Source of the DNA: Myxococcaceae bacterium
GTDB taxonomy: Bacteria > Myxococcota > Myxococcia > Myxococcales > UBA5297
DNA length: 64,000 nt
Assembly (NCBI GenBank): GCA_017500825.1
Contig: JAFVYB010000030.1
Coordinates: forward strand, 1-64,000
Reading direction: 5' to 3'
Shown here: positions 1 through 64,000 of the stretch, piece by piece
Numbering within the stretch: the first letter of the stretch is position 1
Layout: every line of letters begins with the position of its first letter
Program-made: the position numbers and the translations under genes
The notes under the pieces: generated by a model
Database searches by the model: none
Seen by the model: the letters and a program-made list of their open reading frames with translations, nothing else
What the model was told of the DNA's origin: nothing

Positions 1-1
1 G

Positions 2-565
2 GCGCGCGACTTGGTCGAGGCGCCCTCGCAGATGCTGGAGAACTGGGTCTACGAGAAGGAGGTCCTCGACAAGATGTCGGGCCACTACCTCGACCCGACG
101 CGCAAACTGCCCGCCGAGACCATCGCCAAGCTCAAGGCCGCGCGCAGCTTCGACGCCGGCTACCGCTACACGCGGCAGATCTTCCTGGCGACGTTTGACC
201 AGACGCTGCACACCTCCGGCGCCGAGGTCGATCCCGAGGCCATCGATCAAAAGCTCTACGCGGAGATTCTCGCCCTGACGCCCGTGGTCGACGCCCACTT
301 CCCGGCCACCTTCGGCCACCTGATGGGCGGTTACGACGCCGGCTACTACGGCTACCTGTGGTCCGAGGTCTTCGCCGACGACCTGTTCACCGTCTTCAAG
401 GAGAAGGGCGTCCTCGATGGCGAATCCGGGCGCCGCTACCGCCGCCACATTCTGGAGCCGGGCAAGATGCGCGACGCCGACGAGCTTTTGCGGGAGTTCC
501 TCGGCCGCGCGCCCAACAACCAGGCCTTTCTCGACAAGATCGGCGTCGACAGCGCGCAAAAGTAA
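2..565 (+). CDS. M3-family oligopeptidase, C-terminal part (gene starts outside the window)
   Basis: The frame is open from the first bases and stops at TAA 563-565, so only about the last 187 residues are present. They match the C-terminal part of family M3 zinc metallopeptidases (oligopeptidase A, Dcp, thimet oligopeptidase), which cut short peptides. VEAPSQMLENWVYE is the stretch that follows the zinc-binding helix in these enzymes, and GYDAGYYGYLWSEVFADD is the Tyr/Gly-rich substrate loop near the C-terminus. The catalytic HExxH motif would lie upstream and cannot be checked, nor can a signal peptide, so its compartment is unknown. An intrinsic terminator follows 33 bases after the stop, so this is the last gene of its transcript. 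Confidence 0.9.
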   Translation, partial: ARDLVEAPSQMLENWVYEKEVLDKMSGHYLDPTRKLPAETIAKLKAARSFDAGYRYTRQIFLATFDQTLHTSGAEVDPEAIDQKLYAEILALTPVVDAHFPATFGHLMGGYDAGYYGYLWSEVFADDLFTVFKEKGVLDGESGRRYRRHILEPGKMRDADELLREFLGRAPNNQAFLDKIGVDSAQK

Positions 566-598
566 CCACCCTCAAACGCGCCAGGCGCACAGCCTTCG

Positions 599-633
599 GC
601 CCGCCACCTCCCTCAGGTCGGCGGGCTTTTTTT
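599..633 (+). terminator. Intrinsic terminator after the M3 peptidase gene
   Basis: A perfect 7-bp stem, GCCCGCC (599-605) with GGCGGGC (620-626), and a 14-base loop are followed directly by seven T (627-633). It sits between two convergent genes, the M3 peptidase (+) and tatC (-). Confidence 0.85.
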
Positions 634-697
634 GTCGGCGAGGCGATGCGGACAAGCTCGATTCAATTTTTGGATCAGAACACCGGGAGCGCCTGTC

Positions 698-1942
698 TCA
701 GCCCTCGTCCGGCGCGTCGTCCAAAGCCCCGTCCAACGCCTCACCGCGACGGCGACGGCGCTCAAAGACAAAGACGAGAAGCGCGCCCACCTCGAAGCAG
801 ACGAGCATGGGGACGGCCATCAGCGCGAGGTTGATCACGTCTCCTGTCGGCGTGATCAGCGCGGCCACGACCACGCAGCCGACGACGGCGTAGCGCTGCG
901 CTTTCTGAATCCAGGCGAAGCGCAACAGTCCGAGCAGCGCGAGGGCGGCCATGAGGAGCGGCAGCTCGAAGATCAGGCCAAAGGCCAGCTCCAGGACGAG
1001 CACCAGCGAGAGCTGTTCGCGCATCGAGAGCATGGGTCGCGTCCACGAGGCCTCGTTCAGCCGATCCCGATCGCGCGCGATCCGCTTCTGAACGCGCCAG
1101 AGCGACTCACCCGCCGCCTGACCGACCGCCGCCTGTTCGCCCGCGAGTTGAACGCCCACGGATTGACTCAGGAGCGCCATCGCCTCGTCGAGCTGTTGGG
1201 CGGCCGCGACGTGTTCACCGCGCGCGAAGCTCTCCTGTGCCCTGGCATGCCGCTCGACGACCGGGCGCAGCGACTCGGCCCGCTCCACGCGTCCGACAGC
1301 CAAGTCGAGCAGCCATCCAAATCGCGCCAGGCGGCCCGCGATCTCGCCGCGCGCCTCACGCCCGGACGCTGCCATCGTCTCCGCGCCCAGCGCCTCGTCG
1401 GCCCGCCGCGCGAAATCCCCTGCCCGCGACACCTCCCCGAGAATCCAGAGCCGCCCCGCGTCGGCCGCAAGCGCCTCGGCCCGTTCGACCCGCGCGCTCA
1501 AAACAGCGGCGTCCTCATTGGGTGAGAGGAGAAAGGCGAACATCGTGGGCAGGACCGCCAGGTAGCAAAAGGCCGATCCCAGCAAGAAGAAGAGCGTCCC
1601 CAGCGTCACGAACGGGCCCAGCAGGCGCCGCTCACCCTTGAGCAGCCCAGGCGCGACAAACCGCCACAGCTGAAAGAGCGCCACCGGCGTCGCCAGGAAG
1701 AGGCCGGCGTAGAGACCGACCTTGAGCAGCACGTTCAGCTCCTCGATGCCCGACGTGTAGACGAGCGATCGGGCGCCTTCGGGCAGCGCCGCCAGCACCG
1801 GACGCATCAACAGTTCGAAGAGATCGCGCGCGAACACGAGCGAGACCGCCCCCAGCGCGAGCACGGCCAGGGCGACGCGAATCAACCTGCCGCGCAGCTC
1901 GGCCAGGTGATCGGTCAGCGAGAGATGGAGGTCTCCGTCCAC
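698..1942 (-). CDS. tatC: Sec-independent translocase subunit TatC with a large extra periplasmic domain
   Basis: TatC is the polytopic membrane receptor that recognises twin-arginine signal peptides and, with TatA/TatB, moves folded proteins across the inner membrane. The N-terminal HLAELRGRL motif, TM1-TM3 (about residues 20-138), the conserved SMREQLSLVLVLELAFGLIFELP helix region beginning near 306, and the ALITPTGDVINL motif near 361 are all present. The protein is 414 residues against roughly 250 for ordinary TatC. The excess is one block, about residues 141-303, placed between TM3 and TM4, i.e. in the second periplasmic loop. It is Ala/Glu/Arg-rich and looks helical or coiled-coil. The start is GTG, 12 bases after the tatB stop, with GAGG upstream, so the two genes are translated together. 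Confidence 0.93.
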   Translation of the reverse strand: MDGDLHLSLTDHLAELRGRLIRVALAVLALGAVSLVFARDLFELLMRPVLAALPEGARSLVYTSGIEELNVLLKVGLYAGLFLATPVALFQLWRFVAPGLLKGERRLLGPFVTLGTLFFLLGSAFCYLAVLPTMFAFLLSPNEDAAVLSARVERAEALAADAGRLWILGEVSRAGDFARRADEALGAETMAASGREARGEIAGRLARFGWLLDLAVGRVERAESLRPVVERHARAQESFARGEHVAAAQQLDEAMALLSQSVGVQLAGEQAAVGQAAGESLWRVQKRIARDRDRLNEASWTRPMLSMREQLSLVLVLELAFGLIFELPLLMAALALLGLLRFAWIQKAQRYAVVGCVVVAALITPTGDVINLALMAVPMLVCFEVGALLVFVFERRRRRGEALDGALDDAPDEG

Positions 1943-1954
1943 GTCGTCGCGCCC

Positions 1955-2506
1955 TCAGATGCCAGCGTCCGGACGGCGCAGATCGCGCGCGGCCTGCGGA
2001 ACATCGCCCGTCGACTCGGCCAAATGGACCGTCTCAATCGCCGCGTCCGCATCGGGAGCGGAGGGTGGCGCCGCCTTGGAAGTCGCTTCAGCCGTTGTGG
2101 CGGTCGAGAGTGTCGGCAGCGCCGTCTCGCCCGCGGGCGACGCCTTCGACGCATCCGTGGACACCGCCGTGGCCGCGATTTGCCCGCGCCCATCGTCGCG
2201 CGTGTCTGGCTGCGCGTTCGCCTCCCGCGGCGGCGACGCGACTTCAGCGCTTGGCGGTTCGGCCCTGGCCGCCTTGGCGCCTGTTGCCGGCGTCGCGCTT
2301 CGGACATCCCGGGAAACGTCGGACGGCGCGCTGTCATCGCGCATCAGATCGCTCTCCAGGCCCGACTTGAGCTCCTGACTCGCCTGCCGCAGTTCGCGCA
2401 GCGTCCTCCCCAGCCGATGGGCCAGCTTGGGCAGCTGTTTGGGGCCAAAGACGATCAGCGCGATCAGCAGGATGACGGCAATCTCGGTGCCGGACAGGCC
2501 AAACAT
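1955..2506 (-). CDS. tatB: Sec-independent translocase protein TatA/TatB
   Basis: The first 50 residues are a standard TatA/B module: a single N-terminal membrane helix beginning MFGLSGTEIAVILLIALIVFGP, then the hinge Gly-Pro and an amphipathic helix (KQLPKLAHRLGRTLRELRQ). The remaining 130 residues are a low-complexity Ala/Thr/Pro/Asp-rich tail. The long tail and the position directly before tatC favour TatB over TatA, but no separate tatA is visible here, so it may serve both roles or tatA may be elsewhere. A strong Shine-Dalgarno sequence (AGGAGAGAG) precedes the ATG. Confidence 0.88.
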   Translation of the reverse strand: MFGLSGTEIAVILLIALIVFGPKQLPKLAHRLGRTLRELRQASQELKSGLESDLMRDDSAPSDVSRDVRSATPATGAKAARAEPPSAEVASPPREANAQPDTRDDGRGQIAATAVSTDASKASPAGETALPTLSTATTAEATSKAAPPSAPDADAAIETVHLAESTGDVPQAARDLRRPDAGI

Positions 2507-2688
2507 GGCGTGACTCTCTCCTGGCGCGGGCGACTCGCCGCGCTCACAGCTCTGCGCGGGGACTCAAAGCCGGGCCCGCTGCCAAAAACGAACGGCGACC
2601 ACCTCGAAACAGGATGGCCGCCGGAAATGGATTCGACGTTGGCGTGAAACGCCTGAAACGCGCGCCAAAATTCTCTTACGACGCCTCG

Positions 2689-3477
2689 TCAGGAGGCCTT
2701 GTCGCCCGCCGTTTCCGCCGTTGGTTCAGGCGCGGGCAATTCGGCGGAAGGCGCGGGCTGCGGCGCTGATTCGACAGGGGCCGACTCGACCGCGACGACA
2801 GCGCCATCGACCACCGCGTCGGCCTCGGGCTGCTCGGCGTTGGCGGCCTTGGATTCGACGGGACACGCGCCTGGCGCCGCCGATTCAGCATCCGCATCCG
2901 CCGTCGACGAGGCGTCTGGGCTCGCCTCGGCCTCTTCCTTCAGCGCTTTGGAAACCGCCTCGAAATCGATCTGCGAGAGCGGCTGCGGCAGCGGTTGGGG
3001 CGCGGTGGGCGACTCGCCGGGCGGCAGCGACTCCTGGGCCAGCGCCGCGCGCGTGCCGCGACCAAAGGTGAGGATCGAGAGGGCGATGCCAAAGGCGATG
3101 ATCGCGAGCCGGAAACCGAGCTCGATCGGGCTGATGCCCGCGCCGTCGGCAAAGATGATGGCGAACGGGAAGATCTGGATGCCGACGAACATCGACACGA
3201 CGAACTTCCACTTGTTCGACATGAAGACGCGGCCGGCGAAGTAGGCCAGCACCGGGGCGAGGAAGAGCGAGTCCGACCATTCGAGGAGATGGACGAGGAT
3301 CGCCGCCGCCCAGTGGGTCAGCTGCAGCTGGAAGGCCAGATACATGGAGAGCTGGGAGAAGGTCGCCAGCTTCAGGATCATCACGCCGCAGCCGAGGCAG
3401 ACGCCCAGCATCGAGAAGCGGATGAACTGGGCAAAGCGTGAGGGCGGCTTCGTCGTCTTGCGATTGAGCGTTTTCAT
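2689..3477 (-). CDS. Uncharacterised polytopic membrane protein with acidic Ala/Pro tail
   Basis: I do not recognise the family. From ATG 3477 (MKTLNRKTTKPPSRF) the 262-residue product has four or five hydrophobic segments between about residues 18 and 130, for example a Gly-Val-Met-rich helix near 22-40, one around 80-98 and one around 112-135. A roughly 120-residue C-terminal tail follows that is very rich in Ala, Glu, Pro and Ser and has no evident fold. The frame is open further upstream, but ATG 3477 is preferred because it sits nine bases after a good promoter -10 box (see the site at 3487-3514), which would make the mRNA leaderless. It is followed by tatB-tatC on the same strand after a 182-base gap, so a joint transcript is possible. 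Confidence 0.6.
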   Translation of the reverse strand: MKTLNRKTTKPPSRFAQFIRFSMLGVCLGCGVMILKLATFSQLSMYLAFQLQLTHWAAAILVHLLEWSDSLFLAPVLAYFAGRVFMSNKWKFVVSMFVGIQIFPFAIIFADGAGISPIELGFRLAIIAFGIALSILTFGRGTRAALAQESLPPGESPTAPQPLPQPLSQIDFEAVSKALKEEAEASPDASSTADADAESAAPGACPVESKAANAEQPEADAVVDGAVVAVESAPVESAPQPAPSAELPAPEPTAETAGDKAS

Positions 3478-3486
3478 GGGCGCGGC

Positions 3487-3514
3487 ACAGTAGGGAGGCG
3501 CGTCAAAATCGCAA
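3487..3514 (-). promoter_or_regulatory. Sigma70-like promoter giving a leaderless mRNA for the 2689-3477 gene
   Basis: Read on the minus strand: TTGCGA (3514-3509), 16-base spacer, TACTGT (3492-3487), then GCCGCGCCC and the ATG at 3477. With normal spacing, transcription would begin within two or three bases of the A of ATG. Confidence 0.55.
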
Positions 3515-3742
3515 GGCGGTCGCGGGGCGCGGCGCGTCGGTCTTTTGGACAGATGGCGCGCGGTTGGGAGGGTTCGGTCGGACCTCTTGCAGTCTGCTGG
3601 TGGCGCCGCCTGAGCCTCTGTTCGTCGCCGCTTTGACCGCAGCCAAGACGCGACAAACGGCACTGAAAACGGCCCCGGGGACAGTGTCGACACCGGCAAG
3701 GCAAAAGGCGCGGGGACGCCGGAACGGGTGCCTGGGGTGGCG

Positions 3743-3770
3743 TTGAAATGCGTCTCTCGCCGCCTATAAC
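3743..3770 (+). promoter_or_regulatory. Sigma70-like promoter of the Glt/Cgl-like cluster
   Basis: TTGAAA (3743-3748), 16-base spacer, TATAAC (3765-3770), then discriminator GCCGCCGC and six T (3779-3784), so the T run falls at or just after the predicted transcription start. AGGAA lies ahead of ATG 3801. Confidence 0.6.
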
Positions 3771-3800
3771 GCCGCCGCTTTTTTCAGGAACCGACGCCCC

Positions 3801-4142
3801 ATGACGCCCCTCGCCGACACAGAGACACGCCTCTTCGCCCCGCTCGCGCTCGTGGCCGCGCTGTTCTTCGCGCCAGTCGTGGCACAGGCAGAACAGGCGA
3901 ACGCTGAAACGGCGCCGGTCGAAGCCGCCCAGGAGGCTTCAGGAGACGCCGTCCAAGAAGCGCCCGCGGTCGTCTACGAGAAGAAGACGGTGCTCGATTT
4001 CAGCGACGTGACGCTGGAGGGCGAACTGTCGCGGCCCGAGGGGAGCTACCTCATCAACCGCAAGCGGGCGCGGTTCGGCAGCCTTGTGCAGCTGCGCGGC
4101 GACTTCATTCCCGAGCTCCAGCAGTCGATCGACAACTTCTGA
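3801..4142 (+). CDS. Small exported protein, CglF/GltF-like gliding-machinery component
   Basis: A 113-residue protein with a cleavable signal peptide (hydrophobic LALVAALFFAPVVAQA, probable cut after AQA near residue 31). An Ala/Glu-rich linker follows, then a compact C-terminal segment of about 55 residues starting VVYEKKTVLDFSDV and containing GELSRPEGSYLINRK. From memory this conserved tail is typical of small proteins encoded in myxobacterial gliding clusters (CglF/GltF); I could not confirm it by search. It is first in a run of four same-strand genes whose other members look like GltG, CglE/GltH and GltC. The product should be periplasmic. Confidence 0.6.
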   Translation: MTPLADTETRLFAPLALVAALFFAPVVAQAEQANAETAPVEAAQEASGDAVQEAPAVVYEKKTVLDFSDVTLEGELSRPEGSYLINRKRARFGSLVQLRGDFIPELQQSIDNF

Positions 4143-4268
4143 TCTCTTCTTTTGGCCTTTCCTTCGGCGCGGCGAGCCTCTCGACAACCGACGACGGCGC
4201 CAGACGCGGACGAGGCGACAACCACGGCGGCGCAGGATGGTCCGCCCAGCTTCAGGAAGCGGTTCCCC

Positions 4269-6074
4269 ATGGCCTCTGGCAGCAGTGAATCGGCGCGCGA
4301 CGCGGCACCAGCGAACGAAGCGGCATCCCAGGACGGGGCGACACCAAAGGCGCCCGACGATCGCGGCGCCCAGGTCGCGACGACCTCCGAGGGCACCCCG
4401 TCGAACGCCAAGAGCGCCGCGCGACACGCGACAGCGCAGGACAGCCTGCCGCGTGGCCCCTGCCGACTCACCCTCGACATCGCCGACGCCCAGGGCGTTG
4501 AGCGGCGGGCTGTCTTCGATCCCATGGAGAGCCTGCTCGTCGGTTCGGGCGCCTCAGCCAGCCTCAGAATCGGCGATCCGTCCGTGGCCAAGGTCCACTG
4601 CCTGCTCAAGTTGGAAGGCGGCGAGCTGAGCGCCATCGATCTGGGCAGCGATCGGGGGACGCGCGTCAACGGCACGCCACTCTCGGGCGCGCGGGTGATT
4701 CGGCGCGGCAGTCTGCTCACGGTCGGCGAGGTCACGCTGCGCGTCGTCGCCATCGAGGCTTCGCACAACGGCGCCCGACACCGACCTCGACCGCCTGTCC
4801 TCGAAGTGCGCCTCCTTTGGAAAGGCGACCTCCTCGAAGTGGCGCAGCGGCAGCGCGGGGTGATGCGCGTCGGCAGCGACACGGGGTGCGATCTGCGCTG
4901 CTTTGTGCCCGAGTGTCCGAAGAGCGCCCCCCTCGCCCAAATCAAAGACGGCGTGGCCACCCTCCGCCTGCCTCAGGGCGCGCGCGTGGCCGGTTCCATG
5001 CCCGCGACAGGCGATGGGCTGACAGACGCCAGGTCCCCGACCTCGCTGACGCTGCGGCGCTGTGAGTCGGCGCGCGTCGAATGGGGCGATTTTTCGCTCG
5101 AAGCCGAAATGAAGGAGGCCGCGCCCAGGCCGCGACGCGACAAAGCCCGCCTCGACCCCCTGGCGCCGATCTTCCTCGTCCTGTTCGCCGCCCTCGCCGC
5201 GATTCTCTGGCGCGTTCACGAGTCGAGCGTCGACGAGGCCGCCTGGGCCGACGACTTCTTCGCCGACAGGCAGAAGATCGAGCGCTGGGTCATCGCCGTG
5301 CAGCCACCCAAGCCCCCCGCGCCACCCGAGTCACAGCAGGCGACGGCCGACGACAGCGTCCAACCTGAAAAACCCAAGGCGCCGCGACCGCCCGGACGAG
5401 CGGGGCGCCCCGGTGACAAGGGACAGCGCGCCAAAGATCGCGTCATGCGCGCGGGATTGCTCGGCGTGCTCGGCGGCAAAGGCGGACTGGGACTTGCGGG
5501 CGTGCTCGGCACAGGCGGTGGACTCGGCGCGGGCGTCGACAAGGCGCTCGGCGAGCTCAAGGGCGGCGCCACTGGTCAAACGGGCGCGGGCGGTCTTGGC
5601 GGACTCGGTCTGCGCGGCATGGCGGGACGCGGCGGCGGACTCGGCATCGGCGGACTCGGCACCGGGATGGGTGGCGGTGGCGGCGACGGCGGCCAGGGAG
5701 GCGGTGGCGGACTCGGGCGCAAAAAGACTCTCCAGCGGCGCGTCATCCCCGGCAAGAGCGTGCTCGCCGGCTCATGTGAGCGCGAGGTCATCGGCAAGGT
5801 CATCGGCAAAAACGCGCGCCAGGTGCTGGCCTGTTACGAGGCCGAGCTGACGCGAACGCCCGAACTGGCGGGCAAGCTCTCGGTCCGCTTCACCATCGAG
5901 CCCAACGGCCGCGTCGGCGACCTTCAGATCACCGAGTCGACCATGGCGAGCCCGTCTATCGAGCGCTGCGTGTCGAGCCGCATCAAGCGCTGGCGCTTCC
6001 CCGAGCCCAAGGGCGGCGGCCTGTGCGTCGTGAACTACCCCTGGGTCTTCCAGCAGGCCGGCGAGGGCGGCTGA
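4269..6074 (+). CDS. GltG-like FHA-domain membrane protein with AgmX/PglI C-terminal domain
   Basis: About 601 residues. An Ala-rich N-terminus leads to an FHA phosphothreonine-binding domain (about 60-150; LLVGSGASASLRIGD, then KVHCLLKL and a GTRVNG loop). A second less clear FHA-like segment follows (LEVRLLWKGDLLEV onward), then one membrane helix (PIFLVLFAALAAILW, near 298-312). Beyond it lie a proline/basic linker, a long glycine-rich stretch (GLGIGGLGTGMGGG type), and a C-terminal domain with ACYEAELTRTPELAGKLSVRF ending at a conserved Cys pair. That last domain is the AgmX/PglI tail found in myxobacterial gliding proteins and resembles a TonB-like energy-coupling domain. Cytosolic FHA plus periplasmic tail fits GltG. 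ATG 4269 is chosen because AGGAAG lies nine bases upstream; a TTG at 4152 is an alternative. Confidence 0.75.
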   Translation: MASGSSESARDAAPANEAASQDGATPKAPDDRGAQVATTSEGTPSNAKSAARHATAQDSLPRGPCRLTLDIADAQGVERRAVFDPMESLLVGSGASASLRIGDPSVAKVHCLLKLEGGELSAIDLGSDRGTRVNGTPLSGARVIRRGSLLTVGEVTLRVVAIEASHNGARHRPRPPVLEVRLLWKGDLLEVAQRQRGVMRVGSDTGCDLRCFVPECPKSAPLAQIKDGVATLRLPQGARVAGSMPATGDGLTDARSPTSLTLRRCESARVEWGDFSLEAEMKEAAPRPRRDKARLDPLAPIFLVLFAALAAILWRVHESSVDEAAWADDFFADRQKIERWVIAVQPPKPPAPPESQQATADDSVQPEKPKAPRPPGRAGRPGDKGQRAKDRVMRAGLLGVLGGKGGLGLAGVLGTGGGLGAGVDKALGELKGGATGQTGAGGLGGLGLRGMAGRGGGLGIGGLGTGMGGGGGDGGQGGGGGLGRKKTLQRRVIPGKSVLAGSCEREVIGKVIGKNARQVLACYEAELTRTPELAGKLSVRFTIEPNGRVGDLQITESTMASPSIERCVSSRIKRWRFPEPKGGGLCVVNYPWVFQQAGEGG

Positions 6075-6148
6075 TCGCGCGCGGCTTCACCGCAGATTTC
6101 CCGCGGTTCACAGCGCCTTTGCGCGCGCACCACACGGAGACGACCGAC

Positions 6149-6832
6149 TTGCAGCAGCCAACGCGCACCGGCCCGACGCCATCCAGAAGCGTTCGCCACC
6201 CCCCGCGACTCTCCCTTCTGGCGATTCTCGTCACCGCCGCCATCGCGCCCGCCCTGAACGCCCGCGCCGCCACGCCCTCCACCGGCGAACCGCAGCAACC
6301 GCGCACCGGCCTCTTCCTCGACGTGGGCCTCGGCGTCACCTCGACACTGGGCGGCCAGCGACTCACCGACGGCGCGTTCATGCCCTCGACGCCCTCGGCC
6401 TACCTGCAGATCGGCGTTGGCTACGACGTGCTCGATCGCCTCGCGTTGGGACTCACCTTTGGCCTTGGCGCGACGCGCGGACGCTGCCTGGGAGCGGTCA
6501 CCGATCAGGGCGCCTGCGTCGAAAGCGCTTCAGACCGGACATCGATGGCCAGCGACTTCACCCAGGCCTTTGTCGGCGCAGAAATCTCCTACCGCCAGCC
6601 ACTCGGCCACCACCTGCGCCTGAGCCCGCGCCTGCACCTGGGGTGGACATTTCTCGATCCCGCGCCGCGCGACGGTCTGAACGGCGGCTTTGGCGTGGGG
6701 ATCGCGCTCGGCCTCGAATGGGCCACGCCGCTCGATCACTTCACGCTGGGCGTCGACATCGACTGGCGCCTCGTCGTCGGCCCCAACCTGAACACCCTCG
6801 GACTCTTCCCGCGCGTCAAATACACGTTCTGA
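6149..6832 (+). CDS. CglE/GltH-like outer-membrane beta-barrel protein
   Basis: A secreted protein of about 227 residues: basic N-terminus, signal sequence (LSLLAILVTAAIAPALNARA), then alternating short amphipathic strands with Gly and aromatic residues, such as TGLFLDVGLGVTSTLGG and SAYLQIGVGYDVL. It ends in an aromatic residue (FPRVKYTF), the usual outer-membrane insertion signal. Size, position after the GltG-like gene and strand pattern suit CglE/GltH of the myxobacterial gliding complex, but any small porin-like barrel would look similar. TTG 6149 is the preferred start because GGAG lies eight bases before it and the signal peptide then begins properly; longer versions overlap the upstream gene. 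Confidence 0.65.
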   Translation: MQQPTRTGPTPSRSVRHPPRLSLLAILVTAAIAPALNARAATPSTGEPQQPRTGLFLDVGLGVTSTLGGQRLTDGAFMPSTPSAYLQIGVGYDVLDRLALGLTFGLGATRGRCLGAVTDQGACVESASDRTSMASDFTQAFVGAEISYRQPLGHHLRLSPRLHLGWTFLDPAPRDGLNGGFGVGIALGLEWATPLDHFTLGVDIDWRLVVGPNLNTLGLFPRVKYTF

Positions 6833-6870
6833 CGCGTCCCCCGCCCGTCCACAGAGGAGAGATCGTCCCG

Positions 6871-8697
6871 ATGAAGCAACCGACCGCGGCCCTCTGCGCG
6901 ATCCTCGCCACCCTGCCGCTCTCAGCCCTGGCGCAGGCCTCGCCCCAGACGCGGAGCACTGACGGCGCTCCTCCCAACGCCTCCTTCGCCAGCGCGCGGG
7001 TCCCGAACGCGGCGCCTCAGGGCGCGCACACCGAGACGCCGACCGCGAACGCCGAGACTCAAATCGCCAGCGCGCCGCCCATTGCCGACAGTGGCACGCG
7101 ATCGACCCTGCGCCCCATCTCTGCCGCCACCGCCGCCACACACGACAGGCGCAGCCAGGCCATCGCTCTCGGCACCCCCTTCGAACGCGCCCAAAAAGCG
7201 GCCCAAAGCGGCGATTTCGAAACAGCCGCGCGCCTGTTCGACGAGGCTCGCGACAGCGACGAGACCGAATCGGATCGCCTGCGCGCCGAAATCGAACTCG
7301 CCCACGCCCTGCTCGCGCTCGGGCTCTTTGACGCGGCGACGCGGCGCTACGACTTCGTGATCCGCGCCGGGCCCAACCATCCGGCCTACACCGAGGCCAT
7401 CGCCGGGCTTTTGGAGGTCAACGCCCTGACCGGAGAGGACGTTCTGGTCGGCGCCATCCTCGATCGCGAATACGGCGACGCCTTCGCGCGCCTGACGCCC
7501 GCCGAGCTCGATCGCGTCAACACCATCGTCGGCGTCATGAGCCTGCGCGCCGGACGGCTCGACGAAGCGCGGGCCTTCTTTGACTCGGTCTCCCCCACCG
7601 CCGTCGACGGGCGCCGCGTCGACTATCTGGCCGGTGTGCTCGCCGCGCGCACAGGTTCGCCAGAGGTCGCCCTGGCCCTCTTCGAACGCGCCATCGCCCC
7701 GGCCGACGCCTCGCCAACACTGCCCCCGGACGCGCCGAGCGCCGCCTTCGCCACCAGTGCCGCCCGCCTCGCCCGCGCGCGCGCCCAAACGCACAGCCAA
7801 CGCCTCGATCGCCCGGAGCTTTCCACCAGCGAACTCGGCGATCTGGCCCGCCTCGCCAAGGCCCGCACACTCTATGCCCTGGGCCGATTTTCCGAAGCCG
7901 TGCTGGCCTACGAGCAAATCCCCCGCTTCTCCCGCTTCTGGGAGGCCGCCCTCCTCGAAAACGGCTGGGCCCGGCTGCAAAACGAAGACGACGGCGGCGC
8001 GCTCGGCACCCTCCAGGCGCTGCACGCCCCGCAGTTCGCCGCCAGCTTTCAGCCCGAGTCGTGGATCCTCAAGGCCATCGTCTACTTCACGCACTGCCTG
8101 CATCAGGAGGCGCGCGCGGCGCTGCGATCATTTGAGGCGATCTACGGCCCGCAGCGAGAGTCTCTCGGCGCGATCCTGGCGGTCCCCCGGACGCCCGAAT
8201 TCTGGCTCGACGCGCTGGAACGCGACGGCGCGCTGCCCGCCCCCATCCGCCGCGATCTCTTGACCAACCAGCGCTTTGCCCGCCTGCGCGCCACGCTCGA
8301 ACGCGTCGGCGACGAGCGAAAACGCCTGCGTTCCATCGACTCATGGAAGGGTTCGCGCCTTCTGACCGAAGAGCTCGACGCCTGCGCCCGAAGTGAGGAA
8401 ATCGCCCGCCGCGTGGCCGCCGACTTCATGGAAAAGCGCCTGCGCGATGCCCTCGCCCGCCTCGACGGCTTTGACGCCCAGAAGGAGATCATCGAACTGG
8501 AGATCGCCCGCGTCGAAACCGAGGAGATGGAGGCGCGCTTCGACCGCGAAGAAAAACTCGGCGGACAGTCGCTGCACCGCCCGCGCGTCGACGGAGAGCG
8601 GGAGGTCCACTGGCCGTTTCAGGGCGAATTCTGGCTCGACGAGATCGGCCACTACCGATTCACCCTCAAGGACGCCTGCCGCGTCGACGGGCGCTGA
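6871..8697 (+). CDS. GltC-like periplasmic TPR protein
   Basis: A 608-residue exported protein: signal peptide MKQPTAALCAILATLPLSALA, a 90-residue low-complexity Ala/Thr/Pro linker, then a long array of helical repeats. TPR-like units are visible at ERAQKAAQSGDFETAARLFDEA, ALLALGLFDAATRRYDF, LRAGRLDEARAFFDSV and LARLAKARTLYALGRFSEAVLAYEQI. The last 150 residues are charged and helical and finish in a small domain (GEREVHWPFQGEFWLDEIGHYRF). This layout and its position after GltG- and CglE-like genes match GltC, the periplasmic TPR adaptor of the gliding machine. Start ATG 6871 follows GAGGAGAG. It is the last gene of the cluster. Confidence 0.7.
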   Translation: MKQPTAALCAILATLPLSALAQASPQTRSTDGAPPNASFASARVPNAAPQGAHTETPTANAETQIASAPPIADSGTRSTLRPISAATAATHDRRSQAIALGTPFERAQKAAQSGDFETAARLFDEARDSDETESDRLRAEIELAHALLALGLFDAATRRYDFVIRAGPNHPAYTEAIAGLLEVNALTGEDVLVGAILDREYGDAFARLTPAELDRVNTIVGVMSLRAGRLDEARAFFDSVSPTAVDGRRVDYLAGVLAARTGSPEVALALFERAIAPADASPTLPPDAPSAAFATSAARLARARAQTHSQRLDRPELSTSELGDLARLAKARTLYALGRFSEAVLAYEQIPRFSRFWEAALLENGWARLQNEDDGGALGTLQALHAPQFAASFQPESWILKAIVYFTHCLHQEARAALRSFEAIYGPQRESLGAILAVPRTPEFWLDALERDGALPAPIRRDLLTNQRFARLRATLERVGDERKRLRSIDSWKGSRLLTEELDACARSEEIARRVAADFMEKRLRDALARLDGFDAQKEIIELEIARVETEEMEARFDREEKLGGQSLHRPRVDGEREVHWPFQGEFWLDEIGHYRFTLKDACRVDGR

Positions 8698-8762
8698 ACG
8701 ACGGTGTCGAAGGGCTCGGGTTCCCCGACGGGAACGCCTCCGAGGGGCCAGCCGGCGCGCGT

Positions 8763-9197
8763 CTAAAAGGTGAAGCGGTCGGTCACGCCAGCGGTCCGGT
8801 CGAGGATCGTGCTCCAGCCGACGAGCGCCTCGACCTTGCCTTCCACCGCGTTGGGGCGGCGCCCGAGGATGGCGAGCGATCCCGAGCAGGCGAAGAGGTG
8901 GACGCGCTCAAAACCGCGCAGGCTGTCGAGCATCTGGCGAATCGTCGGCAGGCGGCCTTCTTCAAAGCGCTCGTCAATGGCCGCGCCGAGATCGTCGTTC
9001 GTCGAGCTGTCGGGCAGGCGCGCGGCGGCGAAGCCGGGCAGGTCGAGTTCGTCCCGGATCAACCGCTCCAGCGCCCACCAGAAAAAATAGAGGTCGACCT
9101 CGCGCCCCATCGCGGCGCCGGCCAGGGCGACGGCCAGGGCCTGATGCACGCGGTCGTAATCCCCGCTGTGAAGAAAGATGGCGATCCTGCTGTTCAT
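8763..9197 (-). CDS. DsrE/DsrF-like family protein
   Basis: A 144-residue cytosolic alpha/beta protein. MNSRIAIFLHSGDYDRVHQALAVALAGAAMGREV followed by LYFFWWAL is the usual start of DsrE-fold proteins (sulfur-relay or peroxiredoxin-like accessory proteins). The second half has FERVHLFACSGSLAILG, where the Cys sits in the place of the sulfur-carrying cysteine of active family members, and ends with a VGWSTILDR motif. No dsr or tus genes are nearby, so the sulfur-relay role is only a possibility. ATG 9197 is chosen over an in-frame upstream start because GGAGGAG precedes it and the fold begins here. Confidence 0.7.
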   Translation of the reverse strand: MNSRIAIFLHSGDYDRVHQALAVALAGAAMGREVDLYFFWWALERLIRDELDLPGFAAARLPDSSTNDDLGAAIDERFEEGRLPTIRQMLDSLRGFERVHLFACSGSLAILGRRPNAVEGKVEALVGWSTILDRTAGVTDRFTF

Positions 9198-9372
9198 GGC
9201 CCGACGAGTGGCACTCCTCCCCCCGCCTGACAACACCGCGCCGCGCCGTGAAAGCGACGGTCCAGCTCAGACGCCGCGGGACGTTCGAGGACCGCGCGCC
9301 CGCCTGCCTTTGCCAAAAATTTCTCCCACGCATCCCCCGCGCTATGGCGCCCCCCCCCTCTCAGACGCCGCC

Positions 9373-9903
9373 ATGACCACCCGCCAGAGACATCGCCACG
9401 CCGCCCTTGCCCTGTGCGCCCTCATTGCGAACGCTGCCTGCCTCGTGACCGAGACCATCGAGGTCCAGGAGGAGCAGCCGACTCCGGCCAACACACCGCC
9501 GCGCATCCACGAGGAGAGCGCCTCGCCCGCCAACGGCAGTGTCATCGAGCCCACGTCGTGCGCCCTGCAGCTGTCGATCGGCGTTGTCGAAGAATGGGAC
9601 GCTTCCGACGAACTGACGGCGCGCTGGTTTGTCGACGAGGCCTTGCTCGCCTCTTCGCGTCTGCCGCCCCAGGACGATCCACTGCGCGAGGGGCCCCGCT
9701 ACACCTTTGAAGTCGCCCGCCACGTGCCCGGACCACACGCCGTGCTCGTCGCCATCAGCGACGGCTTTGCCGACGGCGACGATCTGCGCGCCGCCAGGGA
9801 GGGAAAGGCCGTCGTCAGCTACGAATGGGTCCTCGACACCTCGGCCGCGACCGCGTGCGTCGACCAGCCGGAGTCTTCGGATGAACCAACAGACACCCCC
9901 TGA
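9373..9903 (+). CDS. Predicted lipoprotein, unknown function
   Basis: A 176-residue protein with a short N-terminal hydrophobic segment and a lipobox-like ALIANAAC, so it is likely lipidated at Cys 21 or so and anchored in the envelope. The mature part contains a Pro/Glu linker (EEQPTPANTPPRIHEE) and a beta-rich region with TARWFVDEALLASS and PHAVLVAISDGF, which may be an Ig-like or PKD-like fold of the kind used as spacer domains. A run of nine C (9350-9358) lies in its leader. Its last 23 bases overlap the start of the next gene, so the two are probably co-translated. Confidence 0.6.
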   Translation: MTTRQRHRHAALALCALIANAACLVTETIEVQEEQPTPANTPPRIHEESASPANGSVIEPTSCALQLSIGVVEEWDASDELTARWFVDEALLASSRLPPQDDPLREGPRYTFEVARHVPGPHAVLVAISDGFADGDDLRAAREGKAVVSYEWVLDTSAATACVDQPESSDEPTDTP

Positions 9904-10753
9904 GGAAGGCGCCGCGACCGACGGTGAACCCAGTGGCGCGCCAGTTTCCAGACATGCGGCCGCCATGGATTCGACAAAACGTTCGGCCCAGAGCGCGACA
10001 GATGAGGCCGCCAAGTCCGAGGTGAACGCGCCCGGTGGTGACGGTCGATCCGCGATTTTCCTCTTTCTCCTCGGCGTTCCCCTGGCCATCGGCGCAGCCG
10101 TCTTTGCCTTCAAGGACGCCGACGAGCCCACCGCCACCGCCGCTGTCTCTTCGCCCGCCGTCGCGGCCAGAACTGGCGAAGCAGGCGAATCGAGCTGGCT
10201 CAAACGCGCCAGCGCGCGGGGGGAAAACGCCTCCCTGGAGGAGCGGCTGTCCTTTGCCCAACGCGACGACGCGCTCACGCCCATCGAACCCTTCCGCTCG
10301 ATTCAGGCGCCGCCGGACGCCGACGAACCCATGCCGCTGCAGAGCTGGTCGAGCGGCGCGCCCAAAATCCTCGCCCGCGAATGGAGCGACGCGGGCGCCG
10401 CCATTGAGGAGCAATGCTTCTTCTCGCCCGACGAAAAACCTCTCGGCTGCGGCGTCCTGCGCGAGGGCGAGCGATGGGAGGGCGTCTTCGTCCAGTGGGC
10501 AACGCCACCCGGCAAACCCTTCGCCGAGGCCAGCGTGCTGCGCGAAATCGTCTCGTATCGAGAGGGACAGAAAGACGGCCTCGCCCGCGCCTACCGCTTT
10601 GACGGAACGCCCATGCTCGAAACGCTCTTTCGCGAGGGGCGCCAAGTCTCCAAGCGCGTCTTCCGCCAGGGCAACAACGAAATCATCGAACTGGGCGCCA
10701 AACGGCTCAAAGGCCTGCCCGTCTCCCGCCGCACGCGAAACACCGACAACTGA
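9881..10753 (+). CDS. Single-pass membrane protein with MORN-like extracytoplasmic part
   Basis: A 290-residue protein. A polar N-terminus of about 55 residues precedes one membrane helix (AIFLFLLGVPLAIGAAVFAF). The remainder is extracytoplasmic and includes EIVSYREGQKDGLARAYRFDG and ETLFREGRQ, which resemble the repeated G-x-x-E-R-Y-Y-x-N-G units of MORN/toxin-antitoxin-like beta repeats, although only one or two units are visible. No catalytic motif is seen. It begins inside the preceding lipoprotein gene (23-base overlap), which suggests the two products work together in the envelope. Confidence 0.55.
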   Translation: MNQQTPPEEGAATDGEPSGAPVSRHAAAMDSTKRSAQSATDEAAKSEVNAPGGDGRSAIFLFLLGVPLAIGAAVFAFKDADEPTATAAVSSPAVAARTGEAGESSWLKRASARGENASLEERLSFAQRDDALTPIEPFRSIQAPPDADEPMPLQSWSSGAPKILAREWSDAGAAIEEQCFFSPDEKPLGCGVLREGERWEGVFVQWATPPGKPFAEASVLREIVSYREGQKDGLARAYRFDGTPMLETLFREGRQVSKRVFRQGNNEIIELGAKRLKGLPVSRRTRNTDN

Positions 10754-10833
10754 CCCCGCGCCGCGACGCGCCTCTTCCCGCGCCTCGGAAAGCCCCGTTC
10801 ATCCCCTCCCCCGACACCGCGAGTTGCCACGCC

Positions 10834-12570
10834 ATGAAGGCCGACCGCCGCATCCGAACCTCGCTCATCTCCATCGCCGCCGACATCGCCCTCATCTCGG
10901 GCAAGGCGCTCCTCGGGCTCTTCACCGGAAGCGTGGCGCTCGTCGCCGACGCCATGCACAGCGCCTCCGACCTGGGCGTCTCGTTCATCGTCCTGATGGG
11001 GCTCCTCTTCCGCCGCCGCGTGGAGTCGCGCGAAGGCGACGCGGGCCGCGAAAAACGCCTGTGCCGCATCGAAGCCGGCCTGGCCTACGCCGTCGCCTGC
11101 CTCATCCTCTACGCGCCCTACGAGATCGCCTCGACGCTGCTGACGCGAAAGAGCGCCCCCATCGACAACCTGGGCGTGGGCATCGCCGGCATCCTCGCCT
11201 GCATCGCCCTGACCGGCTTCATCGCCCGCCTCAAACTCCAGGTCGGCCGCGACACCGGCTCCGCCGCCCTCACCGCCGACGGCTACCACTCCAGCACCGA
11301 CCTCTTCAGCTCGATCGCCGTCCTCTTCGCCGTGATGGGCGACGCCATCGGCATCCGCCTCGATCCGATCGTCGCCGGCCTCATCGCCATCCTCATCGGC
11401 GTCACCGGCATCGAGCTCTTCGTGGCCTCGACCCGTGCCCTGATTCGCGGCGAGCCGCTCAGGACAGACGACTTGGGAGAATTCCTCCTGCGCGCCTGGC
11501 GCCGAATCTGGTCCGGACCCGCCAACGCAGAGAACGCCTCGCGCGACAACGACGCCGACGCCCCCGCGACATCGCCCAGAAGGCACCAAAAGCCGCTCCG
11601 CCAGAGAATCCTCGCCGCCCTCGCCCATCTGCGCCCCAGGCATCCGCGCCGCTTCGCCCTTGGCTGCGCCGCCACCGTTCTCCTCGCTTGGCTCGCCACC
11701 GGCGTCACCGCCATCAACCCGGAGGAAACAGGTGTCCGCCTGCGCTTTGGCCGCATCGTCGGCAGCGAGATGAAGCCCGGCCTGCACCTGACACTGCCCT
11801 GGCCCTTCGAAACGGTCGCGCGCGTGCGCTCCGGCGAGATCCGCCGCGTCGAAATCGGCTTTCGCACCGCCCGTGACGGCAAGCGCAACCGCCTCTTTGA
11901 CGAATCGCTCTTCATCGCCGGCGACGAGAGCCTGGTCGACCTCAACCTCGTCGTTCACTACCGCACGCCCAACGCGCTCACCGCCCTCGTCCGCGCACGC
12001 TCGAACGACGAACTGGTCCGCGCCCTCGCCGAAGCCTCTGTGCGCGAAGTGCTGGCCACCGAGACGACCGACGCCGTCCTGACGCAGGAGCAGCCGCGCA
12101 TCCTGGCCCGCGTCGAGACGCGACTGCGCGAGGACTTCGAAGCGCTCCAACTTGACCTGAGCCTCGTCGACCTCCTGTTGACCGAGGCGCGTCCGCCGAC
12201 CGCCGTGACGCAGGCCTTCCGCGACGTGTTCTCGGCCCGCGAAGACCAGATCAAGGCCCTCCAGCAGGCAGAGGCGCGACGCAACGACGCCATTCCCAAG
12301 GCCCGCGCCGAGAGCGTCGTCTACATCAGCGAGGCGACCTCATTCGCCCTCGACAAACGCCTGCGCGCCGAGGGTGACGCCGAGCGCTTCCGACTCGAAT
12401 CAGCCGCCTGGAAGCTCTCCCCCGAAGTGACGAGCTACCGACTGTTCATCGAGACCGTCGAGAAGGGCCTGGCCAACCGCAAAAAAATCGTCGCCAACCC
12501 GCGCGCCAACTTCGGCGGCTACCAGCTGTGGCTCTTTGGTCCGCAGCAGGCGCCCTTCCTCAAAAACTAG
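10834..12570 (+). CDS. Fusion of a CDF cation transporter with an HflK-like SPFH domain
   Basis: A 578-residue fusion. Residues 1-205 are the membrane part of a cation diffusion facilitator with both metal half-sites: D39/H42/D46 in ADAMHSASD and D149/H152/D156 in ADGYHSSTD. These are the residues that bind Zn, Mn or Fe in CDF exporters. The usual cytosolic CDF domain is absent. After a basic linker (220-270) there is a further membrane helix (near 275-292) and an SPFH/Band 7 domain like HflK (INPEETGVRLRFGRIV, then PGLHLTLPWPFETV) with a long coiled coil to the end. HflK/HflC form cages around the FtsH zinc protease. The next two genes are HflC and a second HflK, so this product probably joins that assembly. 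Confidence 0.85.
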   Translation: MKADRRIRTSLISIAADIALISGKALLGLFTGSVALVADAMHSASDLGVSFIVLMGLLFRRRVESREGDAGREKRLCRIEAGLAYAVACLILYAPYEIASTLLTRKSAPIDNLGVGIAGILACIALTGFIARLKLQVGRDTGSAALTADGYHSSTDLFSSIAVLFAVMGDAIGIRLDPIVAGLIAILIGVTGIELFVASTRALIRGEPLRTDDLGEFLLRAWRRIWSGPANAENASRDNDADAPATSPRRHQKPLRQRILAALAHLRPRHPRRFALGCAATVLLAWLATGVTAINPEETGVRLRFGRIVGSEMKPGLHLTLPWPFETVARVRSGEIRRVEIGFRTARDGKRNRLFDESLFIAGDESLVDLNLVVHYRTPNALTALVRARSNDELVRALAEASVREVLATETTDAVLTQEQPRILARVETRLREDFEALQLDLSLVDLLLTEARPPTAVTQAFRDVFSAREDQIKALQQAEARRNDAIPKARAESVVYISEATSFALDKRLRAEGDAERFRLESAAWKLSPEVTSYRLFIETVEKGLANRKKIVANPRANFGGYQLWLFGPQQAPFLKN

Positions 12571-12603
12571 GCGCCCGCCGTCCGCGATTCGGAGTCCTCC
12601 ACC

Positions 12604-13491
12604 ATGAAAAAACTCCTCCTCGTCCTCGGCCTCCTCCTCCTTGTCGGCTACGTCGCCGCCACCGCCTTCCTCTCCGTGCGCGAGACGGAATGGGTCGTGA
12701 TCACCCAGTTCGGTCGCCCCGAGCGGGTCATCGAGCGCGCCGGCCTCGCCCTCAAGCTGCCCGATCCCTTCCAGACGGCCATCCGCATCGACAAGCGCCT
12801 GCAACCGCTCGACACCGCCGTCCGCGAGTATCTGACGCAGGACAAAAAGAACCTGATGCTCGGCGCCTTCCTCGTCTGGCGCGTCCAGGAGCCCATGCGC
12901 TTCATCCAGAGCGTGCGCACGATCACCGCCGCCGAACAGCGCCTGACCGACCTGGCCGCCTCTGAACTCGGCTCCGCCGTCGGCTCCTACCCGCTCTCCG
13001 ACTACCTCTCGCTCGACGAGAAGGGCTCGAAGCTGCGCGCCATGACCGAGGAAGTGACGCTCAAGTGCCGTCAACAGGCGCTCGCCGAATTCGGCATCGA
13101 GGTGATGTCGGTGCGGCTGAGGCGCTTTGGCTTCCCCGAGCAGAACCTTCAGTCGGTCTACAGCCGCATGCGCGCCGAGCGCGAACGCATCGCCAAGAAG
13201 TATCGCGCCGAAGGCGAGGAGGAGGCTTCCAACCTGCGCTCCGAGACCGAGAAGGAGGTCCGCGAGCTCCTCGCCACGGCCTACCGCGAAGCCCAGATCC
13301 TGCGCGGCAAGGGCGACGCCGAGGCCATCCGCATCTACGCCGAGGCCTTCGAGCAGGACCCCGGCTACTACAAGATGACGCGCACGCTTCAGGCCTATCA
13401 GCGCTTCCTCGACAGCGACACGACGCTCGTCCTCTCGACGGATTCGCCGCTCTTTCGCTACCTCGAAGCCCCGCCGGAGGTGACGCCATGA
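12604..13491 (+). CDS. hflC: FtsH-modulating SPFH protein HflC
   Basis: A 295-residue protein with an N-terminal signal anchor (LLLVLGLLLLVGYVAATAFL). An SPFH domain follows (ETEWVVITQFGRPERVI, GLALKLPDPFQTAIRIDKRLQPLD) and then the coiled coil typical of HflC (YSRMRAERERIAKKYRAEG, RGKGDAEAIRIYAEAF, YYKMTRTLQAYQRFL). HflC alternates with HflK in a large periplasmic/membrane cage that encloses FtsH and limits its access to membrane substrates. It lies 33 bases after the CDF-HflK fusion and shares an ATGA overlap with the following hflK, so the three genes form one operon. Confidence 0.93.
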   Translation: MKKLLLVLGLLLLVGYVAATAFLSVRETEWVVITQFGRPERVIERAGLALKLPDPFQTAIRIDKRLQPLDTAVREYLTQDKKNLMLGAFLVWRVQEPMRFIQSVRTITAAEQRLTDLAASELGSAVGSYPLSDYLSLDEKGSKLRAMTEEVTLKCRQQALAEFGIEVMSVRLRRFGFPEQNLQSVYSRMRAERERIAKKYRAEGEEEASNLRSETEKEVRELLATAYREAQILRGKGDAEAIRIYAEAFEQDPGYYKMTRTLQAYQRFLDSDTTLVLSTDSPLFRYLEAPPEVTP

Positions 13492-14591
13492 GGGCGGAGG
13501 AAAGCGGCGCGGCCCAGACGGCGAGCGACGAGATGGCGGCCGAGACCGCGACAGGCGAAGCGGCTGCGGGCGAACAGCCCCCGGCGAACGCCGACATCGG
13601 GCGGGAAGACGCGGCGTCAGGGACACCGTCCCAGCCAAATCCCGAACCGCGGCGAGACGTTGACGGCGGCGATGACGAGTCTGCTGCGGACATCCGGCGC
13701 GCGCTGAAAAACGGCAAAAAGCTCGGCCTCGTCATCGGCGCGCTCGGCGTGCTGCTCTATTTGATGAGCGGCCTCTACGCGATTGAGCCGGAGCAACGCG
13801 GCGTCGTCTTCCGCTTTGGCCGCATCCTCGAAGACGAGGCGCTTCCGGGCATCCACTACCGCCTCCCCTGGCCCATCGATCGCGTCGAACGCCTGCGCAC
13901 CACCGAGGTCCGCACTCTGGAAGTGGCCTTTGATGAGCCCAAGACGCTCAAGGGCGGCGCCAGCGACGCGCTCCTCACCGGCGACGAGAACCTCGTCCTC
14001 TCGCGACTGCTCGTTCACTACACGGTCAAAGAGCCGGCCCGCTTTCTCGTGAGCACGGCAGCGCCGGAACGCCTGATGGAGCGTCTCGCGCGAGAGGTGG
14101 CGATCGTTCACTTCGCCCGCACCGGTGTCGACGAGGCGCTGACCACCGCGCGCCATGAATTGCAGCTCACCCTGCGCGACGATCTTCAGGCAGCGCTCGA
14201 CAGCCTAAATCTCGGCATCCGCGTCAGCTCCCTGCGGATCAGCACGATCGACCCGCCGAGCGCCGTGGCGACCGCCTTCAAAGATGTGGGCTCGGCCCGC
14301 GAGGACCGCCAAAAGCGCGTCGAGGAGGCCAAGGGCGAGCGCAACCGTCAGCTGCCCGAGGCGCGTGGCGAGGCCCAGCGACTGCGCAACGAGGCGAGCG
14401 CCGCGGCCCAGGAAGCCATCGAGCACGCGCGCGGCGACGCCGAGCGATTCACCAGCGCCTGGAACGAATACCGAAAGGCGCGTTCGATCACGGCGCACCG
14501 CGAATACCTGGAGTCGGTCGAGACCGTGCTGTCGCGCGTCCGCAAGATCATCGCCAACCCCGACGCGGAAGGCGTCCGGCGGCAGCCTTGA
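13488..14591 (+). CDS. hflK: FtsH-modulating SPFH protein HflK
   Basis: A 367-residue protein. About 75 acidic, low-complexity residues precede one membrane helix (LGLVIGALGVLLYLMSGLYAI) and an SPFH domain containing EPEQRGVVFRFGRILEDEAL and PGIHYRLPWPIDRVERL, a strong HflK signature. A coiled coil follows (GERNRQLPEARGEAQRLR, HARGDAERFTSAWNEY). It overlaps the hflC stop by ATGA, which points to translational coupling and a fixed HflC:HflK ratio. The operon therefore encodes two HflK-type subunits, one of them fused to a transporter, and one HflC. The canonical hflK-hflC order is reversed for this copy. Confidence 0.9.
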   Translation: MRAEESGAAQTASDEMAAETATGEAAAGEQPPANADIGREDAASGTPSQPNPEPRRDVDGGDDESAADIRRALKNGKKLGLVIGALGVLLYLMSGLYAIEPEQRGVVFRFGRILEDEALPGIHYRLPWPIDRVERLRTTEVRTLEVAFDEPKTLKGGASDALLTGDENLVLSRLLVHYTVKEPARFLVSTAAPERLMERLAREVAIVHFARTGVDEALTTARHELQLTLRDDLQAALDSLNLGIRVSSLRISTIDPPSAVATAFKDVGSAREDRQKRVEEAKGERNRQLPEARGEAQRLRNEASAAAQEAIEHARGDAERFTSAWNEYRKARSITAHREYLESVETVLSRVRKIIANPDAEGVRRQP

Positions 14592-14703
14592 AAACGCGCC
14601 CCGGCACAGAGGCGACCCGGAACAGGTCGGGGACCACACTGGCGCCCGCGAAACGGTGAGGCGATCCGCGCTGCGCTCGATGTCGGGCGCAGCGACTCTG
14701 AAC

Positions 14704-15552
14704 TCACGATCGAGGCTCGGAGGCGACCGGACCGGCGCGATGTGGGCGCTTCGTGTCCTGCGGAAAACGATCGCCCGCCGCCAAAAACTCGACGATCCCG
14801 CGCGCCATCGAGGCGGCGATCTTCCGCTGATAAGCGGCCGTGCGCATGAGCCGCGACTCCCGCGGATGCGTGAGGAAGCCGACCTCGACGAGGATGGCCG
14901 GCACGCGCGCCCCCCTGAGGACGCGAAAGGGCGCCTGATGCACACCGCGATCGCGAGCGCCGAGTTCGGCCACCAGGTGAGCGTGAACGCCGTGGGCGAG
15001 TCGAGACGCCTCCCGATGCGCCGCTGTCTCCATGAGGTCGTCGAGGATGAACGCGAGATCGTCCACCTCCCGCAACGGCGCGCTTTCCGATCCGTTCTCG
15101 ACGTCGGCGACCTTTTGGGCACGCGCTCCCGAGGCCCATCGGGCGAGGAAATACGTCTCGACACCGCGCGTTCGCCGACTCAGCCGCGCGCCTGGCATGG
15201 CGTTCAGATGGATCGAGACAAAGGCGTCGGCGCGAACGCGGTTGGCCAGCTCAATCCGCTCTTCGAGTTCGAGGTGGATGTCCGCCTCGCGCGTCATCAG
15301 GACGCGGACCGGATGGCGAAGAAGCTCCCGCCGCAAACGCCTGGCCAGCGTCAGGGCGAGATCCTTTTCGGCGACGCCATCCGCGCTCACCGCGCCCAGC
15401 CTGTCGCCACCATGACCCGCGTCGATCACAATCAGCGGTCGGGCGTCCCGCGCGCCCGCCAGCGCCATGGGCGGGGGCAACACCGGCGTCAGCCAGAGAC
15501 AGGCGCAAACCAGCCAAAACAGCGCCGCGCGATGATGTCGCCGTGAGAGCAT
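14704..15552 (-). CDS. N-acetylmuramoyl-L-alanine amidase (Amidase_3, AmiC type)
   Basis: A 282-residue exported zinc amidase that removes peptide stems from peptidoglycan, mainly at cell separation. A signal peptide (ALFWLVCACLWLTPVLPPPMALA) is followed by the complete Amidase_3 domain: first zinc His in VIDAGHGGD, second ligand Glu in DGVAEKDLAL, third ligand His in VSIHLNAMPG, and the catalytic Glu in ILVEVGFLTHPRE. There is no AMIN domain or LysM repeat, so targeting must rely on partners. The C-terminus adds a short basic tail. The neighbouring PilZ gene lies upstream on the same strand, 63 bases away. Confidence 0.92.
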   Translation of the reverse strand: MLSRRHHRAALFWLVCACLWLTPVLPPPMALAGARDARPLIVIDAGHGGDRLGAVSADGVAEKDLALTLARRLRRELLRHPVRVLMTREADIHLELEERIELANRVRADAFVSIHLNAMPGARLSRRTRGVETYFLARWASGARAQKVADVENGSESAPLREVDDLAFILDDLMETAAHREASRLAHGVHAHLVAELGARDRGVHQAPFRVLRGARVPAILVEVGFLTHPRESRLMRTAAYQRKIAASMARGIVEFLAAGDRFPQDTKRPHRAGPVASEPRS

Positions 15553-15615
15553 GGAATCGACCTCGACCAGTGACGCGCCTTTGTGAGGACACGTGCGCCC
15601 GGGCCGCGCCGTTTC

Positions 15616-16023
15616 TCAGCGCTCACCCCGCCTGCTGAGAAGGTGATCGTCGAAAAAGCGGGCCAAAATCCGCTCGTCCTCAAGCGCCATGTCGCGAAAG
15701 GCGAGGTGAACGCCCCAGAGTCCCGACTCTTCCCTCTGTGTGCGGACGACGCTGGCGCGGCAGCGAATCTCAGCGGACGCCTGACTCGCCGTCGGCGGCA
15801 GGTGGATGCGGACATCGACGCGATCCGGAATCGGCGGCGCCTCGGCCCGGTAGCAGGCGCCTCCCAGCGAAAGGTCGCCCTCGCAATCGACAAAGGGATC
15901 GTCCTCGCTCACGCGGATCTGAAACGGCATCAAAAGTCGCGGTGAGTCGCGGCGATCCGCCCCCTGGGATCGGCTGGTGGACTCGGGATCGCTGCCTCGG
16001 CGATCGGGGCGTTCTTCGAACAT
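15616..16023 (-). CDS. PilZ-domain protein, probable c-di-GMP receptor
   Basis: A 135-residue single-domain PilZ protein. Both c-di-GMP-binding motifs are visible: an Arg-rich RRDSPR (the RxxxR motif) and, about 30 residues later, DLSLGG (the D/NxSxxG motif). The beta-barrel continues through VDVRIHLPP and AEIRCRASVVRTQ. It could couple c-di-GMP levels to motility or envelope functions, but nothing here shows the target. ATG 16023 is chosen because AGGAGG lies immediately upstream; an in-frame start 93 bases earlier is possible. Confidence 0.82.
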   Translation of the reverse strand: MFEERPDRRGSDPESTSRSQGADRRDSPRLLMPFQIRVSEDDPFVDCEGDLSLGGACYRAEAPPIPDRVDVRIHLPPTASQASAEIRCRASVVRTQREESGLWGVHLAFRDMALEDERILARFFDDHLLSRRGER

Positions 16024-16134
16024 GCGGCCTCCTCGACGGGCGACAACGCGCTGCGGGACAAAACGAAGGCGGTCGAACGCGCGGCGAAGAGCGGACGGCT
16101 GGCGCTTCGTCGGCAATCACCGCCAGGGACAAGA

Positions 16135-16171
16135 AGACCCCTCGACGTCTGTCTGGGACGAGGAGGGGTCT
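16135..16171 (-). terminator. Hairpin after the purine nucleoside phosphorylase gene, possible terminator
   Basis: Perfect 9-bp stem AGACCCCTC (16135-16143) with GAGGGGTCT (16163-16171) and a 19-base loop, 27 bases past the PNP stop. On the minus strand it is followed by TCTTGTCC, a poor U tract, so it may be a weak terminator or an mRNA-protecting hairpin. Confidence 0.4.
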
Positions 16172-16197
16172 GGAGAAGAGAAGTTATCGACGGGCGC

Positions 16198-17040
16198 TCA
16201 CTTCGCGCGACGCGGCACCTGGGCAATGGCCGGCAAAAAGTGGGCGAGCAGGTTGGTGAAGCGGTCGCGCACGCGGTTGGCCGTCTCGGAAACCTCAGCG
16301 TGGGAGAGCGGCACCTTGCTGATGCCGGCGGCCAGGTTGGTGATGCAGGAGATGCCGGCGACACGGACGCCCATGTGGTTGGCGACGATCGTCTCGGGGA
16401 CGGTGCTCATGCCCACAGCGTCGATGCCCAGCGTGCGCAGCATCCGAATCTCGGCCGGCGTCTCGTAGGTCGGGCCCGAGAGCCACACGTAGACGCCTTC
16501 CTGCAGTGGCGTCTCCAGCTTGGCGGCCGTCTTGCGCAGGATCTCGCAGAGTTCGGGGTCGTAAGCGGTGCTCATGTCCGGGAAGCGCGGTCCCAGGCGG
16601 TCGTCGTTCGGTCCCACGAGCGGGTTGCGACCCGAGAGATTCACGTGATCGGCGATGAGCATCAGGTCGCCGGCCTTGAAGCTGCCGTTGATGCCGCCCG
16701 CCGCGTTGGTGACGACGAGGCTGTCGATGCCGAGCGAGCAGAGAACGCGCGCCGGGAAGGCGACCTCCTGCGGCGTGTAGCCCTCATACATATGGACGCG
16801 GCCCTGCATGGCGACGATGGGCGCGCCCGCCAGGGTGCCAATGACGAGGCGGCCCGCGTGACCCGCGACGGACGAGGTGGGGAAGTTGGGGATGTCGCTG
16901 TAGGCGATGGCGACCTTGTTCTCGAGCGAGTCGGCGAACGCGCCCAGGCCTGAGCCGAGGATGATGCCGACTTTGGGTTGAATCGAGGTGCGCTCGCGGA
17001 CTGCGGCGACGGCGGACTGGATCTGGTCGTAGGTATTCAT
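16198..17040 (-). CDS. Purine nucleoside phosphorylase (trimeric, PNP/MTAP family 2)
   Basis: A 280-residue cytosolic enzyme that phosphorolyses inosine and guanosine to base and ribose-1-phosphate for purine salvage. Diagnostic segments in order: IILGSGLGAFAD (phosphate loop), AGHAGRLVIG, AMQGRVHMYEGYTPQ, LVVTNAAGGIN, LSGPTYETPAEIRM (purine and ribose contacts) and ISCITNLAAGIS. Length and motifs fit the trimeric class typified by mammalian PNP and Bacillus PunA. The ATG lies nine bases after the -10 box of a good promoter, so its mRNA is predicted to be leaderless. A perfect AT-rich palindrome lies just upstream of that promoter. Confidence 0.95.
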   Translation of the reverse strand: MNTYDQIQSAVAAVRERTSIQPKVGIILGSGLGAFADSLENKVAIAYSDIPNFPTSSVAGHAGRLVIGTLAGAPIVAMQGRVHMYEGYTPQEVAFPARVLCSLGIDSLVVTNAAGGINGSFKAGDLMLIADHVNLSGRNPLVGPNDDRLGPRFPDMSTAYDPELCEILRKTAAKLETPLQEGVYVWLSGPTYETPAEIRMLRTLGIDAVGMSTVPETIVANHMGVRVAGISCITNLAAGISKVPLSHAEVSETANRVRDRFTNLLAHFLPAIAQVPRRAK

Positions 17041-17049
17041 GGGCGGCGC

Positions 17050-17077
17050 ACCTTAGTGGGGGTTTCGGGAGCGTCCA
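17050..17077 (-). promoter_or_regulatory. Promoter of the purine nucleoside phosphorylase gene (leaderless)
   Basis: Minus strand: TGGACG (17077-17072), 16-base spacer, TAAGGT (17055-17050), GCGCCGCCC, then ATG at 17040. The predicted start point falls within a few bases of the ATG. Confidence 0.5.
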
Positions 17078-17083
17078 GAGAAT

Positions 17084-17102
17084 GGCCAAAAAATTTTTGG
17101 CC
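17084..17102. promoter_or_regulatory. Perfect 19-base palindrome upstream of the PNP promoter
   Basis: GGCCAAAAA-A-TTTTTGGCC, nine-base arms around one central base, seven bases upstream of the PNP -35 box, in about the -42 to -60 zone where UP elements or activators bind. It also lies in front of the divergent sigma54-activator gene, so a shared operator is equally possible. Confidence 0.45.
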
Positions 17103-17290
17103 GCGTTGTCGAGCTGGGCCCTGCCTCTTTTCTGAGACGACAAACGCCCGGCGAAGGCTCTGGAACGCCGCGTCTGGCGCGCGGATGGGGGGCGTAGGAG
17201 GGGCCGCGAGCTTTCTTGGGGGGCGGGATTGCCTGCGAAAGGCCGCCGGGTAGAGCCCTCGCGTCAGTCTCGAACGAAAGGAGCTGGCGC

Positions 17291-19036
17291 ATGGCGGAAC
17301 TGGTCTTTTTCAGGCGGCGTGAAGAGCTGATGCGCGTTTCTGTCGACAAGGGAGCGCGAATCGTCATCGGCAGAAGCAGCGCCTGCGACGTGGTCGTCCC
17401 GGATCCCGACGTGGCGCCAACGCAATGCGCCATCGAGAGCGACGACCTGGGACGATTCTGGATCATCAACCTGGCGAACGGCCTCTGCGACAACTGCGCG
17501 CCCCACCGCGAAACGATCCCGCTCGACGACGGACGGGAAATCCATCTGGGCGACTGGCGCGCCGTCTTTCACCTCCACATCGAGGACGCCCCCTCGCGTG
17601 GCGCCTGCCCGCGTTCGGATGAGACACGGCTGTTCATGCCTTCGCCCCGGGGGCGGGCGCGGCGGCTGTCGTCACGGCGGCGCATGGATGGGCAAGAACT
17701 GCCGCTGTTCTGGGATCGCCTCGTCGTCCGCGCGCCCAAACATCGCGAACGGGTCAGAAGCGAACGCGTGATGCCCTGCCCGGACCGCCTGGTCATCGGC
17801 AGCGCCAAAGGCTGCGACCTGGTCCTCGACGATCCATTCGCCTCCGCCTGTCACGCGCTTCTCGAACGGCGCGGAGAGGCACGTTGGCTGCGCGATCTCA
17901 ATTCGAGCAACGGCACCTTTGTCGGCGCGGCCCGCATCCTCGAATCGGAGCTGCCTCTCGGCGTCACGGCCCGCATTGGTCAGAGCGAACTTGTGCTCAT
18001 GCCCGCCGAACAGGGAGAGGGCGAACAGGGATTCGAAGGGATCATCGGCAGCTCTCCGGCGATGCGCGAACTCTTCTCGGTGATCGAGCGGGTGGCCTCG
18101 TCGGACGCGACGGCGCTGATCGTTGGCGAGTCGGGGACCGGCAAGGAGCTCGTGGCCCGCGCCCTTCACGCGCGCAGTGCCCGCGCCTCTGGTCCATTCG
18201 TCCCAGTCAACTGTGGCGCGCTGAGCGAGTCGCTGATCGAAAGTGAGCTCTTCGGCCACGAGAAGGGGGCGTTCACGGGCGCGGACAAGGCCAGGCGTGG
18301 CGCCTTTGAAGAGGCGGGCGGCGGCACCCTTTTTCTCGACGAAATCGGCGAACTGCCGATGGCGCTGCAGGCCAAGCTCCTGCGGGCGCTGGAGCTGCGT
18401 GAAATCAAACGCGTCGGCGCGAGCCTTCCTCTGCGCGTCGAACTGCGCGTGATCGGCGCGACCAACCGCGATCTGCGCGCCGAGGTCTCCGCCGGCCGTT
18501 TCCGCGAAGACCTCTACTGGCGCCTGGCGGCGATCCCCATCCGGCTGCCCCCCCTGCGCTCGCGCGGCGAGGAAGATCTGCGCGCGCTCGTGCGACATTT
18601 CCTCAAGTCGTTCACCTGCTCGGTGCGCCTGAGCGCGGGCGCCGAGGCCAGGCTTCTCGCCCACAGCTGGCCCGGCAACGTGCGCGAACTGAAGAACTGC
18701 CTGAATCGGACGGTCCTCCTGCGCCGAACAGATTTTGTTCAGGCGGACGACATCGCCTTTGACGAGGCTTTTGGCGAAGCGCGGGAGAGCGAGAGCGCGC
18801 CACCGAAAGAGGCGGGCGACACCGTGGCGAGGCGAGCGACGGTCGGGGCCCTCTGCATCGACATCGCCGGCAAGACGTTCGCGCAGATCGAGGAAGAGGT
18901 GTTCTTCAGGACGTGCGAGCAGCTCGACTTCAGAGTCGCGGCAGTGGCCCGGGCGCTCGGCCAGTCGCGTGGGACGATCTACCGGCGCATGGAGCGGCTC
19001 GGACTCGGTCCCGGGCGCGAACCCGACATCGACTGA
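17291..19036 (+). CDS. Sigma54-dependent transcriptional activator with two N-terminal FHA domains
   Basis: A 581-residue enhancer-binding protein. Two FHA domains replace a receiver. The first (about 5-98) has [12 protein letters not shown] but lacks the usual Ser-x-x-His, so it is degenerate. The second (about 145-235) has [21 protein letters not shown] and SSNGTFVG and looks able to bind phosphothreonine. The AAA+ domain (about 250-480) is complete: Walker [15 protein letters not shown] for sigma54 contact, Walker [11 protein letters not shown], and an R-finger region. A Fis-type helix-turn-helix ([22 protein letters not shown]) ends the protein. It would respond to Ser/Thr-kinase signalling. 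AAAGGAG precedes ATG 17291. No kinase is adjacent. Confidence 0.93.
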
Positions 19037-19060
19037 CCCATCCGCAGCCCGTGCCTCGGC

Positions 19061-19088
19061 TGGACCTGCCGAGGAAACGGGCTAGAGT
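19061..19088 (+). promoter_or_regulatory. Promoter of the histidine kinase gene (leaderless, GTG start)
   Basis: TGGACC (19061-19066), 16-base spacer, TAGAGT (19083-19088), then GCCGCGCC and GTG 19097. The same eight-base discriminator joins -10 and start codon at pyrH. Confidence 0.5.
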
Positions 19089-19096
19089 GCCGCGCC

Positions 19097-20368
19097 GTGC
19101 AAACGCCAGCCTCCGCCCAGCCTCCTGCCCTCTCCCGTGGTCCAAGCGCCCTGTTCCCCAACGCGCGCCCCCCCGGTGACGCCGCGGTTTCCGACCGCGC
19201 CTGGAAGGAAGAGAAGTTCGCCACACGGGCCCGCGCGCTCTTCTTCACGCGCCTGGCGTTTCTGACGATCGGCCTGACGGTGATCGCCGTCCCCTCGTGG
19301 TCGCTCTCGCTGGGCATCCAGGGCCATGGCGCCTTCGCCGTCTTCTTCGCGATGCTCGGCTACAGCATCGTCAACTTCCTTCTGCTCCAGCACCCGAGCA
19401 TCGGCCGCGCCACCACCTTCGTCACGCTCTGTCTCGACCTGCTCGTCGCCGTCTATCTGATCGAGGCATCCGGCGGCCTAAAGAGCCCGCTGCTCGCCAC
19501 GCAGCTCATGTTCACGGTGCTCTTCGTCCAGCTCTTCCCCAAGCCGCTGGCGATCCTGCCGCCCCTGCTCACCCTGCCCGTCGTGGCCAAGCTCGATCAG
19601 ATGCTCGGCATCCGCGTCATCGACCTGAGCGACCTGCTGATCCTCGTCTGGTATTCGGCGCTCAACTTCATCGTCGTCTACGTGATGGTCTACCTGCACG
19701 AGCGCGAGGAGACCGCCCACAGCGACATCGTGGCGCTGGAACGCGATCTGCAGGGCTTCGCCGTGATCGAGGAGCGCAACCGCCTGTCGCGCGAGATTCA
19801 CGACGGCCTGGGCGCCTCGCTCTCCTCGCTGATCATCCAGGCCGAATACATCGAGGGCTTGGCCAGCTCGCCCGAGCTCAAGCGCGAAATCCTCGAACTG
19901 AAGGGCTGCGCCGAGGACTCGATCGACGAATTGCGCCGCGCGCTGAAGATGATGCGCGCCGATTTCGAGCTGGTCCCCGCCCTGGAGGACTACTGCCGGA
20001 CCTTCGGCAACCGCTCCAAGCTGCCCGTCCAGTTCACCAAGGTCGGTCTGCCCAAGGCGCTGCGCAACGACGCCCAGCTGACCATCTTCCGCGTGCTCCA
20101 GGAGGCCCTCAACAACGCCCGCAAGCACGCCGAGGCCACAGAGCTCCGCGTCGAGCTCGTGTTCGACGAAAGCGCGCTCCGCCTGACCATCGCCGACGAC
20201 GGCAAAGGATTCGATCCCAAGGCGCCCAAGCGCGGCCACTACGGCGTCACGACGATGCGCGAGCGGGCGGCCAAAGTTGGCGGAGAGACGACCATCGACA
20301 GCGCGCCGGGCCAAGGCACCCGCGTCACCCTGGAGCTCCCTTACCTGCCCCCCGAGGTGAACTTCTGA
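19097..20368 (+). CDS. NarL-type sensor histidine kinase with membrane input domain
   Basis: A 423-residue kinase. About four to six membrane helices lie between residues 48 and 200 with almost no periplasmic loop, so it may sense the membrane itself or an intramembrane cue. A short coiled coil leads to a HisKA_3 dimerisation domain with the phospho-acceptor His 235 in EERNRLSREIHDGLGASL. The HATPase_c domain follows: N-box VLQEALNNARKHAEA, G1 box IADDGKGFDP, and RGHYGVTTMRERA. Partner regulator is the NarL-family gene 60 bases downstream. GTG 19097 directly follows a promoter discriminator. Confidence 0.93.
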   Translation: MQTPASAQPPALSRGPSALFPNARPPGDAAVSDRAWKEEKFATRARALFFTRLAFLTIGLTVIAVPSWSLSLGIQGHGAFAVFFAMLGYSIVNFLLLQHPSIGRATTFVTLCLDLLVAVYLIEASGGLKSPLLATQLMFTVLFVQLFPKPLAILPPLLTLPVVAKLDQMLGIRVIDLSDLLILVWYSALNFIVVYVMVYLHEREETAHSDIVALERDLQGFAVIEERNRLSREIHDGLGASLSSLIIQAEYIEGLASSPELKREILELKGCAEDSIDELRRALKMMRADFELVPALEDYCRTFGNRSKLPVQFTKVGLPKALRNDAQLTIFRVLQEALNNARKHAEATELRVELVFDESALRLTIADDGKGFDPKAPKRGHYGVTTMRERAAKVGGETTIDSAPGQGTRVTLELPYLPPEVNF

Positions 20369-20427
20369 AGCGGCGACGGGCCTGTGTCGATGCCAAGCGC
20401 CGCCGAAAGACGAGTCTGGAGACAGCC

Positions 20428-21114
20428 ATGGAAAGCACCCCCATCAAGGTCCTCGTCGTCGAGGATCAGCCCAAGATCCTCAAAAACCAGCTCAAGCTTC
20501 TCGACGGAGCCAGCGAGCTGAGCGTCGTCGGCACGGCCATGAGCGGCGAAGAGGCGCTTCAGGAAATCCCCCGCTGTCAGCCCGACGTGCTCCTGCTCGA
20601 CCTGGGACTGCCCAAAATGAGCGGCATCGACGTGACGCGCGAAGTCAAAGCCGCCTGGCCGGAGATCGAGATCCTCATCTTCACCATCTTCGACGAGGAG
20701 CAGAAGGTCCTGGAGGCCATCCGGGCGGGCGCGTCCGGCTACCTGCTCAAGGGCGCGACAGCCGACAAAATCGTCGAGGCCATCTGCGACGTGCGCGCGG
20801 GCGGCACCGTGATTCAGCCCAACCTGGCGCGGATCCTGCTCAAGCACTTCAGGATCGACGAAACGGCTCCCGCGACAAAGGTCAGGCGAACCGCCATCGA
20901 CAGCACCCCGCTGGAAAAGCCGCTCTCCGAACGCGAGATGGAAATCCTTCAGCTCATCGCCAAGGGCGTCTCCAACCACGAGGCCGCCGCGATGCTGAAG
21001 CTCTCCAAGGCCACCATCCGCACGCACCTGGAGCACATCTACGTCAAACTCGACGTGACCAACCGCGTCGAGGCGGTCACCGAGGGCATCCGCAAGGGCC
21101 TCATCGACATGTGA
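20428..21114 (+). CDS. NarL/LuxR-family response regulator
   Basis: A 228-residue regulator. Receiver domain (1-125): acidic pocket VVEDQPK, phospho-acceptor Asp 58 in VLLLDLGLPKMSG, Thr/Ser switch region ILIFTIFDEEQ and the Lys in GYLLKGA. A linker leads to a LuxR-type helix-turn-helix (about 165-225): LSEREMEILQLIAKGVSN, AAMLKLSKATIRTHLEHIYVKLDV. It sits right after the cognate kinase and almost certainly receives phosphate from it. The target genes are not evident from the sequence. Convergent with hutI, 28 bases away. Confidence 0.95.
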   Translation: MESTPIKVLVVEDQPKILKNQLKLLDGASELSVVGTAMSGEEALQEIPRCQPDVLLLDLGLPKMSGIDVTREVKAAWPEIEILIFTIFDEEQKVLEAIRAGASGYLLKGATADKIVEAICDVRAGGTVIQPNLARILLKHFRIDETAPATKVRRTAIDSTPLEKPLSEREMEILQLIAKGVSNHEAAAMLKLSKATIRTHLEHIYVKLDVTNRVEAVTEGIRKGLIDM

Positions 21115-21142
21115 GACCCAAGGCGGGCGGCTTTCAGGCGTG

Positions 21143-22417
21143 TCAGGCGCAAGAGGCGACGGCGCGCTCGAAGACAACCTGGCCGCGCTTCACCACCAGC
21201 CTCACGTGCGAAACGCCCAGGTGCCAGGCGAGGTGGGCGGCGCTCGGGGCGGCGTGAACGACGAGGTCGGCCTGAAATCCCGGACAGAGCGCGCCCAGGC
21301 GATGGTCGAGCCCCAACGCGCGAGCGGACCCCACCGTGAAGGCCGCCAACGCCTCTTCGGCGCTGAGTCCGTTGAAACGGCAGGCGAGCCCCAGAACGAG
21401 CGACGCGTTCTCGCTCATGGCTGTCCCCGGGTTGAGATTGGTGGCGAGCGCGAGCGCGGCCCCGGCGTCCCTGAGCGCGCGGCCCGGAGCGCGGCGTGGA
21501 TCGTCGAGAAAGAGCGTCGAGGTCGGCAGGAGGACCGCCGTGACGCCAGATGCTGCCAGGCGCGGGATGTCCTCAGCCTTCAGCGCTTCGAGGTGATCGA
21601 CGGTGGCCGCCTCAAGCTCGATCGCCAGATCGATGGCGCCACGCGAGGTCATCTGATCGGCGTGCAGACGGGGGAGCAGGCCTTCCTCAAGCGCGCGCTC
21701 CAGAACACGGCGGGCCTCCGCGACGCTGAACGCGCCCTCTTCGACAAAGGCGTCGCAAAAGCGCACGAACCCCAGCCGGGCGGCCGCTGGAACGATCTCG
21801 CCGACGCACAAATCGACGTAACCCGCGCGGTCGCTGGCGAACTCGGGCGGAATGGCGTGCGCGCACATCAGCGTCGCCACCGTCTCGATGGGTTGCAGCG
21901 CGCCGAGACGGGCAATGGCGTTGAGCGACCGCAGTTCGGCGTCGAGCGAGAGGCCGTAGCCGCTCTTCATCTCAGCGGTGGTGACGCCAAATTCGAGCAG
22001 GCGGCCCAGGCGAGGCAGCGCGAGCGAGACGAGTTCATCCTCGGAGGCAGCGCGCGTCGCCCTCACGGTCGCGTTGATGCCGCCGCCTTTGGCGCTCAGC
22101 GAGAGGTAGCTCTCCCCGGCGCAGCGGGCGCTGTGTTCGTCGGCGCGCGAACCGGCAAACACGAGGTGCGTGTGGCAGTCGACAAAGCCTGGCGTCACCA
22201 CGCCGCGTTCGGCGTCGATGTCGACCGCGCCGGGCAGGATCTCCACCTCGCGCGCCAGGGCGTCGGCGGCGCCGATCCAGACAACCTTTCCCTCACAAGC
22301 GGCGATCGCGCCGTCTTCGACAAGGTCGGGCCAGTCGCCAGCGCCCACCTCCGTTCCAAAGCACCAAAGCTGCGACGCGTTGCGAACCACGAGATCGGCG
22401 GCGGGGCGGCGGAACAT
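21143..22417 (-). CDS. hutI: Imidazolonepropionase
   Basis: A 424-residue metal-dependent amidohydrolase that opens the imidazolone ring in histidine breakdown. The N-terminal strand region (DLVVRNASQLW) leads to the metal site GFVDCHTHLVFAG, then EMKSGYGLSL, MCAHAIPPEF, RLHADQMTSRGA, TVDHLEAL, LLPTSTLFL and TNLNPGTAMSEN, all usual HutI stretches. The other hut genes (hutH, hutU, hutG) are not in this window, so either the pathway is scattered or the enzyme works alone. ATG 22417 follows AGGAG. The next gene upstream is 38 bases away on the same strand. Confidence 0.95.
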   Translation of the reverse strand: MFRRPAADLVVRNASQLWCFGTEVGAGDWPDLVEDGAIAACEGKVVWIGAADALAREVEILPGAVDIDAERGVVTPGFVDCHTHLVFAGSRADEHSARCAGESYLSLSAKGGGINATVRATRAASEDELVSLALPRLGRLLEFGVTTAEMKSGYGLSLDAELRSLNAIARLGALQPIETVATLMCAHAIPPEFASDRAGYVDLCVGEIVPAAARLGFVRFCDAFVEEGAFSVAEARRVLERALEEGLLPRLHADQMTSRGAIDLAIELEAATVDHLEALKAEDIPRLAASGVTAVLLPTSTLFLDDPRRAPGRALRDAGAALALATNLNPGTAMSENASLVLGLACRFNGLSAEEALAAFTVGSARALGLDHRLGALCPGFQADLVVHAAPSAAHLAWHLGVSHVRLVVKRGQVVFERAVASCA

Positions 22418-22455
22418 GAGAACTCCTCTTCTCTGATGAAAACGGCGACCGGGCG

Positions 22456-23910
22456 TCAGGGCGCGCCGTCGGTCACCTCCAGCTCGAACCAACTCAGCGC
22501 GGTGCCGTCGGAGAGCTGGGCCGGATCGATCTTTGGCCTGTCGACCTGCAGGTGGCCGAGAATCGACTTGAGCTGTTCGGCGTCGAGCGGACGATCGCTG
22601 GCCACGACGGCGAAGCGGTTGGTGCCGACGGCGTTTTGCAGCAGCACGCGGGCCGGGACGCCGTTGATCGAGAGGACGTGACTGCCCGGCGATCGCCTTC
22701 CGGGGAGTTCCAGAAGCTCCAGCGTCCGGTCGGGCAGAACGCGCGTGATGGCCACGAATCGGGAACGGAGGAGGTGGTAGCTGAGGACGAGCTGCCGCGA
22801 CTGCGGGCACGACTGACCCGACACGCCTTCGACGACGAGTTCCTCTTCTCCGCTCCCATCCGGCGCCACCTCGACCAGATGGAAGGCAACGCGCAGATCG
22901 CGCTGAACCTCGTCGCTCAGCGATGCCTGAAACGAGGGCGTCATGCGCAGGGCGAAGACGACGATGCCGGCAAGGCCCAGGAGCCCCGCGAAGAACAGGG
23001 GCGCGAAATGCTGTTTTTGCGCCGCGAAGACGCTCATCGGCGCGCGACGGCCACCGCTGAGCCGGGCGTCGATCTTCAGGCGCCGCAGGACCCGATCGAA
23101 CAGGGCGTGGCCGCGTCGGCTGGAGGGGTGGGCCTCGGCAAAGAGCGCCGCCGCAATCAGTCCGTCCAACGCGTCCGAGGCGGAGCGCGCCCGCAGGAAG
23201 GCCTCGCATGTCTCGCAACCGGCGCTCAGGTGTCGGCAAAACGTCGGCGACGCGTTCACCGGCTCGCCGCGCAGGATCGAGTCATAGAATTCTCCGGTCA
23301 GATGCGCCGGCGACGCCTCCCCTGCCCGCGACGGGTCAACCCGCTCCAAGGCACCCATCGACTGACCGTCGAGAAGGCGGACGAGAAGCGCGATCTTGAA
23401 GCGCGCCCAGGCCCGCTCGATCGCCGCGCCGACCGTGGCCACTTCGAGGGAATGCCGCGCCGCCAAAAGCTGAGGCCGGACCTGCTCGCCAAAACAGGAG
23501 GCCTGCGCCAACGCGCGCGACATCGGATCGAGGGCGATCAGCGACGCCATGAGACAGCGCCTGATCTCGTCTTTGGTCCCCGGGCTGCGCAGGCGCGACA
23601 CGTCGCAATCCGGCTTGCCGGCGAATGACGCCTCCGCGCCGCGCGAGATCTCCAACCGCTGCCGCGCCAACCCATGCGCCAGGCCGAGAAGACAGGCGTC
23701 GAAACGGCTGGGCTCGCGCAGCAGGTGAAGGTCGGCGAACGCCTGCACGAAACACGCCTCGACCAATCCCGCCTGCTCCGCGTGCTCAATCTGCCAGACG
23801 CGGGCGATCACCTCTTCGACGGCCAGAACGTAGCGCTCGAAGAGGCAGCGGAAGCCGGACGGATCGCCAGCGAGAATGTCGGCGATGATCTGGGCGTCGG
23901 CGCGGCGCAT
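22456..23910 (-). CDS. Membrane-anchored ECF sigma-like protein fused to a zinc-finger/anti-sigma-like segment
   Basis: A 484-residue protein I interpret as a fusion. Residues 1-85 read like ECF sigma region 2 (ILAGDPSGFRCLFERYVLAVEE, VQAFADLHLL, then RFDACLLGLAHGLARQRLE in the place of the WLxxIARN segment). Residues about 125-195 look like region 4 (SLIALDPMSRALAQAS and a helix-turn-helix-like stretch). Next comes a His/Cys cluster, FCRHLSAGCETCEAFL, as in zinc-binding anti-sigma domains. One membrane helix follows (FAPLFFAGLLGLAGIVVFAL) and then an extracytoplasmic region of about 170 residues with no known fold. Sequence matches are by eye and degenerate, so it may not bind RNA polymerase. 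GAGG precedes ATG 23910. Confidence 0.55.
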   Translation of the reverse strand: MRRADAQIIADILAGDPSGFRCLFERYVLAVEEVIARVWQIEHAEQAGLVEACFVQAFADLHLLREPSRFDACLLGLAHGLARQRLEISRGAEASFAGKPDCDVSRLRSPGTKDEIRRCLMASLIALDPMSRALAQASCFGEQVRPQLLAARHSLEVATVGAAIERAWARFKIALLVRLLDGQSMGALERVDPSRAGEASPAHLTGEFYDSILRGEPVNASPTFCRHLSAGCETCEAFLRARSASDALDGLIAAALFAEAHPSSRRGHALFDRVLRRLKIDARLSGGRRAPMSVFAAQKQHFAPLFFAGLLGLAGIVVFALRMTPSFQASLSDEVQRDLRVAFHLVEVAPDGSGEEELVVEGVSGQSCPQSRQLVLSYHLLRSRFVAITRVLPDRTLELLELPGRRSPGSHVLSINGVPARVLLQNAVGTNRFAVVASDRPLDAEQLKSILGHLQVDRPKIDPAQLSDGTALSWFELEVTDGAP

Positions 23911-23933
23911 CTTTCGTTCCTCCGTGCCCCGAT

Positions 23934-24683
23934 TCAGTTGCGAGAGGGCGGCAGCGGGCGCATCGCGGGACGGGGCGTCTCTCCGGATCGCTTCAGCACG
24001 GCGGCGGCGCGCTCGGGCTGCCCATGTCGCTCGTAAAACCGGGCCAGGCGTCGCGCGTGGACAACGCTCCTCGGGCTCTTCTGAAAAAGCCGTTCCAGCG
24101 ACTGGCGGGCGCACTCCAAATCTCCGGCGCGCTCGCAAACCTCGGCCAGATGGGCACGCGCCGCGCCATCGTCAGGACTTCTGTCGAGCGTCTCGCGCAG
24201 GGCGGCGATGGCCTCGGCGTCGCGACCAGCCAAAGCGTAGAGAAACCCCATCCGGTCGGCGATGTCCCTCTGGCCAGGCCTGAGCTCCAGCGCGCGCGAG
24301 CAGCTGGCGATGGCTGCCTCGACATCCTGTCGACGGTCGTGAAAGCGGCAGCTGGCGAGGAAGACGCGGGGATTGCGGGGTTCGCTCTTTGCCGCCGCCG
24401 CGAGAGCGCGCGCCTGTTCGTCCTCGGGGCCACCGAGCTTGCCGAGCAGGTCCGCCCATTCGAGCTGGGCCAGGCCAAAGTTCGGAAAGTGGGCGACGAG
24501 GGGCGCCAGGATGACGCGCGCCGCTTCGAGTTGGCCGGACGAGACGCACGCGCGAGCGACTTTGAGCCGGTCGGTGGGCGAGGCGTTGGCGGCGAGTTGC
24601 GCGCAGTCTGGCGTCGGAGCCGGAGGCGTCGGGGCGATCGTCAACACAAGGCCAAGCGCGAGGACGGACAGGGGCGATGACAT
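23934..24683 (-). CDS. Exported TPR protein
   Basis: A 249-residue protein: a hydrophobic N-terminal signal (LSVLALGLVLTIAPTPP) and then five or so tetratricopeptide repeats, for example ARACVSSGQLEAARVILAPLV, RALELRPGQRDIADRMGFLYALAGR, ALRETLDRSPDDGAARAHLAEV and ARRLARFYERHGQPERAAAVL. Such proteins are scaffolds and no enzymatic motif is seen. It lies 23 bases upstream of the sigma-like fusion gene on the same strand and probably shares its transcript. The ATG is preceded by GCCGCGCC and TAAGCG, the leaderless-promoter arrangement seen elsewhere here, though without a clear -35 box. Confidence 0.7.
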   Translation of the reverse strand: MSSPLSVLALGLVLTIAPTPPAPTPDCAQLAANASPTDRLKVARACVSSGQLEAARVILAPLVAHFPNFGLAQLEWADLLGKLGGPEDEQARALAAAAKSEPRNPRVFLASCRFHDRRQDVEAAIASCSRALELRPGQRDIADRMGFLYALAGRDAEAIAALRETLDRSPDDGAARAHLAEVCERAGDLECARQSLERLFQKSPRSVVHARRLARFYERHGQPERAAAVLKRSGETPRPAMRPLPPSRN

Positions 24684-24880
24684 GGCGCGGCCGCTTAGCA
24701 GAGCGCGTCGGCGGTGGGGAGGCGCGCGACGACCCGCGCGACGCTGAATTTCACGGTGTCCCCTCCCCATTCGCGGACCTCGCCGCCCCGCGCGAAACCA
24801 CCTATCGACCTCGGCTTCCCCCTCCCAGCAGTCGGCGCTCCCGACTGACAGAACTCGACGGACGAGGAGGCGCGCGCCGC

Positions 24881-25519
24881 ATGAGCGAAGAGTCCAAGCA
24901 TCGACAATCCCCGCCGAGAGGTCGACGCGCCCGCGCCCTGGTCCTGCTCCAGGCGCTCCTCTGCCTGACATCGGTGGCTGACTGGCCACGAGACGCCCTT
25001 CCCGACACGACAGCCGCCGCGTTTGGCTACCTCGATCGCGGCACGCCCCGCGCTGTCCCTGCGCCCCGACATGAAGCCGCCGCCGCGCTCGCCCGCGCAC
25101 TCGCTCAAACCGCCGCCCATTGCCCGCGTGGACGCATCGCGACGCGCCCTCCCCCGGCCCGCCTTTCCGCAAACGCGCCAAACGCGTTCTTTCGGACTGG
25201 CTGCCCGCCTCGTTCCGGCCACTGGCCCCTGCCCCTGAGCCTCCTCTTCGACCTTCCGATCGACCTCAACCAACTCGACGCGTCCGACTTCGAGGCGCTC
25301 GACGGCGTCGGTCCGGTGCTCGCGCGGCGCATCGTCGACAGGCGCGCCGAGCTCAATGGCTTTCGAAGGACCGAGGACCTCCTGAGCGTGCGCGGCATCG
25401 GCCCCAGGACGTATCGCCACCTCGTCGCCCAGCTCGATCCGCCCCCGGTTTCCAGCGCCGCCCAAACGCGCTCAAACGCCCCTTTTTCAGAGGGAAAACA
25501 CGCTGGGACGCCGCCTTGA
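24881..25519 (+). CDS. ComEA-like protein with helix-hairpin-helix domain
   Basis: A 212-residue protein. The basic N-terminus ([21 protein letters not shown]) can act as a signal anchor, the middle 110 residues are low-complexity, and the C-terminal 65 residues are a double helix-hairpin-helix of the ComEA type: [52 protein letters not shown]. ComEA binds double-stranded DNA during uptake, but many bacteria have related proteins of unknown use, and no other competence gene is nearby. A GAGGAGG stands 11 bases before ATG 24881. Confidence 0.75.
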
Positions 25520-25545
25520 CGCCGCAAAAGTCGAGCGAGTATCAG
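25516..25545 (+). promoter_or_regulatory. Promoter of pyrH-frr (leaderless)
   Basis: TTGACG (25516-25521), 18-base spacer, TATCAG (25540-25545), then GCCGCGCC and the pyrH ATG at 25554. No Shine-Dalgarno sequence can fit downstream of the predicted start point. Confidence 0.55.
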
Positions 25546-25553
25546 GCCGCGCC

Positions 25554-26315
25554 ATGTCCTCCCCTGACGGCTCAACCGACCGACCTCGTTACCCCCGCAT
25601 TCTCCTCAAACTCTCCGGCGAAGCCCTGATGGGTGAGAGCAGCTCGACCATCGATCGAGCCACCATCGACAGCATCTGTGGCCAGATCGCCGAGGTGGTC
25701 CGCTTAGGTGTTCAGGTGGGCCTCGTCGTCGGCGGCGGCAACATCTTCCGCGGCGTCTCGGGCGCGGCAGAAGGCGTCGATCGGGCGGGTGGTGACGCCA
25801 TCGGCATGCTCGCGACCTGCATCAACGCCCTCTCCCTGCAGGACGCTTTGGCGCGCCAGGGCATCGACGCCCGCGTGCAGACCTCGATCGCCATGCAGAA
25901 CGTGGCGGAACCCTTCGACCGACAACGCGCGCTGCGGCACCTCGAACGCGGTCGCGTGGTGATCTTCGGCGGCGGCACCGGCAACCCCTACTTCACGACC
26001 GACACGGCGGCCTGCCTGCGCGCCCTCGAAATCCGCGCCAGTGTCGTGATGAAGGCCACCAAGGTCGACGGCGTCTACACAGCCGATCCGTGTCGCGACC
26101 GCGACGCCCGGCGATTCGAGACCATCGACGTGACCGAGGTCCTCTCCCGCGATCTCAAGGTGATGGACGCGGCGGCCATCTCGCTGTGCCGCGACAACCA
26201 ACTGCCCCTGCTCGTCTTCAGCATGAACACGCCCGGCAACATTCGGCGCGCGGTCATGGGCGAGCGCATCGGGACCCTCGTTCAAAACATCGAGACGCGC
26301 CTCGCCCGGGAATGA
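25554..26315 (+). CDS. pyrH: Uridylate kinase (UMP kinase)
   Basis: A 253-residue hexameric amino-acid-kinase-fold enzyme that makes UDP from UMP. Typical stretches in order: [29 protein letters not shown]-like [60 protein letters not shown] and [17 protein letters not shown]. It is followed 57 bases later by frr, the common bacterial order pyrH-frr, but the usual upstream rpsB-tsf genes are absent; a ComEA-like gene takes their place. The transcript is predicted to be leaderless from the promoter immediately before the ATG. Confidence 0.97.
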
Positions 26316-26372
26316 GCCCGACGACTGGCGCGCGCGACAACCCCCCAGATCAATCAGCAAGAGAGTGAAGCC

Positions 26373-26936
26373 ATGGCCATCGTTGATGACGTCCTGACCG
26401 ACCTGAGAACCCGCATCGAGGCCACGCTCGACGTGCTGCGCAAGGAATACACGCGCATCCGCACCGGGCGTGCCAGCCTCTCCATCCTCGACGGCGTCCG
26501 CGTCGACTACTACGGCACCCCGACACCGCTCTCGGGCGTGGCCAACATGACTGTCGCCGACCCGCGCCTGATCATCGTCCGTCCCTGGGAAAAGAAGATG
26601 ATTCCGGCCATCGACCGCGCGCTGCGCGAGGCCAACCTCGGCATCAATCCGGTGAGCGAAGGCGATGTCATCCGCCTGCCCATCCCGCCGCTGACAGAGG
26701 AGCGCCGCAAGGAGATCGTCAAGGCGGTCAAGTCCAAGGCAGAGGAGCGCAAAGTCGCGGTGCGCAACGAACGGCGCGACGCCAACGAGATGCTCAAGGC
26801 GCACCAGAAGGACAGCGACATCACCGAGGACGAGCTGAAAAAAGGCCTGGAGCGCGTCCAGAAGGAGACTGACGCCGGCATCGCCAAGATCGACGAACTC
26901 GCCTCCAAAAAAGAAAAAGAAGTCCTCGAACTCTAA
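26373..26936 (+). CDS. frr: Ribosome recycling factor
   Basis: A 187-residue cytosolic protein, the normal size for RRF, which with EF-G splits post-termination ribosomes. The two-domain signature is clear: the helical domain start with RIRTGRASLSILDGVRVDYYG, the PLSGVANMTVADPRLIIVRPW beta domain, and the closing long helices (EERRKEIVKAVKSKAEERKVAVRNERRD). It follows pyrH in one operon and is closed by a strong terminator 32 bases after the stop. AAGAGAGTGAAG precedes the ATG. Confidence 0.97.
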   Translation: MAIVDDVLTDLRTRIEATLDVLRKEYTRIRTGRASLSILDGVRVDYYGTPTPLSGVANMTVADPRLIIVRPWEKKMIPAIDRALREANLGINPVSEGDVIRLPIPPLTEERRKEIVKAVKSKAEERKVAVRNERRDANEMLKAHQKDSDITEDELKKGLERVQKETDAGIAKIDELASKKEKEVLEL

Positions 26937-27300
26937 TCCGCGCTCCACCTTTTGTTTTTTGTGCTTCAGCGCACGGCATGAATTTCAATGCTGTGCGCTT
27001 TTTTATTTTCCGCGCTCCAACGCTCTCCTCATTGTTTTCGCACTTTGGCGCACGGCATTATTAAAAAACGCATTTCCGCTCAGGCGCAGCACAAAATAAT
27101 TCATTTGAACGCGCGGCAATTCAAATTCGCTTCAACGCGGGGCGTTTTTTGAATTGGGCCTGCATAAGCTCTTTTGAAATCATTATTTAAAAAACATTGA
27201 AACCATCCCCCTGAAAAATCCCCGTCAGAGCAACCCATCGAGAGGCTGACCCTCGACGCCAGGGGGCCGCACTGTGCGCCGATGTCGGGAGGTGAGTCGG
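26937..27300. repeat. AT-rich intergenic region with degenerate repeats and hairpins
   Basis: This 364-base gap holds the frr terminator and then about 250 bases far richer in A/T than the genes around it. A stretch beginning CCGCGCTCCA and ending GCGCACGGCAT occurs twice (about 26938-26979 and 27010-27058). More diverged versions follow near 27100-27122 and 27128-27156. CAATTCAAA (27117-27125) and TTTGAATTG (27148-27156) form an inverted repeat that encloses a small AACGC-GGG-GCGTT hairpin with a T run. No coding potential is visible. The promoter of the gene at 27301 should lie here but I cannot pick it out. Confidence 0.6.
26968..27008 (+). terminator. Intrinsic terminator of pyrH-frr
   Basis: AGCGCACGGCAT (26968-26979) pairs with ATGCTGTGCGCT (26988-26999), 12 bp with one G-T pair and an eight-base loop, followed by TTTTTATTTT. 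It is embedded in an AT-rich repeat region. Confidence 0.85.
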
Positions 27301-28428
27301 ATGCGGTCAATGAGGTGTTGGCGGGTGCGGCCGCGCCAGAGACAGCGGGCCATCGTCGGGCGGGGCGTCTGTGTCGTCTTCGCGTTCGCGCTCATTCTGG
27401 TGCGTTTGCCGGGCGTGACCTCAGAGGCGCGCGCGCAATCTCTTTCTGCGGGGGCCTCTCAAGCGCTGTCCCAAGGGCAGTCGAACAGACCTTCCGAAAC
27501 ACAGGCCCAAAAGCAGGCAACCGCGCGGGGCAAGGCGACCAGGCGCGCGTCGTCCGAAGTGCCGGCTCAGGCAAAGGCGGAGGTGTCGTCGGAAGAAGGC
27601 GTGCGCGTTCACGTCGAAACTCGTCCGCAGGCTGTCCGAAGGCTCAACCATCCCCTGCCAATGGCCGATGAAGGCACCGGGCGTTGCGCCGACAATCCTC
27701 CGCTTCAAGGTGAAGTTCTCGCCGACGGGCGCGACGCGAACCTGCCGCCGGCTTTTGCCGAGGCGACGCAGGCCATTCTCCCCGAGGCCAGGGAAAACCT
27801 CGCGCCAAAGGAAGTCGGCTTGTGCGGCACCTGTCCTGCCAAATCAGCCATCCAGCCCTGGCCCTGGGAGGCGGTCTTCAATCCCATCTGCGCTGTCGAC
27901 GAGATGATCCTCACCGAGCCGGAAGGGGGCCTGTCCACGCCGATTCAGCACCTCGTCTACGGCGGCATCGCCACGCTCGTCCCCGCGCTGGGCCTGCGAC
28001 TTGGGCAAGGCGCCTCGCGCTCGCGACTGTCGCTCTCATGGCCCTGGAGTCTGCCTCTCGGACCAGTCATGGCCTCGACCCGCGAAGAGGGCCCCTGCCA
28101 GGAGCGCGTTTTCGAGATGCGGCCGCTCAGGCTTCTCCTCGAACCGAGCCTCGCCTTCACCTCGCCGGTGACCTTCGCCGTGCGTCCCGGCGTGCAGGCG
28201 ATGTTTCAGCGCGCGAGCTGGAACGTGGGGATCGGCGCGGGACTTGGATCGACGGTGGAGACGACCGGTCCGTATGGCTTGCGCGCATCGATCAGCCCCG
28301 AGCTTTTGCTCAACTGGGGACGCTGCTGTGGGCCGGGATTTTTGAGGCTGGCGCTGCGCTACGACCTCTTCTTTGGCGGGCGCGAGCGGCACGCCTTCAG
28401 CACCCATGTCGGCTTCAGTTTTTACTGA
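27301..28428 (+). CDS. Uncharacterised exported protein, possible outer-membrane barrel
   Basis: A 375-residue protein. A basic start and hydrophobic core (GVCVVFAFALILVRLPGV) form a signal sequence with cleavage near ARAQS. A Ser/Gln/Ala-rich linker of about 100 residues follows, then a Cys-containing segment (VGLCGTCPAKSA). The last 180 residues have alternating strands (LVYGGIATLVPALGLRLG, WNVGIGAGLGSTVETTG, FLRLALRYDLFFGG) and end in Phe-Ser-Phe-Tyr, as outer-membrane barrels do. I do not know the family. ATG 27301 is chosen over GTG 27274 because GGAGGTGA lies just ahead of it. Confidence 0.6.
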   Translation: MRSMRCWRVRPRQRQRAIVGRGVCVVFAFALILVRLPGVTSEARAQSLSAGASQALSQGQSNRPSETQAQKQATARGKATRRASSEVPAQAKAEVSSEEGVRVHVETRPQAVRRLNHPLPMADEGTGRCADNPPLQGEVLADGRDANLPPAFAEATQAILPEARENLAPKEVGLCGTCPAKSAIQPWPWEAVFNPICAVDEMILTEPEGGLSTPIQHLVYGGIATLVPALGLRLGQGASRSRLSLSWPWSLPLGPVMASTREEGPCQERVFEMRPLRLLLEPSLAFTSPVTFAVRPGVQAMFQRASWNVGIGAGLGSTVETTGPYGLRASISPELLLNWGRCCGPGFLRLALRYDLFFGGRERHAFSTHVGFSFY

Positions 28429-28544
28429 GCAACCGCGCGGCGAGTGCCTCATCCAAGGGCGCGCTGACAGGCAAGCAACCGGGGCGAGTCCAGCCTTGTC
28501 CCGCCACATCAAACGACGCCCCCCAAACAACGAGGAGACCACCC

Positions 28545-29135
28545 ATGAACTTCGATTTTCCGCTGCGCGACTTCTCTTCCCTGAAGGGCATTGACGGCCT
28601 GAGCGACGAGCAGATCGCCGTCCACCGCAAGCTCTACGAGGGCTACGTCGCCAACTCGAACAAGATCCGCCGTGAGCTCGACGCCATGCGCGCGGCCGGG
28701 GACACGGACAGCATCGCCTTTGCCGAGCTCAACCGCCGCCTGCCCTTCGAGAACAACGGCATCGTCCTGCACGAGCTGTATTTCGAGAATCTGAAGCCGG
28801 GCGGCGCGGCCATCCCCAAGGGCGGCAAGTTCGAGCGGCGCGTCTGCGAGCGCTACGGTTCAGTCGAGGCCTACCTCGCGGACCTCAAGGCCATGGCCAA
28901 GATGCGCGGCGTTGGCTGGGTGCTGACGGTTCAGGATCCGACGACTGGCTGGGTCGAAAACCGCTGGGTCACCCTGCATCAGGACGGCAACGTCGCCGGC
29001 TACCGCGTGCTGCTCTCGCTCGATGTCTGGGAGCACGCCTGGTGCGTCGACTACAAGCCGACCGAGCGGCCCAAGTATCTGGACGCAGTCTTCGCCGCCC
29101 TCGACTTCGATGTCGTCGAGTCGCGGACACTCTGA
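28545..29135 (+). CDS. Fe/Mn-family superoxide dismutase
   Basis: A 196-residue cytosolic protein. The four metal ligands can be placed: His 27 (QIAVHRKLYEGYV), His 76 (IVLHELYFENL), Asp 160 and His 164 (LSLDVWEHAWCVDY). The C-terminal domain (KPTERPKYLDAVFAAL) is normal. It is a divergent member: the second-sphere His-His pair next to the first ligand in classical FeSOD (KHH) is replaced by Lys-Leu-Tyr, and the second-domain start is short. It should still convert superoxide to peroxide and oxygen, but activity is not certain. CGAGGAG precedes the ATG. It stands alone between a barrel gene and a kinase gene. Confidence 0.85.
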   Translation: MNFDFPLRDFSSLKGIDGLSDEQIAVHRKLYEGYVANSNKIRRELDAMRAAGDTDSIAFAELNRRLPFENNGIVLHELYFENLKPGGAAIPKGGKFERRVCERYGSVEAYLADLKAMAKMRGVGWVLTVQDPTTGWVENRWVTLHQDGNVAGYRVLLSLDVWEHAWCVDYKPTERPKYLDAVFAALDFDVVESRTL

Positions 29136-29175
29136 GGTCCCTCCTGAAGAACCCTCTGGTCGCGGTGTGGCGAAC

Positions 29176-29203
29176 TTGCACGAGCGCCCGCCGCGACTAG
29201 GTT
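29176..29203 (+). promoter_or_regulatory. Promoter before the first sensor-kinase gene
   Basis: TTGCAC (29176-29181), 16-base spacer, TAGGTT (29198-29203), then GCGCGGCGCT and TTG 29214. A TTG at 29202 would overlap the -10 box and so is unlikely to be the true start. Confidence 0.45.
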
Positions 29204-29213
29204 GCGCGGCGCT

Positions 29214-31199
29214 TTGAAACCGACCTCCCAACGAGACAAACCGCGCGCCGCCATCGCCCTCCTGCCGACCGAAAACGCGGCTCAACTCAAGAGCCGCCTG
29301 GAACTCGGCGCCTTCGAAGTCGTCCCTCTGGAAGAAAAGCCGCCTGTCGTCCTGATCGACGCTGCTTCGCCCGGAGGCGTGGCGGCGATTTCATCGATCG
29401 CTGACGCGGTTGATCGGGGAGAGATCGCGGCGCTCGCCGTTGTCGACACCCTTGAGGAGGCCCGGCGCGCCTTGAGCTCCGGCGTGAGCGCCTTTGTCTT
29501 TCGACGGGCAGAGGCTGGCGAATTCACGCTGCGGATCGAGTCGCTGCTCGCCGATCGCGTTGTCCATTTCGAGGAGCGACGCCGCGGTGAAGAGCTCTCG
29601 ACCCTGCTCGATCTGACCTCCCGCTACGCCGCCGCTCTCGACGTGGCGCCCCTCTTTGGCGAGGTCACGCGCCGATTGGCCGCGCACATGGCAGTGGCCC
29701 GCTGCGCGCTCGTCCTCTTCGACGACATCCATGGGCATGGGCGCGTGGTGGCCTCCAGCGACAACCCGGAAATCGTCGACCTGAGCATCGAGCTCGATCG
29801 CTATCCCGAGATTCAGGAAGCGGCCCGCACCTGCCAGCCGCTCGTGATCGACGATGTCGGCACGCATCCTCTCTTTGGCGAGGTCAAGGACTCGGTCTCG
29901 CACGCGGGCATCCTGGCGATTGCCGCCATCCCGCTCGCGCTCCAGGGCAAGGCCTTCGGCGCGTTCCTGCTGCGCGCCCAAGAGGGGCCGTTCAATGGCC
30001 AGGACATCAACTTCGCCTGGACGCTGGCCCACGCCACCGCCATCGCCGTCCGCAACGCGCGCGCCATCGAGCACCTGCGAGACGAGGCCGCGGAGGCCCT
30101 GGACCGCCTCAACTACCTGGCCCGTTACGAGGAGTTCTTCCGCTACAGCTCGGACGGCATCGCCATTCTCGACCAGAACGGCGCCATCGTTTCGCTCAAC
30201 CCGGCGGGGGGCGACATCCTGGGACTGACGCCGGACGAGGCGCTGGGCCGCGAGCTCTTCGCCATGGTCACCCCGCCGTTCCGCGAAAGCGCCGCCGAGA
30301 TGTTCCGCGACGCGCGCGAAGGCCGTCCCTTCCGCGATGTCGACATCGAAGTCCGCGTTCGCCCCGATCAGGCGCTGACATTGTGGGTCTGCTGCGCGGT
30401 CATTCCCGGAAGCGAGTTCGCCGTCGTCTCCTTCCACGACATCACGGCCGCCCGCGCCGACGAGCGCTCGCTGCGCAAGTCCTCCGAATTCATGGAGAAG
30501 CTGATCGACGCCTCGGTCGACGCCGTGATCGCGGTCAACGCCAGGGGAGAGGTCATCCTCTTCAACAAGAGCGCGGCGCGGACGCTGGATCAGCCCGAGG
30601 GACTGGGAAGCCGCACGCTGTTCGATCTCTTCAGCGACGAGATCGCGACCCAGGTGCGCGCCATGTTCGCGCTCAGCCAGACCACGGCGCAGACGGAGCA
30701 GCCCGAAGGCCTGATCAAGCCGACCAAGTCCGTGGCCATCTCCAGGACGGGCGAACGCGTGCCGATCCTCGTCACCGCGGCGCTCATCCACGAGGGCGAT
30801 CACCCCCTGGCCGCCGTCATCATCTTCAGCGACCTGCGCGAAAAGACGCGCCTCGAAGCCGAGCTCACGCGGGCCGAGGAACAGCTGGCCGAGGCCGAGC
30901 GCCGGGCCGTCATCGCCGAACTCGCCGGAACCGCCGCCCACCAGCTCAACCAGCCGCTCACCTGCATCGTTGGCTACACCGAGCTGTTGCTGCGGCACCT
31001 CTCGCATGACGACGGCAACCGGCTCTTCATCGAGCGCATCCGCCAGGAGGGCGAGCGCATGGCCGAGCTCGTCCGCAAGATCGGCAAGATCAACGTCTAC
31101 GAGACGAAACATTACGTCGGTAAGAGCCGCATCATCGACCTGGAGCGCGCCAGCAGCGAGGGCGACGAACAGCAGGGCGCGGCCAACCGGGAAGGCTGA
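29214..31199 (+). CDS. GAF/PAS sensor protein with HisKA domain but no ATPase domain
   Basis: About 661 residues. A receiver-like N-terminus (about 8-120, DTLEEARRALSSGVSAFVFRR) precedes a GAF domain (about 140-280; VARCALVLFDDIHG, ILAIAAIPLALQGKAFGAFLLR) and two PAS domains (about 300-420 and 425-540). A HisKA phospho-acceptor helix follows, with His 576 in TAAHQLNQPLTCIVGYTELL. The protein then stops about 85 residues later, with no N, G1 or G2 boxes. It therefore cannot autophosphorylate alone and may be phosphorylated by the complete kinase that begins 30 bases downstream, or act as an adaptor. TTG 29214 is the preferred start because it follows the promoter discriminator. Confidence 0.82.
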   Translation: MKPTSQRDKPRAAIALLPTENAAQLKSRLELGAFEVVPLEEKPPVVLIDAASPGGVAAISSIADAVDRGEIAALAVVDTLEEARRALSSGVSAFVFRRAEAGEFTLRIESLLADRVVHFEERRRGEELSTLLDLTSRYAAALDVAPLFGEVTRRLAAHMAVARCALVLFDDIHGHGRVVASSDNPEIVDLSIELDRYPEIQEAARTCQPLVIDDVGTHPLFGEVKDSVSHAGILAIAAIPLALQGKAFGAFLLRAQEGPFNGQDINFAWTLAHATAIAVRNARAIEHLRDEAAEALDRLNYLARYEEFFRYSSDGIAILDQNGAIVSLNPAGGDILGLTPDEALGRELFAMVTPPFRESAAEMFRDAREGRPFRDVDIEVRVRPDQALTLWVCCAVIPGSEFAVVSFHDITAARADERSLRKSSEFMEKLIDASVDAVIAVNARGEVILFNKSAARTLDQPEGLGSRTLFDLFSDEIATQVRAMFALSQTTAQTEQPEGLIKPTKSVAISRTGERVPILVTAALIHEGDHPLAAVIIFSDLREKTRLEAELTRAEEQLAEAERRAVIAELAGTAAHQLNQPLTCIVGYTELLLRHLSHDDGNRLFIERIRQEGERMAELVRKIGKINVYETKHYVGKSRIIDLERASSEGDEQQGAANREG

Positions 31200-31229
31200 G
31201 TCGGCGCCGCCGACCAGCGGAGGTGATCC

Positions 31230-33239
31230 ATGTCCGCCAACGCGTTCACCGAACCAGCCACCCCGAGCATCGACAGCTGTCTCGACGCGCTCAGCCAGGC
31301 GACAGCGCTCTTCGACGCCGAGTCGCGCCTAATCGCCGCCAACGATGCCTTCCGCGGGCTTTTCATGCCGCGCGGTCGCCATGCCCACGCCAGCCCGCCC
31401 ACGCTCGACGAACTCTTGCCCACCCTCTTCGACGGCGTTCCCAGCCCGCGTCCGGACGGGGAGTTGGAGTGGATCGCCCAGGCGCACACAGACGACAGGC
31501 GCCCGGTCCGCGTCCGCTGTCGACACACCCGCCAAGGACTCTGCGGCGTCACGGCCGAGCCCATCGATCCGGCGCAGGTGCCCGTCTTTCATTCGGCGCT
31601 GCGCACGCTCGAACTGCAGCGGGCGCTTCAACTGACCCTGATGACGCTGGGCCACGCCATCGCCCTTTCCGAAAGCGAAGAGGCGCTCATCGCCAGCATC
31701 TGCCGGGCGCTGCGCACGCTCTTCCCCGGGCGCGATTTCTGCATCCGCATCCTCGATCCCGAGAGCGGACGGCTCACCACGCTCTACGCCGAGGGCCGAC
31801 TCATCGACGCCCACCGCGAGCACATGTTCGTGTTCCGACCGCTGCTCAAACTGGCCGGCATCGACCCCGCCACACTGAACGCCGCGCGCGTCACGGTGAG
31901 CGATCACTCGGTCTCGCCATTCGCCAGCGGCGCCTCTGTCATCAGCGCGCTGTTGACGACCTCGCAGAAGCTCTTCGGCCAAATCGATGTCGCGCGGATG
32001 CCCAACGCGCCCGAGGGCGCCCTGCCGATGCCGCCGCCAGACGTGCCCCGCCCGCTCCTCGATCCGCCCGCGCGCAGTTGGGAAGAAGTCCGCGAGGAAC
32101 ATTCGCTGCGCGCCATCGCCGCCCAGACAGCCATCGGCCTGCGCAACGCCGCCTTCATCGAGGCGCTGACCAAGATGAAAGAGCGCCTGGAGCAGACGAT
32201 CGAGCACGCCAACGCCATCGTCATCGCCGCCACCCAAGATGGCCGCGTCGCGATGTTCAACCGCCTCGCCGCCGACCTGACCGGCTTCACGCGCGAAGAA
32301 GCGCTCGGTCGCTCGCTCGACGATCTCATCCCCGAGGCCGACTGCGGCCCGATCCGCGACATCGTCCAGAAGACGCTCGACGGCGAGAACGTCACCAACG
32401 CGGAGGCGGAACTGCGCACCAAGACAGGACGCCTGCTGCGCGTGGCGCTCTCCAGCTCGCCTTTGCCCGACGATCACCCGGGCATCATCCTCATCGGCCA
32501 GGACCTCAGCCGCCTGCGCGAGCTCGAACGCCATGTGACCCACGCCGAAAAACTCGCCTCACTCGGCAAGCTCTCGGCTGGCGTGGCCCACGAGATCACC
32601 TCGCCGCTGATGACGATCAAAATGTACGCGGAGTCGCTGCTCCAACTCACCCTGGTGCGCGGCGCCCCGGCTGAGGATGTGGCCAAGCTGAAGAGCATCT
32701 GCGAGGCCACCGAGCACATCGCCCGCTTCACCCGCGAACTGACGACCTACGCGCGCCCCTCCTCCGAATCGCTGACGCCGGTCTCGCTCGCCTCGGTGCT
32801 CGACCAGGCGGCCGTCTACTGCGAGCACGTTTTCAAGCGCACCAACCTGGAGCTGATTCGCGATCTCGATCCCGGGCTGCCCGAGGTCATGGGCGTGCGC
32901 AGCGATCTCGTTCAGGTCTTCGTCAACCTCCTGACCAACGCCTGCCACGCCAGCGTCGACTCCAGGCGGCCCATCACCGTGCGGGCGCGGGCCACGGACG
33001 ACAGCGTCGAGATCGACATCCGCGATCACGGCCGCGGCATCCGCGAAGAGCTCCTGCCCAACATCTTCCAGCCCTTCGTCACCACCAAGGCCGAGGGCGA
33101 CGGCACAGGGCTCGGGCTCGCCATCGTCCAGCGACTCGTCGAGAAGCACGCGGGCGACATCCGCGTCACCAGCGCGATCGGCGAGGGCACCACCTTCACG
33201 CTGCGGCTGCCACGCGCCCCGGTCAGCGCCAAAGCCTGA
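31230..33239 (+). CDS. PAS/GAF sensor histidine kinase, complete
   Basis: A 669-residue soluble kinase. N-terminal PAS-like domain (about 15-105), GAF-like domain (about 130-310, with RTLFPGRDFCIRILDPESG and AIAAQTAIGLRNAAF), PAS domain (about 320-430; IVIAATQDGRVAMFNRLA, REEALGRSLDDL), then HisKA with His 454 in SAGVAHEITSPLMTIK. The HATPase_c domain has N-box VFVNLLTNACHA, G1 box IRDHGRGI, F-box FQPFVTTK and G2 box GTGLGLAIV. No receiver gene is adjacent, so the regulator it phosphorylates is encoded elsewhere. It follows the ATPase-less sensor by 30 bases and precedes the ThiF-like gene by 11, so the three form one operon. Confidence 0.93.
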   Translation: MSANAFTEPATPSIDSCLDALSQATALFDAESRLIAANDAFRGLFMPRGRHAHASPPTLDELLPTLFDGVPSPRPDGELEWIAQAHTDDRRPVRVRCRHTRQGLCGVTAEPIDPAQVPVFHSALRTLELQRALQLTLMTLGHAIALSESEEALIASICRALRTLFPGRDFCIRILDPESGRLTTLYAEGRLIDAHREHMFVFRPLLKLAGIDPATLNAARVTVSDHSVSPFASGASVISALLTTSQKLFGQIDVARMPNAPEGALPMPPPDVPRPLLDPPARSWEEVREEHSLRAIAAQTAIGLRNAAFIEALTKMKERLEQTIEHANAIVIAATQDGRVAMFNRLAADLTGFTREEALGRSLDDLIPEADCGPIRDIVQKTLDGENVTNAEAELRTKTGRLLRVALSSSPLPDDHPGIILIGQDLSRLRELERHVTHAEKLASLGKLSAGVAHEITSPLMTIKMYAESLLQLTLVRGAPAEDVAKLKSICEATEHIARFTRELTTYARPSSESLTPVSLASVLDQAAVYCEHVFKRTNLELIRDLDPGLPEVMGVRSDLVQVFVNLLTNACHASVDSRRPITVRARATDDSVEIDIRDHGRGIREELLPNIFQPFVTTKAEGDGTGLGLAIVQRLVEKHAGDIRVTSAIGEGTTFTLRLPRAPVSAKA

Positions 33240-33250
33240 GTCGACGCGCC

Positions 33251-34006
33251 ATGAACGCCCCGGAACGCACGCGCTACGAAAAGCAGATCGCCCTGTCCCA
33301 GATCGGCCCCGAGGGTCAGGCGCGGCTCGCCGCTGGCGCCATCGCCATCATCGGCTGCGGCGCGCTCGGTTCGGCGCAGGCTCAGATTCTCGTCCGCGCC
33401 GGCGTGGGATCAGTTCGACTCGTCGATCGCGACGTGGTCGAGCGCTCCAATCTGCACCGCCAAATGCTCTTCGACGAGGACGACGCCCGCGTGGCCCGCC
33501 CCAAAGTCGAGGCGGCCGCCCAAAAGCTCGCGCGCGCGAACAGCGACTGCCGCCTGGAGGCGCGACACATCGAGGCCAACCCGCGGACGCTCCCTGAACT
33601 CATCGCCGGCTGCGACCTCGTGCTCGACGCCACCGACAACGTGCGAACGCGCCTCAACATCGACGAGGCCTGCCGACGCGCCAGGCTGCCCTGGATTTAC
33701 GGCGGCGTTCTGGGGACCCAGGGCGTGATGGCGCCCATGCCTGTGGGCGCGCCCTGCCTGCGCTGCCTCTTCGGCGAACCACCCGCGCCCGACGAAACGC
33801 CCGACATCGCCCAAAGCGGCGTGCTCGCCTCCATCGTCGTGGCGATCGCCTCGCTCCAGGCCACAGCCGCCCTCAGATTCCTCGTCGGCAATCCACCGCC
33901 GCGCCAGCTGGTGACGATGGACATCTGGGACATGTCGCTCAGACGCATCTCGCTGACAGCTGGCCCGCGCCCCGGCTGCGACTGCGCGCCCCAAACCGCC
34001 CTCTGA
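33251..34006 (+). CDS. ThiF/MoeB/HesA-family E1-like adenylyltransferase
   Basis: A 251-residue E1-like enzyme of the kind that adenylates the C-terminal glycine of small sulfur-carrier proteins (ThiS, MoaD) or modifies tRNA or peptides. Nucleotide loop GCGALGSAQAQIL, then RLVDRDVVERSNLHRQMLF with the conserved Asp and Arg residues, DATDNVRTRLNIDEAC, and a probable zinc site formed by CLRC (about residue 170) and the terminal CDC. There is no rhodanese domain, so it is the short MoeB/ThiF form. No carrier protein gene is beside it, and its place directly behind two sensor kinases is unusual. Pathway (thiamine, molybdopterin or other) cannot be set. Confidence 0.85.
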   Translation: MNAPERTRYEKQIALSQIGPEGQARLAAGAIAIIGCGALGSAQAQILVRAGVGSVRLVDRDVVERSNLHRQMLFDEDDARVARPKVEAAAQKLARANSDCRLEARHIEANPRTLPELIAGCDLVLDATDNVRTRLNIDEACRRARLPWIYGGVLGTQGVMAPMPVGAPCLRCLFGEPPAPDETPDIAQSGVLASIVVAIASLQATAALRFLVGNPPPRQLVTMDIWDMSLRRISLTAGPRPGCDCAPQTAL

Positions 34007-34062
34007 AGCGCCTCAAACAGCGACGCGGCGACGCCTCTCCTCGGCCAAGGCAGAAGCGGCTT

Positions 34063-34416
34063 CTACTTGTCGCCCTTGCGCGAACGCTTCGACTTGCCCG
34101 GCTTGAAGAGCGAGAGAAACGACTCGGACACGCTCTTGGGCCCGGAGAGGATCTCGCTGAGGCGCTCCAGCTCACCGCTGTCGAACCACATCCCCTGGCA
34201 CGACTCGCAGCGCTCAACCTGAAATTGCTTAATCGGCGTGGTGAACGGCTTGAGCTCTTGCCCGCACTTGGGACAGCGCATCCAGTGGAGCTTCTTGAGC
34301 GCCTCGCGCTCTTCCTCGGCGCGGCGCGCGGCCTCTTCCTTGGCGAGCTTCTCGCGTTTGAGCGCCTGTTGCCGGGCGAAATACTCTTCCTCAGTCGCGT
34401 GGGGCTTGCGGGGCAT
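34063..34416 (-). CDS. Zinc-ribbon protein of the zf-TFIIB type
   Basis: A 117-residue protein. A charged N-terminal coiled coil (YFARQQALKREKLAKEEAAR) is followed by one zinc ribbon, MRCPKCGQELKPF and then ERCESCQGMWFDSGELERL, which matches the zf-TFIIB pattern CPxC...C.sC.G.WfD.gEL. A basic Lys/Ser tail ends it. Function is unknown for this widespread family, often thought to be a small nucleic-acid- or protein-binding module. ATG 34416 is preceded by GAGG. The start is set by the strong SD and by loss of family character further upstream. Confidence 0.75.
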   Translation of the reverse strand: MPRKPHATEEEYFARQQALKREKLAKEEAARRAEEEREALKKLHWMRCPKCGQELKPFTTPIKQFQVERCESCQGMWFDSGELERLSEILSGPKSVSESFLSLFKPGKSKRSRKGDK

Positions 34417-34650
34417 CGGTGTTTTCCTCGGAGCGATGGAGCGGATGGACGGCGGACCAGACAGGCGGTCGCGGCCGGACAAGGGCGCGGCTTTTACGAC
34501 CGTTCCCAGAGGTGGAGGGAGAGGAAAATTGAAGGCGATACGCGCCGAAAATCCGACGGCGACAGCGCGCTTCCGGGTGGCATAAGGCGCCGCCCCTTTC
34601 GCCGTTTTCCCTCTGAAATCCCCTCTCACGCGCCCCGCGAGGTGCCCGCC

Positions 34651-35961
34651 ATGGCCGACAGCGACAAGACGCTCGACACCGCAAATCAACCGCCCGCGCC
34701 CACGACCACCGCGCTGTCCACCGGGAACGCGCCCAAGAGCGACGTGCCGCCACAGGTTTCCGCGCCCGCGACCGTTCCAATGCCGAACGACCGCAAGGCC
34801 CCCGCCAGAGGCGACATCGCCGCGCCGCGCCAAGTCGAAACGCCCTCGGGCACCGACATCGCCGACAAGACCGCCCTCGTCCTGATCGACGTCGGAACGC
34901 CCGCCAGCTCCGGCGACGTGACGCCGTTCCTCAAGCGCCTCTACGCCGATCACCGCATCTTCGACTGGCCCCTGGGCGCGCTGGGCCGCGGCCTCATCAG
35001 CGCCATTTCGCGGCGCCTCGACGCGGGCAATCTCCGCCGCGCGCTCGAACTCGTGGGGGGACACGCCTCGGAGGGGGACGGCCTTTCGCTGGTGGGCGAA
35101 TTCCTCTGCGAACAGCTCAACCGCGCCGAGGGCCTGCCGACCTTCGCGCCCTTCGTCGCCTTCCAATACGCCTCGCCCTCGATTGAAGAGGTGATCGCGG
35201 ACATCCGCCGCCAGGACTTCACGCAGATCGTCGCCATCTGGAGCCGACCTCTGCCCTCGCTTCTGGCCACCGCCGCCCGCAAACGCCTGCTGCGCTGTGG
35301 CGACCTCCCCGGCACGCCGCCCATCGCCTTCATCGAGAACTGGTTCGACGAGGAGCGGCTCGCACCGTGCGTCGGCGAGATCGTCCGGCAAGGCCTCGCT
35401 CAATTCCCGGAAGACAAGCGCTCTCAGGCCATCGTCTGCTTCGCGCTTCAGGCGCTGCCCATCGACGGCGATCGCGATCCGGCCCTCGCCCTGGCGCGCT
35501 CACTCGGCAAGGCCGCCCTCGAAAGCGCCCAGCTCGGCAACAGAAGCCAAGTCTTCTACCTCGACGCTCTGGCGCCCCGCGCGCGGCTCGCGCCCTCGTT
35601 CGAAGACCTCTGCGACAGGCTCATCGACGATCTGAACACGATGCCGGGCGCCACCCGAACGGACCGCCTTGTCCGGCAGTTCCAGCGCACCTTCACCTCG
35701 CGCGCCTACAATGTCGCGAACGCGCCCAAAAACCCGCCGCTGCTCATCGTCCCGCTCAACCACCTCGTCGAAGGGCTCTCCACGCGCGCCGAGCTCGACC
35801 GCGCCATCGTCGGTCAGGCCGAGATTTTCGGCTTCATGCACATCGCGCGCACGCCAACGCTCTCCTCAAAGCAGGAGACGTTCGCCGCGCTCGAAAGCGC
35901 CGTGCTCAGCCACCTCGTCAACGCCAACGCCTTCCGTGAACAGTCCGCGCAGGCGCGCTAG
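34651..35961 (+). CDS. Ferrochelatase (HemH)-like protein without the catalytic histidine
   Basis: A 436-residue protein. The first 70 residues are a disordered Pro/Ala/Thr linker; from residue 74 the sequence follows the ferrochelatase fold (TALVLIDVGTPASSGDV, FLKRLYADHRIFDWP, FVAFQYASPSIEEVI, IAFIENWFDEERLAPCV). At the active site, the SxHG/SLP motif (FSAHGLP-like) reads FALQALP, so the catalytic His is Gln 267, and the metal-inserting loop lacks other usual residues. The later DHIET segment reads NHLVEGLSTRAELD and keeps a His and a Glu. Enzymatic iron insertion is therefore doubtful; it may be a regulator, a metallophore chelator or a divergent enzyme. No other heme gene is close by. Confidence 0.7.
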   Translation: MADSDKTLDTANQPPAPTTTALSTGNAPKSDVPPQVSAPATVPMPNDRKAPARGDIAAPRQVETPSGTDIADKTALVLIDVGTPASSGDVTPFLKRLYADHRIFDWPLGALGRGLISAISRRLDAGNLRRALELVGGHASEGDGLSLVGEFLCEQLNRAEGLPTFAPFVAFQYASPSIEEVIADIRRQDFTQIVAIWSRPLPSLLATAARKRLLRCGDLPGTPPIAFIENWFDEERLAPCVGEIVRQGLAQFPEDKRSQAIVCFALQALPIDGDRDPALALARSLGKAALESAQLGNRSQVFYLDALAPRARLAPSFEDLCDRLIDDLNTMPGATRTDRLVRQFQRTFTSRAYNVANAPKNPPLLIVPLNHLVEGLSTRAELDRAIVGQAEIFGFMHIARTPTLSSKQETFAALESAVLSHLVNANAFREQSAQAR

Positions 35962-36124
35962 CCCAAGCCCCTCCGCTCCAGCGCCGTTCGCCCGTCGCGC
36001 CAGCCTCGCCGACGCCCGCCCGCGCCGCTTCAGGCCCCCCCCCGGCCGTGCAGTTTTCCCGCGCCCGACGCGCCCTACCTTGGCCCTGCTCGATGTCTCG
36101 CCGACGCACGCCAAGGAGAGGGAT

Positions 36125-36640
36125 TTGTTCGACGCGCTCGAAATTCACCGATGGGCACAGACGGCCAGGCGCTGCGGCATCCCGCTCGTGCCGCGCCTGC
36201 TGCGCAAGCTCATCCAGCTCACCGCCGCCGCCTACGTCGGGACCGAGGCCAGCTTTGGTCCCGATTGCGAGTTGGCTTACGGCGGGCTCGGCATCGTCGT
36301 TCACCCCAAGAGCCGCATCGGGGCGCGCGTCCTCGTCGGCCCCCATGTGACGATCGGCGGCCGCTCTCACAGTCACGGCGCGCCGATCATCGAGGACGAC
36401 GTTCAGATCGGCGCCGGCGCCTGCATCCTCGGCGACATCCGCGTCGGTCGCGGGGCGCGCATCGGGGCCAACGCCGTGGTGCTGCACGATGTGCCGGCGG
36501 GCGCCACCGTGGTCGGCGTCCCCTCTCGTGTCGTCGAAGGTTCGGGTGACGCGCCCTCGAGTCAGTCGCACCGCGTTCCCATCCACTTCGAGGACGAGGG
36601 CGATGGTCGCGACCGCAAAGGTGGGCGGGATCTGTCCTGA
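36125..36640 (+). CDS. Left-handed beta-helix (hexapeptide) acyltransferase, CysE/WcaB type
   Basis: A 171-residue protein. A helical N-terminus (ALEIHRWAQTARRCGIPLVPRLLRKL) is followed by hexapeptide repeats: ASFGPDCELAYGGLGIVVHPKSRIG, VLVGPHVTIGGRSHSHGAPIIEDDVQIGAGACILGDIRVGRGARIGANAVVLHDV. The His in the middle is the probable catalytic base, as in serine acetyltransferases. It ends with the usual VVGVPSRVV. No cysteine-biosynthesis partner is near. The next genes are a glycosyltransferase and AsnB, so it most likely acetylates a sugar or glycan. TTG 36125 is chosen because AAGGAG lies seven bases ahead; a run of nine C lies upstream at 36035-36043. Confidence 0.78.
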   Translation: MFDALEIHRWAQTARRCGIPLVPRLLRKLIQLTAAAYVGTEASFGPDCELAYGGLGIVVHPKSRIGARVLVGPHVTIGGRSHSHGAPIIEDDVQIGAGACILGDIRVGRGARIGANAVVLHDVPAGATVVGVPSRVVEGSGDAPSSQSHRVPIHFEDEGDGRDRKGGRDLS

Positions 36641-36732
36641 CATCTCCGGCGCGGCGCCGACGCGTGGGCAAGGCACAGCGCGGAACGAACGCGTGGGCGC
36701 GGCGCGCAAAGCGCGAACGGAAAGGAGGGGCG

Positions 36733-38115
36733 ATGCGCGAGGTCGATCGTCCGTCACGGCCTGTGAAAAGCGCGGCCAGTCAGTCGCTCGACGATTTGTC
36801 CGGCGCGCGCGTTCTCATCATCGGCAACACGCCGCCGCCTCATGGTGGCATCGCCGTCCACGTCCAGTCGCTGCATGACCGGCTGCGGGAACTCGACGCC
36901 TGGGTCCGCGTCCTCTCGCTCGGCAACCAGCGCCAGACGCCCTCCATTCAAGGTGTCGCGAACGCGCCCGCGCTCGCCGCCGAACTCGCCTCGCACGCCC
37001 TCATCGGCTTCCTCCCCCACCTGCACATCAGCGGCCACACGCCCAAATCGTGGATGATCGCCGCCGCCGTCGCCGCGCTGCGCCGTCCCGGGAGCCCGGG
37101 CCCGCTACTCACGCTGCACTCGGGCATGGTGCCGATGTTTGTGCGCGCTCAATGGCGCCGCCGCTTTTGGCTTCGAGCTGTCGCGCGAGGCTTCAGCGCC
37201 ATCTTCGCCGTCAACGAAGAGGTGGCCGAGGCGGTCCGCGCGATGGGCTTTCCCGGCGACAAAATCCGCGTGCTGGCCGCGGGCTTCATCCCCGCCGCGC
37301 CAGGAACGCCGCCTCCCGAGCTCGAACACCTGCGCCGCCACGCGCTGCCGCTCATCGTCAGCGCCATCGCCCCGGGGCCAATCTACGCCGCCCGCGCCCT
37401 CGTCCGCGCCCTGCCCCAAATCGCTTCCCGCCTGCCCTGCGCCAGACTCGCGCTCTTTGGTCCGGGACCTGTGGCCCCGCTGCGTTCGCTGGCCCAATCG
37501 CTGGGCGTCCTCGACCGCGTGGCGTTCCTCGGCGAGCTCAATCGATCCCAGGCGCTCGCGGTGATGGCCCAAGGCGACCTCTTCCTGCGCGCGACCCGGG
37601 CCGACGGCGACGCCATCTGTGTCCGCGAGGCGCTCTGTCTCGGCAAACCAGTCGTCGCCAGCCGCGTCGGCGTCCGTCCAGAGGGGGTCCATCTCTTCAC
37701 GCCGGGCGACAGCGGCGAGATGTGCCGTCAAATCGAACGCGCCTTCGCCACCTCGCGCGCCCCAGGTCGCCTGCGACGCGCCCTCGACGCCCAGGCACGC
37801 GCAGAAGCCGATCTCGACCAGGTGCTCCACAGCTACCTCGCGCTGCTCGACGACCGCCCCGTCCCCCGGCGCGCGCCGATCCGCCAATCGCCCGCCACCA
37901 CCGCCGCGCTGCCCTGCCGCGCCACCGAGCGATGCGACGAGACCCGCCAGGTCTTTCACCGCGACGCCAGCGCCGCCCGCGAATCGCCCTTTGGTCCGCG
38001 CCCGAATGGCAACCGCCCCTTCAGCGTGCCGCCGCCAGCCTGTCCGCTGCGCGACGGCCTCAACGCGCTCGTCAACGCGCCCAGATTCGACGGCGAAGGC
38101 CTGCGAAAGGAGTGA
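36733..38115 (+). CDS. Glycosyltransferase, family GT4
   Basis: A 460-residue GT-B glycosyltransferase. The N-lobe has the start VLIIGNTPPPHGGIAVHVQSL (GG loop) and the C-lobe GT4 motifs FAVNEEVAEAVRAMGF, ARLALFGPGPV, FLGELNRSQALAVM and the E-x7-E type region DAICVREALCLGKPVVASRVG. It ends in a low-complexity Arg/Pro tail of about 90 residues that looks unstructured. Donor and acceptor sugars cannot be told from sequence. It sits between the acyltransferase and AsnB genes, with four bases to the AsnB start, so the three probably assemble or decorate one glycan. AAAGGAGG precedes ATG 36733. Confidence 0.88.
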   Translation: MREVDRPSRPVKSAASQSLDDLSGARVLIIGNTPPPHGGIAVHVQSLHDRLRELDAWVRVLSLGNQRQTPSIQGVANAPALAAELASHALIGFLPHLHISGHTPKSWMIAAAVAALRRPGSPGPLLTLHSGMVPMFVRAQWRRRFWLRAVARGFSAIFAVNEEVAEAVRAMGFPGDKIRVLAAGFIPAAPGTPPPELEHLRRHALPLIVSAIAPGPIYAARALVRALPQIASRLPCARLALFGPGPVAPLRSLAQSLGVLDRVAFLGELNRSQALAVMAQGDLFLRATRADGDAICVREALCLGKPVVASRVGVRPEGVHLFTPGDSGEMCRQIERAFATSRAPGRLRRALDAQARAEADLDQVLHSYLALLDDRPVPRRAPIRQSPATTAALPCRATERCDETRQVFHRDASAARESPFGPRPNGNRPFSVPPPACPLRDGLNALVNAPRFDGEGLRKE

Positions 38116-38119
38116 CGCG

Positions 38120-40090
38120 ATGTGCGGCATCGTCGGCCTCATCCACCCCTCCCCGGACGCCCCCATCGACACCCGCGCGCTCAAAGAAGCCCTGCGCCTG
38201 ATCGCCCATCGCGGCCCAGACGGCGAAGGCGTCTTCATCGGCAGGGGCGCGGCGCTCGGCCACCGGCGACTGTCGATCGTCGACCTCGAAAACGGCGCCC
38301 AGCCCATGTTCAACGAGGACGGCGCGATCGCGGTCGCCTTCAACGGCGAGATCTACAACCACGCCGCTCTGCGCGCGGAGCTCCTCTCCCATGGACACCG
38401 CTTCGCCACGCGCTGCGACACCGAGGTCATCGTCCACGGCTACGAGACCTGGGGGCAGGGCGTCTTCACCCGGCTGCGCGGCATGTTCGCCATCGCCATC
38501 TGGGACAGCCGGCGGCGGCGACTTTTGCTGGCGCGCGATCGCGTCGGCATCAAACCGCTCTACTGGACGCGGGACGATCGCAGCGGCGCCCTCCTCTTCG
38601 CCTCCGAAATCAAATCGCTCTTCGCCTTTGACCGCGTCCCCCGCCGCGCGCGCGTCGACGCCCTGAGCGCCTACCTGGCCCTGCGCTACGTCCCCGGACC
38701 GACGACGCTTTTCGAGGGCATCGAGCGCCTGTCGCCAGGGCACCTGCTCCTCTTCGAAGACGGCCAAACGCGCCTCGAACGATTCTGGAGCCTGCCCGTC
38801 GACACCCCGCGCGACCATTCGCGAGAGGGCGACCTGATCGAGGCGAGCGCCGCCATCGAAAGCGATCTCATCGAGTCGGTGCGCCTGCGCCTGATGGCCG
38901 ATGTGCCGCTCGGCGTCTTCCTGTCTGGCGGACTCGATTCGACGGCGGTGACCTGGGCCATGCGACACCTCGGACACCGACCGCTGAAGAGCTTTTCCAT
39001 CGGCTTTGACGGCGCGCGGACAGGCGAAAGCGAGGGCGAGCTGCCACACGCGCGAGAGGCGGCGCGGGCCCTGGGCTGCGAACACCGCGAGGAGAGGCTG
39101 AGCGCGCGGGCGTTTTTCGACAGCCTGGAGCGGGCCTGCTGGCACCTCGACGAACCGCTCTCCGACGGCGCCTGCGTCCCCTTGATGCGCCTGGCCGATC
39201 GCGCGCGGCAGGAGGTGACGGTCGTGCTCTCGGGCGAGGGCGCGGACGAGGCCTTTGGCGGCTATCCGATTTACGGGCGCATGCTGGCGATGGAGGCGCT
39301 GCGACGGCGCGGCGGCCAAAGACTCGATCGCGCGATTGATCTTCTGGCCGGGCTGGGCGGCGAACGGCTCCTCGACACGCGACTTTTTCCGGCGTCCAGG
39401 GCGCGGGCCAAACTGCGGCGCTACCTCGCGTGGACACGTCAGCCACTCCCGGCGCGCTACTTCGGCGTCGGCCGCGCGTTCGACGATCGGACGCTTGCGG
39501 ACATCTTCGGCGAGACGGCGCTCACGGACCTGCGCGCGCGCTTCGCCCCACTCTGGCAGGCGACCAGCGGACTCGATCCCCTGCGGCGGATGCTCTTCGT
39601 CGACACGGCCGTCTGGCTGCCGGACGACCTGCTCATCAAGGCCGACAAGATGACCATGGCCGCCTCGATCGAGCTGCGCGTCCCCTTCCTCGACCACGAG
39701 CTTTTGGAAAACGCCTGGGCGCTCCCGTCAGCGCTCAAGCTCAAGGGCGGCGAGGGCAAACGCGTCTTGCGGACGGCCATGGTCGGCAAAATCCCGGACA
39801 GCATCCTCCACCGCGCCAAAGCCGGCTTCCCCCTGCCCATCACGCGCTGGCTGCGCGAAGATTTGCACGAGGCCTGCCGCGGCGCGCTGCTCTCGACGCG
39901 TTCTCTGACCCGGGAATTCATCGGCGCCGCCACCGTCGAAAAATGGCTCGACGAGCATCGATGCGGGCGCGTGGACCGGCGCGAGGAGCTGTGGGCGCTC
40001 TGGGTGCTCGAAACCTGGCGCGAGCTCTTCATCGAGGGCGATCGCCAGGCGTTTCTGGTGCGTTCGAGCAGCTTTGGCCGCGCGGCCTGA
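38120..40090 (+). CDS. asnB: Asparagine synthetase B-type amidotransferase
   Basis: A 656-residue two-domain enzyme. The N-terminal glutaminase has the nucleophile Cys 2 (MCGIVGLIHP), then AHRGPDGEG and FNGEIYNH. The C-terminal synthetase has the PP-loop FLSGGLDSTAV and LSGEGADEAFGGYPIYG, followed by PFLDHELLENAW near 520 and a C-terminal extension. The length (normally about 550-600) is slightly long. AsnB can make asparagine, but copies inside glycan clusters amidate sugar carboxylates or carrier-bound amino acids, and its position behind a glycosyltransferase gene suggests that. AAAGGAG precedes ATG 38120. Confidence 0.88.
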   Translation: MCGIVGLIHPSPDAPIDTRALKEALRLIAHRGPDGEGVFIGRGAALGHRRLSIVDLENGAQPMFNEDGAIAVAFNGEIYNHAALRAELLSHGHRFATRCDTEVIVHGYETWGQGVFTRLRGMFAIAIWDSRRRRLLLARDRVGIKPLYWTRDDRSGALLFASEIKSLFAFDRVPRRARVDALSAYLALRYVPGPTTLFEGIERLSPGHLLLFEDGQTRLERFWSLPVDTPRDHSREGDLIEASAAIESDLIESVRLRLMADVPLGVFLSGGLDSTAVTWAMRHLGHRPLKSFSIGFDGARTGESEGELPHAREAARALGCEHREERLSARAFFDSLERACWHLDEPLSDGACVPLMRLADRARQEVTVVLSGEGADEAFGGYPIYGRMLAMEALRRRGGQRLDRAIDLLAGLGGERLLDTRLFPASRARAKLRRYLAWTRQPLPARYFGVGRAFDDRTLADIFGETALTDLRARFAPLWQATSGLDPLRRMLFVDTAVWLPDDLLIKADKMTMAASIELRVPFLDHELLENAWALPSALKLKGGEGKRVLRTAMVGKIPDSILHRAKAGFPLPITRWLREDLHEACRGALLSTRSLTREFIGAATVEKWLDEHRCGRVDRREELWALWVLETWRELFIEGDRQAFLVRSSSFGRAA

Positions 40091-40104
40091 ATCGTGGGAC
40101 GCGC

Positions 40105-41466
40105 TTACCCGGCGCTCCGTTCGAGGATGGCCTGGGCAATGCCGAAGTAGAGGAAGAGGCCGACGATATCGACGAGGGTGGCGACGAGCGGCGTCGAGGC
40201 CACGGCGGGGTCAAAGCCGAGCTTTTTGACGAGGATCGGCATCAGGCCGCCCATCAGCGCGGCGAAGGTCACCACGCAGACGATCGACAGGCCGACGATG
40301 AGCGCGATCTGGTTGCCGATGCCCTCCCAGAGGAAGGCGCGCGCGGCGCCGAGCAGCGCCAAAATGACGCCGAGCATGATCCCGCTGAGCACCTCGCGCA
40401 CCGCCACGCTGAGCGCCTGCCGCGGCACCACCTCCCCCAGGGCCAGCGCGCGAATCAGAAGTCCCGCCGACTGGCTGCCCGTGTTGCCGCCCGCCGAGAT
40501 GATGAGCGGGATGAAGAAGACGAGCGCGATCGCCTCTGTCAGCGATTCCTCGAAGGCGCGCATGGCGTTGCCCGTGAGCATCTCGCCGACAAAGAGCAGG
40601 ACGAGCCACCCGGCGCGCGAGCGGATGAGCTGAAAAAAGCCCGTCTTCAGATACGAGTCTTCGAGGGGCTCCATACCGGAGAGGCGCTGCACCTCCTCGG
40701 TGGCTTCCTCCTCGGCGGCGTCGAGGGTGTCGTCGACAGTGATGATGCCGAGCAGGCGCCCCGCGTCGTCGACGACAGGCACGGCCAACAGGTCGTAGCG
40801 GGCGATGACCTGCGTCACCTCTGCCTGATCGTCGCTGCCGTGAACCGTCACCAGATGCTCGGTGTCCATCAGCTCGGCGATGCTCCGATCCGGCTTGGCG
40901 AGAACGAGCGAGCGCAGGGAGACAACGCCGCGCAGCGAGCCCTCGGGAGAGATGGCGTAGGCGTAGTAAATCGTCTCCACGTCCTCGGCGACCTCGCGGA
41001 TGCGCTCGATGGCCTCCGCCACGGTCATCTCGGCCTCCAGCTCCACATAGTCGGTCGTCATCAACGCGCCGGCCGTGCCCTCGGGCCAGGCGAGCAGCGA
41101 CCGCAAGTCCTTGGCGTCCTCTTTGGAGAGCTTGGCCAGGATCTTGGCGGCCAACGGCGCCGGCAGCTCGTGGAAGAGGTCGGCACGTTCGTCAGCGCTC
41201 ATCTCGACGACCAGCCGCACCGCCATCTCGGGCGCGATCTTCTCGAAAAGCGCCGCGCGCAGGTCGTCGTCGATCTCTTCGAGAATCTCCACCTGCGCCG
41301 TGAGCGGCAGCACCTTGAGGAAGACGAGCTGCTCCTCCTCCTTCAGGCAGAGGAAGATCTCCGCGGCGTCGACGGGATGAAGCTCTTCGACGAGCTCGCA
41401 GATCGCCGCCGGATCGCTTTTGAGGGCATCGCGGACCTCGGGGAGAAACAGCTCACAGACGCGCAT
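40105..41466 (-). CDS. mgtE: Magnesium transporter MgtE
   Basis: A 453-residue Mg2+ channel: an MgtE N-domain of superhelical repeats (1-130; ICELVEELHPVDAAEIFLCL, RADLFHELPAPLAAKIL), a pair of CBS domains (about 135-255; VDDAGRLLGIITVDDTLDA) that sense cytosolic Mg2+, then five membrane helices with the conserved IISAGGNTGSQSAGLLIRAL signature and GLMPILVKKLGFDPA. Typical length is about 450. Binding of Mg2+ to the cytosolic part closes the pore. Convergent with asnB with only 14 bases between the stops. Its promoter region is in the AT-rich intergenic gap upstream. Confidence 0.95.
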   Translation of the reverse strand: MRVCELFLPEVRDALKSDPAAICELVEELHPVDAAEIFLCLKEEEQLVFLKVLPLTAQVEILEEIDDDLRAALFEKIAPEMAVRLVVEMSADERADLFHELPAPLAAKILAKLSKEDAKDLRSLLAWPEGTAGALMTTDYVELEAEMTVAEAIERIREVAEDVETIYYAYAISPEGSLRGVVSLRSLVLAKPDRSIAELMDTEHLVTVHGSDDQAEVTQVIARYDLLAVPVVDDAGRLLGIITVDDTLDAAEEEATEEVQRLSGMEPLEDSYLKTGFFQLIRSRAGWLVLLFVGEMLTGNAMRAFEESLTEAIALVFFIPLIISAGGNTGSQSAGLLIRALALGEVVPRQALSVAVREVLSGIMLGVILALLGAARAFLWEGIGNQIALIVGLSIVCVVTFAALMGGLMPILVKKLGFDPAVASTPLVATLVDIVGLFLYFGIAQAILERSAG

Positions 41467-41555
41467 GAGGACAGACCTTCGCCATTGGCGGCCGCCAGCC
41501 ACGCGCTCGACCCCCGGGCCACGCGCTCGCCACCGCTCGTTTAAAAAAGGCGCGC

Positions 41556-41586
41556 CTTCTACGCGAAGCGCTCATCGAGGGGGCAA
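41556..41586 (-). promoter_or_regulatory. Possible promoter of mgtE with T-run start
   Basis: Minus strand: TAGAAG (41561-41556), then GCGCGCC and six T. A TTGCCC lies 19 bases upstream of the -10 box, a spacing that is too long, so the -35 assignment is uncertain. GGCCAAAATT (41603-41612) lies further upstream. Confidence 0.35.
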
Positions 41587-41850
41587 TGGAAACAGCGCCT
41601 TTGGCCAAAATTCACAGCGCCGCCAAATCACTCGCCGCCACAGCCTCATGAAATAAATTTAACGCCGCCAGCGGCGCGTTGACGCATTCGATTCGATGGC
41701 CCAGACCAACGACAAACAAATAAATAAAAACAAAAACAAACCATTCTCGAAATTAAACAAATCCAAACATTTCAAACCAATCAAACCAGACCAAAAAATA
41801 TATTCATTTTACATTAATAACTATCCAACCAATGGAAGGCGCGCACCCCG

Positions 41851-41879
41851 TTGCAACGGTGGAGACATTTCACTAGTTA
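41851..41879 (+). promoter_or_regulatory. Promoter of the ADP-ribosylglycohydrolase gene
   Basis: TTGCAA (41851-41856), 17-base spacer, TAGTTA (41874-41879), then 11 bases to the ATG at 41891. The predicted leader is only about five bases long. Confidence 0.45.
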
Positions 41880-41890
41880 CCGCCGCCCTC

Positions 41891-42949
41891 ATGCCCCTGA
41901 CCCACGCAGAACTGCGCGACCGATTTCGCGCCACACTCCTCGGCGCAGCCATCGGTGACGCGCTCGGGTTTCCCTACGAAGGGGCCCCGCCCGCGACGCT
42001 GAGGCGCCTGCCCCATATCGCCGACGACTTTGCTCCGCGTCCGCGCGGAGGTCGTCTTCCCCGGGGAATCTTCAGCGACGACACGCAGATGATGCTGGCT
42101 GTCGCCGAATCGATCCTCATCTCGGGAAAGATCGACGGACGGACGATCGCCGCCTGCATCGCCAAACTCTGGCGGGAGGGGTTCATCCTCTACGCCGATC
42201 AGGTCTGCACCGAGGCCGTCAACCGCCTGCTGGAGGGAACGCCGTGGATGAGCTCTGGTTCGCCCATCGGCATGGCGACCAACAGCGCGGCTGTGCGCGC
42301 CGCTCCCATCGGCCTCTTCCAGTTCGACGCCCAGGCCCGGATTCACCGAGACGCCGAGACGCAAGGCGTGATCACGCACAAAGATCCGCGCTCGATCGCC
42401 GGAGGCGCCGCCATGGCGGCCGCTGTCGCCATCTCACTCGGCGATCCTCTGCCCGCAGACACCTTTTGCCTGCGCGTCGCGGCCATCGTTCGCCTGCTCG
42501 ACCCCGATCTCGCGCGTCACATCGAACAACTGCCGCAATTGCTCTCCTTTGAGCCGTCGGACGCGGCGCGCGTCATCTCCAACGCAGGTTTGCCACCGCA
42601 CCAGCCCAAGGATCGCGTGGGCATCAGCAACTTCGTCTACCCGTCGGTGCTGATGGCTTTTTACGGAGCTCTGCGCGCGCGCGGCGACTTCAGAAACTGC
42701 ATGGAAATGGTGCTTCTGGCTGGCGGCGACACTGACTCGGTCGCCTGCATGGCCGGCGCCCTGATGGGGGCCCAATACGGCTGCGCCATCCTGCCCTCCA
42801 GCCTCTGCAAGGGCGTCTTCGACGGCGCGCGCGTGGTCCAGATTGCCGACGCCCTCTTCGAACTCAAAGAGCGCTCCCTGCCGCGCGAGGTCGCCATCGC
42901 CACTTCCGCGCGACGCAACACCGGCCGCTTCCCCACCTGGCGGGGTTAG
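41891..42949 (+). CDS. ADP-ribosylglycohydrolase-family protein
   Basis: A 352-residue all-helical hydrolase of the ARH family, which removes ADP-ribose from proteins, nucleic acids or small molecules, or acts on related sugar-nucleotides. Metal-binding motifs: LLGAAIGDALGFPYEG at the start, GIFSDDTQMMLAVAES (two Asp) and AGGDTDSVACMAGALMGA near the end (two Asp). ATG 41891 gives the N-terminus right before the domain; the in-frame upstream extension is Lys/Asn-rich and from a low-complexity AT stretch. No ADP-ribosyltransferase (DraT or toxin) gene is next to it, so the target is unknown. Confidence 0.88.
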   Translation: MPLTHAELRDRFRATLLGAAIGDALGFPYEGAPPATLRRLPHIADDFAPRPRGGRLPRGIFSDDTQMMLAVAESILISGKIDGRTIAACIAKLWREGFILYADQVCTEAVNRLLEGTPWMSSGSPIGMATNSAAVRAAPIGLFQFDAQARIHRDAETQGVITHKDPRSIAGGAAMAAAVAISLGDPLPADTFCLRVAAIVRLLDPDLARHIEQLPQLLSFEPSDAARVISNAGLPPHQPKDRVGISNFVYPSVLMAFYGALRARGDFRNCMEMVLLAGGDTDSVACMAGALMGAQYGCAILPSSLCKGVFDGARVVQIADALFELKERSLPREVAIATSARRNTGRFPTWRG

Positions 42950-43015
42950 CCGCGCGTCGCCACGCCTCGAACGCGCCGCTTCCGCCGTTGAACGCCGCCT
43001 CAGGAGCTCTTTCGC

Positions 43016-43897
43016 ATGATCCGCGCCGTCGTCACCGACATGGACAACACGCTCTACTCGTGGGTCGACTACATCGTTCCCTCGACGGAGCGCATGGTTG
43101 AGACCGTCTGCCGCGTGCTCTGCCTGCCGCGCATCCAGGTCATTCGCGCGCTCAAGGAGGTCTACGAGCGCTACGAATCGAACGACTACCCGTTCGCGCT
43201 CCAGGAATCGCGCCTGTTCGAGCCCTATCGGGACGACTTCGACGCCTTCAACAAGCTCGTCATCGAACCGGCGAGCGAGGCGTTTGCCGCCGCGCGACGG
43301 CGCTATCTCAAGCCCTATCGAGGCGTCATCGACACCCTGGGCGCGCTCAAATCGCGCGGCATTCCGGTGGTGGCGTTGACCGACGCTCCGCGCAATCCGG
43401 CCGAGCGGCGGGCCAGGCGAATGGGACTCGACGCCTACCTGAGCGCCATCTACGCGCTGCCCGCCTTCCCCTTCCCCAAGACGGGAATCGACCCAAATAT
43501 CCGGGCGCGCGAAGAGGCTGGCGGCTGCGCGCTCGACTGCGAGGTGGTGGAGCTCCGACGCGAAGACGAAAAGCCAAATCCGACGGGCTTTCTCGCTATC
43601 TGCGAGCGACTTGGTGTCGAACCGCGCGAGGTCGCGTTCGTCGGCGACAGTCTGGGCAAGGACATGCGCCTGGCCCGCGAGGTGGGAGCGCTCGGCTGCT
43701 GGGCCGAATACGGGACCTACGTCTCGGCCGAATACCAGGAGCGTCTGGCCATCCTCTCGGCGCCCGCCGCCACGCGACGACACCTGCGCCAGGCACCAGA
43801 CGCAGAGGCCATGCCCCGCGTCAGACTCTCGTGCTTCGACCAGCTGCTCGATGTGATCGACGCTGAAAACAGCGGCTCACGTGTGAGCGCTGCCTGA
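43016..43897 (+). CDS. HAD-superfamily hydrolase
   Basis: A 293-residue haloacid-dehalogenase-type phosphatase. Motif I is VTDMDNTLYSW (nucleophile and acid Asp), motif II VVALTDAPRNPAERRAR (Thr), and motifs III/IV EKPNPTGFLAICERLGVEPREVAFVGDSLGKDMRLAREVG. An all-helical cap of about 90 residues lies after motif I (subclass I, HAD IA). The substrate is unknown; cap-type HADs usually act on small phosphorylated metabolites. A ribosome binding site (AGGAG) precedes the ATG. It stands 66 bases after the ADP-ribosylglycohydrolase gene and may share its transcript. Confidence 0.87.
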   Translation: MIRAVVTDMDNTLYSWVDYIVPSTERMVETVCRVLCLPRIQVIRALKEVYERYESNDYPFALQESRLFEPYRDDFDAFNKLVIEPASEAFAAARRRYLKPYRGVIDTLGALKSRGIPVVALTDAPRNPAERRARRMGLDAYLSAIYALPAFPFPKTGIDPNIRAREEAGGCALDCEVVELRREDEKPNPTGFLAICERLGVEPREVAFVGDSLGKDMRLAREVGALGCWAEYGTYVSAEYQERLAILSAPAATRRHLRQAPDAEAMPRVRLSCFDQLLDVIDAENSGSRVSAA

Positions 43898-43994
43898 CGA
43901 AAGAGGCGCCGCCGCCCAAGTCCCCCACGTCCTCAATCTGTCGAAGGGACAGCGCGTCGAGGAGACCATCACGCGGGCGGCAGACAGCCGAAGT

Positions 43995-44441
43995 TCAGCG
44001 CTCGCCCGCCTCGATGGCGGCGATCTTGTCGAGGCGCCGCTGGTGGCGATCGCCGGCAAAGTCGGTGGTGAAAAAGGCCTCGGCAATGCACACGCCGAGC
44101 CCCAAGCCGACGACGCGTTCGCCCAGACAGAGCACGTTGGCGTCGTTGTGCTGGCGGGTCATGCGCGCCTCCATCTCGCAGGTGCACAGGGCCGCGCGAA
44201 TGCCGCGAAACTTGTTGGCGGTGATCGACATGCCGATGCCCGTGCCACACACGAGGACGCCCTGGACGCAGTCACCGGTCTGGATCGCGCGCGCGACCGC
44301 GGCGGCAAAATCCGGGTAGTCAACCGAAGCGCTGTCCGTGGCGCCGAAGTCGATCGGCTCGTGACCGAGTTTTGTCAGGAGGGCGGCGACCTCGCGCTTG
44401 AGGGCGAGACCGGCGTGATCGGATCCGAGAGCGATGCGCAT
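43995..44441 (-). CDS. rpiB: Ribose 5-phosphate isomerase B
   Basis: A 148-residue cytosolic enzyme of the pentose phosphate pathway that interconverts ribose-5-phosphate and ribulose-5-phosphate. The family pattern is clear: MRIALGSDHAGLALK, catalytic Cys 65 in VLVCGTGIGMSITANKF, RAALCTCEMEARMTRQHNDANVLCLG and GERVVGLGLGVCIAEAFF. It is normal in length. GGAGAAA precedes the ATG. It follows fabF on the same strand, 44 bases downstream of the fabF stop, and probably is co-transcribed with it. Confidence 0.97.
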   Translation of the reverse strand: MRIALGSDHAGLALKREVAALLTKLGHEPIDFGATDSASVDYPDFAAAVARAIQTGDCVQGVLVCGTGIGMSITANKFRGIRAALCTCEMEARMTRQHNDANVLCLGERVVGLGLGVCIAEAFFTTDFAGDRHQRRLDKIAAIEAGER

Positions 44442-44485
44442 GGCGTGATTTCTCCGCAGTCGATGGCGCCGGTTGCCAGGCCGAA

Positions 44486-45733
44486 TCAGTTGGCCGCGTG
44501 GCGCCGAAAAACGAGCACAGCGTTGGTCCCGCCAAAGCCAAAGCCATTGCTCATGGCCGCCTCCACCTCGACGCGTCGCGCCTCGTTGGGGACGTAGTCG
44601 AGATCGCAGGCGGGATCGGGCGTCTCATAATTGATGGTGGGCGGCAGGACCCCGCGCTCGATCGCCAAGGCGGTGAAGGCCGCCTCGATCGCGCCGGCCG
44701 CGCCAAGCAAGTGCCCGGTCATCGACTTGGTCGAGCTGACCGCCAGGCGGCGCGCGTGTTCGCCGAAGACTTCCTTGATCGCCGCTGTCTCGCCCGCGTC
44801 GTTGAGCGGCGTCGAGGTGCCGTGCGCGTTGATGTAGCCGATGCGATTCGGCGGAAGGCCCGCGTCGGCGAGCGCCAGCCTCATGCAGCGGACCGCCCCT
44901 TCCCCCCCGGGCGCCGGAGCAGTGATGTGATGCGCGTCGCCATTGGCGCCATAGCCGGCAATCTCGGCCACGATGTGGGCACCGCGCGCCAGAGCGTGTT
45001 CCCGCTCCTCCAGGACGAGCACCCCCGCGCCTTCGCCAGGCACAAAGCCGTCGCGCCGCAGGTCAAAGGGACGGGAGGCCTTTTCGGGCGCCTGATTGCC
45101 GCTCGTGCACATGGCCTTGGCAGCGTTGAATCCAGCCATGCAGACAGGCGCGAGAGGCGCTTCGGAGCCGCCGGCGAACACCGCGTCACAGTCGCCGCGC
45201 CGGATAATCTGAACGGCCTCGCCGATGGAGTGTCCACCGGTGGCGCAGGCCGAGACAGGCACCCAGTTGGGCCCCTTGCAGCCAAGGCGAATCGACAGAA
45301 CGCCCGCGCCCAGGTTGGGGATGATCTGCGGGATCAAAAACGGAGAAATGCGCCCCGGTCCGACCTCGCGCAGCCTGTCGCAAGCCGCCTCCATCGAGGT
45401 GACGCCGCCCACGCCCGAGCCGACGACACAGCCGACGCGCGCCGCGTTTTCCCCGGTGATTTCCAGCCCCGAGGCCTCCTGGGCCATCAGACCAGCGGCG
45501 AGCATGTATTGCTGGAAGGGATCGAGTCGCCGCGCGTCCTTGCGGTCCATCCAGCGCAAGGGATCGAAGCCCTTCACCTCACCGGCAATGCGCGTCTCGT
45601 GACACGAGGCGTCAAACCGCGTGATTGGCCCAATGCCGTTCTTGCCCGCGATGAGCGCCTGCCACGTCTCCTCCGTGCCGATGCCGAGCGGGGTGACGAG
45701 GCCGATGCCGGTGATGACGACGCGTCGGGTCAT
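44486..45733 (-). CDS. fabF: 3-oxoacyl-[acyl-carrier-protein] synthase II
   Basis: A 415-residue condensing enzyme that elongates acyl-ACP with malonyl-ACP in type II fatty-acid synthesis. The active site is intact: Cys 163 ([13 protein letters not shown]), His near 305 ([13 protein letters not shown]) and His near 340 ([15 protein letters not shown]). The length is normal for FabF. The start overlaps the acpP stop by ATGA, the classical acpP-fabF coupling. The neighbouring rpiB is transcribed from the same strand. No fabG or fabZ gene lies in this block. Confidence 0.97.
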
Positions 45734-45984
45734 TGGTCGGCGTTGGGGCAGTGCGCCTTGATGTAGGCGATGGCGTCCTTCACCGTCTTGATGCTCTCGG
45801 CCTGGTCGTCGGGAATCTCGACGCCAAACTGCTCTTCCATCGTCATGACGAGCTCAACGATGTCGAGGCTGTCGGCGCCCAGGTCCTCGGTGAAGGAGCT
45901 TTCCGCTTTGATCGCGTGCTCCTCGACGCCGAGCTGCTCGGCCACAATGCTCTTCACTTTCGACTCAACGGCTGATGCTTCCAT
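45730..45984 (-). CDS. acpP: Acyl carrier protein
   Basis: An 84-residue acidic four-helix protein that carries acyl chains on phosphopantetheine. The attachment Ser 39 is in the usual [15 protein letters not shown] motif, followed by [17 protein letters not shown] 45984 ([14 protein letters not shown]) is chosen; an upstream in-frame extension would be basic and unlike any ACP. It is coupled to fabF by an ATGA overlap and has its own promoter with a 70-base leader. FabD is upstream on the same strand but 213 bases away, so acpP-fabF forms a separate unit. Confidence 0.97.
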
Positions 45985-46062
45985 ACGAACTGCCTCCACA
46001 AAGACGGAAAAGCGGGGGCTGGACACCCTCAGGCGGCCCTCCTCCCGCGAAAAAAGCGGCGC

Positions 46063-46091
46063 CTTTTACTGAGAGACCTCCGCGATCGCAA
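46063..46091 (-). promoter_or_regulatory. Promoter of acpP-fabF
   Basis: Minus strand: TTGCGA (46091-46086), 17-base spacer, TAAAAG (46068-46063), then GCGCCGC and six T (46055-46050), so the T run is at the predicted start point. A leader of about 70 bases precedes the acpP ATG. Confidence 0.55.
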
Positions 46092-46140
46092 GGCGGCGCC
46101 ACAAGCCGTGACCAAGTGATCAAAATGCTCGTAACCCCTT

Positions 46141-46158
46141 GAAATCACTAATGATTTC
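46141..46158. promoter_or_regulatory. AT-rich palindrome between fabD and acpP
   Basis: GAAATCA (46141-46147), four-base spacer CTAA, TGATTTC (46152-46158). A perfect 7-bp inverted repeat some 50 bases upstream of the acpP -35 box and 40 bases past the fabD stop. It could be an operator for a fatty-acid regulator or a weak terminator; there is no T run. Confidence 0.35.
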
Positions 46159-46197
46159 TAAAGAAGCCGCGAGCGCGCGGGGGCCGTGAAGATGGCC

Positions 46198-47172
46198 TCA
46201 GATCTCGCCGAGGATTTGGCTGAATCCGTCCGGATCATCGAGCGGAATGGCCGTCAGACTCTTGTCGATCTGGCGCGCCAGCCCACAGAGGACCTTGCCC
46301 GAGCCGACCTCGATGACGCGCGTGACGCCGAGTTCGACGAGCTTCTGAATCGACTCTGTCCAGCGCACGGTGGAGGTCACCTGAGTCACGAGCAGATCGA
46401 CGATGCGCGCGGGGTCGTCGTTGGGAGCGGCCTCGACGTTGGTGATCACGGGGACCGTCGGCGCGCTGAAGGAGAAAAACTCCAGCACCCGTCTCAGTCG
46501 CGGCTGCACCTCGGACATCAGGCGGCAGTGGAAGGGGGCGCTCACCTTGAGCTGGATGGCGCGCCTGGCACCGGCGTTTTTGCAGAGCTCACAGGCGCGG
46601 GCCACGGCGCCGGCGTGACCGGAGATGACCGTCTGCTCGGGGCTGTTGAGGTTGGCCGGGGCGCACAGTTCGCCGTGTGATGCCTGGCGGCAGCACTCGC
46701 GGATCTTCTCCAGTTCGAGTCTCGTGATCGCGGCCATCGCGCCGAGTCCCTCGGGAACCGCCTGCTGCATGAGCTGACCGCGCGCGCGCACCGATCGCAG
46801 CGCGTCTTCGAAGGAAAGGGCGCCAGCCGAGACGAGCGCCGAGTATTCGCCGAGCGAGTGTCCAGCCACGTAGTCGGCATGAACGCCGCGCTGCTTCAGC
46901 AACAGGTCGTAGGCAGTCGACACGGTGAGGAGCGCCGGCTGGGCGTTGGCGGTGAGCGTCAGCGCCTCTTCCGGACCCTCGAACATCATCTCGGTGAGCG
47001 GCTCGTCGAGCACCTCGTCGGCCTTGGCGAAGAGGGCGCGCACCTCGGGACAGGCGTCGTAAATCGCCTTGCCCATGCCCACCTTCTGGGAGCCCTGGCC
47101 CGGAAAGAGAAAGGCCGTCTTGCCCGCCCCCGCTTCGGGGTGCGCCGCTTCTGTCTGCGATGTTTCAGTCAC
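46198..47172 (-). CDS. fabD: Malonyl-CoA:ACP transacylase
   Basis: A 324-residue alpha/beta enzyme that loads malonyl groups onto ACP. The N-terminal FLFPGQGSQKVGMGKAIYD, active-site Ser 106 in VAGHSLGEYSALVSAGALSF, catalytic His near 216 (KVSAPFHCRLM) and the GSGKVLCGLARQI end piece are all as expected. A low-complexity first 17 residues precede the domain. It follows fabH with 39 bases between (fabH stop to fabD start on the minus strand), so the two belong to one transcript. An intergenic region with an AT palindrome separates it from acpP. Confidence 0.96.
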   Translation of the reverse strand: MTETSQTEAAHPEAGAGKTAFLFPGQGSQKVGMGKAIYDACPEVRALFAKADEVLDEPLTEMMFEGPEEALTLTANAQPALLTVSTAYDLLLKQRGVHADYVAGHSLGEYSALVSAGALSFEDALRSVRARGQLMQQAVPEGLGAMAAITRLELEKIRECCRQASHGELCAPANLNSPEQTVISGHAGAVARACELCKNAGARRAIQLKVSAPFHCRLMSEVQPRLRRVLEFFSFSAPTVPVITNVEAAPNDDPARIVDLLVTQVTSTVRWTESIQKLVELGVTRVIEVGSGKVLCGLARQIDKSLTAIPLDDPDGFSQILGEI

Positions 47173-47211
47173 GTCACGTTTCCTTGATGATGGTGATGGG
47201 AAAGCACCGCC

Positions 47212-48198
47212 TCACCAGCGCAAGAGGAGCCCGCCCCAGACCAGTCCGGCGCCCGCCGCGAGGCAGAGCAGGTGATCTCCGGCGAGCAGCTTTCCCTGAC
47301 GCGCGGCCGCGTCGATGAGCAGCAGGATCGAGGCGGCGGAGGTGTTGCCGCAGCGGTCGAGGTTGATGTGGCAGCGCTCCATCGGCAGGTCCAAGTGGGC
47401 CATGACCGACTGGATGATGCGCAGGTTGGCCTGGTGCCCCATCACGTGTTCGACGTCTTCGCGCGTGATGCCCGCCTCGGAGAGGACCTCGCCAGCGGCG
47501 GCGGTGAGTGTGCGCACCGCGGAACGAAAGACCTCGCGCCCCTGCATGTGGATGGTGTCGAGCCTCTCGGCGACAAGCCTCGGATCGCGGGCCGAGGTGG
47601 CGGTGCCGGGGCCGGGAATCGAGAGGATGCCGCTCAAGGTGCCGTCGGTGTGCAGGCGGCGCGCGAGAATGCCCGGACCGTCGTCGTCCTCGGAGGCGGC
47701 GAGGATCACGGCGCCCGCGCCATCGCCAAAGAGAACGGCGGTGTTGCGGTCGTTCCAGTCGATGGAGCGGCTGAGCAATTCCGCGCCGATGACGAGCGCA
47801 TGGCGGGCGAGCCCCGTCTTGATGAACTGCTCGGCCACGATCATTCCGAAAAGAGCGCCGGCGCAGGCCGCCGAGACATCAAAAGCGCAGGCACGCGAGG
47901 CACCCAACGCCGCCTGGACCAGAGCCGCCGTCGATGGCGTGGGCGAATCGGGCGTGACCGTCCCCACGATGATGAGGTCGATCTCCTCTGCCGCAATCCC
48001 CGCCGAAAGGAGCGCCTGGCGGGCGGCCTTTGTGGCCATTTGAGAGGTGGTCTCGTCCGGGGCCGCGATGTGGCGGGCGCCAATTCCCGTCCGCTCGACA
48101 ATCCACTCCGCCGTCACGCCCAACCGCTCGGCCAGCGCCTCGCTCGTCATGACATCCGGCGGAAGGTAGCCACCCGTGCCGATGATGCGCGCTCGCAT
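47212..48198 (-). CDS. fabH: 3-oxoacyl-[acyl-carrier-protein] synthase III
   Basis: A 328-residue thiolase-fold enzyme that starts fatty-acid synthesis by condensing acetyl-CoA (or a branched starter) with malonyl-ACP. Catalytic residues: Cys 112 (VSAACAGALFGM), His near 255 (HVMGHQANLRIIQS) and Asn near 285 (LDRCGNTSAASILL). Length is standard. Start-unit preference cannot be deduced. Upstream is rpmF, but a terminator-like hairpin (48394-48424) separates them and plsX, normally found here, is missing. GAGC precedes the ATG. Confidence 0.97.
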   Translation of the reverse strand: MRARIIGTGGYLPPDVMTSEALAERLGVTAEWIVERTGIGARHIAAPDETTSQMATKAARQALLSAGIAAEEIDLIIVGTVTPDSPTPSTAALVQAALGASRACAFDVSAACAGALFGMIVAEQFIKTGLARHALVIGAELLSRSIDWNDRNTAVLFGDGAGAVILAASEDDDGPGILARRLHTDGTLSGILSIPGPGTATSARDPRLVAERLDTIHMQGREVFRSAVRTLTAAAGEVLSEAGITREDVEHVMGHQANLRIIQSVMAHLDLPMERCHINLDRCGNTSAASILLLIDAAARQGKLLAGDHLLCLAAGAGLVWGGLLLRW

Positions 48199-48393
48199 GA
48201 AAGCTCCTGCTCAGAGGGAAGGCACGCCCGGACGCGACACCCCCTTCAACCGCGCCCCTGGCGACCGCGAACCTTCCCCGACGCCCGCGAACCTCCAGCG
48301 ACCCTGCCCCCAGCCGGTCCAGCAAAAGCGGACATCGAGCTGTCGGACACGTGGTCAGCGATGGGTGCCTTCGTCGGGCGCTCCACAAAACAC

Positions 48394-48424
48394 GAGCGGA
48401 TGAGAGCTGGTGGCTCATCCGCTC
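48394..48424 (-). terminator. Hairpin after rpmF, probable intrinsic terminator
   Basis: GAGCGGATGAG (48394-48404) pairs perfectly with CTCATCCGCTC (48414-48424) over a nine-base loop. On the minus strand it is followed by GTGTTTTGTGG, a short T-rich tract. It ends the yceD-rpmF unit before fabH. Confidence 0.6.
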
Positions 48425-48463
48425 GAAAATTCATCCGCCACAACGGCGGTGAGGTCAGCACGC

Positions 48464-48649
48464 TCAGTCGACGGCGACCTTGAGAATGGCGCGCTTCCGA
48501 TAGGTCCCGCAGTTGGCGCACACGATGTGCGGCACGATGGGCTCGTTGCACTTCGGGCACTTGGAGACGTTCACGGCCACGTATTTCGAGTTGGCGGCAC
48601 GGCGCTGATCGCGCTTCTGCTTCGACGTTCGTTTCTTGGGGACACCCAC
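48464..48649 (-). CDS. rpmF: 50S ribosomal protein L32
   Basis: A 61-residue basic protein. MGVPKKRTSKQKRDQRRA is the usual L32 start, and four cysteines form a zinc ribbon (CPKCNEPIVPHIVCANCG). It is thus the zinc-binding (C+) form. Start is GTG with AAGGAG upstream. It has its own promoter in the gap to yceD, in addition to any read-through. The usual neighbour plsX is absent; yceD precedes it and fabH follows. Confidence 0.96.
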   Translation of the reverse strand: MGVPKKRTSKQKRDQRRAANSKYVAVNVSKCPKCNEPIVPHIVCANCGTYRKRAILKVAVD

Positions 48650-48695
48650 GACAGACTCCTTGCGTTTTCAAAGCCTAGGAAAAAAACGGGCGCGC

Positions 48696-48724
48696 CTTTT
48701 GCCGGCGTCACTCTCGACTGTCAA
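48696..48724 (-). promoter_or_regulatory. Promoter of rpmF
   Basis: Minus strand: TTGACA (48724-48719), 17-base spacer, CAAAAG (48701-48696), then GCGCGCCCG and seven T. The -35 box is a perfect consensus and the T run begins at about the third transcribed base. Confidence 0.55.
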
Positions 48725-48821
48725 GTTCTTTGCCAGGAGTTTTGCGGGTGGCTTTGTCGCGGACCGCCCACGCTGGCGAACGCGGCGAAACTCCCCGTCG
48801 TTCGCGCCCCGGGCGCAGAGC

Positions 48822-49415
48822 TCACGACTCTGTCGGCGGCAGCTTGATCGAGCGCAGCGCCTCCCAGCGAGGGTCCATGGGCCGCCTGTCGCAACCGCAC
48901 TCGCGCTGGTTGAGCTGCTCGCCACAGACGGGACACAGGCCCTTGCAGTCGTCGCGACAGACGAGCCCCATCGGCAGGTTGAGCAAGAGCTGCTCGCGGA
49001 AGACCTCGGCGGTGTCGATCGCCTTGCCGTCGAAGAACTCCTCGTCAGGGGCCGACAGATCAAAGGAAGCGCCCGTGCCGACCTCGTCGCGCAGCCGCTT
49101 GGGCTCGCTGGAAGGCCGCGCGTCCACCTCGACGCGCGCTGGCTTGCTCGAAAACTGCACCGTGAACTCGAAGGGCAACTCGATCGGCATGGCGACGAGG
49201 CAGCGCTTGCAGTCTGTCTGAAGCCGGACAAGCGCGCGCGCGCGCATCAGGATCTTGCCCGCGACCTTGTCGAACCTGGCCTCGAAGGTGGCCTCGCCCG
49301 CTGCCCGCCAGTCGCTCTCGCCCGCCTCTCGCAGCGTCTCGTCGAGCGCCTCGGCGGCGATGCCCTCGGCCCGGTCGATTCCCGAATTTCCGATCTCGTC
49401 AACGGCAACGATCAT
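48822..49415 (-). CDS. YceD/DUF177-family protein
   Basis: A 197-residue protein of the DUF177 family, usually encoded directly upstream of rpmF and linked in some organisms to ribosomal RNA or large-subunit assembly. Visible features: beta-rich first half with KRCLVAMPIELPFEF, acidic middle (FDLSAPDEEFFDGKAIDT), then RDDCKGLCPVCGEQLNQREC, a Cys-rich zinc-binding motif, and RWEALRSIKL at the end. ATG 49415 is preceded by AAGGA with a promoter about 60 bases upstream. Confidence 0.88.
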   Translation of the reverse strand: MIVAVDEIGNSGIDRAEGIAAEALDETLREAGESDWRAAGEATFEARFDKVAGKILMRARALVRLQTDCKRCLVAMPIELPFEFTVQFSSKPARVEVDARPSSEPKRLRDEVGTGASFDLSAPDEEFFDGKAIDTAEVFREQLLLNLPMGLVCRDDCKGLCPVCGEQLNQRECGCDRRPMDPRWEALRSIKLPPTES

Positions 49416-49746
49416 CTCTGGCGTGTCCTTTCGGCGCTGGGGTGAGGCCCAAAGCGGGGTCCCAGAACGGCGGCGCGCCTTAGGGGAGAAGGCCTGCCCG
49501 GGCAATGGCATTCGTCGGACGCGCGACCGTGAAACGACGACGAAGCGCGCGGTGGACTGGCGCCAGCGCCCGGCGAGCTCCCGCGCGATGAACCTCCGCT
49601 CAGCGAAGTCGTGAATGACGCGGCCCAACGGGACGAGACGCTGAACGACGCGCGCCGGGACGCCTCCGATCCGTTCAACGACGCCCTGGCGACGGGGCCC
49701 TTCGCGACGAATGACGCGTCCGCATCGCCTTCGAAAGCGGCGGCGC
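49416..49746. other. Intergenic region between slyX and yceD
   Basis: 331 bases, GC-rich throughout. Its yceD-proximal part carries the yceD promoter; in the remaining 240 bases I find no start-stop pair with convincing codon use, no hairpin with a T run and no repeat. Confidence 0.4.
49477..49505 (-). promoter_or_regulatory. Promoter of yceD-rpmF
   Basis: Minus strand: TTGCCC (49505-49500), 17-base spacer, TAAGGC (49482-49477), G/C-rich discriminator GCGCCGCC. Predicted leader about 55 bases with AAGGA before the ATG at 49415. Confidence 0.5.
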
Positions 49747-49962
49747 TCAGTAATGCGGCGGCACCTCGTCTTCGAGCCGGGGACGCATGGCGCCGGGCGC
49801 CTCCTCGCTCAACTGGCGCTGCAGCCGAGACACCTCCTTGCGCAGTCGCTCGACCTCCAGATTGAGGCCACGAACCACCGCGTCCAGCTCCTCCAGCCCG
49901 CGCTCCACAAAGGCCTGCTTGATCTCCAGGTTGATGATCCGCTCGTCGCTCGTCTCGGACAT
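49747..49962 (-). CDS. slyX: SlyX-family protein
   Basis: A 71-residue coiled-coil protein of unknown role. RIINLEIKQAFVERGLEELDAVVRGLNLEVERLRKEV is the family hallmark, and the conserved PPHY tail is present. In E. coli slyX is next to slyD; here it stands between priA and yceD. It should form a homo-oligomeric coiled coil in the cytoplasm. Confidence 0.85.
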   Translation of the reverse strand: MSETSDERIINLEIKQAFVERGLEELDAVVRGLNLEVERLRKEVSRLQRQLSEEAPGAMRPRLEDEVPPHY

Positions 49963-50004
49963 CTCTCGCCTCCCAAAATCGCGGCCGGGCCGCAGTGAGG
50001 GCGC

Positions 50005-50035
50005 GCCCTAAGTCAGCACCCGCTCCTGTTCGCAA
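50005..50035 (-). promoter_or_regulatory. Possible promoter of slyX
   Basis: Minus strand: TTGCGA (50035-50030), about 18-19 bases, TTAGGG/TAGGGC (50011-50005), then a G/C discriminator. A run of ten G (50046-50055) lies ten bases upstream of the -35 box. Confidence 0.35.
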
Positions 50036-50205
50036 GGCGCAAAGCGGGGGGGGGGCCGAAGGGCCTGACAGGGATTCAAAAGCGCGCGCCAGGAACGCCG
50101 GAGTGCTCTCGGATGCTCGCCGGATGAACGCCGGAAACTCGCCGCTTTCGATTGGCCTGGGCAGCGCGACAGCCTCGACAACGGCCCACGCCGGAAACAG
50201 GCGGT

Positions 50206-52599
50206 TCACAAAAGCGAGAGCGGATCGATGTCGATCGAGAGGCGCACGTCCGATTTCAGGCGGCTTCGCTCGCGCTCGATGATTTGAGCGATGGCGGAGA
50301 GCGACGCGGCGGTGGGGCCTTTGACGAGCATCTGCCAGCGCACGCGGCCCTTGAGCCTGGAGAGCGGCGCCGGAGAGGGACCGAGGAGTCGCAGCGAATT
50401 GCCCGAACAGCGGATCGCCTCGCCCACCACCTGAGCGACGCGGCGCGCGGCTTCCGCGGTGACCGGATCGTTGGGCCCGTCGAGTCGGCAGAGCATCAGG
50501 CGGCAAAAGGGCGGGTAGTGGAAAGCCCGGCGGATGCTCAGCTCGGCCTCGGCAAAGCCATCGAAGTCATGTCCGACGACGCGGGCCACCGCCGACGCCT
50601 CAGGCGAAAACGTCTGCACGATCACCCGACCCGGCTCGCGGCCACGTCCGGCACGTCCGGCGACCTGGGTGAGCAGCTGGAAGGTGCGTTCAGCGGCGCG
50701 GAAGTCGGGGAGGTTGAGCGCCAGATCCGCGAGCAGAACGCCGACGAGCAGAACGCCGGGGAAGTCGTGCCCTTTGGCCACCATCTGCGTGCCGATGAGG
50801 ATGTCGCGCTCGCCGCGCGCGAACGAGGCCAGCCGCTCGGTGAGTTCGTCGGGGCGCGAGGCAGTGTCGCGATCGAGTCGCTCGACGCGGGCGCGGGGGA
50901 AGACGCGGGCGAGTTCGGCTTCGACCTGCTCGGTGCCCATGCCCAGCCGCTCGATGGGACCATCGCACAGCTCGCAGCGTTCGGGCAGAGGCGTTCGCTC
51001 GCCGCAGTAATGGCAGAGCAATTCGCCGCGCTGGCCGTGGAGGGTGAGGCTGACGGCGCAGTTGGGGCAGCCAAGCGCGCGGCCGCAGCTCAGGCACAGG
51101 TGATAGGTCGTGCTGCCGCGACGGTTGAGGAAGAGGATGGCCTGGCGTCCGCGATCGAGCGTCTCTTCGATGGCCTGGGCGAGCTGGGGCGAGACGAGCG
51201 GTGCTTTGGCGCGCGGCAGGTCGGCGGCGGACGGGGCAGGCTGGGCGATGTGTGGCGCGCGCGCGTGTCGGGACGAGGCGAGGCGGTAGTCGGCGCCCGG
51301 TTCGGCGGCCTGTTGGCGCTCGGCGTCCATGGCGTTCATGCGCATTCGTCCGGCGAGCTGCGGAAAGGCGGCGGCGATGTGTCCACGGCTCTCGCGCAGG
51401 TCGACGAGGCGCACCTCGGGCATGGGGCGATCGTCGACGCGGTGGGCCAGCCTGAGGAGTCGGTAGCGGCCGACGCGGGCGTTGTGCAGCGTCTCCAGAG
51501 AGGGCGTGGCCGAGCCGAGGACGACAGGGCAGCCCCGCTGTTGCGCGCGCACCACCGCCAAATCGCGGGCGCTGTAGCGAAACCCCTCCTCCTGCTTGAA
51601 CGATCCGTCGTGCTCCTCGTCGACGACGACGATGCCCAGCCGTTCGACCGGGGCGAAGATGGCCGAGCGCACCCCCACCGCCAGACGCGCGCGCCCCTCT
51701 CGAAGCCGACGCCACTCCGCCAGCCGCTCGCCGTCGCGCAGTCCGGAGTGGAGCAGGGCCACCTGAGGCCCAAAGCGAGCGCGAAACCGTCCGACGAGCT
51801 GCGGCGTGAGGGCGATTTCCGGAACGAGCACCAGGGCGCCGAGGCCGAGCGACAGCGCGCGTTCGATGCTCCGCAGATAGACCTCTGTCTTGCCCGAGCC
51901 GGTCACGCCGTGGAGCAGGAACGGGGCGAACCGACGCGCCTCGACCGCCGACTGAATCTCGACGAGCGCGGCCGATTGTTCGGGCGTGGGCGTGGGCGGT
52001 GATTGGGCGCCAGGGCCAATCTCGACGTGGGGCGCGAGGCGATCGGCCTGCCAGACGCGGCACAGGCCCTGATCGACGAGGCGGCGCAGTGCTTCGCGGC
52101 TGGAGGGCAGGGCGGCCACCAGTTCGGCGAGCGGGACGCCGTCGGAAGACGCGGTGGCGAGGTAGTCGCGGATGGCCTTCATGCGGCTGCCGCGCGGCGC
52201 GGAAGTTCGACCTTCGTCGGTGAGCGCGACCCATTCGGCCCGGCCCAGCGAGGCGGGAGTTTGGGGCGCCGGTTCACAGCCACTGAGCGCGGGTGGCAGA
52301 GCGGCGCGCAGGACCTCGCCCAGAGGGTGGCGGTAGTAGCGCGCGGCCCAGGTCAAAAGATCGAGGAGCGGCGCGTCGAAGAGCGGTCCATCGTCGAGCG
52401 CGGCGACGACATCGCGCAGGCCCTTGGGCGGCGGCCCTTCCTCTGGCCCCAGACAAAACCCCACGGCGCGGGCGCGGCCAAAGGGGACGACAAGGCGGCG
52501 GCCAGGTTCGAGCGCTTTGGCCAGTTCATCGGGCAGCCGATAGGTGAAGGGGCCCTCCACTGGGCGTCCGACGGCGACTCGAATGAGGCGTTCCTGCAA
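50206..52599 (-). CDS. priA: Primosomal protein N' (replication restart helicase PriA)
   Basis: A 797-residue superfamily-2 DNA helicase that reloads the replisome at stalled forks. The N-terminal DNA-binding domain (EGPFTYRLPDEL, PFGRARAVGFCLG) is followed by the helicase with Walker A (LLHGVTGSGKTEVYL), DEEHD box and SATPSLETL, a double zinc site (CLSCGRALGCPNCAVSLTL, CHYCGERTPLPERCELCDG), and TQMVAKGHDFPGVLL. TTG 52599 is chosen because AAGGAG stands six bases before it and the protein then begins as PriA does; the open frame continues upstream to an ATG at 52764, but that part has lower third-position GC and carries DNA repeats. Confidence 0.95.
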   Translation of the reverse strand: MQERLIRVAVGRPVEGPFTYRLPDELAKALEPGRRLVVPFGRARAVGFCLGPEEGPPPKGLRDVVAALDDGPLFDAPLLDLLTWAARYYRHPLGEVLRAALPPALSGCEPAPQTPASLGRAEWVALTDEGRTSAPRGSRMKAIRDYLATASSDGVPLAELVAALPSSREALRRLVDQGLCRVWQADRLAPHVEIGPGAQSPPTPTPEQSAALVEIQSAVEARRFAPFLLHGVTGSGKTEVYLRSIERALSLGLGALVLVPEIALTPQLVGRFRARFGPQVALLHSGLRDGERLAEWRRLREGRARLAVGVRSAIFAPVERLGIVVVDEEHDGSFKQEEGFRYSARDLAVVRAQQRGCPVVLGSATPSLETLHNARVGRYRLLRLAHRVDDRPMPEVRLVDLRESRGHIAAAFPQLAGRMRMNAMDAERQQAAEPGADYRLASSRHARAPHIAQPAPSAADLPRAKAPLVSPQLAQAIEETLDRGRQAILFLNRRGSTTYHLCLSCGRALGCPNCAVSLTLHGQRGELLCHYCGERTPLPERCELCDGPIERLGMGTEQVEAELARVFPRARVERLDRDTASRPDELTERLASFARGERDILIGTQMVAKGHDFPGVLLVGVLLADLALNLPDFRAAERTFQLLTQVAGRAGRGREPGRVIVQTFSPEASAVARVVGHDFDGFAEAELSIRRAFHYPPFCRLMLCRLDGPNDPVTAEAARRVAQVVGEAIRCSGNSLRLLGPSPAPLSRLKGRVRWQMLVKGPTAASLSAIAQIIERERSRLKSDVRLSIDIDPLSLL

Positions 52600-52652
52600 T
52601 GTTCTCTCCTTGGGGAGCGTTGGCGGCGGCGGCATCCGGCGATTCGCCAGGC

Positions 52653-52755
52653 GGCGCAATCGGCTTTTGCGCGGGGTTCCCGGGACCTGAACCGGCGCTC
52701 TGGTCGCTTTGCGCGATGGATTTTCACGCCCAGGCGCCTTGGTCGCTTTGCGCGG
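52653..52755. repeat. Three imperfect direct repeats upstream of priA
   Basis: GGCGCTCTGGTCGCTTTGCG (from 52694) and GGCGCCTTGGTCGCTTTGCG (from 52733) differ at only two of 20 bases and are spaced 39 bases; a more diverged copy, GGCGCAATCGGCTTTTGCGC, begins at 52653. Spacing of 39 and 41 bases. If translated as a longer PriA they give RKAT-K/R-AP repeats. Confidence 0.45.
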
Positions 52756-52804
52756 CAGTGGCATGGGCCGACGCCCTCATTCCCCCACCTGTCCCGGGAG
52801 AGCC

Positions 52805-53233
52805 ATGCGCACCGTCCACGTCACCCCGCCCTCGTTTCCCCGCGCCGCCGACAACACCCCGCTCGACATCGCGCCCAACCGCCTCTTCTAGGTGCTCTGC
52901 GGCGACGAAGGCCACTGGCGCGCCGGCGTCTACTCCCCCGCGGCGACTTCGGCCGACGACTGCGCCGAACTCGAACGCCACAGCTGCCCCGAGCTCTTCG
53001 TCCTCCTCTGTGGACGCCTGACGCTCGTCATCGGCGAGGGAAAGGCGCGGCGGCTCGTCGAGCTCTCACAGGAGCGACCAATTCTGGTGACAGCGCCGCA
53101 CGCGGGCTTTTGTCCCGACGGACCGCACACGGCACGCGCCCTGGTGGTGGAGCGCGACCTCTTCAGCACTGCCTACGGCGCGAACGCGGACGAAATCGAG
53201 GCGGCCATCGCCGCCGATCAGAACTGGAAATAG
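52805..53233 (+). pseudogene. Cupin-like gene interrupted by an in-frame TAG
   Basis: From ATG 52805 the frame gives MRTVHVTPPSFPRAADNTPL, continues to NRLF and then meets TAG at 52889-52891. The same frame then goes on unbroken for 113 codons (VLCGDEGHWRAGVYS to the stop at 53233), with a Gly-rich beta pattern (LFVLLCGRLTLVIGEG, RPILVTAPHAGFCPDG) typical of a small cupin. The stretches on both sides look like one protein, so the stop is a recent mutation, a sequencing error, or a read-through site; translation could also restart at the GTG just after it. It overlaps the convergent acyltransferase gene by 16 bases. Confidence 0.6.
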
Positions 53234-54648
53234 ATGTAGGGCCTGACCTCGACCGTCCCCACGGCGCGGATGAAGAGGCCAAGGGCGACGAGCGCGGCCG
53301 CGCGGGCGGGCACAGGCAGGCGGATGAAGCCGTCGCAACACAGGCGCCAGGCCTTGTGGGGCAAGAGGCTGCCGACCATCGCGAGCGCCATCGCGATCCA
53401 GACCGGCGTTCCGACGTTGGCCGTGCCGCCGCTCAGCTCGAACATCTGGGCGAACATGGCCCCGGCCGCGGGCAAGTCGTCGGCGCGGAAGATCACGCGG
53501 GCCATCACCACGAGGAAGAAGGTCAGCGCCCAGCCGCAGAAGGCGCGCAGCCGACCGATGTTTTTGGGCGGGCGACCGTCGGGCGTCGTCAGCTTCCAGA
53601 AGACGCGCATCGCGCAGAGGAACACGCCGTGGCAGGCCCCCCAGAGCGCGAACCGCCAGCCAGCGCCGTGCCACAGGCCGCCGATCGTCATCACCACCAT
53701 CAGGTTGAGGAGCAGGCGGGGGAAGGCGACGCGGCTGCCGCCCATGGGGAAGTAGACGTAGTCGCGCAGCCAGTTGGAGAGGCTGACGTGCCAGCGGTTC
53801 CAGAACTCGCCGATGTTTTTGGCCAGGTAGGGCTTGTTGAAGTTCTCCGGGATCTTGAAGCCGAAGAGCGCCGCGCTGCCGATGGCGATGTCCGAGTAGG
53901 CAGAGAAGTCGAAGTAGAGCTCCAGCGAGTAGCCGAGCGTGGCGACGAGGCATTCGGCCGAGGTGTAGAGCTCGGGCGAGGCGAAGACGCGGTCGACGAG
54001 TCCGGTGGCGATGAGGTCGGCGACGACGAGCTTTTTCACCATGCCCGTGGCGATGCGGAAGAGCCCCTCGGCGCCGGCGCGCGCGTCGAGCACAGGCGTC
54101 TCGTTGAAGCGGGCGAGCAGGTCCTTGGCGCGGACGATGGGGCCGGCCACCACCTGGGGAAAGAAGAGCAGGTAGGTCAGGTGGTCGAGGAACGAATGCT
54201 TCGGTTCGAGCTGTCCCCGGTAGACGTCGACGACGAGGCTGACCGCCTGGAAGGCCACGAACGACAGGCCAATCGGCAGAAGCAGGCCCAGAGGCTCGTA
54301 GCGCACGGCGACGCCGACGAGGCCGAGGAGGTCGGCGGCCGTCTCGTAGAACATGTCGGCGTATTTGAAGACGCAGAGGATGCCGAGGTCGGAGACGACG
54401 GAGACGGCGAGCAGCGCCTTGCGCACCTTTGGGCGGTCCTTCCAGCGCGCCATGCCGCGCGTCGTGAGGAAGTCGACGAGCGCGCACCAGACGAAGATGA
54501 GGATCGGGAAGGGGCTCCAGACCGCGTAAAAGGCGAGGCTCGCCAGGAGCAGGACGCCGATGCGCCACCTCTTCGAGTCGGCTTTGAGCCAGTAGAGGGC
54601 GAGCGCCAGGACGAGGAAGAAGAGGAACTGCAGGCTGTGGAAATACAT
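53218..54648 (-). CDS. MBOAT-family O-acyltransferase (AlgI type)
   Basis: A 476-residue polytopic membrane protein with about ten to twelve helices. The AlgI/DltB signature is evident: LPIGLSFVAFQAVSLVVDVYRGQ, FFPQVVAGPIVRAKDL, YFDFSAYSDIAIGSA, NFNKPYLAKNIGEFWNRWHVSLSNWLRDYVYFPMGG and the catalytic His in TIGGLWHGAGWRFALWG. Such enzymes transfer acetyl groups to secreted polysaccharides. Usually an SGNH partner (AlgJ/AlgX-like) is encoded beside them; none is present here. ATG 54648 (MYFHSLQFLFFLV) is the family-like N-terminus. Confidence 0.92.
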   Translation of the reverse strand: MYFHSLQFLFFLVLALALYWLKADSKRWRIGVLLLASLAFYAVWSPFPILIFVWCALVDFLTTRGMARWKDRPKVRKALLAVSVVSDLGILCVFKYADMFYETAADLLGLVGVAVRYEPLGLLLPIGLSFVAFQAVSLVVDVYRGQLEPKHSFLDHLTYLLFFPQVVAGPIVRAKDLLARFNETPVLDARAGAEGLFRIATGMVKKLVVADLIATGLVDRVFASPELYTSAECLVATLGYSLELYFDFSAYSDIAIGSAALFGFKIPENFNKPYLAKNIGEFWNRWHVSLSNWLRDYVYFPMGGSRVAFPRLLLNLMVVMTIGGLWHGAGWRFALWGACHGVFLCAMRVFWKLTTPDGRPPKNIGRLRAFCGWALTFFLVVMARVIFRADDLPAAGAMFAQMFELSGGTANVGTPVWIAMALAMVGSLLPHKAWRLCCDGFIRLPVPARAAALVALGLFIRAVGTVEVRPYIYFQF

Positions 54649-54836
54649 GGCGCTGGCGCTGGGGAGTGGGGGGCCATCCCGCATGGCGCGGGGCAGGGCA
54701 AAGGCCGTGGAGCGGTGGGATCAGCGGGCGGGGCGGCGCACGGACGCAGTCACGAGGCGGACGGCAAAGACGCGGGCGGCCCAAGCGCGTGCCGAAAAGT
54801 CGCGGAGCGTTTGGCGGCGAAAAGGGCGCGTCGAGG

Positions 54837-55490
54837 TCAGTAGCCGGCGATGCCCACCATCAGGCTGTTGAGACCGGCGAGGACGAGCTGGGCGGGCTTC
54901 TCGATCAGGAATCCGGCGCCAAAGATGAAAAACGCGATCAGCAGCCAGGGGCCGTAGCGGCAGAACAGCTCCCACTGGGGGCGGAAGCGGTCGGGCATCA
55001 CGCCGTCGGCGATGCGGCTGCCGTCGAGCGGGGGGATGGGCAGCAGGTTGAAGAGCGCCAGCGCCACGTTGACGTTGATGAGGATGAGGAAGAGCGAGGT
55101 CGTCGGCGCGGATGGCGCGATCAGGCCCGGGGCGAAGCGCAGCAGGACGCCGAGAAGCACGGTCGAGGCGAGCGCGAGCAGCAGGTTGGAGATGGGGCCG
55201 GCGGCGGCGGTGATCAGCATGCCCTGGCGCATGGTGAAGCGGCGCTCGAAGCGCGCTGGATTGACCGGAACCGGCCTCGCCCAGCCAAAGGGCACGCCGA
55301 GCAGCGGCAACAGCAGCGTCCCGATGGGGTCGATGTGCGCGATCGGGTTGAGCGTCAGGCGGCCTCTCTCGCGCGCTGTGTTGTCGCCCAGTTTGAAGGC
55401 GCTCCAGGCGTGGGCGAACTCGTGAACGGTCAGCGAGAGCCACACGGGAATCAGCATCAGCACTCGCTCGGCGATGGTCTCGATGGACAC
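54837..55490 (-). CDS. Site-2-protease-family membrane metallopeptidase (M50)
   Basis: A 217-residue membrane zinc protease. TM1 carries the active site HEFAH (SLTVHEFAHAWSAFKLGD), and the third zinc ligand lies in NLLPIPPLDGSRI. An intervening hydrophobic region (GMLITAAAGPISNLLLAL) has the family NPG-like turn. There is no PDZ domain, so it is the short form. Substrates could be membrane-anchored anti-sigma factors or remnants of signal peptides. GTG 55490 is preferred because GAGG lies ahead and the membrane part then starts close to the N-terminus. Confidence 0.88.
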   Translation of the reverse strand: MSIETIAERVLMLIPVWLSLTVHEFAHAWSAFKLGDNTARERGRLTLNPIAHIDPIGTLLLPLLGVPFGWARPVPVNPARFERRFTMRQGMLITAAAGPISNLLLALASTVLLGVLLRFAPGLIAPSAPTTSLFLILINVNVALALFNLLPIPPLDGSRIADGVMPDRFRPQWELFCRYGPWLLIAFFIFGAGFLIEKPAQLVLAGLNSLMVGIAGY

Positions 55491-55736
55491 GGGAAAACCT
55501 CGGCAATTCGGGCGCGGCCAATCATGTCGGCGCATTCGGCGCAGGCGGCGCGGGTCAGTCGCGGCGGTGGGTCAGGCCATGAGGTGTCTCGGCTCGGTCG
55601 ACGGCCACCTCCCGCTCAAAATCGCGGCGCGCGGGCGGGTTATTTCCAATCGTCGCCCGACTCAGGCGCGCGCTCCCACAAGGCGCGACAGCCCCCGCCT
55701 CCCTGACGGCACGGGCCGGACATTCTGTCGGCGCGG

Positions 55737-56675
55737 CTACTTCTTCGCGGGCTCGGCGGGCTGCGGATCGCGATAGCGCGGTTCCTTCGACTGCTCGCGC
55801 AGCACCTCGAAGAGGTCCGGGATGGTCGAGCGGTTGGCCTTGTTGATGATGAAGGTCGTCAGCGAGCCGCCCGGGTCGGTGAACAGGTCGTAGATGGCGT
55901 AGGTCTTGGTCCCGCCATGGCGCGGCGTCAGCGTCCAGGAGCCGTCGTTGACCGGAACGCGCACGCAGCCCTCCTGTGGACCGGGCCCCTTGTCCGAGAG
56001 GCTCCAGCGCGACCGCAGATAGCCGCGACCGCCGCGCCAGTCGCTCTCATCCACGATGCGCAGCGTGTAGTCGCGGCGCGAGACGATGGGCGGGTTGATG
56101 ACCGTGTAGAAGATGACGCTGCCGTCGCTCTCGCGGCTGATGACCTCGCTCTTCTCCGTGTAGGGCATGGTCTCACTGTAGCGCTCATAGTCGGCCAAAA
56201 CGCGCATCACCGCGTGCGGCGGCGCGTCGATGGTGCCGACGGCGCGCAGGGCCTTGATGTTGCTGCCCTCGCGATCGCGCGCGTAGACGAGCACGCCCTT
56301 GGTGTTGGCCTTCTCCTCCCAGCCGTCCTCGGCGCGAATGGCGAGGTCGTCGAGCTTGAAGGCGGGCGCCTTGGGTGCCGGACTGGCGGACTGGGGCGCT
56401 GGAGCGCTGGCAGCGGCGGGCTTTGCTGGCGCGGATTGGGCCGTGTCGGGTTGGGCCGATGGCGCTGGTGCCGGGGATGACGCCACTGCGGTCTGGACAG
56501 GCGCTTTGGCGGCTGGGGCTGCGGGCGCTGGCGAGGCCACCTGAGTCGCGGGCGCGGTCGATTCCGTCGCGGGTGTCGCTGTGGGCTGGGGCGCGGCGTC
56601 CTGAGCCGAGGCCGAGGCGGGGGCGTTCAGAAGAGCGGCGCCAATGAGGCAGGCGGCCGGGAAAAACGAGGTCAT
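55737..56675 (-). CDS. Exported START/SRPBCC-domain protein
   Basis: A 312-residue protein. Signal peptide (MTSFFPAACLIGAALLNAPASASA), then about 95 residues of Ala/Pro/Thr linker, then a START-like lipid-binding fold (WEEKANTKGVLVYARDREGS, PHAVMRVLADYERYSETMPYT, YTVINPPIVSRRDYTLRI, LFTDPGGSLTTFIINKANR). The pattern of beta-strands and the long C-terminal helix match the SRPBCC/START family that binds hydrophobic ligands. Possible roles include lipid transfer in the periplasm. ATG 56675 follows GGAGAG. A promoter with T-run start is at 56802-56829. Confidence 0.78.
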   Translation of the reverse strand: MTSFFPAACLIGAALLNAPASASAQDAAPQPTATPATESTAPATQVASPAPAAPAAKAPVQTAVASSPAPAPSAQPDTAQSAPAKPAAASAPAPQSASPAPKAPAFKLDDLAIRAEDGWEEKANTKGVLVYARDREGSNIKALRAVGTIDAPPHAVMRVLADYERYSETMPYTEKSEVISRESDGSVIFYTVINPPIVSRRDYTLRIVDESDWRGGRGYLRSRWSLSDKGPGPQEGCVRVPVNDGSWTLTPRHGGTKTYAIYDLFTDPGGSLTTFIINKANRSTIPDLFEVLREQSKEPRYRDPQPAEPAKK

Positions 56676-56801
56676 GGGCAGTCTCTCCATGAGTGGACGC
56701 GCGAGGGCGCGCGGCGTGGGGCTCCGGTCCAAGGCGTGGACGCCACAGACTCAACGGCGAGGCGTTCGCGCGGCTTTGGGGGCCCCGAAAAAAGGGCGCG
56801 C

Positions 56802-56829
56802 ACTCTCTTCAGGCCCCTTCGAGTGTCAA
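56802..56829 (-). promoter_or_regulatory. Promoter of the START-domain gene
   Basis: Minus strand: TTGACA (56829-56824), 16-base spacer, GAGAGT (56807-56802), then GCGCGCCC and six T (56793-56788). The predicted leader is about 120 bases. Confidence 0.5.
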
Positions 56830-56963
56830 GGCGGGGTTGTGTCGGCGTTTTCGCGGTCCGCCACAGGCCTCAAACAGCGCTTTGGCGACCTCGCGCCGCC
56901 CTTGAATCGCGCGTCGAATCCGGCACTAGGGCCGCCCCGCCAACCAGCCCCACGGAGCGCGCC

Positions 56964-58208
56964 ATGCCCGACGAACAAGCCCCATCCACCCCCGCCCTCG
57001 ACCTCTTTTTGTCACTCCTGAACGGCGGGCAGACGCCGGGCGAACAACTCGACATCGTCCGCGCGTTTTTGCGCCAGCGCGCGGCGGTGGAGGTGGCCCT
57101 GAACGGCGAAGTGGGGGCCGCGGCGATCTTTGTGTCCGGCGGTTCCGACGACAGCGCCGCGAACGCGCCCGACCTGCTCATGACCGCCCCGATCGACACG
57201 CGCCACGACTCTGGCCGCGCCGATCTGTCAGCCATGGCCGCGCTCTTCGCCGACCTCGCGCAGGCGACAGCGCGCCTCTCCAGAGCGCCTCGCCTCGCCT
57301 TCCTCGCCTTCGAGGAGGACGCCGCCGGGGCCCAGAAATCTGTCCGCGCCATCGCCGTCGAGCACCCCGAGCTGCTCAAGGCCCGCGCCATCCTCACGCC
57401 CTCGCGCGACGGGACCATCGAGCGACAGGGCGTGCGCCTCTTGCCCATCGCCACCGCCTTCAAGGGACGCGCGATCGTCGAGCTCGCCGCCACCGGCGCC
57501 CGACTCAACGCCGGACACACCTCGACCGCGAGCGCCGCCTACCGCCTGACGCGCGCCCTCCTGCGCCTGGCCAACCAGGGTCTCCCCCTCCACGCCTCGC
57601 CTCAGGCCAAATCGATGTTCAAGGCCATGCGCCGCCGCTTCGACGCCCCCGCGTATCTGCGAGCGCTCGCCAGCGGAAAACTCCTCGCCGGCATGGCCCT
57701 CGACAGCCTCGACGCCGACGATCCGCTCGCCGCCCCCTGCGCCGCCGCGCTCCACAACACGGCCGCGCCCATCGCCCTCACGCTCGCCGATCCACATGCG
57801 CCCGGCCTGATTCCCGACCAGGGACGCGCCCTCCTCGACTGCCGCCGCCTGCCGGAACAGACCACGAGCGCGCTCCTCCTCGAATTGCGCGCCTGCCTCG
57901 ACGACGACCAGCTCACACTCACCGCGCGCGACGAACTGACAGCCGCCTGTGAGACGCCGCCCGCGCCCATCCTCGACGCCATCGAACGCGCCCTGATCGG
58001 CCTGTCCGACGACCTTTGCCCCCTGCCCCACTGGTTCAGCGCCCACGCGCCCGACGCGGCCTTCCTCGCCAGAGCCGGCGCCCCCCTCGTCGGCCTGCCA
58101 TTCGTGGGCGACCCAAACGGCGACAGCGCCGCCCAATCCCTCTGGACGCGCGCCCTCTCCGCCCTGAGCGAGGCCTTGCCGACCGCCCTGGACAGCCCAA
58201 GCGTCTGA
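56964..58208 (+). CDS. Divergent M20-peptidase-like protein
   Basis: A 414-residue cytosolic protein whose order of segments follows M20/M25 aminoacylase-type peptidases: a first domain (APIDTRHDSGRADLSAMAALF, RLAFLAFEEDAAG), a lid-like dimerisation domain (AIVELAATGARLNAGHTSTAS, LIPDQGRALLDCRRLPEQ), and a closing part (DAAFLARAGAPLVGLPFVG). The first zinc motif, normally HxD, reads APIDT, so one zinc His is missing; the EE pair and the later Gly-His are kept. Activity is therefore doubtful. GGAG lies eight bases before ATG 56964. Confidence 0.6.
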   Translation: MPDEQAPSTPALDLFLSLLNGGQTPGEQLDIVRAFLRQRAAVEVALNGEVGAAAIFVSGGSDDSAANAPDLLMTAPIDTRHDSGRADLSAMAALFADLAQATARLSRAPRLAFLAFEEDAAGAQKSVRAIAVEHPELLKARAILTPSRDGTIERQGVRLLPIATAFKGRAIVELAATGARLNAGHTSTASAAYRLTRALLRLANQGLPLHASPQAKSMFKAMRRRFDAPAYLRALASGKLLAGMALDSLDADDPLAAPCAAALHNTAAPIALTLADPHAPGLIPDQGRALLDCRRLPEQTTSALLLELRACLDDDQLTLTARDELTAACETPPAPILDAIERALIGLSDDLCPLPHWFSAHAPDAAFLARAGAPLVGLPFVGDPNGDSAAQSLWTRALSALSEALPTALDSPSV

Positions 58209-58263
58209 ATCCACCGGACGCCACACCGCCCGCGACGCCACCGCCTGCCCCGGGACCTTTCAG

Positions 58264-59160
58264 ATGCGACTCATCCACTTCAGCGATGTCCACATCCGCG
58301 AGATCTTCGCCCCGCGCGAGTTGCCACGCGTTGGCTGGCGCAGGGCCGCGGCGATCTTCGAGTTGGAGGTGTGCGGGCGCGGGCGACGTTTCGGCGACAG
58401 CCTGGCGACACTGCGGCGCCTCGTCGACGCCATGACAGCGCTCGAACCAGACCGCGTGCTCTTCAGCGGCGACTTCACGGCCATGGCCACCGAGCGCGAA
58501 TTCACCTGGGCCAGAGAGGCAGTGGCGCCGCTCATCGACTCGGGCCGCCTGTCCGCCGTCCCCGGCAACCACGACCGCTACACGCGCGGCAGCGTGCGTC
58601 AGCGTCGCTTCGAGCGCTTTTTCGGCGGCCTCCTCCAAAGCGATCTCAACGACACGCGGGGCAAGGGCGGCTTTCCCTTTGTCCATCTCGTCGGCGAATC
58701 GCTGGCCGTCATCGGGATCGACTCCACGCGTCTGGCGCCTCTGCCCGGACTGGCCTTTGGCGAGATCGACCGCGAGCAACGCGAACGCCTGGCGCGCGTC
58801 CTCGACCACCCTGTTATTCGCGATCGCGCCGTCGCCATTCTCCTGCACCACGCGCCACTCAACGCGAGCGGCCACGCCGACACGCCCACCCACGGACTCA
58901 GAGGCGGAGACGACCTCTTGCGCTCTCTGACGGGCAGGCCGCGCACCTCGCTCCACTTTGGCCACATCCACCAGCGCTACTTCCTGCCGGCGAACAGCGC
59001 CCGCCCCCACCTCTTCAACGCCGGCGCGGGCACGATGCGCCCCACCCCCGGCTTCTGGGTCATCGATCTGAACGCGCACGGCGAGATCGAGTCGGCGCGC
59101 GAGGTGACGCTCGAAGACGGCGCGACGCCACTGGCCAGCCGCGACTCAGCGCTGAGCTGA
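58264..59160 (+). CDS. Metallophosphoesterase (calcineurin-like)
   Basis: A 298-residue cytosolic phosphoesterase with the full dinuclear metal site: DVH in MRLIHFSDVHIRE, GD in RVLFSGDFTAM, GNHD in AVPGNHDRY, HH in AILLHHAPLNASGH and GHxH in SLHFGHIHQRY. It resembles class III cyclic-nucleotide phosphodiesterases and other small phosphodiesterases; the substrate cannot be named. It converges with the DTW-domain gene and overlaps its end by 15 bases. It starts 55 bases after the M20-like gene. Confidence 0.88.
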   Translation: MRLIHFSDVHIREIFAPRELPRVGWRRAAAIFELEVCGRGRRFGDSLATLRRLVDAMTALEPDRVLFSGDFTAMATEREFTWAREAVAPLIDSGRLSAVPGNHDRYTRGSVRQRRFERFFGGLLQSDLNDTRGKGGFPFVHLVGESLAVIGIDSTRLAPLPGLAFGEIDREQRERLARVLDHPVIRDRAVAILLHHAPLNASGHADTPTHGLRGGDDLLRSLTGRPRTSLHFGHIHQRYFLPANSARPHLFNAGAGTMRPTPGFWVIDLNAHGEIESAREVTLEDGATPLASRDSALS

Positions 59161-60414
59161 ACGCGCGCGCTCGACAAGCAGCGTGAAGACCCGCTCCAGG
59201 CGCCACAGCTGACGATCGGCGCGGCGGATCAGATGCGCGGGCGGCGCGCTCACGCCGAGGAGGTCGCAGGCGTGCGTCAACGTGCCCGGATTCCTGCCGA
59301 GCAGGCTGCTGCACCAGTGCTTGACATCGACGACATCGCGGGCAGCGCGCACAGGCAGACCAGCGCGGGCCATCAGGTCGAGCGGAAACACGCCCCAGGC
59401 GACCCACACGTCGTTCGGGCGGGCGTCACGCGGGCGCTGAAAGGCCTGCCAGCGGGCGATCAATTCGTCAGGCGCGACGGCCAACGCCTCGTCCTCGACC
59501 GTCAGGCCGAGCTCCTCAAATCGGGGGCCGCGACACGTCGGCAGACAGAGCGCGCTCAGAGAGGAATCGTCGCCGACACGCCGCGCGCGCAGTTCGACGA
59601 GTTCTCCTGGCGGCCGCTCACGCATGCTTTGGGGAAAGCCATTGGCCTCGACATGGATGAGAAGCGCCGACGCGCCGTCCTCCAGGAGCGCTTTTGGCAG
59701 ATAGAGCCCGCGCGGTGTGCGCAAACGCCTTCGCGGCGAGCGATCGGGCGCCTCGCCAAACCCGGCCTGACGCGACACCAGCGACAAAAAAGGCGCGAGC
59801 ATGGCCTCGTGATCCTGTCCGTCGATCGCCTGGAGCGCCGCCGCCACCGCCTCGATGGTCGAGACGCAGTGGGCCGCGGGTTCGGCGCGGATGCGGTAGC
59901 GCGAGGGCTGCGTCGGAGGCAGGCGACAGGCGGGCAGCGCGCGCAAAAAATCGTTGGTCTTCCAGATCTTCCGCGCCTGGCTCCACGTCCCGTCGATGAC
60001 GATCAGGGTGTCGGGCAGCGCGTCAGAGTCGCACTCGCCGAGCACGCGCGATTCTTCGGTCGGAAAGAGCACCGCGGGACGCTCAGAGGCCGCGATCAGC
60101 GCCAACAGCCGCCGCTCCAGCGAAAAATCGACGCCGACAAAGAGTCGCGATCCCGGCAGCGAGAGATGGGCCATGCGCGCCGTGCCGACAGGGTTTCGCG
60201 CCTCGCCCGGGTGCTGGAGAAAAATCCAGCGCGTCTGGCTCTCCTGGGGCACGAGCGATGCGCAGTAGCAGTTGAGGCGTGGTTGCAGGCAGCGGCGGCA
60301 AATTTCCCGGCGGGACGAATGGCGCTCATCCGCCTCCCCCCTCGCTTCCGCCGCGGCCGTTTCACCGCCATCCGCGACCGACACTCGACGCCCCCGCAGC
60401 GACGCCTCGGTCAC
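59146..60414 (-). CDS. DTW-domain tRNA aminocarboxypropyltransferase with long C-terminal extension
   Basis: A 422-residue protein. The N-terminal half (about 25-240) is a DTW domain, the family of tRNA-uridine aminocarboxypropyltransferases (TapT/YfiP) that make acp3U: zinc cysteines CRRCLQPRLNCYCASL, then QHPGEARNPVGTARMAHLSLPG, and the name motif IDGTWSQARKIWKTND. The remaining 180 residues are not part of standard DTW enzymes (about 200-250 residues); they contain PNDVWVAWGVFPLDL and HWCSSLLGRNPGTLTHACDLLGV, somewhat like a DnaQ-type exonuclease end. The start is GTG overlapping the sppA stop (GTGA), so the two are coupled. Confidence 0.85.
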   Translation of the reverse strand: MTEASLRGRRVSVADGGETAAAEARGEADERHSSRREICRRCLQPRLNCYCASLVPQESQTRWIFLQHPGEARNPVGTARMAHLSLPGSRLFVGVDFSLERRLLALIAASERPAVLFPTEESRVLGECDSDALPDTLIVIDGTWSQARKIWKTNDFLRALPACRLPPTQPSRYRIRAEPAAHCVSTIEAVAAALQAIDGQDHEAMLAPFLSLVSRQAGFGEAPDRSPRRRLRTPRGLYLPKALLEDGASALLIHVEANGFPQSMRERPPGELVELRARRVGDDSSLSALCLPTCRGPRFEELGLTVEDEALAVAPDELIARWQAFQRPRDARPNDVWVAWGVFPLDLMARAGLPVRAARDVVDVKHWCSSLLGRNPGTLTHACDLLGVSAPPAHLIRRADRQLWRLERVFTLLVERARSAQR

Positions 60415-61370
60415 CGCGCCACCGGCTCGCCCATGGGCGGCATCATCAACAGCCCCGGCCCGCCATTTGGCGACGACACGCCACCCGCCGACTGGGTCAA
60501 GCCCTGGACGACGCCGCGCGCCAGCGCCTCGCCGCCCTGATTGACGAACTGCATGATGTCGAAGGGCTTTTCCTCGACCGGATACTTGAGCCTGGGTTCG
60601 CCTTCGATGCCGGCCTGTTCCGCGGCCAGGCGGATGGCGTCATTGAGACCGCCGAGTTCGTCGACGAGCTTGTAGGCGTGCGCTTCCTGCCCCGTGAGGA
60701 TGCGGCCATCGGCCAAGGGACGGACCTCTTCGATCGGCAGCCCGCGCCCGGCGGCGATGTCGCTGATGAACTGCTCGTGGACCTGATCGAGCATCGACTG
60801 CATCAGCGCGGCCTCCTCGGGCGTCATCTCGCGGAACGAGTTGCCGATGTCCTTGTTGGCCCCCGCCTTGAAGGTCCGCATCTGGAAGTCGAGCTTCTCC
60901 GCAATCGCGCCGATGTAGGGCATCTGGCTGATCACGCCGATCGAACCGGTGAGCGTCCCCGGGTTGGCGAAGATCGTCGGACAGCCTGCGGCGATGTAGT
61001 AGCCGCCCGAGGCCGCCACGTTGCCCATGCTGCAGACGACGGGCATCTCCTCTGAAAGCGCGCGCAGCTCCGAATAGATTTCCTGCGAGGGGCCGACGGC
61101 GCCGCCGGGCGAATCGATGCGGACGAGCAGCGCCTTGATGTCCTCGTCCGAAGAGAACTTGCGCAGCTGTTCGAGCAGCTTGTCCGCGCCGTGGATGGGG
61201 CCCTTGATTTCGAGCACGCCGATGGCCGGTCCGCCCTTGCCGCGCTTGAACGCCGACGGCGCGCCTGTCTCGTTGTTCACCACCGAGAAGGCGAGGAAGA
61301 CGAAAGCGAAGAGGGAGAGAAAGAGGCCGATAAAAATGATCCCGAGGATCGTGGCGGAGCGGCGGTCCAT
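60411..61370 (-). CDS. sppA: Signal peptide peptidase SppA
   Basis: A 319-residue membrane-anchored serine protease that degrades cleaved signal peptides. N-terminal helix (IIFIGLFLSLFAFVFLAF), then the S49 fold: VLEIKGPIHGADKL, LLVRIDSPGGAVGPSQEIY, nucleophile Ser 121 in GNVAASGGYYIAAGC and base Lys 173 in AGANKDIGN. It is the short form with one protease domain, like Bacillus SppA. The tail is Gly/Met/Pro-rich. AAAGGATGA precedes the ATG. Its stop overlaps the DTW gene start. Confidence 0.95.
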   Translation of the reverse strand: MDRRSATILGIIFIGLFLSLFAFVFLAFSVVNNETGAPSAFKRGKGGPAIGVLEIKGPIHGADKLLEQLRKFSSDEDIKALLVRIDSPGGAVGPSQEIYSELRALSEEMPVVCSMGNVAASGGYYIAAGCPTIFANPGTLTGSIGVISQMPYIGAIAEKLDFQMRTFKAGANKDIGNSFREMTPEEAALMQSMLDQVHEQFISDIAAGRGLPIEEVRPLADGRILTGQEAHAYKLVDELGGLNDAIRLAAEQAGIEGEPRLKYPVEEKPFDIMQFVNQGGEALARGVVQGLTQSAGGVSSPNGGPGLLMMPPMGEPVAR

Positions 61371-61498
61371 TCGATGGTCATCCTTTTGTCGCTCGCAGGG
61401 CCGGCACCTGTCTCAAGCCCATAAAGACGCGGCGCCACCCCCGAGCGAAGAGGCGGCGCCGGTGCCGTTCGATGCCTGTGTCGCGTCTGGCGCGCCCT

Positions 61499-62017
61499 CT
61501 AGAGAAGCCCTCGCGTGCGGCGCAGGAGGTCGAACGTCTTCTGATACTCGATGTCCCAGTCGCGCGTGCCTTCCTGCAGGTGCTTGAGGCGGCTGCGCGT
61601 CTCGCGATCGAGCTCTTCGTCGACGGCCATATGCTTCTTCATGATGAGGTGGATTTTGCGGCGCATTTTGGCGTCGTCCGAATAGACCTCTTCGACATTG
61701 CGCGAGATGAGAAGAAATTCGAGCATTTGATTAATGACGTAATCGACGCCGTCATCGCCCATCTTGAAGCCGCGCACGTCGGCCATCTCGCGTTTGACCT
61801 GCTGAAAGCGGGAATAATCATAACCGCGACGTTTCATGGCCTCGCGCGTGGCGGCATTTACCCTCTCTTCCATCGCCACATATTCGCGCATGATGGCGAC
61901 CATATCCATTTCAGCGTCGGCGATTCGGATCGTATCGACCTCGATATCCTTGTCGGATGTGAGTGTCTGAATGATCTCGCGGGCGATGGCGGTGATGACC
62001 TTGGGATAGAATTTCAT
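61499..62017 (-). CDS. DUF507-family protein
   Basis: A 172-residue all-helical protein of the DUF507 family, known mainly from deltaproteobacteria and Aquificales; function is unknown. KFYPKVITAIAREIIQTLTSDKDIEV and EYVAMEERVNAATREAMKRRGYDYSRFQQVKREMAD mark the first repeat; the second runs VDYVINQMLEFLLISRNVEEVYSDDAKMRRKIHLIMKKH. ATG 62017 is preceded by AAGGTGGAAACC. It has its own promoter about 60 bases upstream. Codon use is more AT-rich than in neighbours. Confidence 0.88.
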   Translation of the reverse strand: MKFYPKVITAIAREIIQTLTSDKDIEVDTIRIADAEMDMVAIMREYVAMEERVNAATREAMKRRGYDYSRFQQVKREMADVRGFKMGDDGVDYVINQMLEFLLISRNVEEVYSDDAKMRRKIHLIMKKHMAVDEELDRETRSRLKHLQEGTRDWDIEYQKTFDLLRRTRGLL

Positions 62018-62423
62018 GGTTTCCACCTTCTTTCTTCGGTCTATTAAGAGCAGGGGTGGCTGAAAGGGTGGCGGGCTATAGACGACCGCGCCCCCTCGCT
62101 TCAATCTGAAAATCCGGCCATTTATCAAAAAGTTCCGTCGATGAAAGATGGCCCCGATGAATACCCCTTTCGTATTCATCAACAATTCATTCCGGACTAA
62201 ACAAAACAAAAAACCATTCAAAACAATTCACTAAAAAAATAATTCTTCGAAACAAATCGCGGCGGTCATTCCGAGTCGGCCGTTTCGAACGTTCGACGAG
62301 CAGTGGCGACCAGCGCCGGAACAGGCGCGCATCGACCTTGAAATGGACCTGACGCTGCTCTATGCGCCCGCCCCCCTTTCGCTCCCTTCAGCCCCTCTCT
62401 GCCCTTCGACACAGGCGCCGCCG
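62018..62423. other. AT-rich divergent intergenic region
   Basis: 406 bases between the DUF507 gene and a small plus-strand gene. It holds the DUF507 promoter and, from about 62150 to 62260, an A/T-rich stretch that shares AAAATAATTC with the region after frr and AAACCATTC with the region before the ADP-ribosylglycohydrolase gene. I see no gene in it. Confidence 0.45.
62075..62104 (-). promoter_or_regulatory. Promoter of the DUF507 gene
   Basis: Minus strand: TTGAAG (62104-62099), 18-base spacer, TATAGC (62080-62075), discriminator CCGCCACCC. Predicted leader about 50 bases. Confidence 0.5.
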
Positions 62424-62573
62424 ATGCCCCTCTTCGACATGACTCCGGATGACTGGACGCTCCTCGGCATCGTGCTCGTGCTCCTGGCCCTGCCCGGCAC
62501 CATCAAGACGGCCGCGCGCGGCATCGACAGATTGCTGGGACGCGGCGAAACGCCACCGGAGCCCAAGCGCTGA
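62424..62573 (+). CDS. Small single-helix membrane protein
   Basis: A 49-residue protein: polar start MPLFDMTPDDWTLL, one membrane helix (GIVLVLLALPGTIKTAA), and a basic tail rich in Arg and Pro. The family is unknown. No ribosome binding site is obvious and the call rests on frame openness, hydrophobic pattern and GC-rich third positions. It lies 48 bases before miaA and may share a transcript with it. A longer version starting at 62343 is possible but has no SD either. Confidence 0.45.
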   Translation: MPLFDMTPDDWTLLGIVLVLLALPGTIKTAARGIDRLLGRGETPPEPKR

Positions 62574-62621
62574 GCCTCAAGCCATCGGCTGTGGCCTCCG
62601 CCCCCCTCCTTCCAACGGCGC

Positions 62622-63599
62622 ATGACCCCTCCCTCCACGACCGCCCGACGATTTCCGCGCGAACTCGATTTCATCGCTCTGGTGGGGCCGACCGCCTCGG
62701 GCAAGAGCGCGCTGGCCATGGCGCTGGCCGAGGAGACCGGCGCCGAGATCGTCTCCTGCGACAGCCAGCACGTCTACCGGCGGCTCGACATCGGCACGGC
62801 CAAACCGACGCGGGAAGACCGGCGGCGCGTGGCGCATCACCTCGTCGATGTGCGCGATCCCGACGAACAGCTCTCAGCCGGCGAATTCGCGCGACTGGCC
62901 GACGCGGCGATTGCCGATATCCAAGGCCGCGGACGGGCGGTGATCGTCGTTGGCGGGACAGGGCTGTGGCTGCGCGCCCTTATCTTCGGGATGATCGAGG
63001 TGCCCGACGCGCCCGCCGAATTGCGCGCGCGCCTGAGTGGCGAGCTTGAGGCCAGTGGCAAGGCGGCCATGTTCGAGCGCCTGCGCGCCATCGATCCCGC
63101 GGCGGCTGAACGCGTCGATCCGGGCAACGCCGCGCGCGTCCTCAGGGCGTTGGAGCTCTTCGAACTGACCGGAGAGAGGCCGAGCGACCTGTGGAACCGC
63201 CACGCCTTCAGCACACCGCGTCACCGCGCCCGCGTCTTTGGCCTCAATCCACCGCGCGAGGCGCTCTACCGACGCGTCGACGAACGGGCGGCGCACATGT
63301 TCGCCGGGGGGATTCTCGACGAAGCGCGTCGGCTCGACCGCGACGGACTCTCGCAGGCGGCGGCGGTTCAACGCGCCATCGGCTACCCGCAGGCCATGGC
63401 CCATCTGAAGGGCGAAATCCCGCTCGACGAAGCCATCGCGCGGACAGCCCAGGCGACGCGGCGCTACGCCAAGCGGCAGTGGACGTGGTTTCGCGCCCAG
63501 AAAAACGTCGAATGGCTCGACGCCTGGGACCTCGACGGCGCGCGCGAAGAGATTTGGCGGCGCCTGACGCCTGAACCGGACGGCTCGCAGAGCCCCTGA
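62622..63599 (+). CDS. miaA: tRNA dimethylallyltransferase
   Basis: A 325-residue cytosolic enzyme that prenylates A37 of tRNAs reading U-starting codons. Motifs: P-loop ALVGPTASGKSALAMALAEE, EIVSCDSQHVYRRLDIGTAKP, VIVVGGTGLWLRALIFG, RVDPGNAARVLRALEL, VQRAIGYPQAMAHLKGE and the ATRRYAKRQWTWFR end segment. Length is normal for MiaA (300-320). It is the last complete gene and is followed 73 bases later by an XdhC-family gene. Confidence 0.96.
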   Translation: MTPPSTTARRFPRELDFIALVGPTASGKSALAMALAEETGAEIVSCDSQHVYRRLDIGTAKPTREDRRRVAHHLVDVRDPDEQLSAGEFARLADAAIADIQGRGRAVIVVGGTGLWLRALIFGMIEVPDAPAELRARLSGELEASGKAAMFERLRAIDPAAAERVDPGNAARVLRALELFELTGERPSDLWNRHAFSTPRHRARVFGLNPPREALYRRVDERAAHMFAGGILDEARRLDRDGLSQAAAVQRAIGYPQAMAHLKGEIPLDEAIARTAQATRRYAKRQWTWFRAQKNVEWLDAWDLDGAREEIWRRLTPEPDGSQSP

Positions 63600-63672
63600 G
63601 CGCCACTGCGGACGCGCCAGCGCGAACCCCACCCGAACCCACAGCAACACACCTCCCGCAAAGGAAACGACC

Positions 63673-64000
63673 ATGGCCTCCCCCACCCAATTCGTCTCGA
63701 TCGACACCACCGACATCGACGGCTGCCAGCACTCGCTCATCGCCATGGGCGACGGTCGCGAGATTGCCGATGTCTCACCGATGCGCGCGCTGCTCGCCTG
63801 TCGCGAGGCGGGGCAGGCCGTGGCGCTCGTCACCATCATCCACGCCTCAGGGTCGGCGCCGCGCGGCATGGGCGCCCAGATGGCCGTGCGCCAGGACGGG
63901 TCGATCGTCGGCACCGTGGGCGGCGGCAACCTGGAGCTCTTCGCCATCCGCCACGCCCTCGAATCGCTCAAGGACGGTCGCGCCCGCCACCTGCACTACG
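63673..64000 (+). CDS. XdhC/CoxI-family protein, N-terminal part (gene runs past the window)
   Basis: The frame is open from ATG 63673, preceded by AAAGGAAA, to the end of the window (109 codons). After about 35 residues it shows the XdhC/CoxI start: AVALVTIIHASGSAPRGMGAQMAVRQDGSIVGTVGGGNLELFA, with the GGG loop. XdhC-family proteins help insert the sulfurated molybdenum cofactor into xanthine dehydrogenase and related enzymes. The C-terminal Rossmann part is outside the window, and no molybdoenzyme is seen on this side. Confidence 0.82.
   Translation, partial: MASPTQFVSIDTTDIDGCQHSLIAMGDGREIADVSPMRALLACREAGQAVALVTIIHASGSAPRGMGAQMAVRQDGSIVGTVGGGNLELFAIRHALESLKDGRARHLHY

Follow-up and report, generated by a model that had tools for sequence, protein, structure and literature searches.

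A metal-transporter domain fused to an HflK-like SPFH subunit suggests a metal-pump scaffold system in bacteria

SPFH assemblies of the HflK/C type are known as cages around the protease FtsH, and may also serve other clients. We encountered a possible case in a 64,000-nucleotide stretch of a contig from a Myxococcaceae bacterium (the window), in which a cation diffusion facilitator (CDF) domain and an HflK-type domain are encoded as one protein, followed by two further SPFH genes. What would a metal exporter do on a subunit of this kind? In the open-licence literature, we found no CDF-HflK, SPFH-CDF or SPFH-P-type ATPase fusion.

The fusion gene and its operon

The fusion gene (10834..12570, on the + strand, as are all features described here) has an ATG start and an unbroken reading frame of 578 aa with seven transmembrane (TM) helices. 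The preliminary description of the locus had proposed a CDF membrane half joined to an HflK-like domain, and profile searches agree with it: residues 11-203 match Pfam Cation_efflux (4.5e-24, 85.8 bits, cut-off 26.6), residues 294-482 match Pfam Band_7 (2.6e-15), and the NCBIfam CDF profile TIGR01297 covers residues 8-208 with 88.7 bits, above its cut-off of 82.35. By phmmer, residues 10-207 match FieF/YiiP (3.5e-8), and the SPFH half matches HflK in PDB entry 7vhp (3.3e-30). The NCBIfam hflK profile TIGR01933 covers residues 293-555 with 152 bits; because this is slightly below the cut-off of 159.4, we classify the SPFH part, by its profile matches, as HflK-like and do not call the protein an HflK orthologue.

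The six-helix CDF transmembrane domain (approximately residues 8-205, 10855..11448) was delimited by profiles, phmmer and a low-confidence AF2 model. It is followed by a cytosolic linker (residues 206-268, 11449..11637), by TM7 (residues 271-288, 11644..11697) and by the HflK-type SPFH domain and coiled coil (residues 294-555, 11713..12498), which were assigned by Band_7, TIGR01933 and PDB HflK. The AF2 model (pLDDT 53, five sequences) has the six CDF helices, TM7 and a long helix, and was used for helix positions only. TM7, which is predicted to take the SPFH domain across the membrane, also aligns with the TM region of E. coli HflK. The topology fits: the C-terminus of a CDF is cytosolic after six TM helices, and TM7 would bring the SPFH domain to the periplasmic side, where that of HflK lies.

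The linker stands where CDFs usually have their C-terminal domain. Residues 209-292 have no match among Pfam and NCBIfam profiles, and therefore the cytosolic domain is absent, as had been noted before. CDF proteins normally dimerise largely via this domain. CDFs that do not have it are already known (PMC6465983). The linker is divergent among congeners, with 32-34% identity versus 62-77% in the flanking domains, and with dN of 0.78-0.87 versus 0.16-0.31. Within the genus, the CDF and SPFH domains are under equal constraint (dN/dS approximately 0.23-0.30), while the linker drifts.

Two metal sites, D39/H42/D46 and D149/H152/D156, had been proposed in this domain. Alignment of the eight CDF-HflK fusions revised this view: H42 and D46 (motif H42-S-A-S-D46 in TM2, 10957..10971) and H152 and D156 (motif H152-S-S-T-D156 in TM5, 11287..11301) are identical in 8/8, while E, S, N or A can occur at D39 and D149. 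Because the tetrad is invariant while D39 and D149 vary, the two motifs are best assigned as the halves of a single tetrahedral CDF site A of the HD-HD type. HD-HD sites are mostly Zn-selective (PMC6465983).

The remaining genes form an operon with the fusion, as had been described. The hflC gene (12604..13491, 295 aa; TIGR01932, 193.5 bits, cut-off 134.4) starts 33 bases after the fusion stop, and a second hflK (13488..14591, 367 aa; TIGR01933, 191.5 bits, cut-off 159.4) overlaps it by ATGA. The order is the first SPFH gene, carrying the CDF as a fused putative metal pump, then HflC, then HflK as the third SPFH gene. It is true that three SPFH proteins are encoded where two are usual; this is not peculiar to the window, as a widespread cassette (the trio) normally has this layout.

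Conservation and recurrence

The fusion had been singled out as something to seek in relatives, and it is conserved there. The reading frame is intact in two congeners, G001 (73% identity) and G002 (UBA1203, 65%), and a member of another genus (G003) carries the fusion at 46% identity, cut by a contig end. Further fusions occur in G341, Aquibium, G831 and G954; beyond the family of the window, the fusion recurs in one distant Myxococcota family, in two Planctomycetota and on an Aquibium plasmid. A frameshift or misassembly joining two genes is ruled out, because the same frame is intact in the independent assemblies of both congeners and also recurs elsewhere. In G001, the fusion sits on one contig and the hflC-hflK pair on another.

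On the SPFH tree, the CDF labels fall in three places, and well supported branches force at least two changes. These three positions rule out a single ancestral fusion limited to one genus. In Pseudomonadota (399 genomes, three candidates scored per genome), all of the matches listed were confined to the SPFH half, and CDF-HflK looks rare in this group. In the class Clostridia, the first gene of the trio was found in 1/46 genomes, that one being the query's own.

Exchange of the pump module

The layout [polytopic module-SPFH]-HflC-HflK is widespread, and the module varies. Pump modules in the first gene were a CDF (8 loci), an SO_0444 Cu/Zn permease (14 loci of the SO_0444/ArsP_1 type, 3 in Myxococcota and 11 in Planctomycetota) and a P1B heavy-metal ATPase (1 locus, G945, with CPC, DKTGT and GDGxND motifs intact). 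The same position is occupied by three unrelated metal pump families, and the SPFH domains of the window clade group as sister to the one in the ATPase-HflK fusion (100/98). Under Cu or Zn stress, growth depends on SO_0444 (PMC3219624).

Many other trios, in Phycisphaerae, Clostridia and Proteobacteria, carry an N-terminal module that has no HD-HD site and is maintained across great divergence. That this module is unrelated to CDFs was considered and rejected. Profile comparison with CDFs gave a weak but full-length and collinear match (E 7e-4), whereas reversed decoys and unrelated modules gave E 0.13-0.44; with only the five non-Phycisphaerae sequences, no signal was obtained (E 0.57). For the Phycisphaerae module as modelled by AF2 (pLDDT 86), the best membrane-domain matches were the CDF structures ZnT3, YiiP, ZnT7, ZnT8, SLC30A10 and ZnT1, with probability up to 1.00, E at best 0.026 and TM-score of approximately 0.3-0.43 by query length. 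We call the module CDF-like; as judged from profiles and predicted structure, it is probably a CDF whose site was lost.

Trios with the site-less module differ from fused-pump trios in their neighbors. A P1B ATPase gene is next in 13/13 non-Phycisphaerae loci with this module, but is downstream in only 2/19 fused-pump loci whose downstream DNA was readable (Fisher p 3e-7, assuming an independence that the loci do not have). Several of these P1B neighbors bear CPG, CPS, CPT or TPT instead of CPC. In Phycisphaerae trios, an ABC transporter pair is next in 21/22; this partner is of the ABC-2 type and is no evident metal pump.

Besides these direct observations of fusion, site conservation, trio layout, module swapping and pump linkage, there is the question of the client. 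The preliminary description had placed the transporter at the FtsH microdomain, and the trio could be an alternative FtsH-modulating HflK/C cage whose CDF supplies or removes zinc there. Its SPFH domains are indeed of HflK and HflC type, HflK/C surround FtsH in E. coli (PMC12048511), and FtsH is a zinc protease encoded in the congeners. However, FtsH is not supported as the client, because the genome of the window (G000, C16) has a separate canonical hflK-hflC pair. The canonical HflK (99/97) and HflC (99/98) clades leave out the trio genes, in the genomes checked, ftsH does not lie close to the trio, the 89%-complete assembly of the window itself has no M41 match (possibly an assembly gap), and the partners found repeatedly are metal pumps. 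We consider this reading unlikely.

We regard it as reasonably probable that the trio forms a periplasmic assembly like that of HflK/C, whose dedicated client is a metal pump of the inner membrane; in the window, this pump would be a CDF exporter of the zinc type. The first protein would combine the exporter domain and its HD-HD zinc-type site with the cytosolic linker, TM7 and the periplasmic HflK-type SPFH domain and coiled coil. The fusion, its dedicated HflC and the second HflK most likely build a joint periplasmic ring or dome of the HflK/C kind, which would hold the pump in the membrane patch that it surrounds, or at the wall of this patch. Metal, probably Zn2+, may then leave the cytosol for a scaffolded periplasmic zone and not for the open periplasm. 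In relatives, the scaffold would bear an SO_0444 Cu/Zn permease or a P1B ATPase instead of the CDF, or a site-less CDF-like domain with a separate pump co-encoded.

Several observations count against this reading: the C-terminal domain, usually the main dimerisation part, is absent; many modules are site-less, with an anchor role possible in those trios; in G001 the fusion no longer adjoins hflC-hflK; and the ABC-2 partner in Phycisphaerae, the P1B neighbors without CPC, and the importer role and slight deletion phenotypes described for P. aeruginosa (below) also speak against it. The first two of these favor an alternative, namely that the CDF domain is a mere membrane anchor or a lipid- or protein-binding platform for the SPFH part, its transport lost or irrelevant. 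But the four site residues stay constant across the CDF-type fusions while their neighbors change, and other trios carry, in place of this module, complete pumps from different families with their motifs present, so we give the anchor only a small chance. A sensor is less likely still: the CDF part might be a receptor that gates SPFH assembly, since a transporter fold on a scaffold could report the metal level and its site is invariant, yet swaps with a permease and an ATPase point to pumping as the common property, and the protein has no known regulatory domain.

The pump scaffold may be a general one. With somewhat less confidence than the reading for the window itself, and at slightly below even chance, we propose a previously unrecognised type of dedicated SPFH cage, made of three proteins, that would serve a metal pump where the known cage serves a protease. 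CDF, SO_0444 and P1B modules would replace one another as fusion partners of one HflK-like subunit, and the cage would create a metal-handling compartment on the periplasmic face of the inner membrane. Relatives hold two other, unrelated pumps at the same spot. Three unrelated pumps covalently tied to one kind of SPFH subunit, together with unfused trios linked to a pump gene, suggest that bacteria have a scaffold system reserved for metal pumps, in contrast to the usual cage around a protease. The trio offers a directly testable case of SPFH scaffolds acting on transporters, and a fused, stoichiometric construct suits structural work.

Comparison with known systems

In E. coli, 24 alternating subunits of HflK/C build a cage in the periplasm (PMC12048511). 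The trio shares with it the SPFH domain and coiled coil (the fusion matches HflK at 3e-30), but has three SPFH genes, one of them pump-fused, in separate clades and with no link to ftsH. With CDF exporters such as YiiP/FieF and ZnT, the fusion shares the six-TM domain and the predicted tetrahedral HD-HD site A; it differs in having TM7 and an SPFH domain instead of the cytosolic C-terminal domain. In sister cassettes, the N-terminal module is instead an SO_0444 Cu/Zn efflux permease, which belongs to another protein family and is absent from the window.

A known locus that shares the layout of the trio cassette is P. aeruginosa PA2439-PA2438-PA2437 (PaFlo5-7) with hmtA (PA2435). It has three consecutive SPFH genes, annotated as HflK, HflC and HflC-family, a P1B metal ATPase in the locus and a Zur-bound promoter, and PA2437-2439 are induced by Zn depletion (PMC4542158). 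In contrast to the window, no transporter fusion has been reported, and the pump is a separate gene described as an importer. HmtA being an importer induced at low zinc, versus the CDF and SO_0444 exporters, no common transport direction is established. SPFH deletions that included the PA2437-2439 operon had slight phenotypes only, and the assays listed lack metal stress (PMC13086221). The link to pumps suggests a reason for this Zur-regulated SPFH trio.

Architecture and conservation of the fusion

The first gene of the trio (10834-12570) is one continuous open reading frame encoding 578 amino acids, in agreement with the preliminary description of a cation diffusion facilitator (CDF) transporter fused to an HflK-like protein. 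Profile searches matched both halves: the first ~205 residues form the transmembrane domain of a CDF protein (Pfam, 4.5e-24; TIGR01297, above cut-off), and residues 293-555 are an HflK-type SPFH domain and coiled coil (TIGR01933, 152 bits; Band_7, 2.6e-15). In sequence searches, residues 10-207 matched the solved structure of FieF/YiiP (3.5e-8) and residues 267-558 that of E. coli HflK (3e-30). As had been claimed, the protein lacks the CDF cytosolic domain. Residues 206-268 gave no match to anything, and are fast-evolving (32-34% identity to congeners vs. 62-77% in the flanking domains), as a linker would be. The fusion is followed by hflC (12604-13491) and hflK (13488-14591), both scoring above curated cut-offs. 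The gene upstream (9629-10753), which has no Pfam match, also adjoins the fusion in three relatives (G001, G002 and G003) and is a possible further operon member.

CDF domains have six transmembrane (TM) helices with both termini in the cytosol, and the SPFH domain of HflK is periplasmic. Because the six-helix unit finishes on the cytosolic side, a seventh helix (~271-288) would export the chain and place the SPFH domain of the fusion in the periplasm; being on the same side of the membrane as in HflK, it makes the fusion geometrically sensible.

Two metal sites had been proposed, but there is one: H42 and D46 (TM2) make up half of CDF site A, and H152 and D156 (TM5) the other half. These four residues are unchanged across eight loci with an intact-site CDF module (the window, G001, G002, G003, G341, Aquibium, G831 and G954), whereas the remaining members of the proposed triads vary, D39 being replaced by E, S or N and D149 by S or A. 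Within the genus, dN/dS of the CDF domain is ~0.23-0.30, similar to that of the SPFH domain. HD-HD sites are mostly zinc-selective, and one HD-HD clade has been linked to iron (PMC6465983).

The fusion was found in G001 (Hm464_bin50) and G002 (UBA1203), both of the window's genus, and in G003, from another genus of the same family. Gene order is kept in G002 and G003 (in the latter over two contigs), but not in G001, where the fusion and the hflC-hflK pair lie on separate contigs (L079, L080) and the fusion now adjoins a ftsZ-ftsA-ddl-murB cluster that follows it. G004, of the same family, has apparently lost the trio, since only a decayed hflC fragment, seemingly its remnant, is present (locus L086, ~11220-11370), beside a homologue of the fusion's upstream gene. 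A separate canonical hflK-hflC pair occurs in the window's own assembly, G001 and G002, and also in G004.

Exchange of pump modules

The trio, its genes in this order and the first encoding a polytopic N-terminal module, is a widespread cassette. It occurs in Myxococcota families f8, f11 and f27, Clostridia, Auribacterota, Planctomycetota besides Phycisphaerae, and on plasmids of Aquibium, Burkholderia, Paraburkholderia, Rhizobium and Klebsiella aerogenes. Among Phycisphaerae, 99 of 150 genomes gave matches at E <= 0.001, the majority across much of the query.

In addition to CDF, an SO_0444 Cu/Zn efflux permease (NF033936; E 1e-73 to 1e-117 among modules scanned) is joined to HflK-type SPFH in three Myxococcota loci (f11; L138, L139, L140) and 11 Planctomycetota loci (L223-L226, L229, L230, L232, L234, L236, L237, L240). 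At one locus (L227, 5231-8245; contig C51 of the planctomycete G945), a single 1005-codon frame encodes a P1B heavy-metal ATPase, then a TM helix and SPFH domain, with hflC and hflK next; the CPC, DKTGT and GDGxND motifs are present (TIGR01525, 1e-175; TIGR01933, 4e-47). The multi-TM modules of the other trios, not recognised by Pfam, form one family (profile E 1.6e-23, Phycisphaerae vs. the rest). Given a profile match to CDF that is weak but collinear (E 7e-4; decoys 0.13 or worse) and a confident predicted model whose best membrane-domain matches in PDB are CDF proteins, these site-less modules are likely, though not proven, to be CDF-like domains that have lost the metal site.

In a tree of 62 SPFH domains, trio HflC and HflK lines were apart from canonical ones, and for each of the three genes the site-less trios formed a group, a pattern suggesting that the genes have been inherited as a block. 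In a tree of 79 first-gene and HflK domains, the first genes were all on one side of a weakly supported split, and the site-less group was one clade (98/88). CDF labels fell at three places, forcing at least two changes, and the window clade was sister to the ATPase-HflK fusion (100/98); thus, the same SPFH chassis has carried different pumps. The CDF domain could be a membrane anchor only, but pump exchange together with strict conservation of the CDF site speaks for an importance of pumping and against a domain that serves purely as an anchor.

Adjacent transporters

A P1B ATPase was the next gene in 13/13 non-Phycisphaerae site-less trios with readable downstream DNA vs. only 2/19 fused-pump trios (Aquibium and G954); the Fisher p of 3e-7 overstates the evidence, as the loci are related and non-randomly drawn. 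An ABC transporter pair came next in 21 of 22 Phycisphaerae trios. These gene neighborhoods suggest a cassette rule, whereby every trio would come with a transporter, either fused or adjacent.

In the Phycisphaerae loci L032, L034 and L241-L260, the site-less trio precedes a conserved ABC ATPase and an ABC-2-type membrane gene. In P1B ATPases beside six site-less trios (L228, L231, L233, L238, L239, L085), the TM6 motif is CPG, CPS, CPT or TPT rather than CPC, and these pumps may therefore handle a different metal.

Proposed mechanism and known systems

The three SPFH proteins would most likely co-assemble like E. coli HflK and HflC, which form a periplasmic assembly of 24 alternating subunits (PMC12048511). 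The pump would then be a built-in part of the assembly or be enclosed by it. Enclosure may stabilise a CDF protein devoid of its dimerising domain; alternatively, it may hand metal to a periplasmic acceptor or stop back-flow. FtsH, previously suggested as the client, was not borne out: it is present in congeners (one or two peptidase M41 matches each) but unlinked to the trio. The window's own assembly, which is 89% complete, gave no match to an M41 domain, and incompleteness is probably the cause.

The components are known, and what appears to be new is their covalent linkage and the cassette rule; in the open-licence literature searched, we found no description of an SPFH protein carrying a fused CDF, SO_0444 or P1B pump. 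CDF and SO_0444 proteins are exporters. In contrast, HmtA (PA2435), a P1B ATPase of Pseudomonas aeruginosa, is described as an importer (PMC8456098). Its gene belongs to an SPFH locus in which Zur binds the promoter of the first gene in a zinc-dependent manner (PMC8531726) and zinc depletion raises the three SPFH genes 9-14 fold (PMC4542158). As in the window trio, these SPFH genes (PA2437-2439) number three, and they lie in one predicted operon (PMC13086221).
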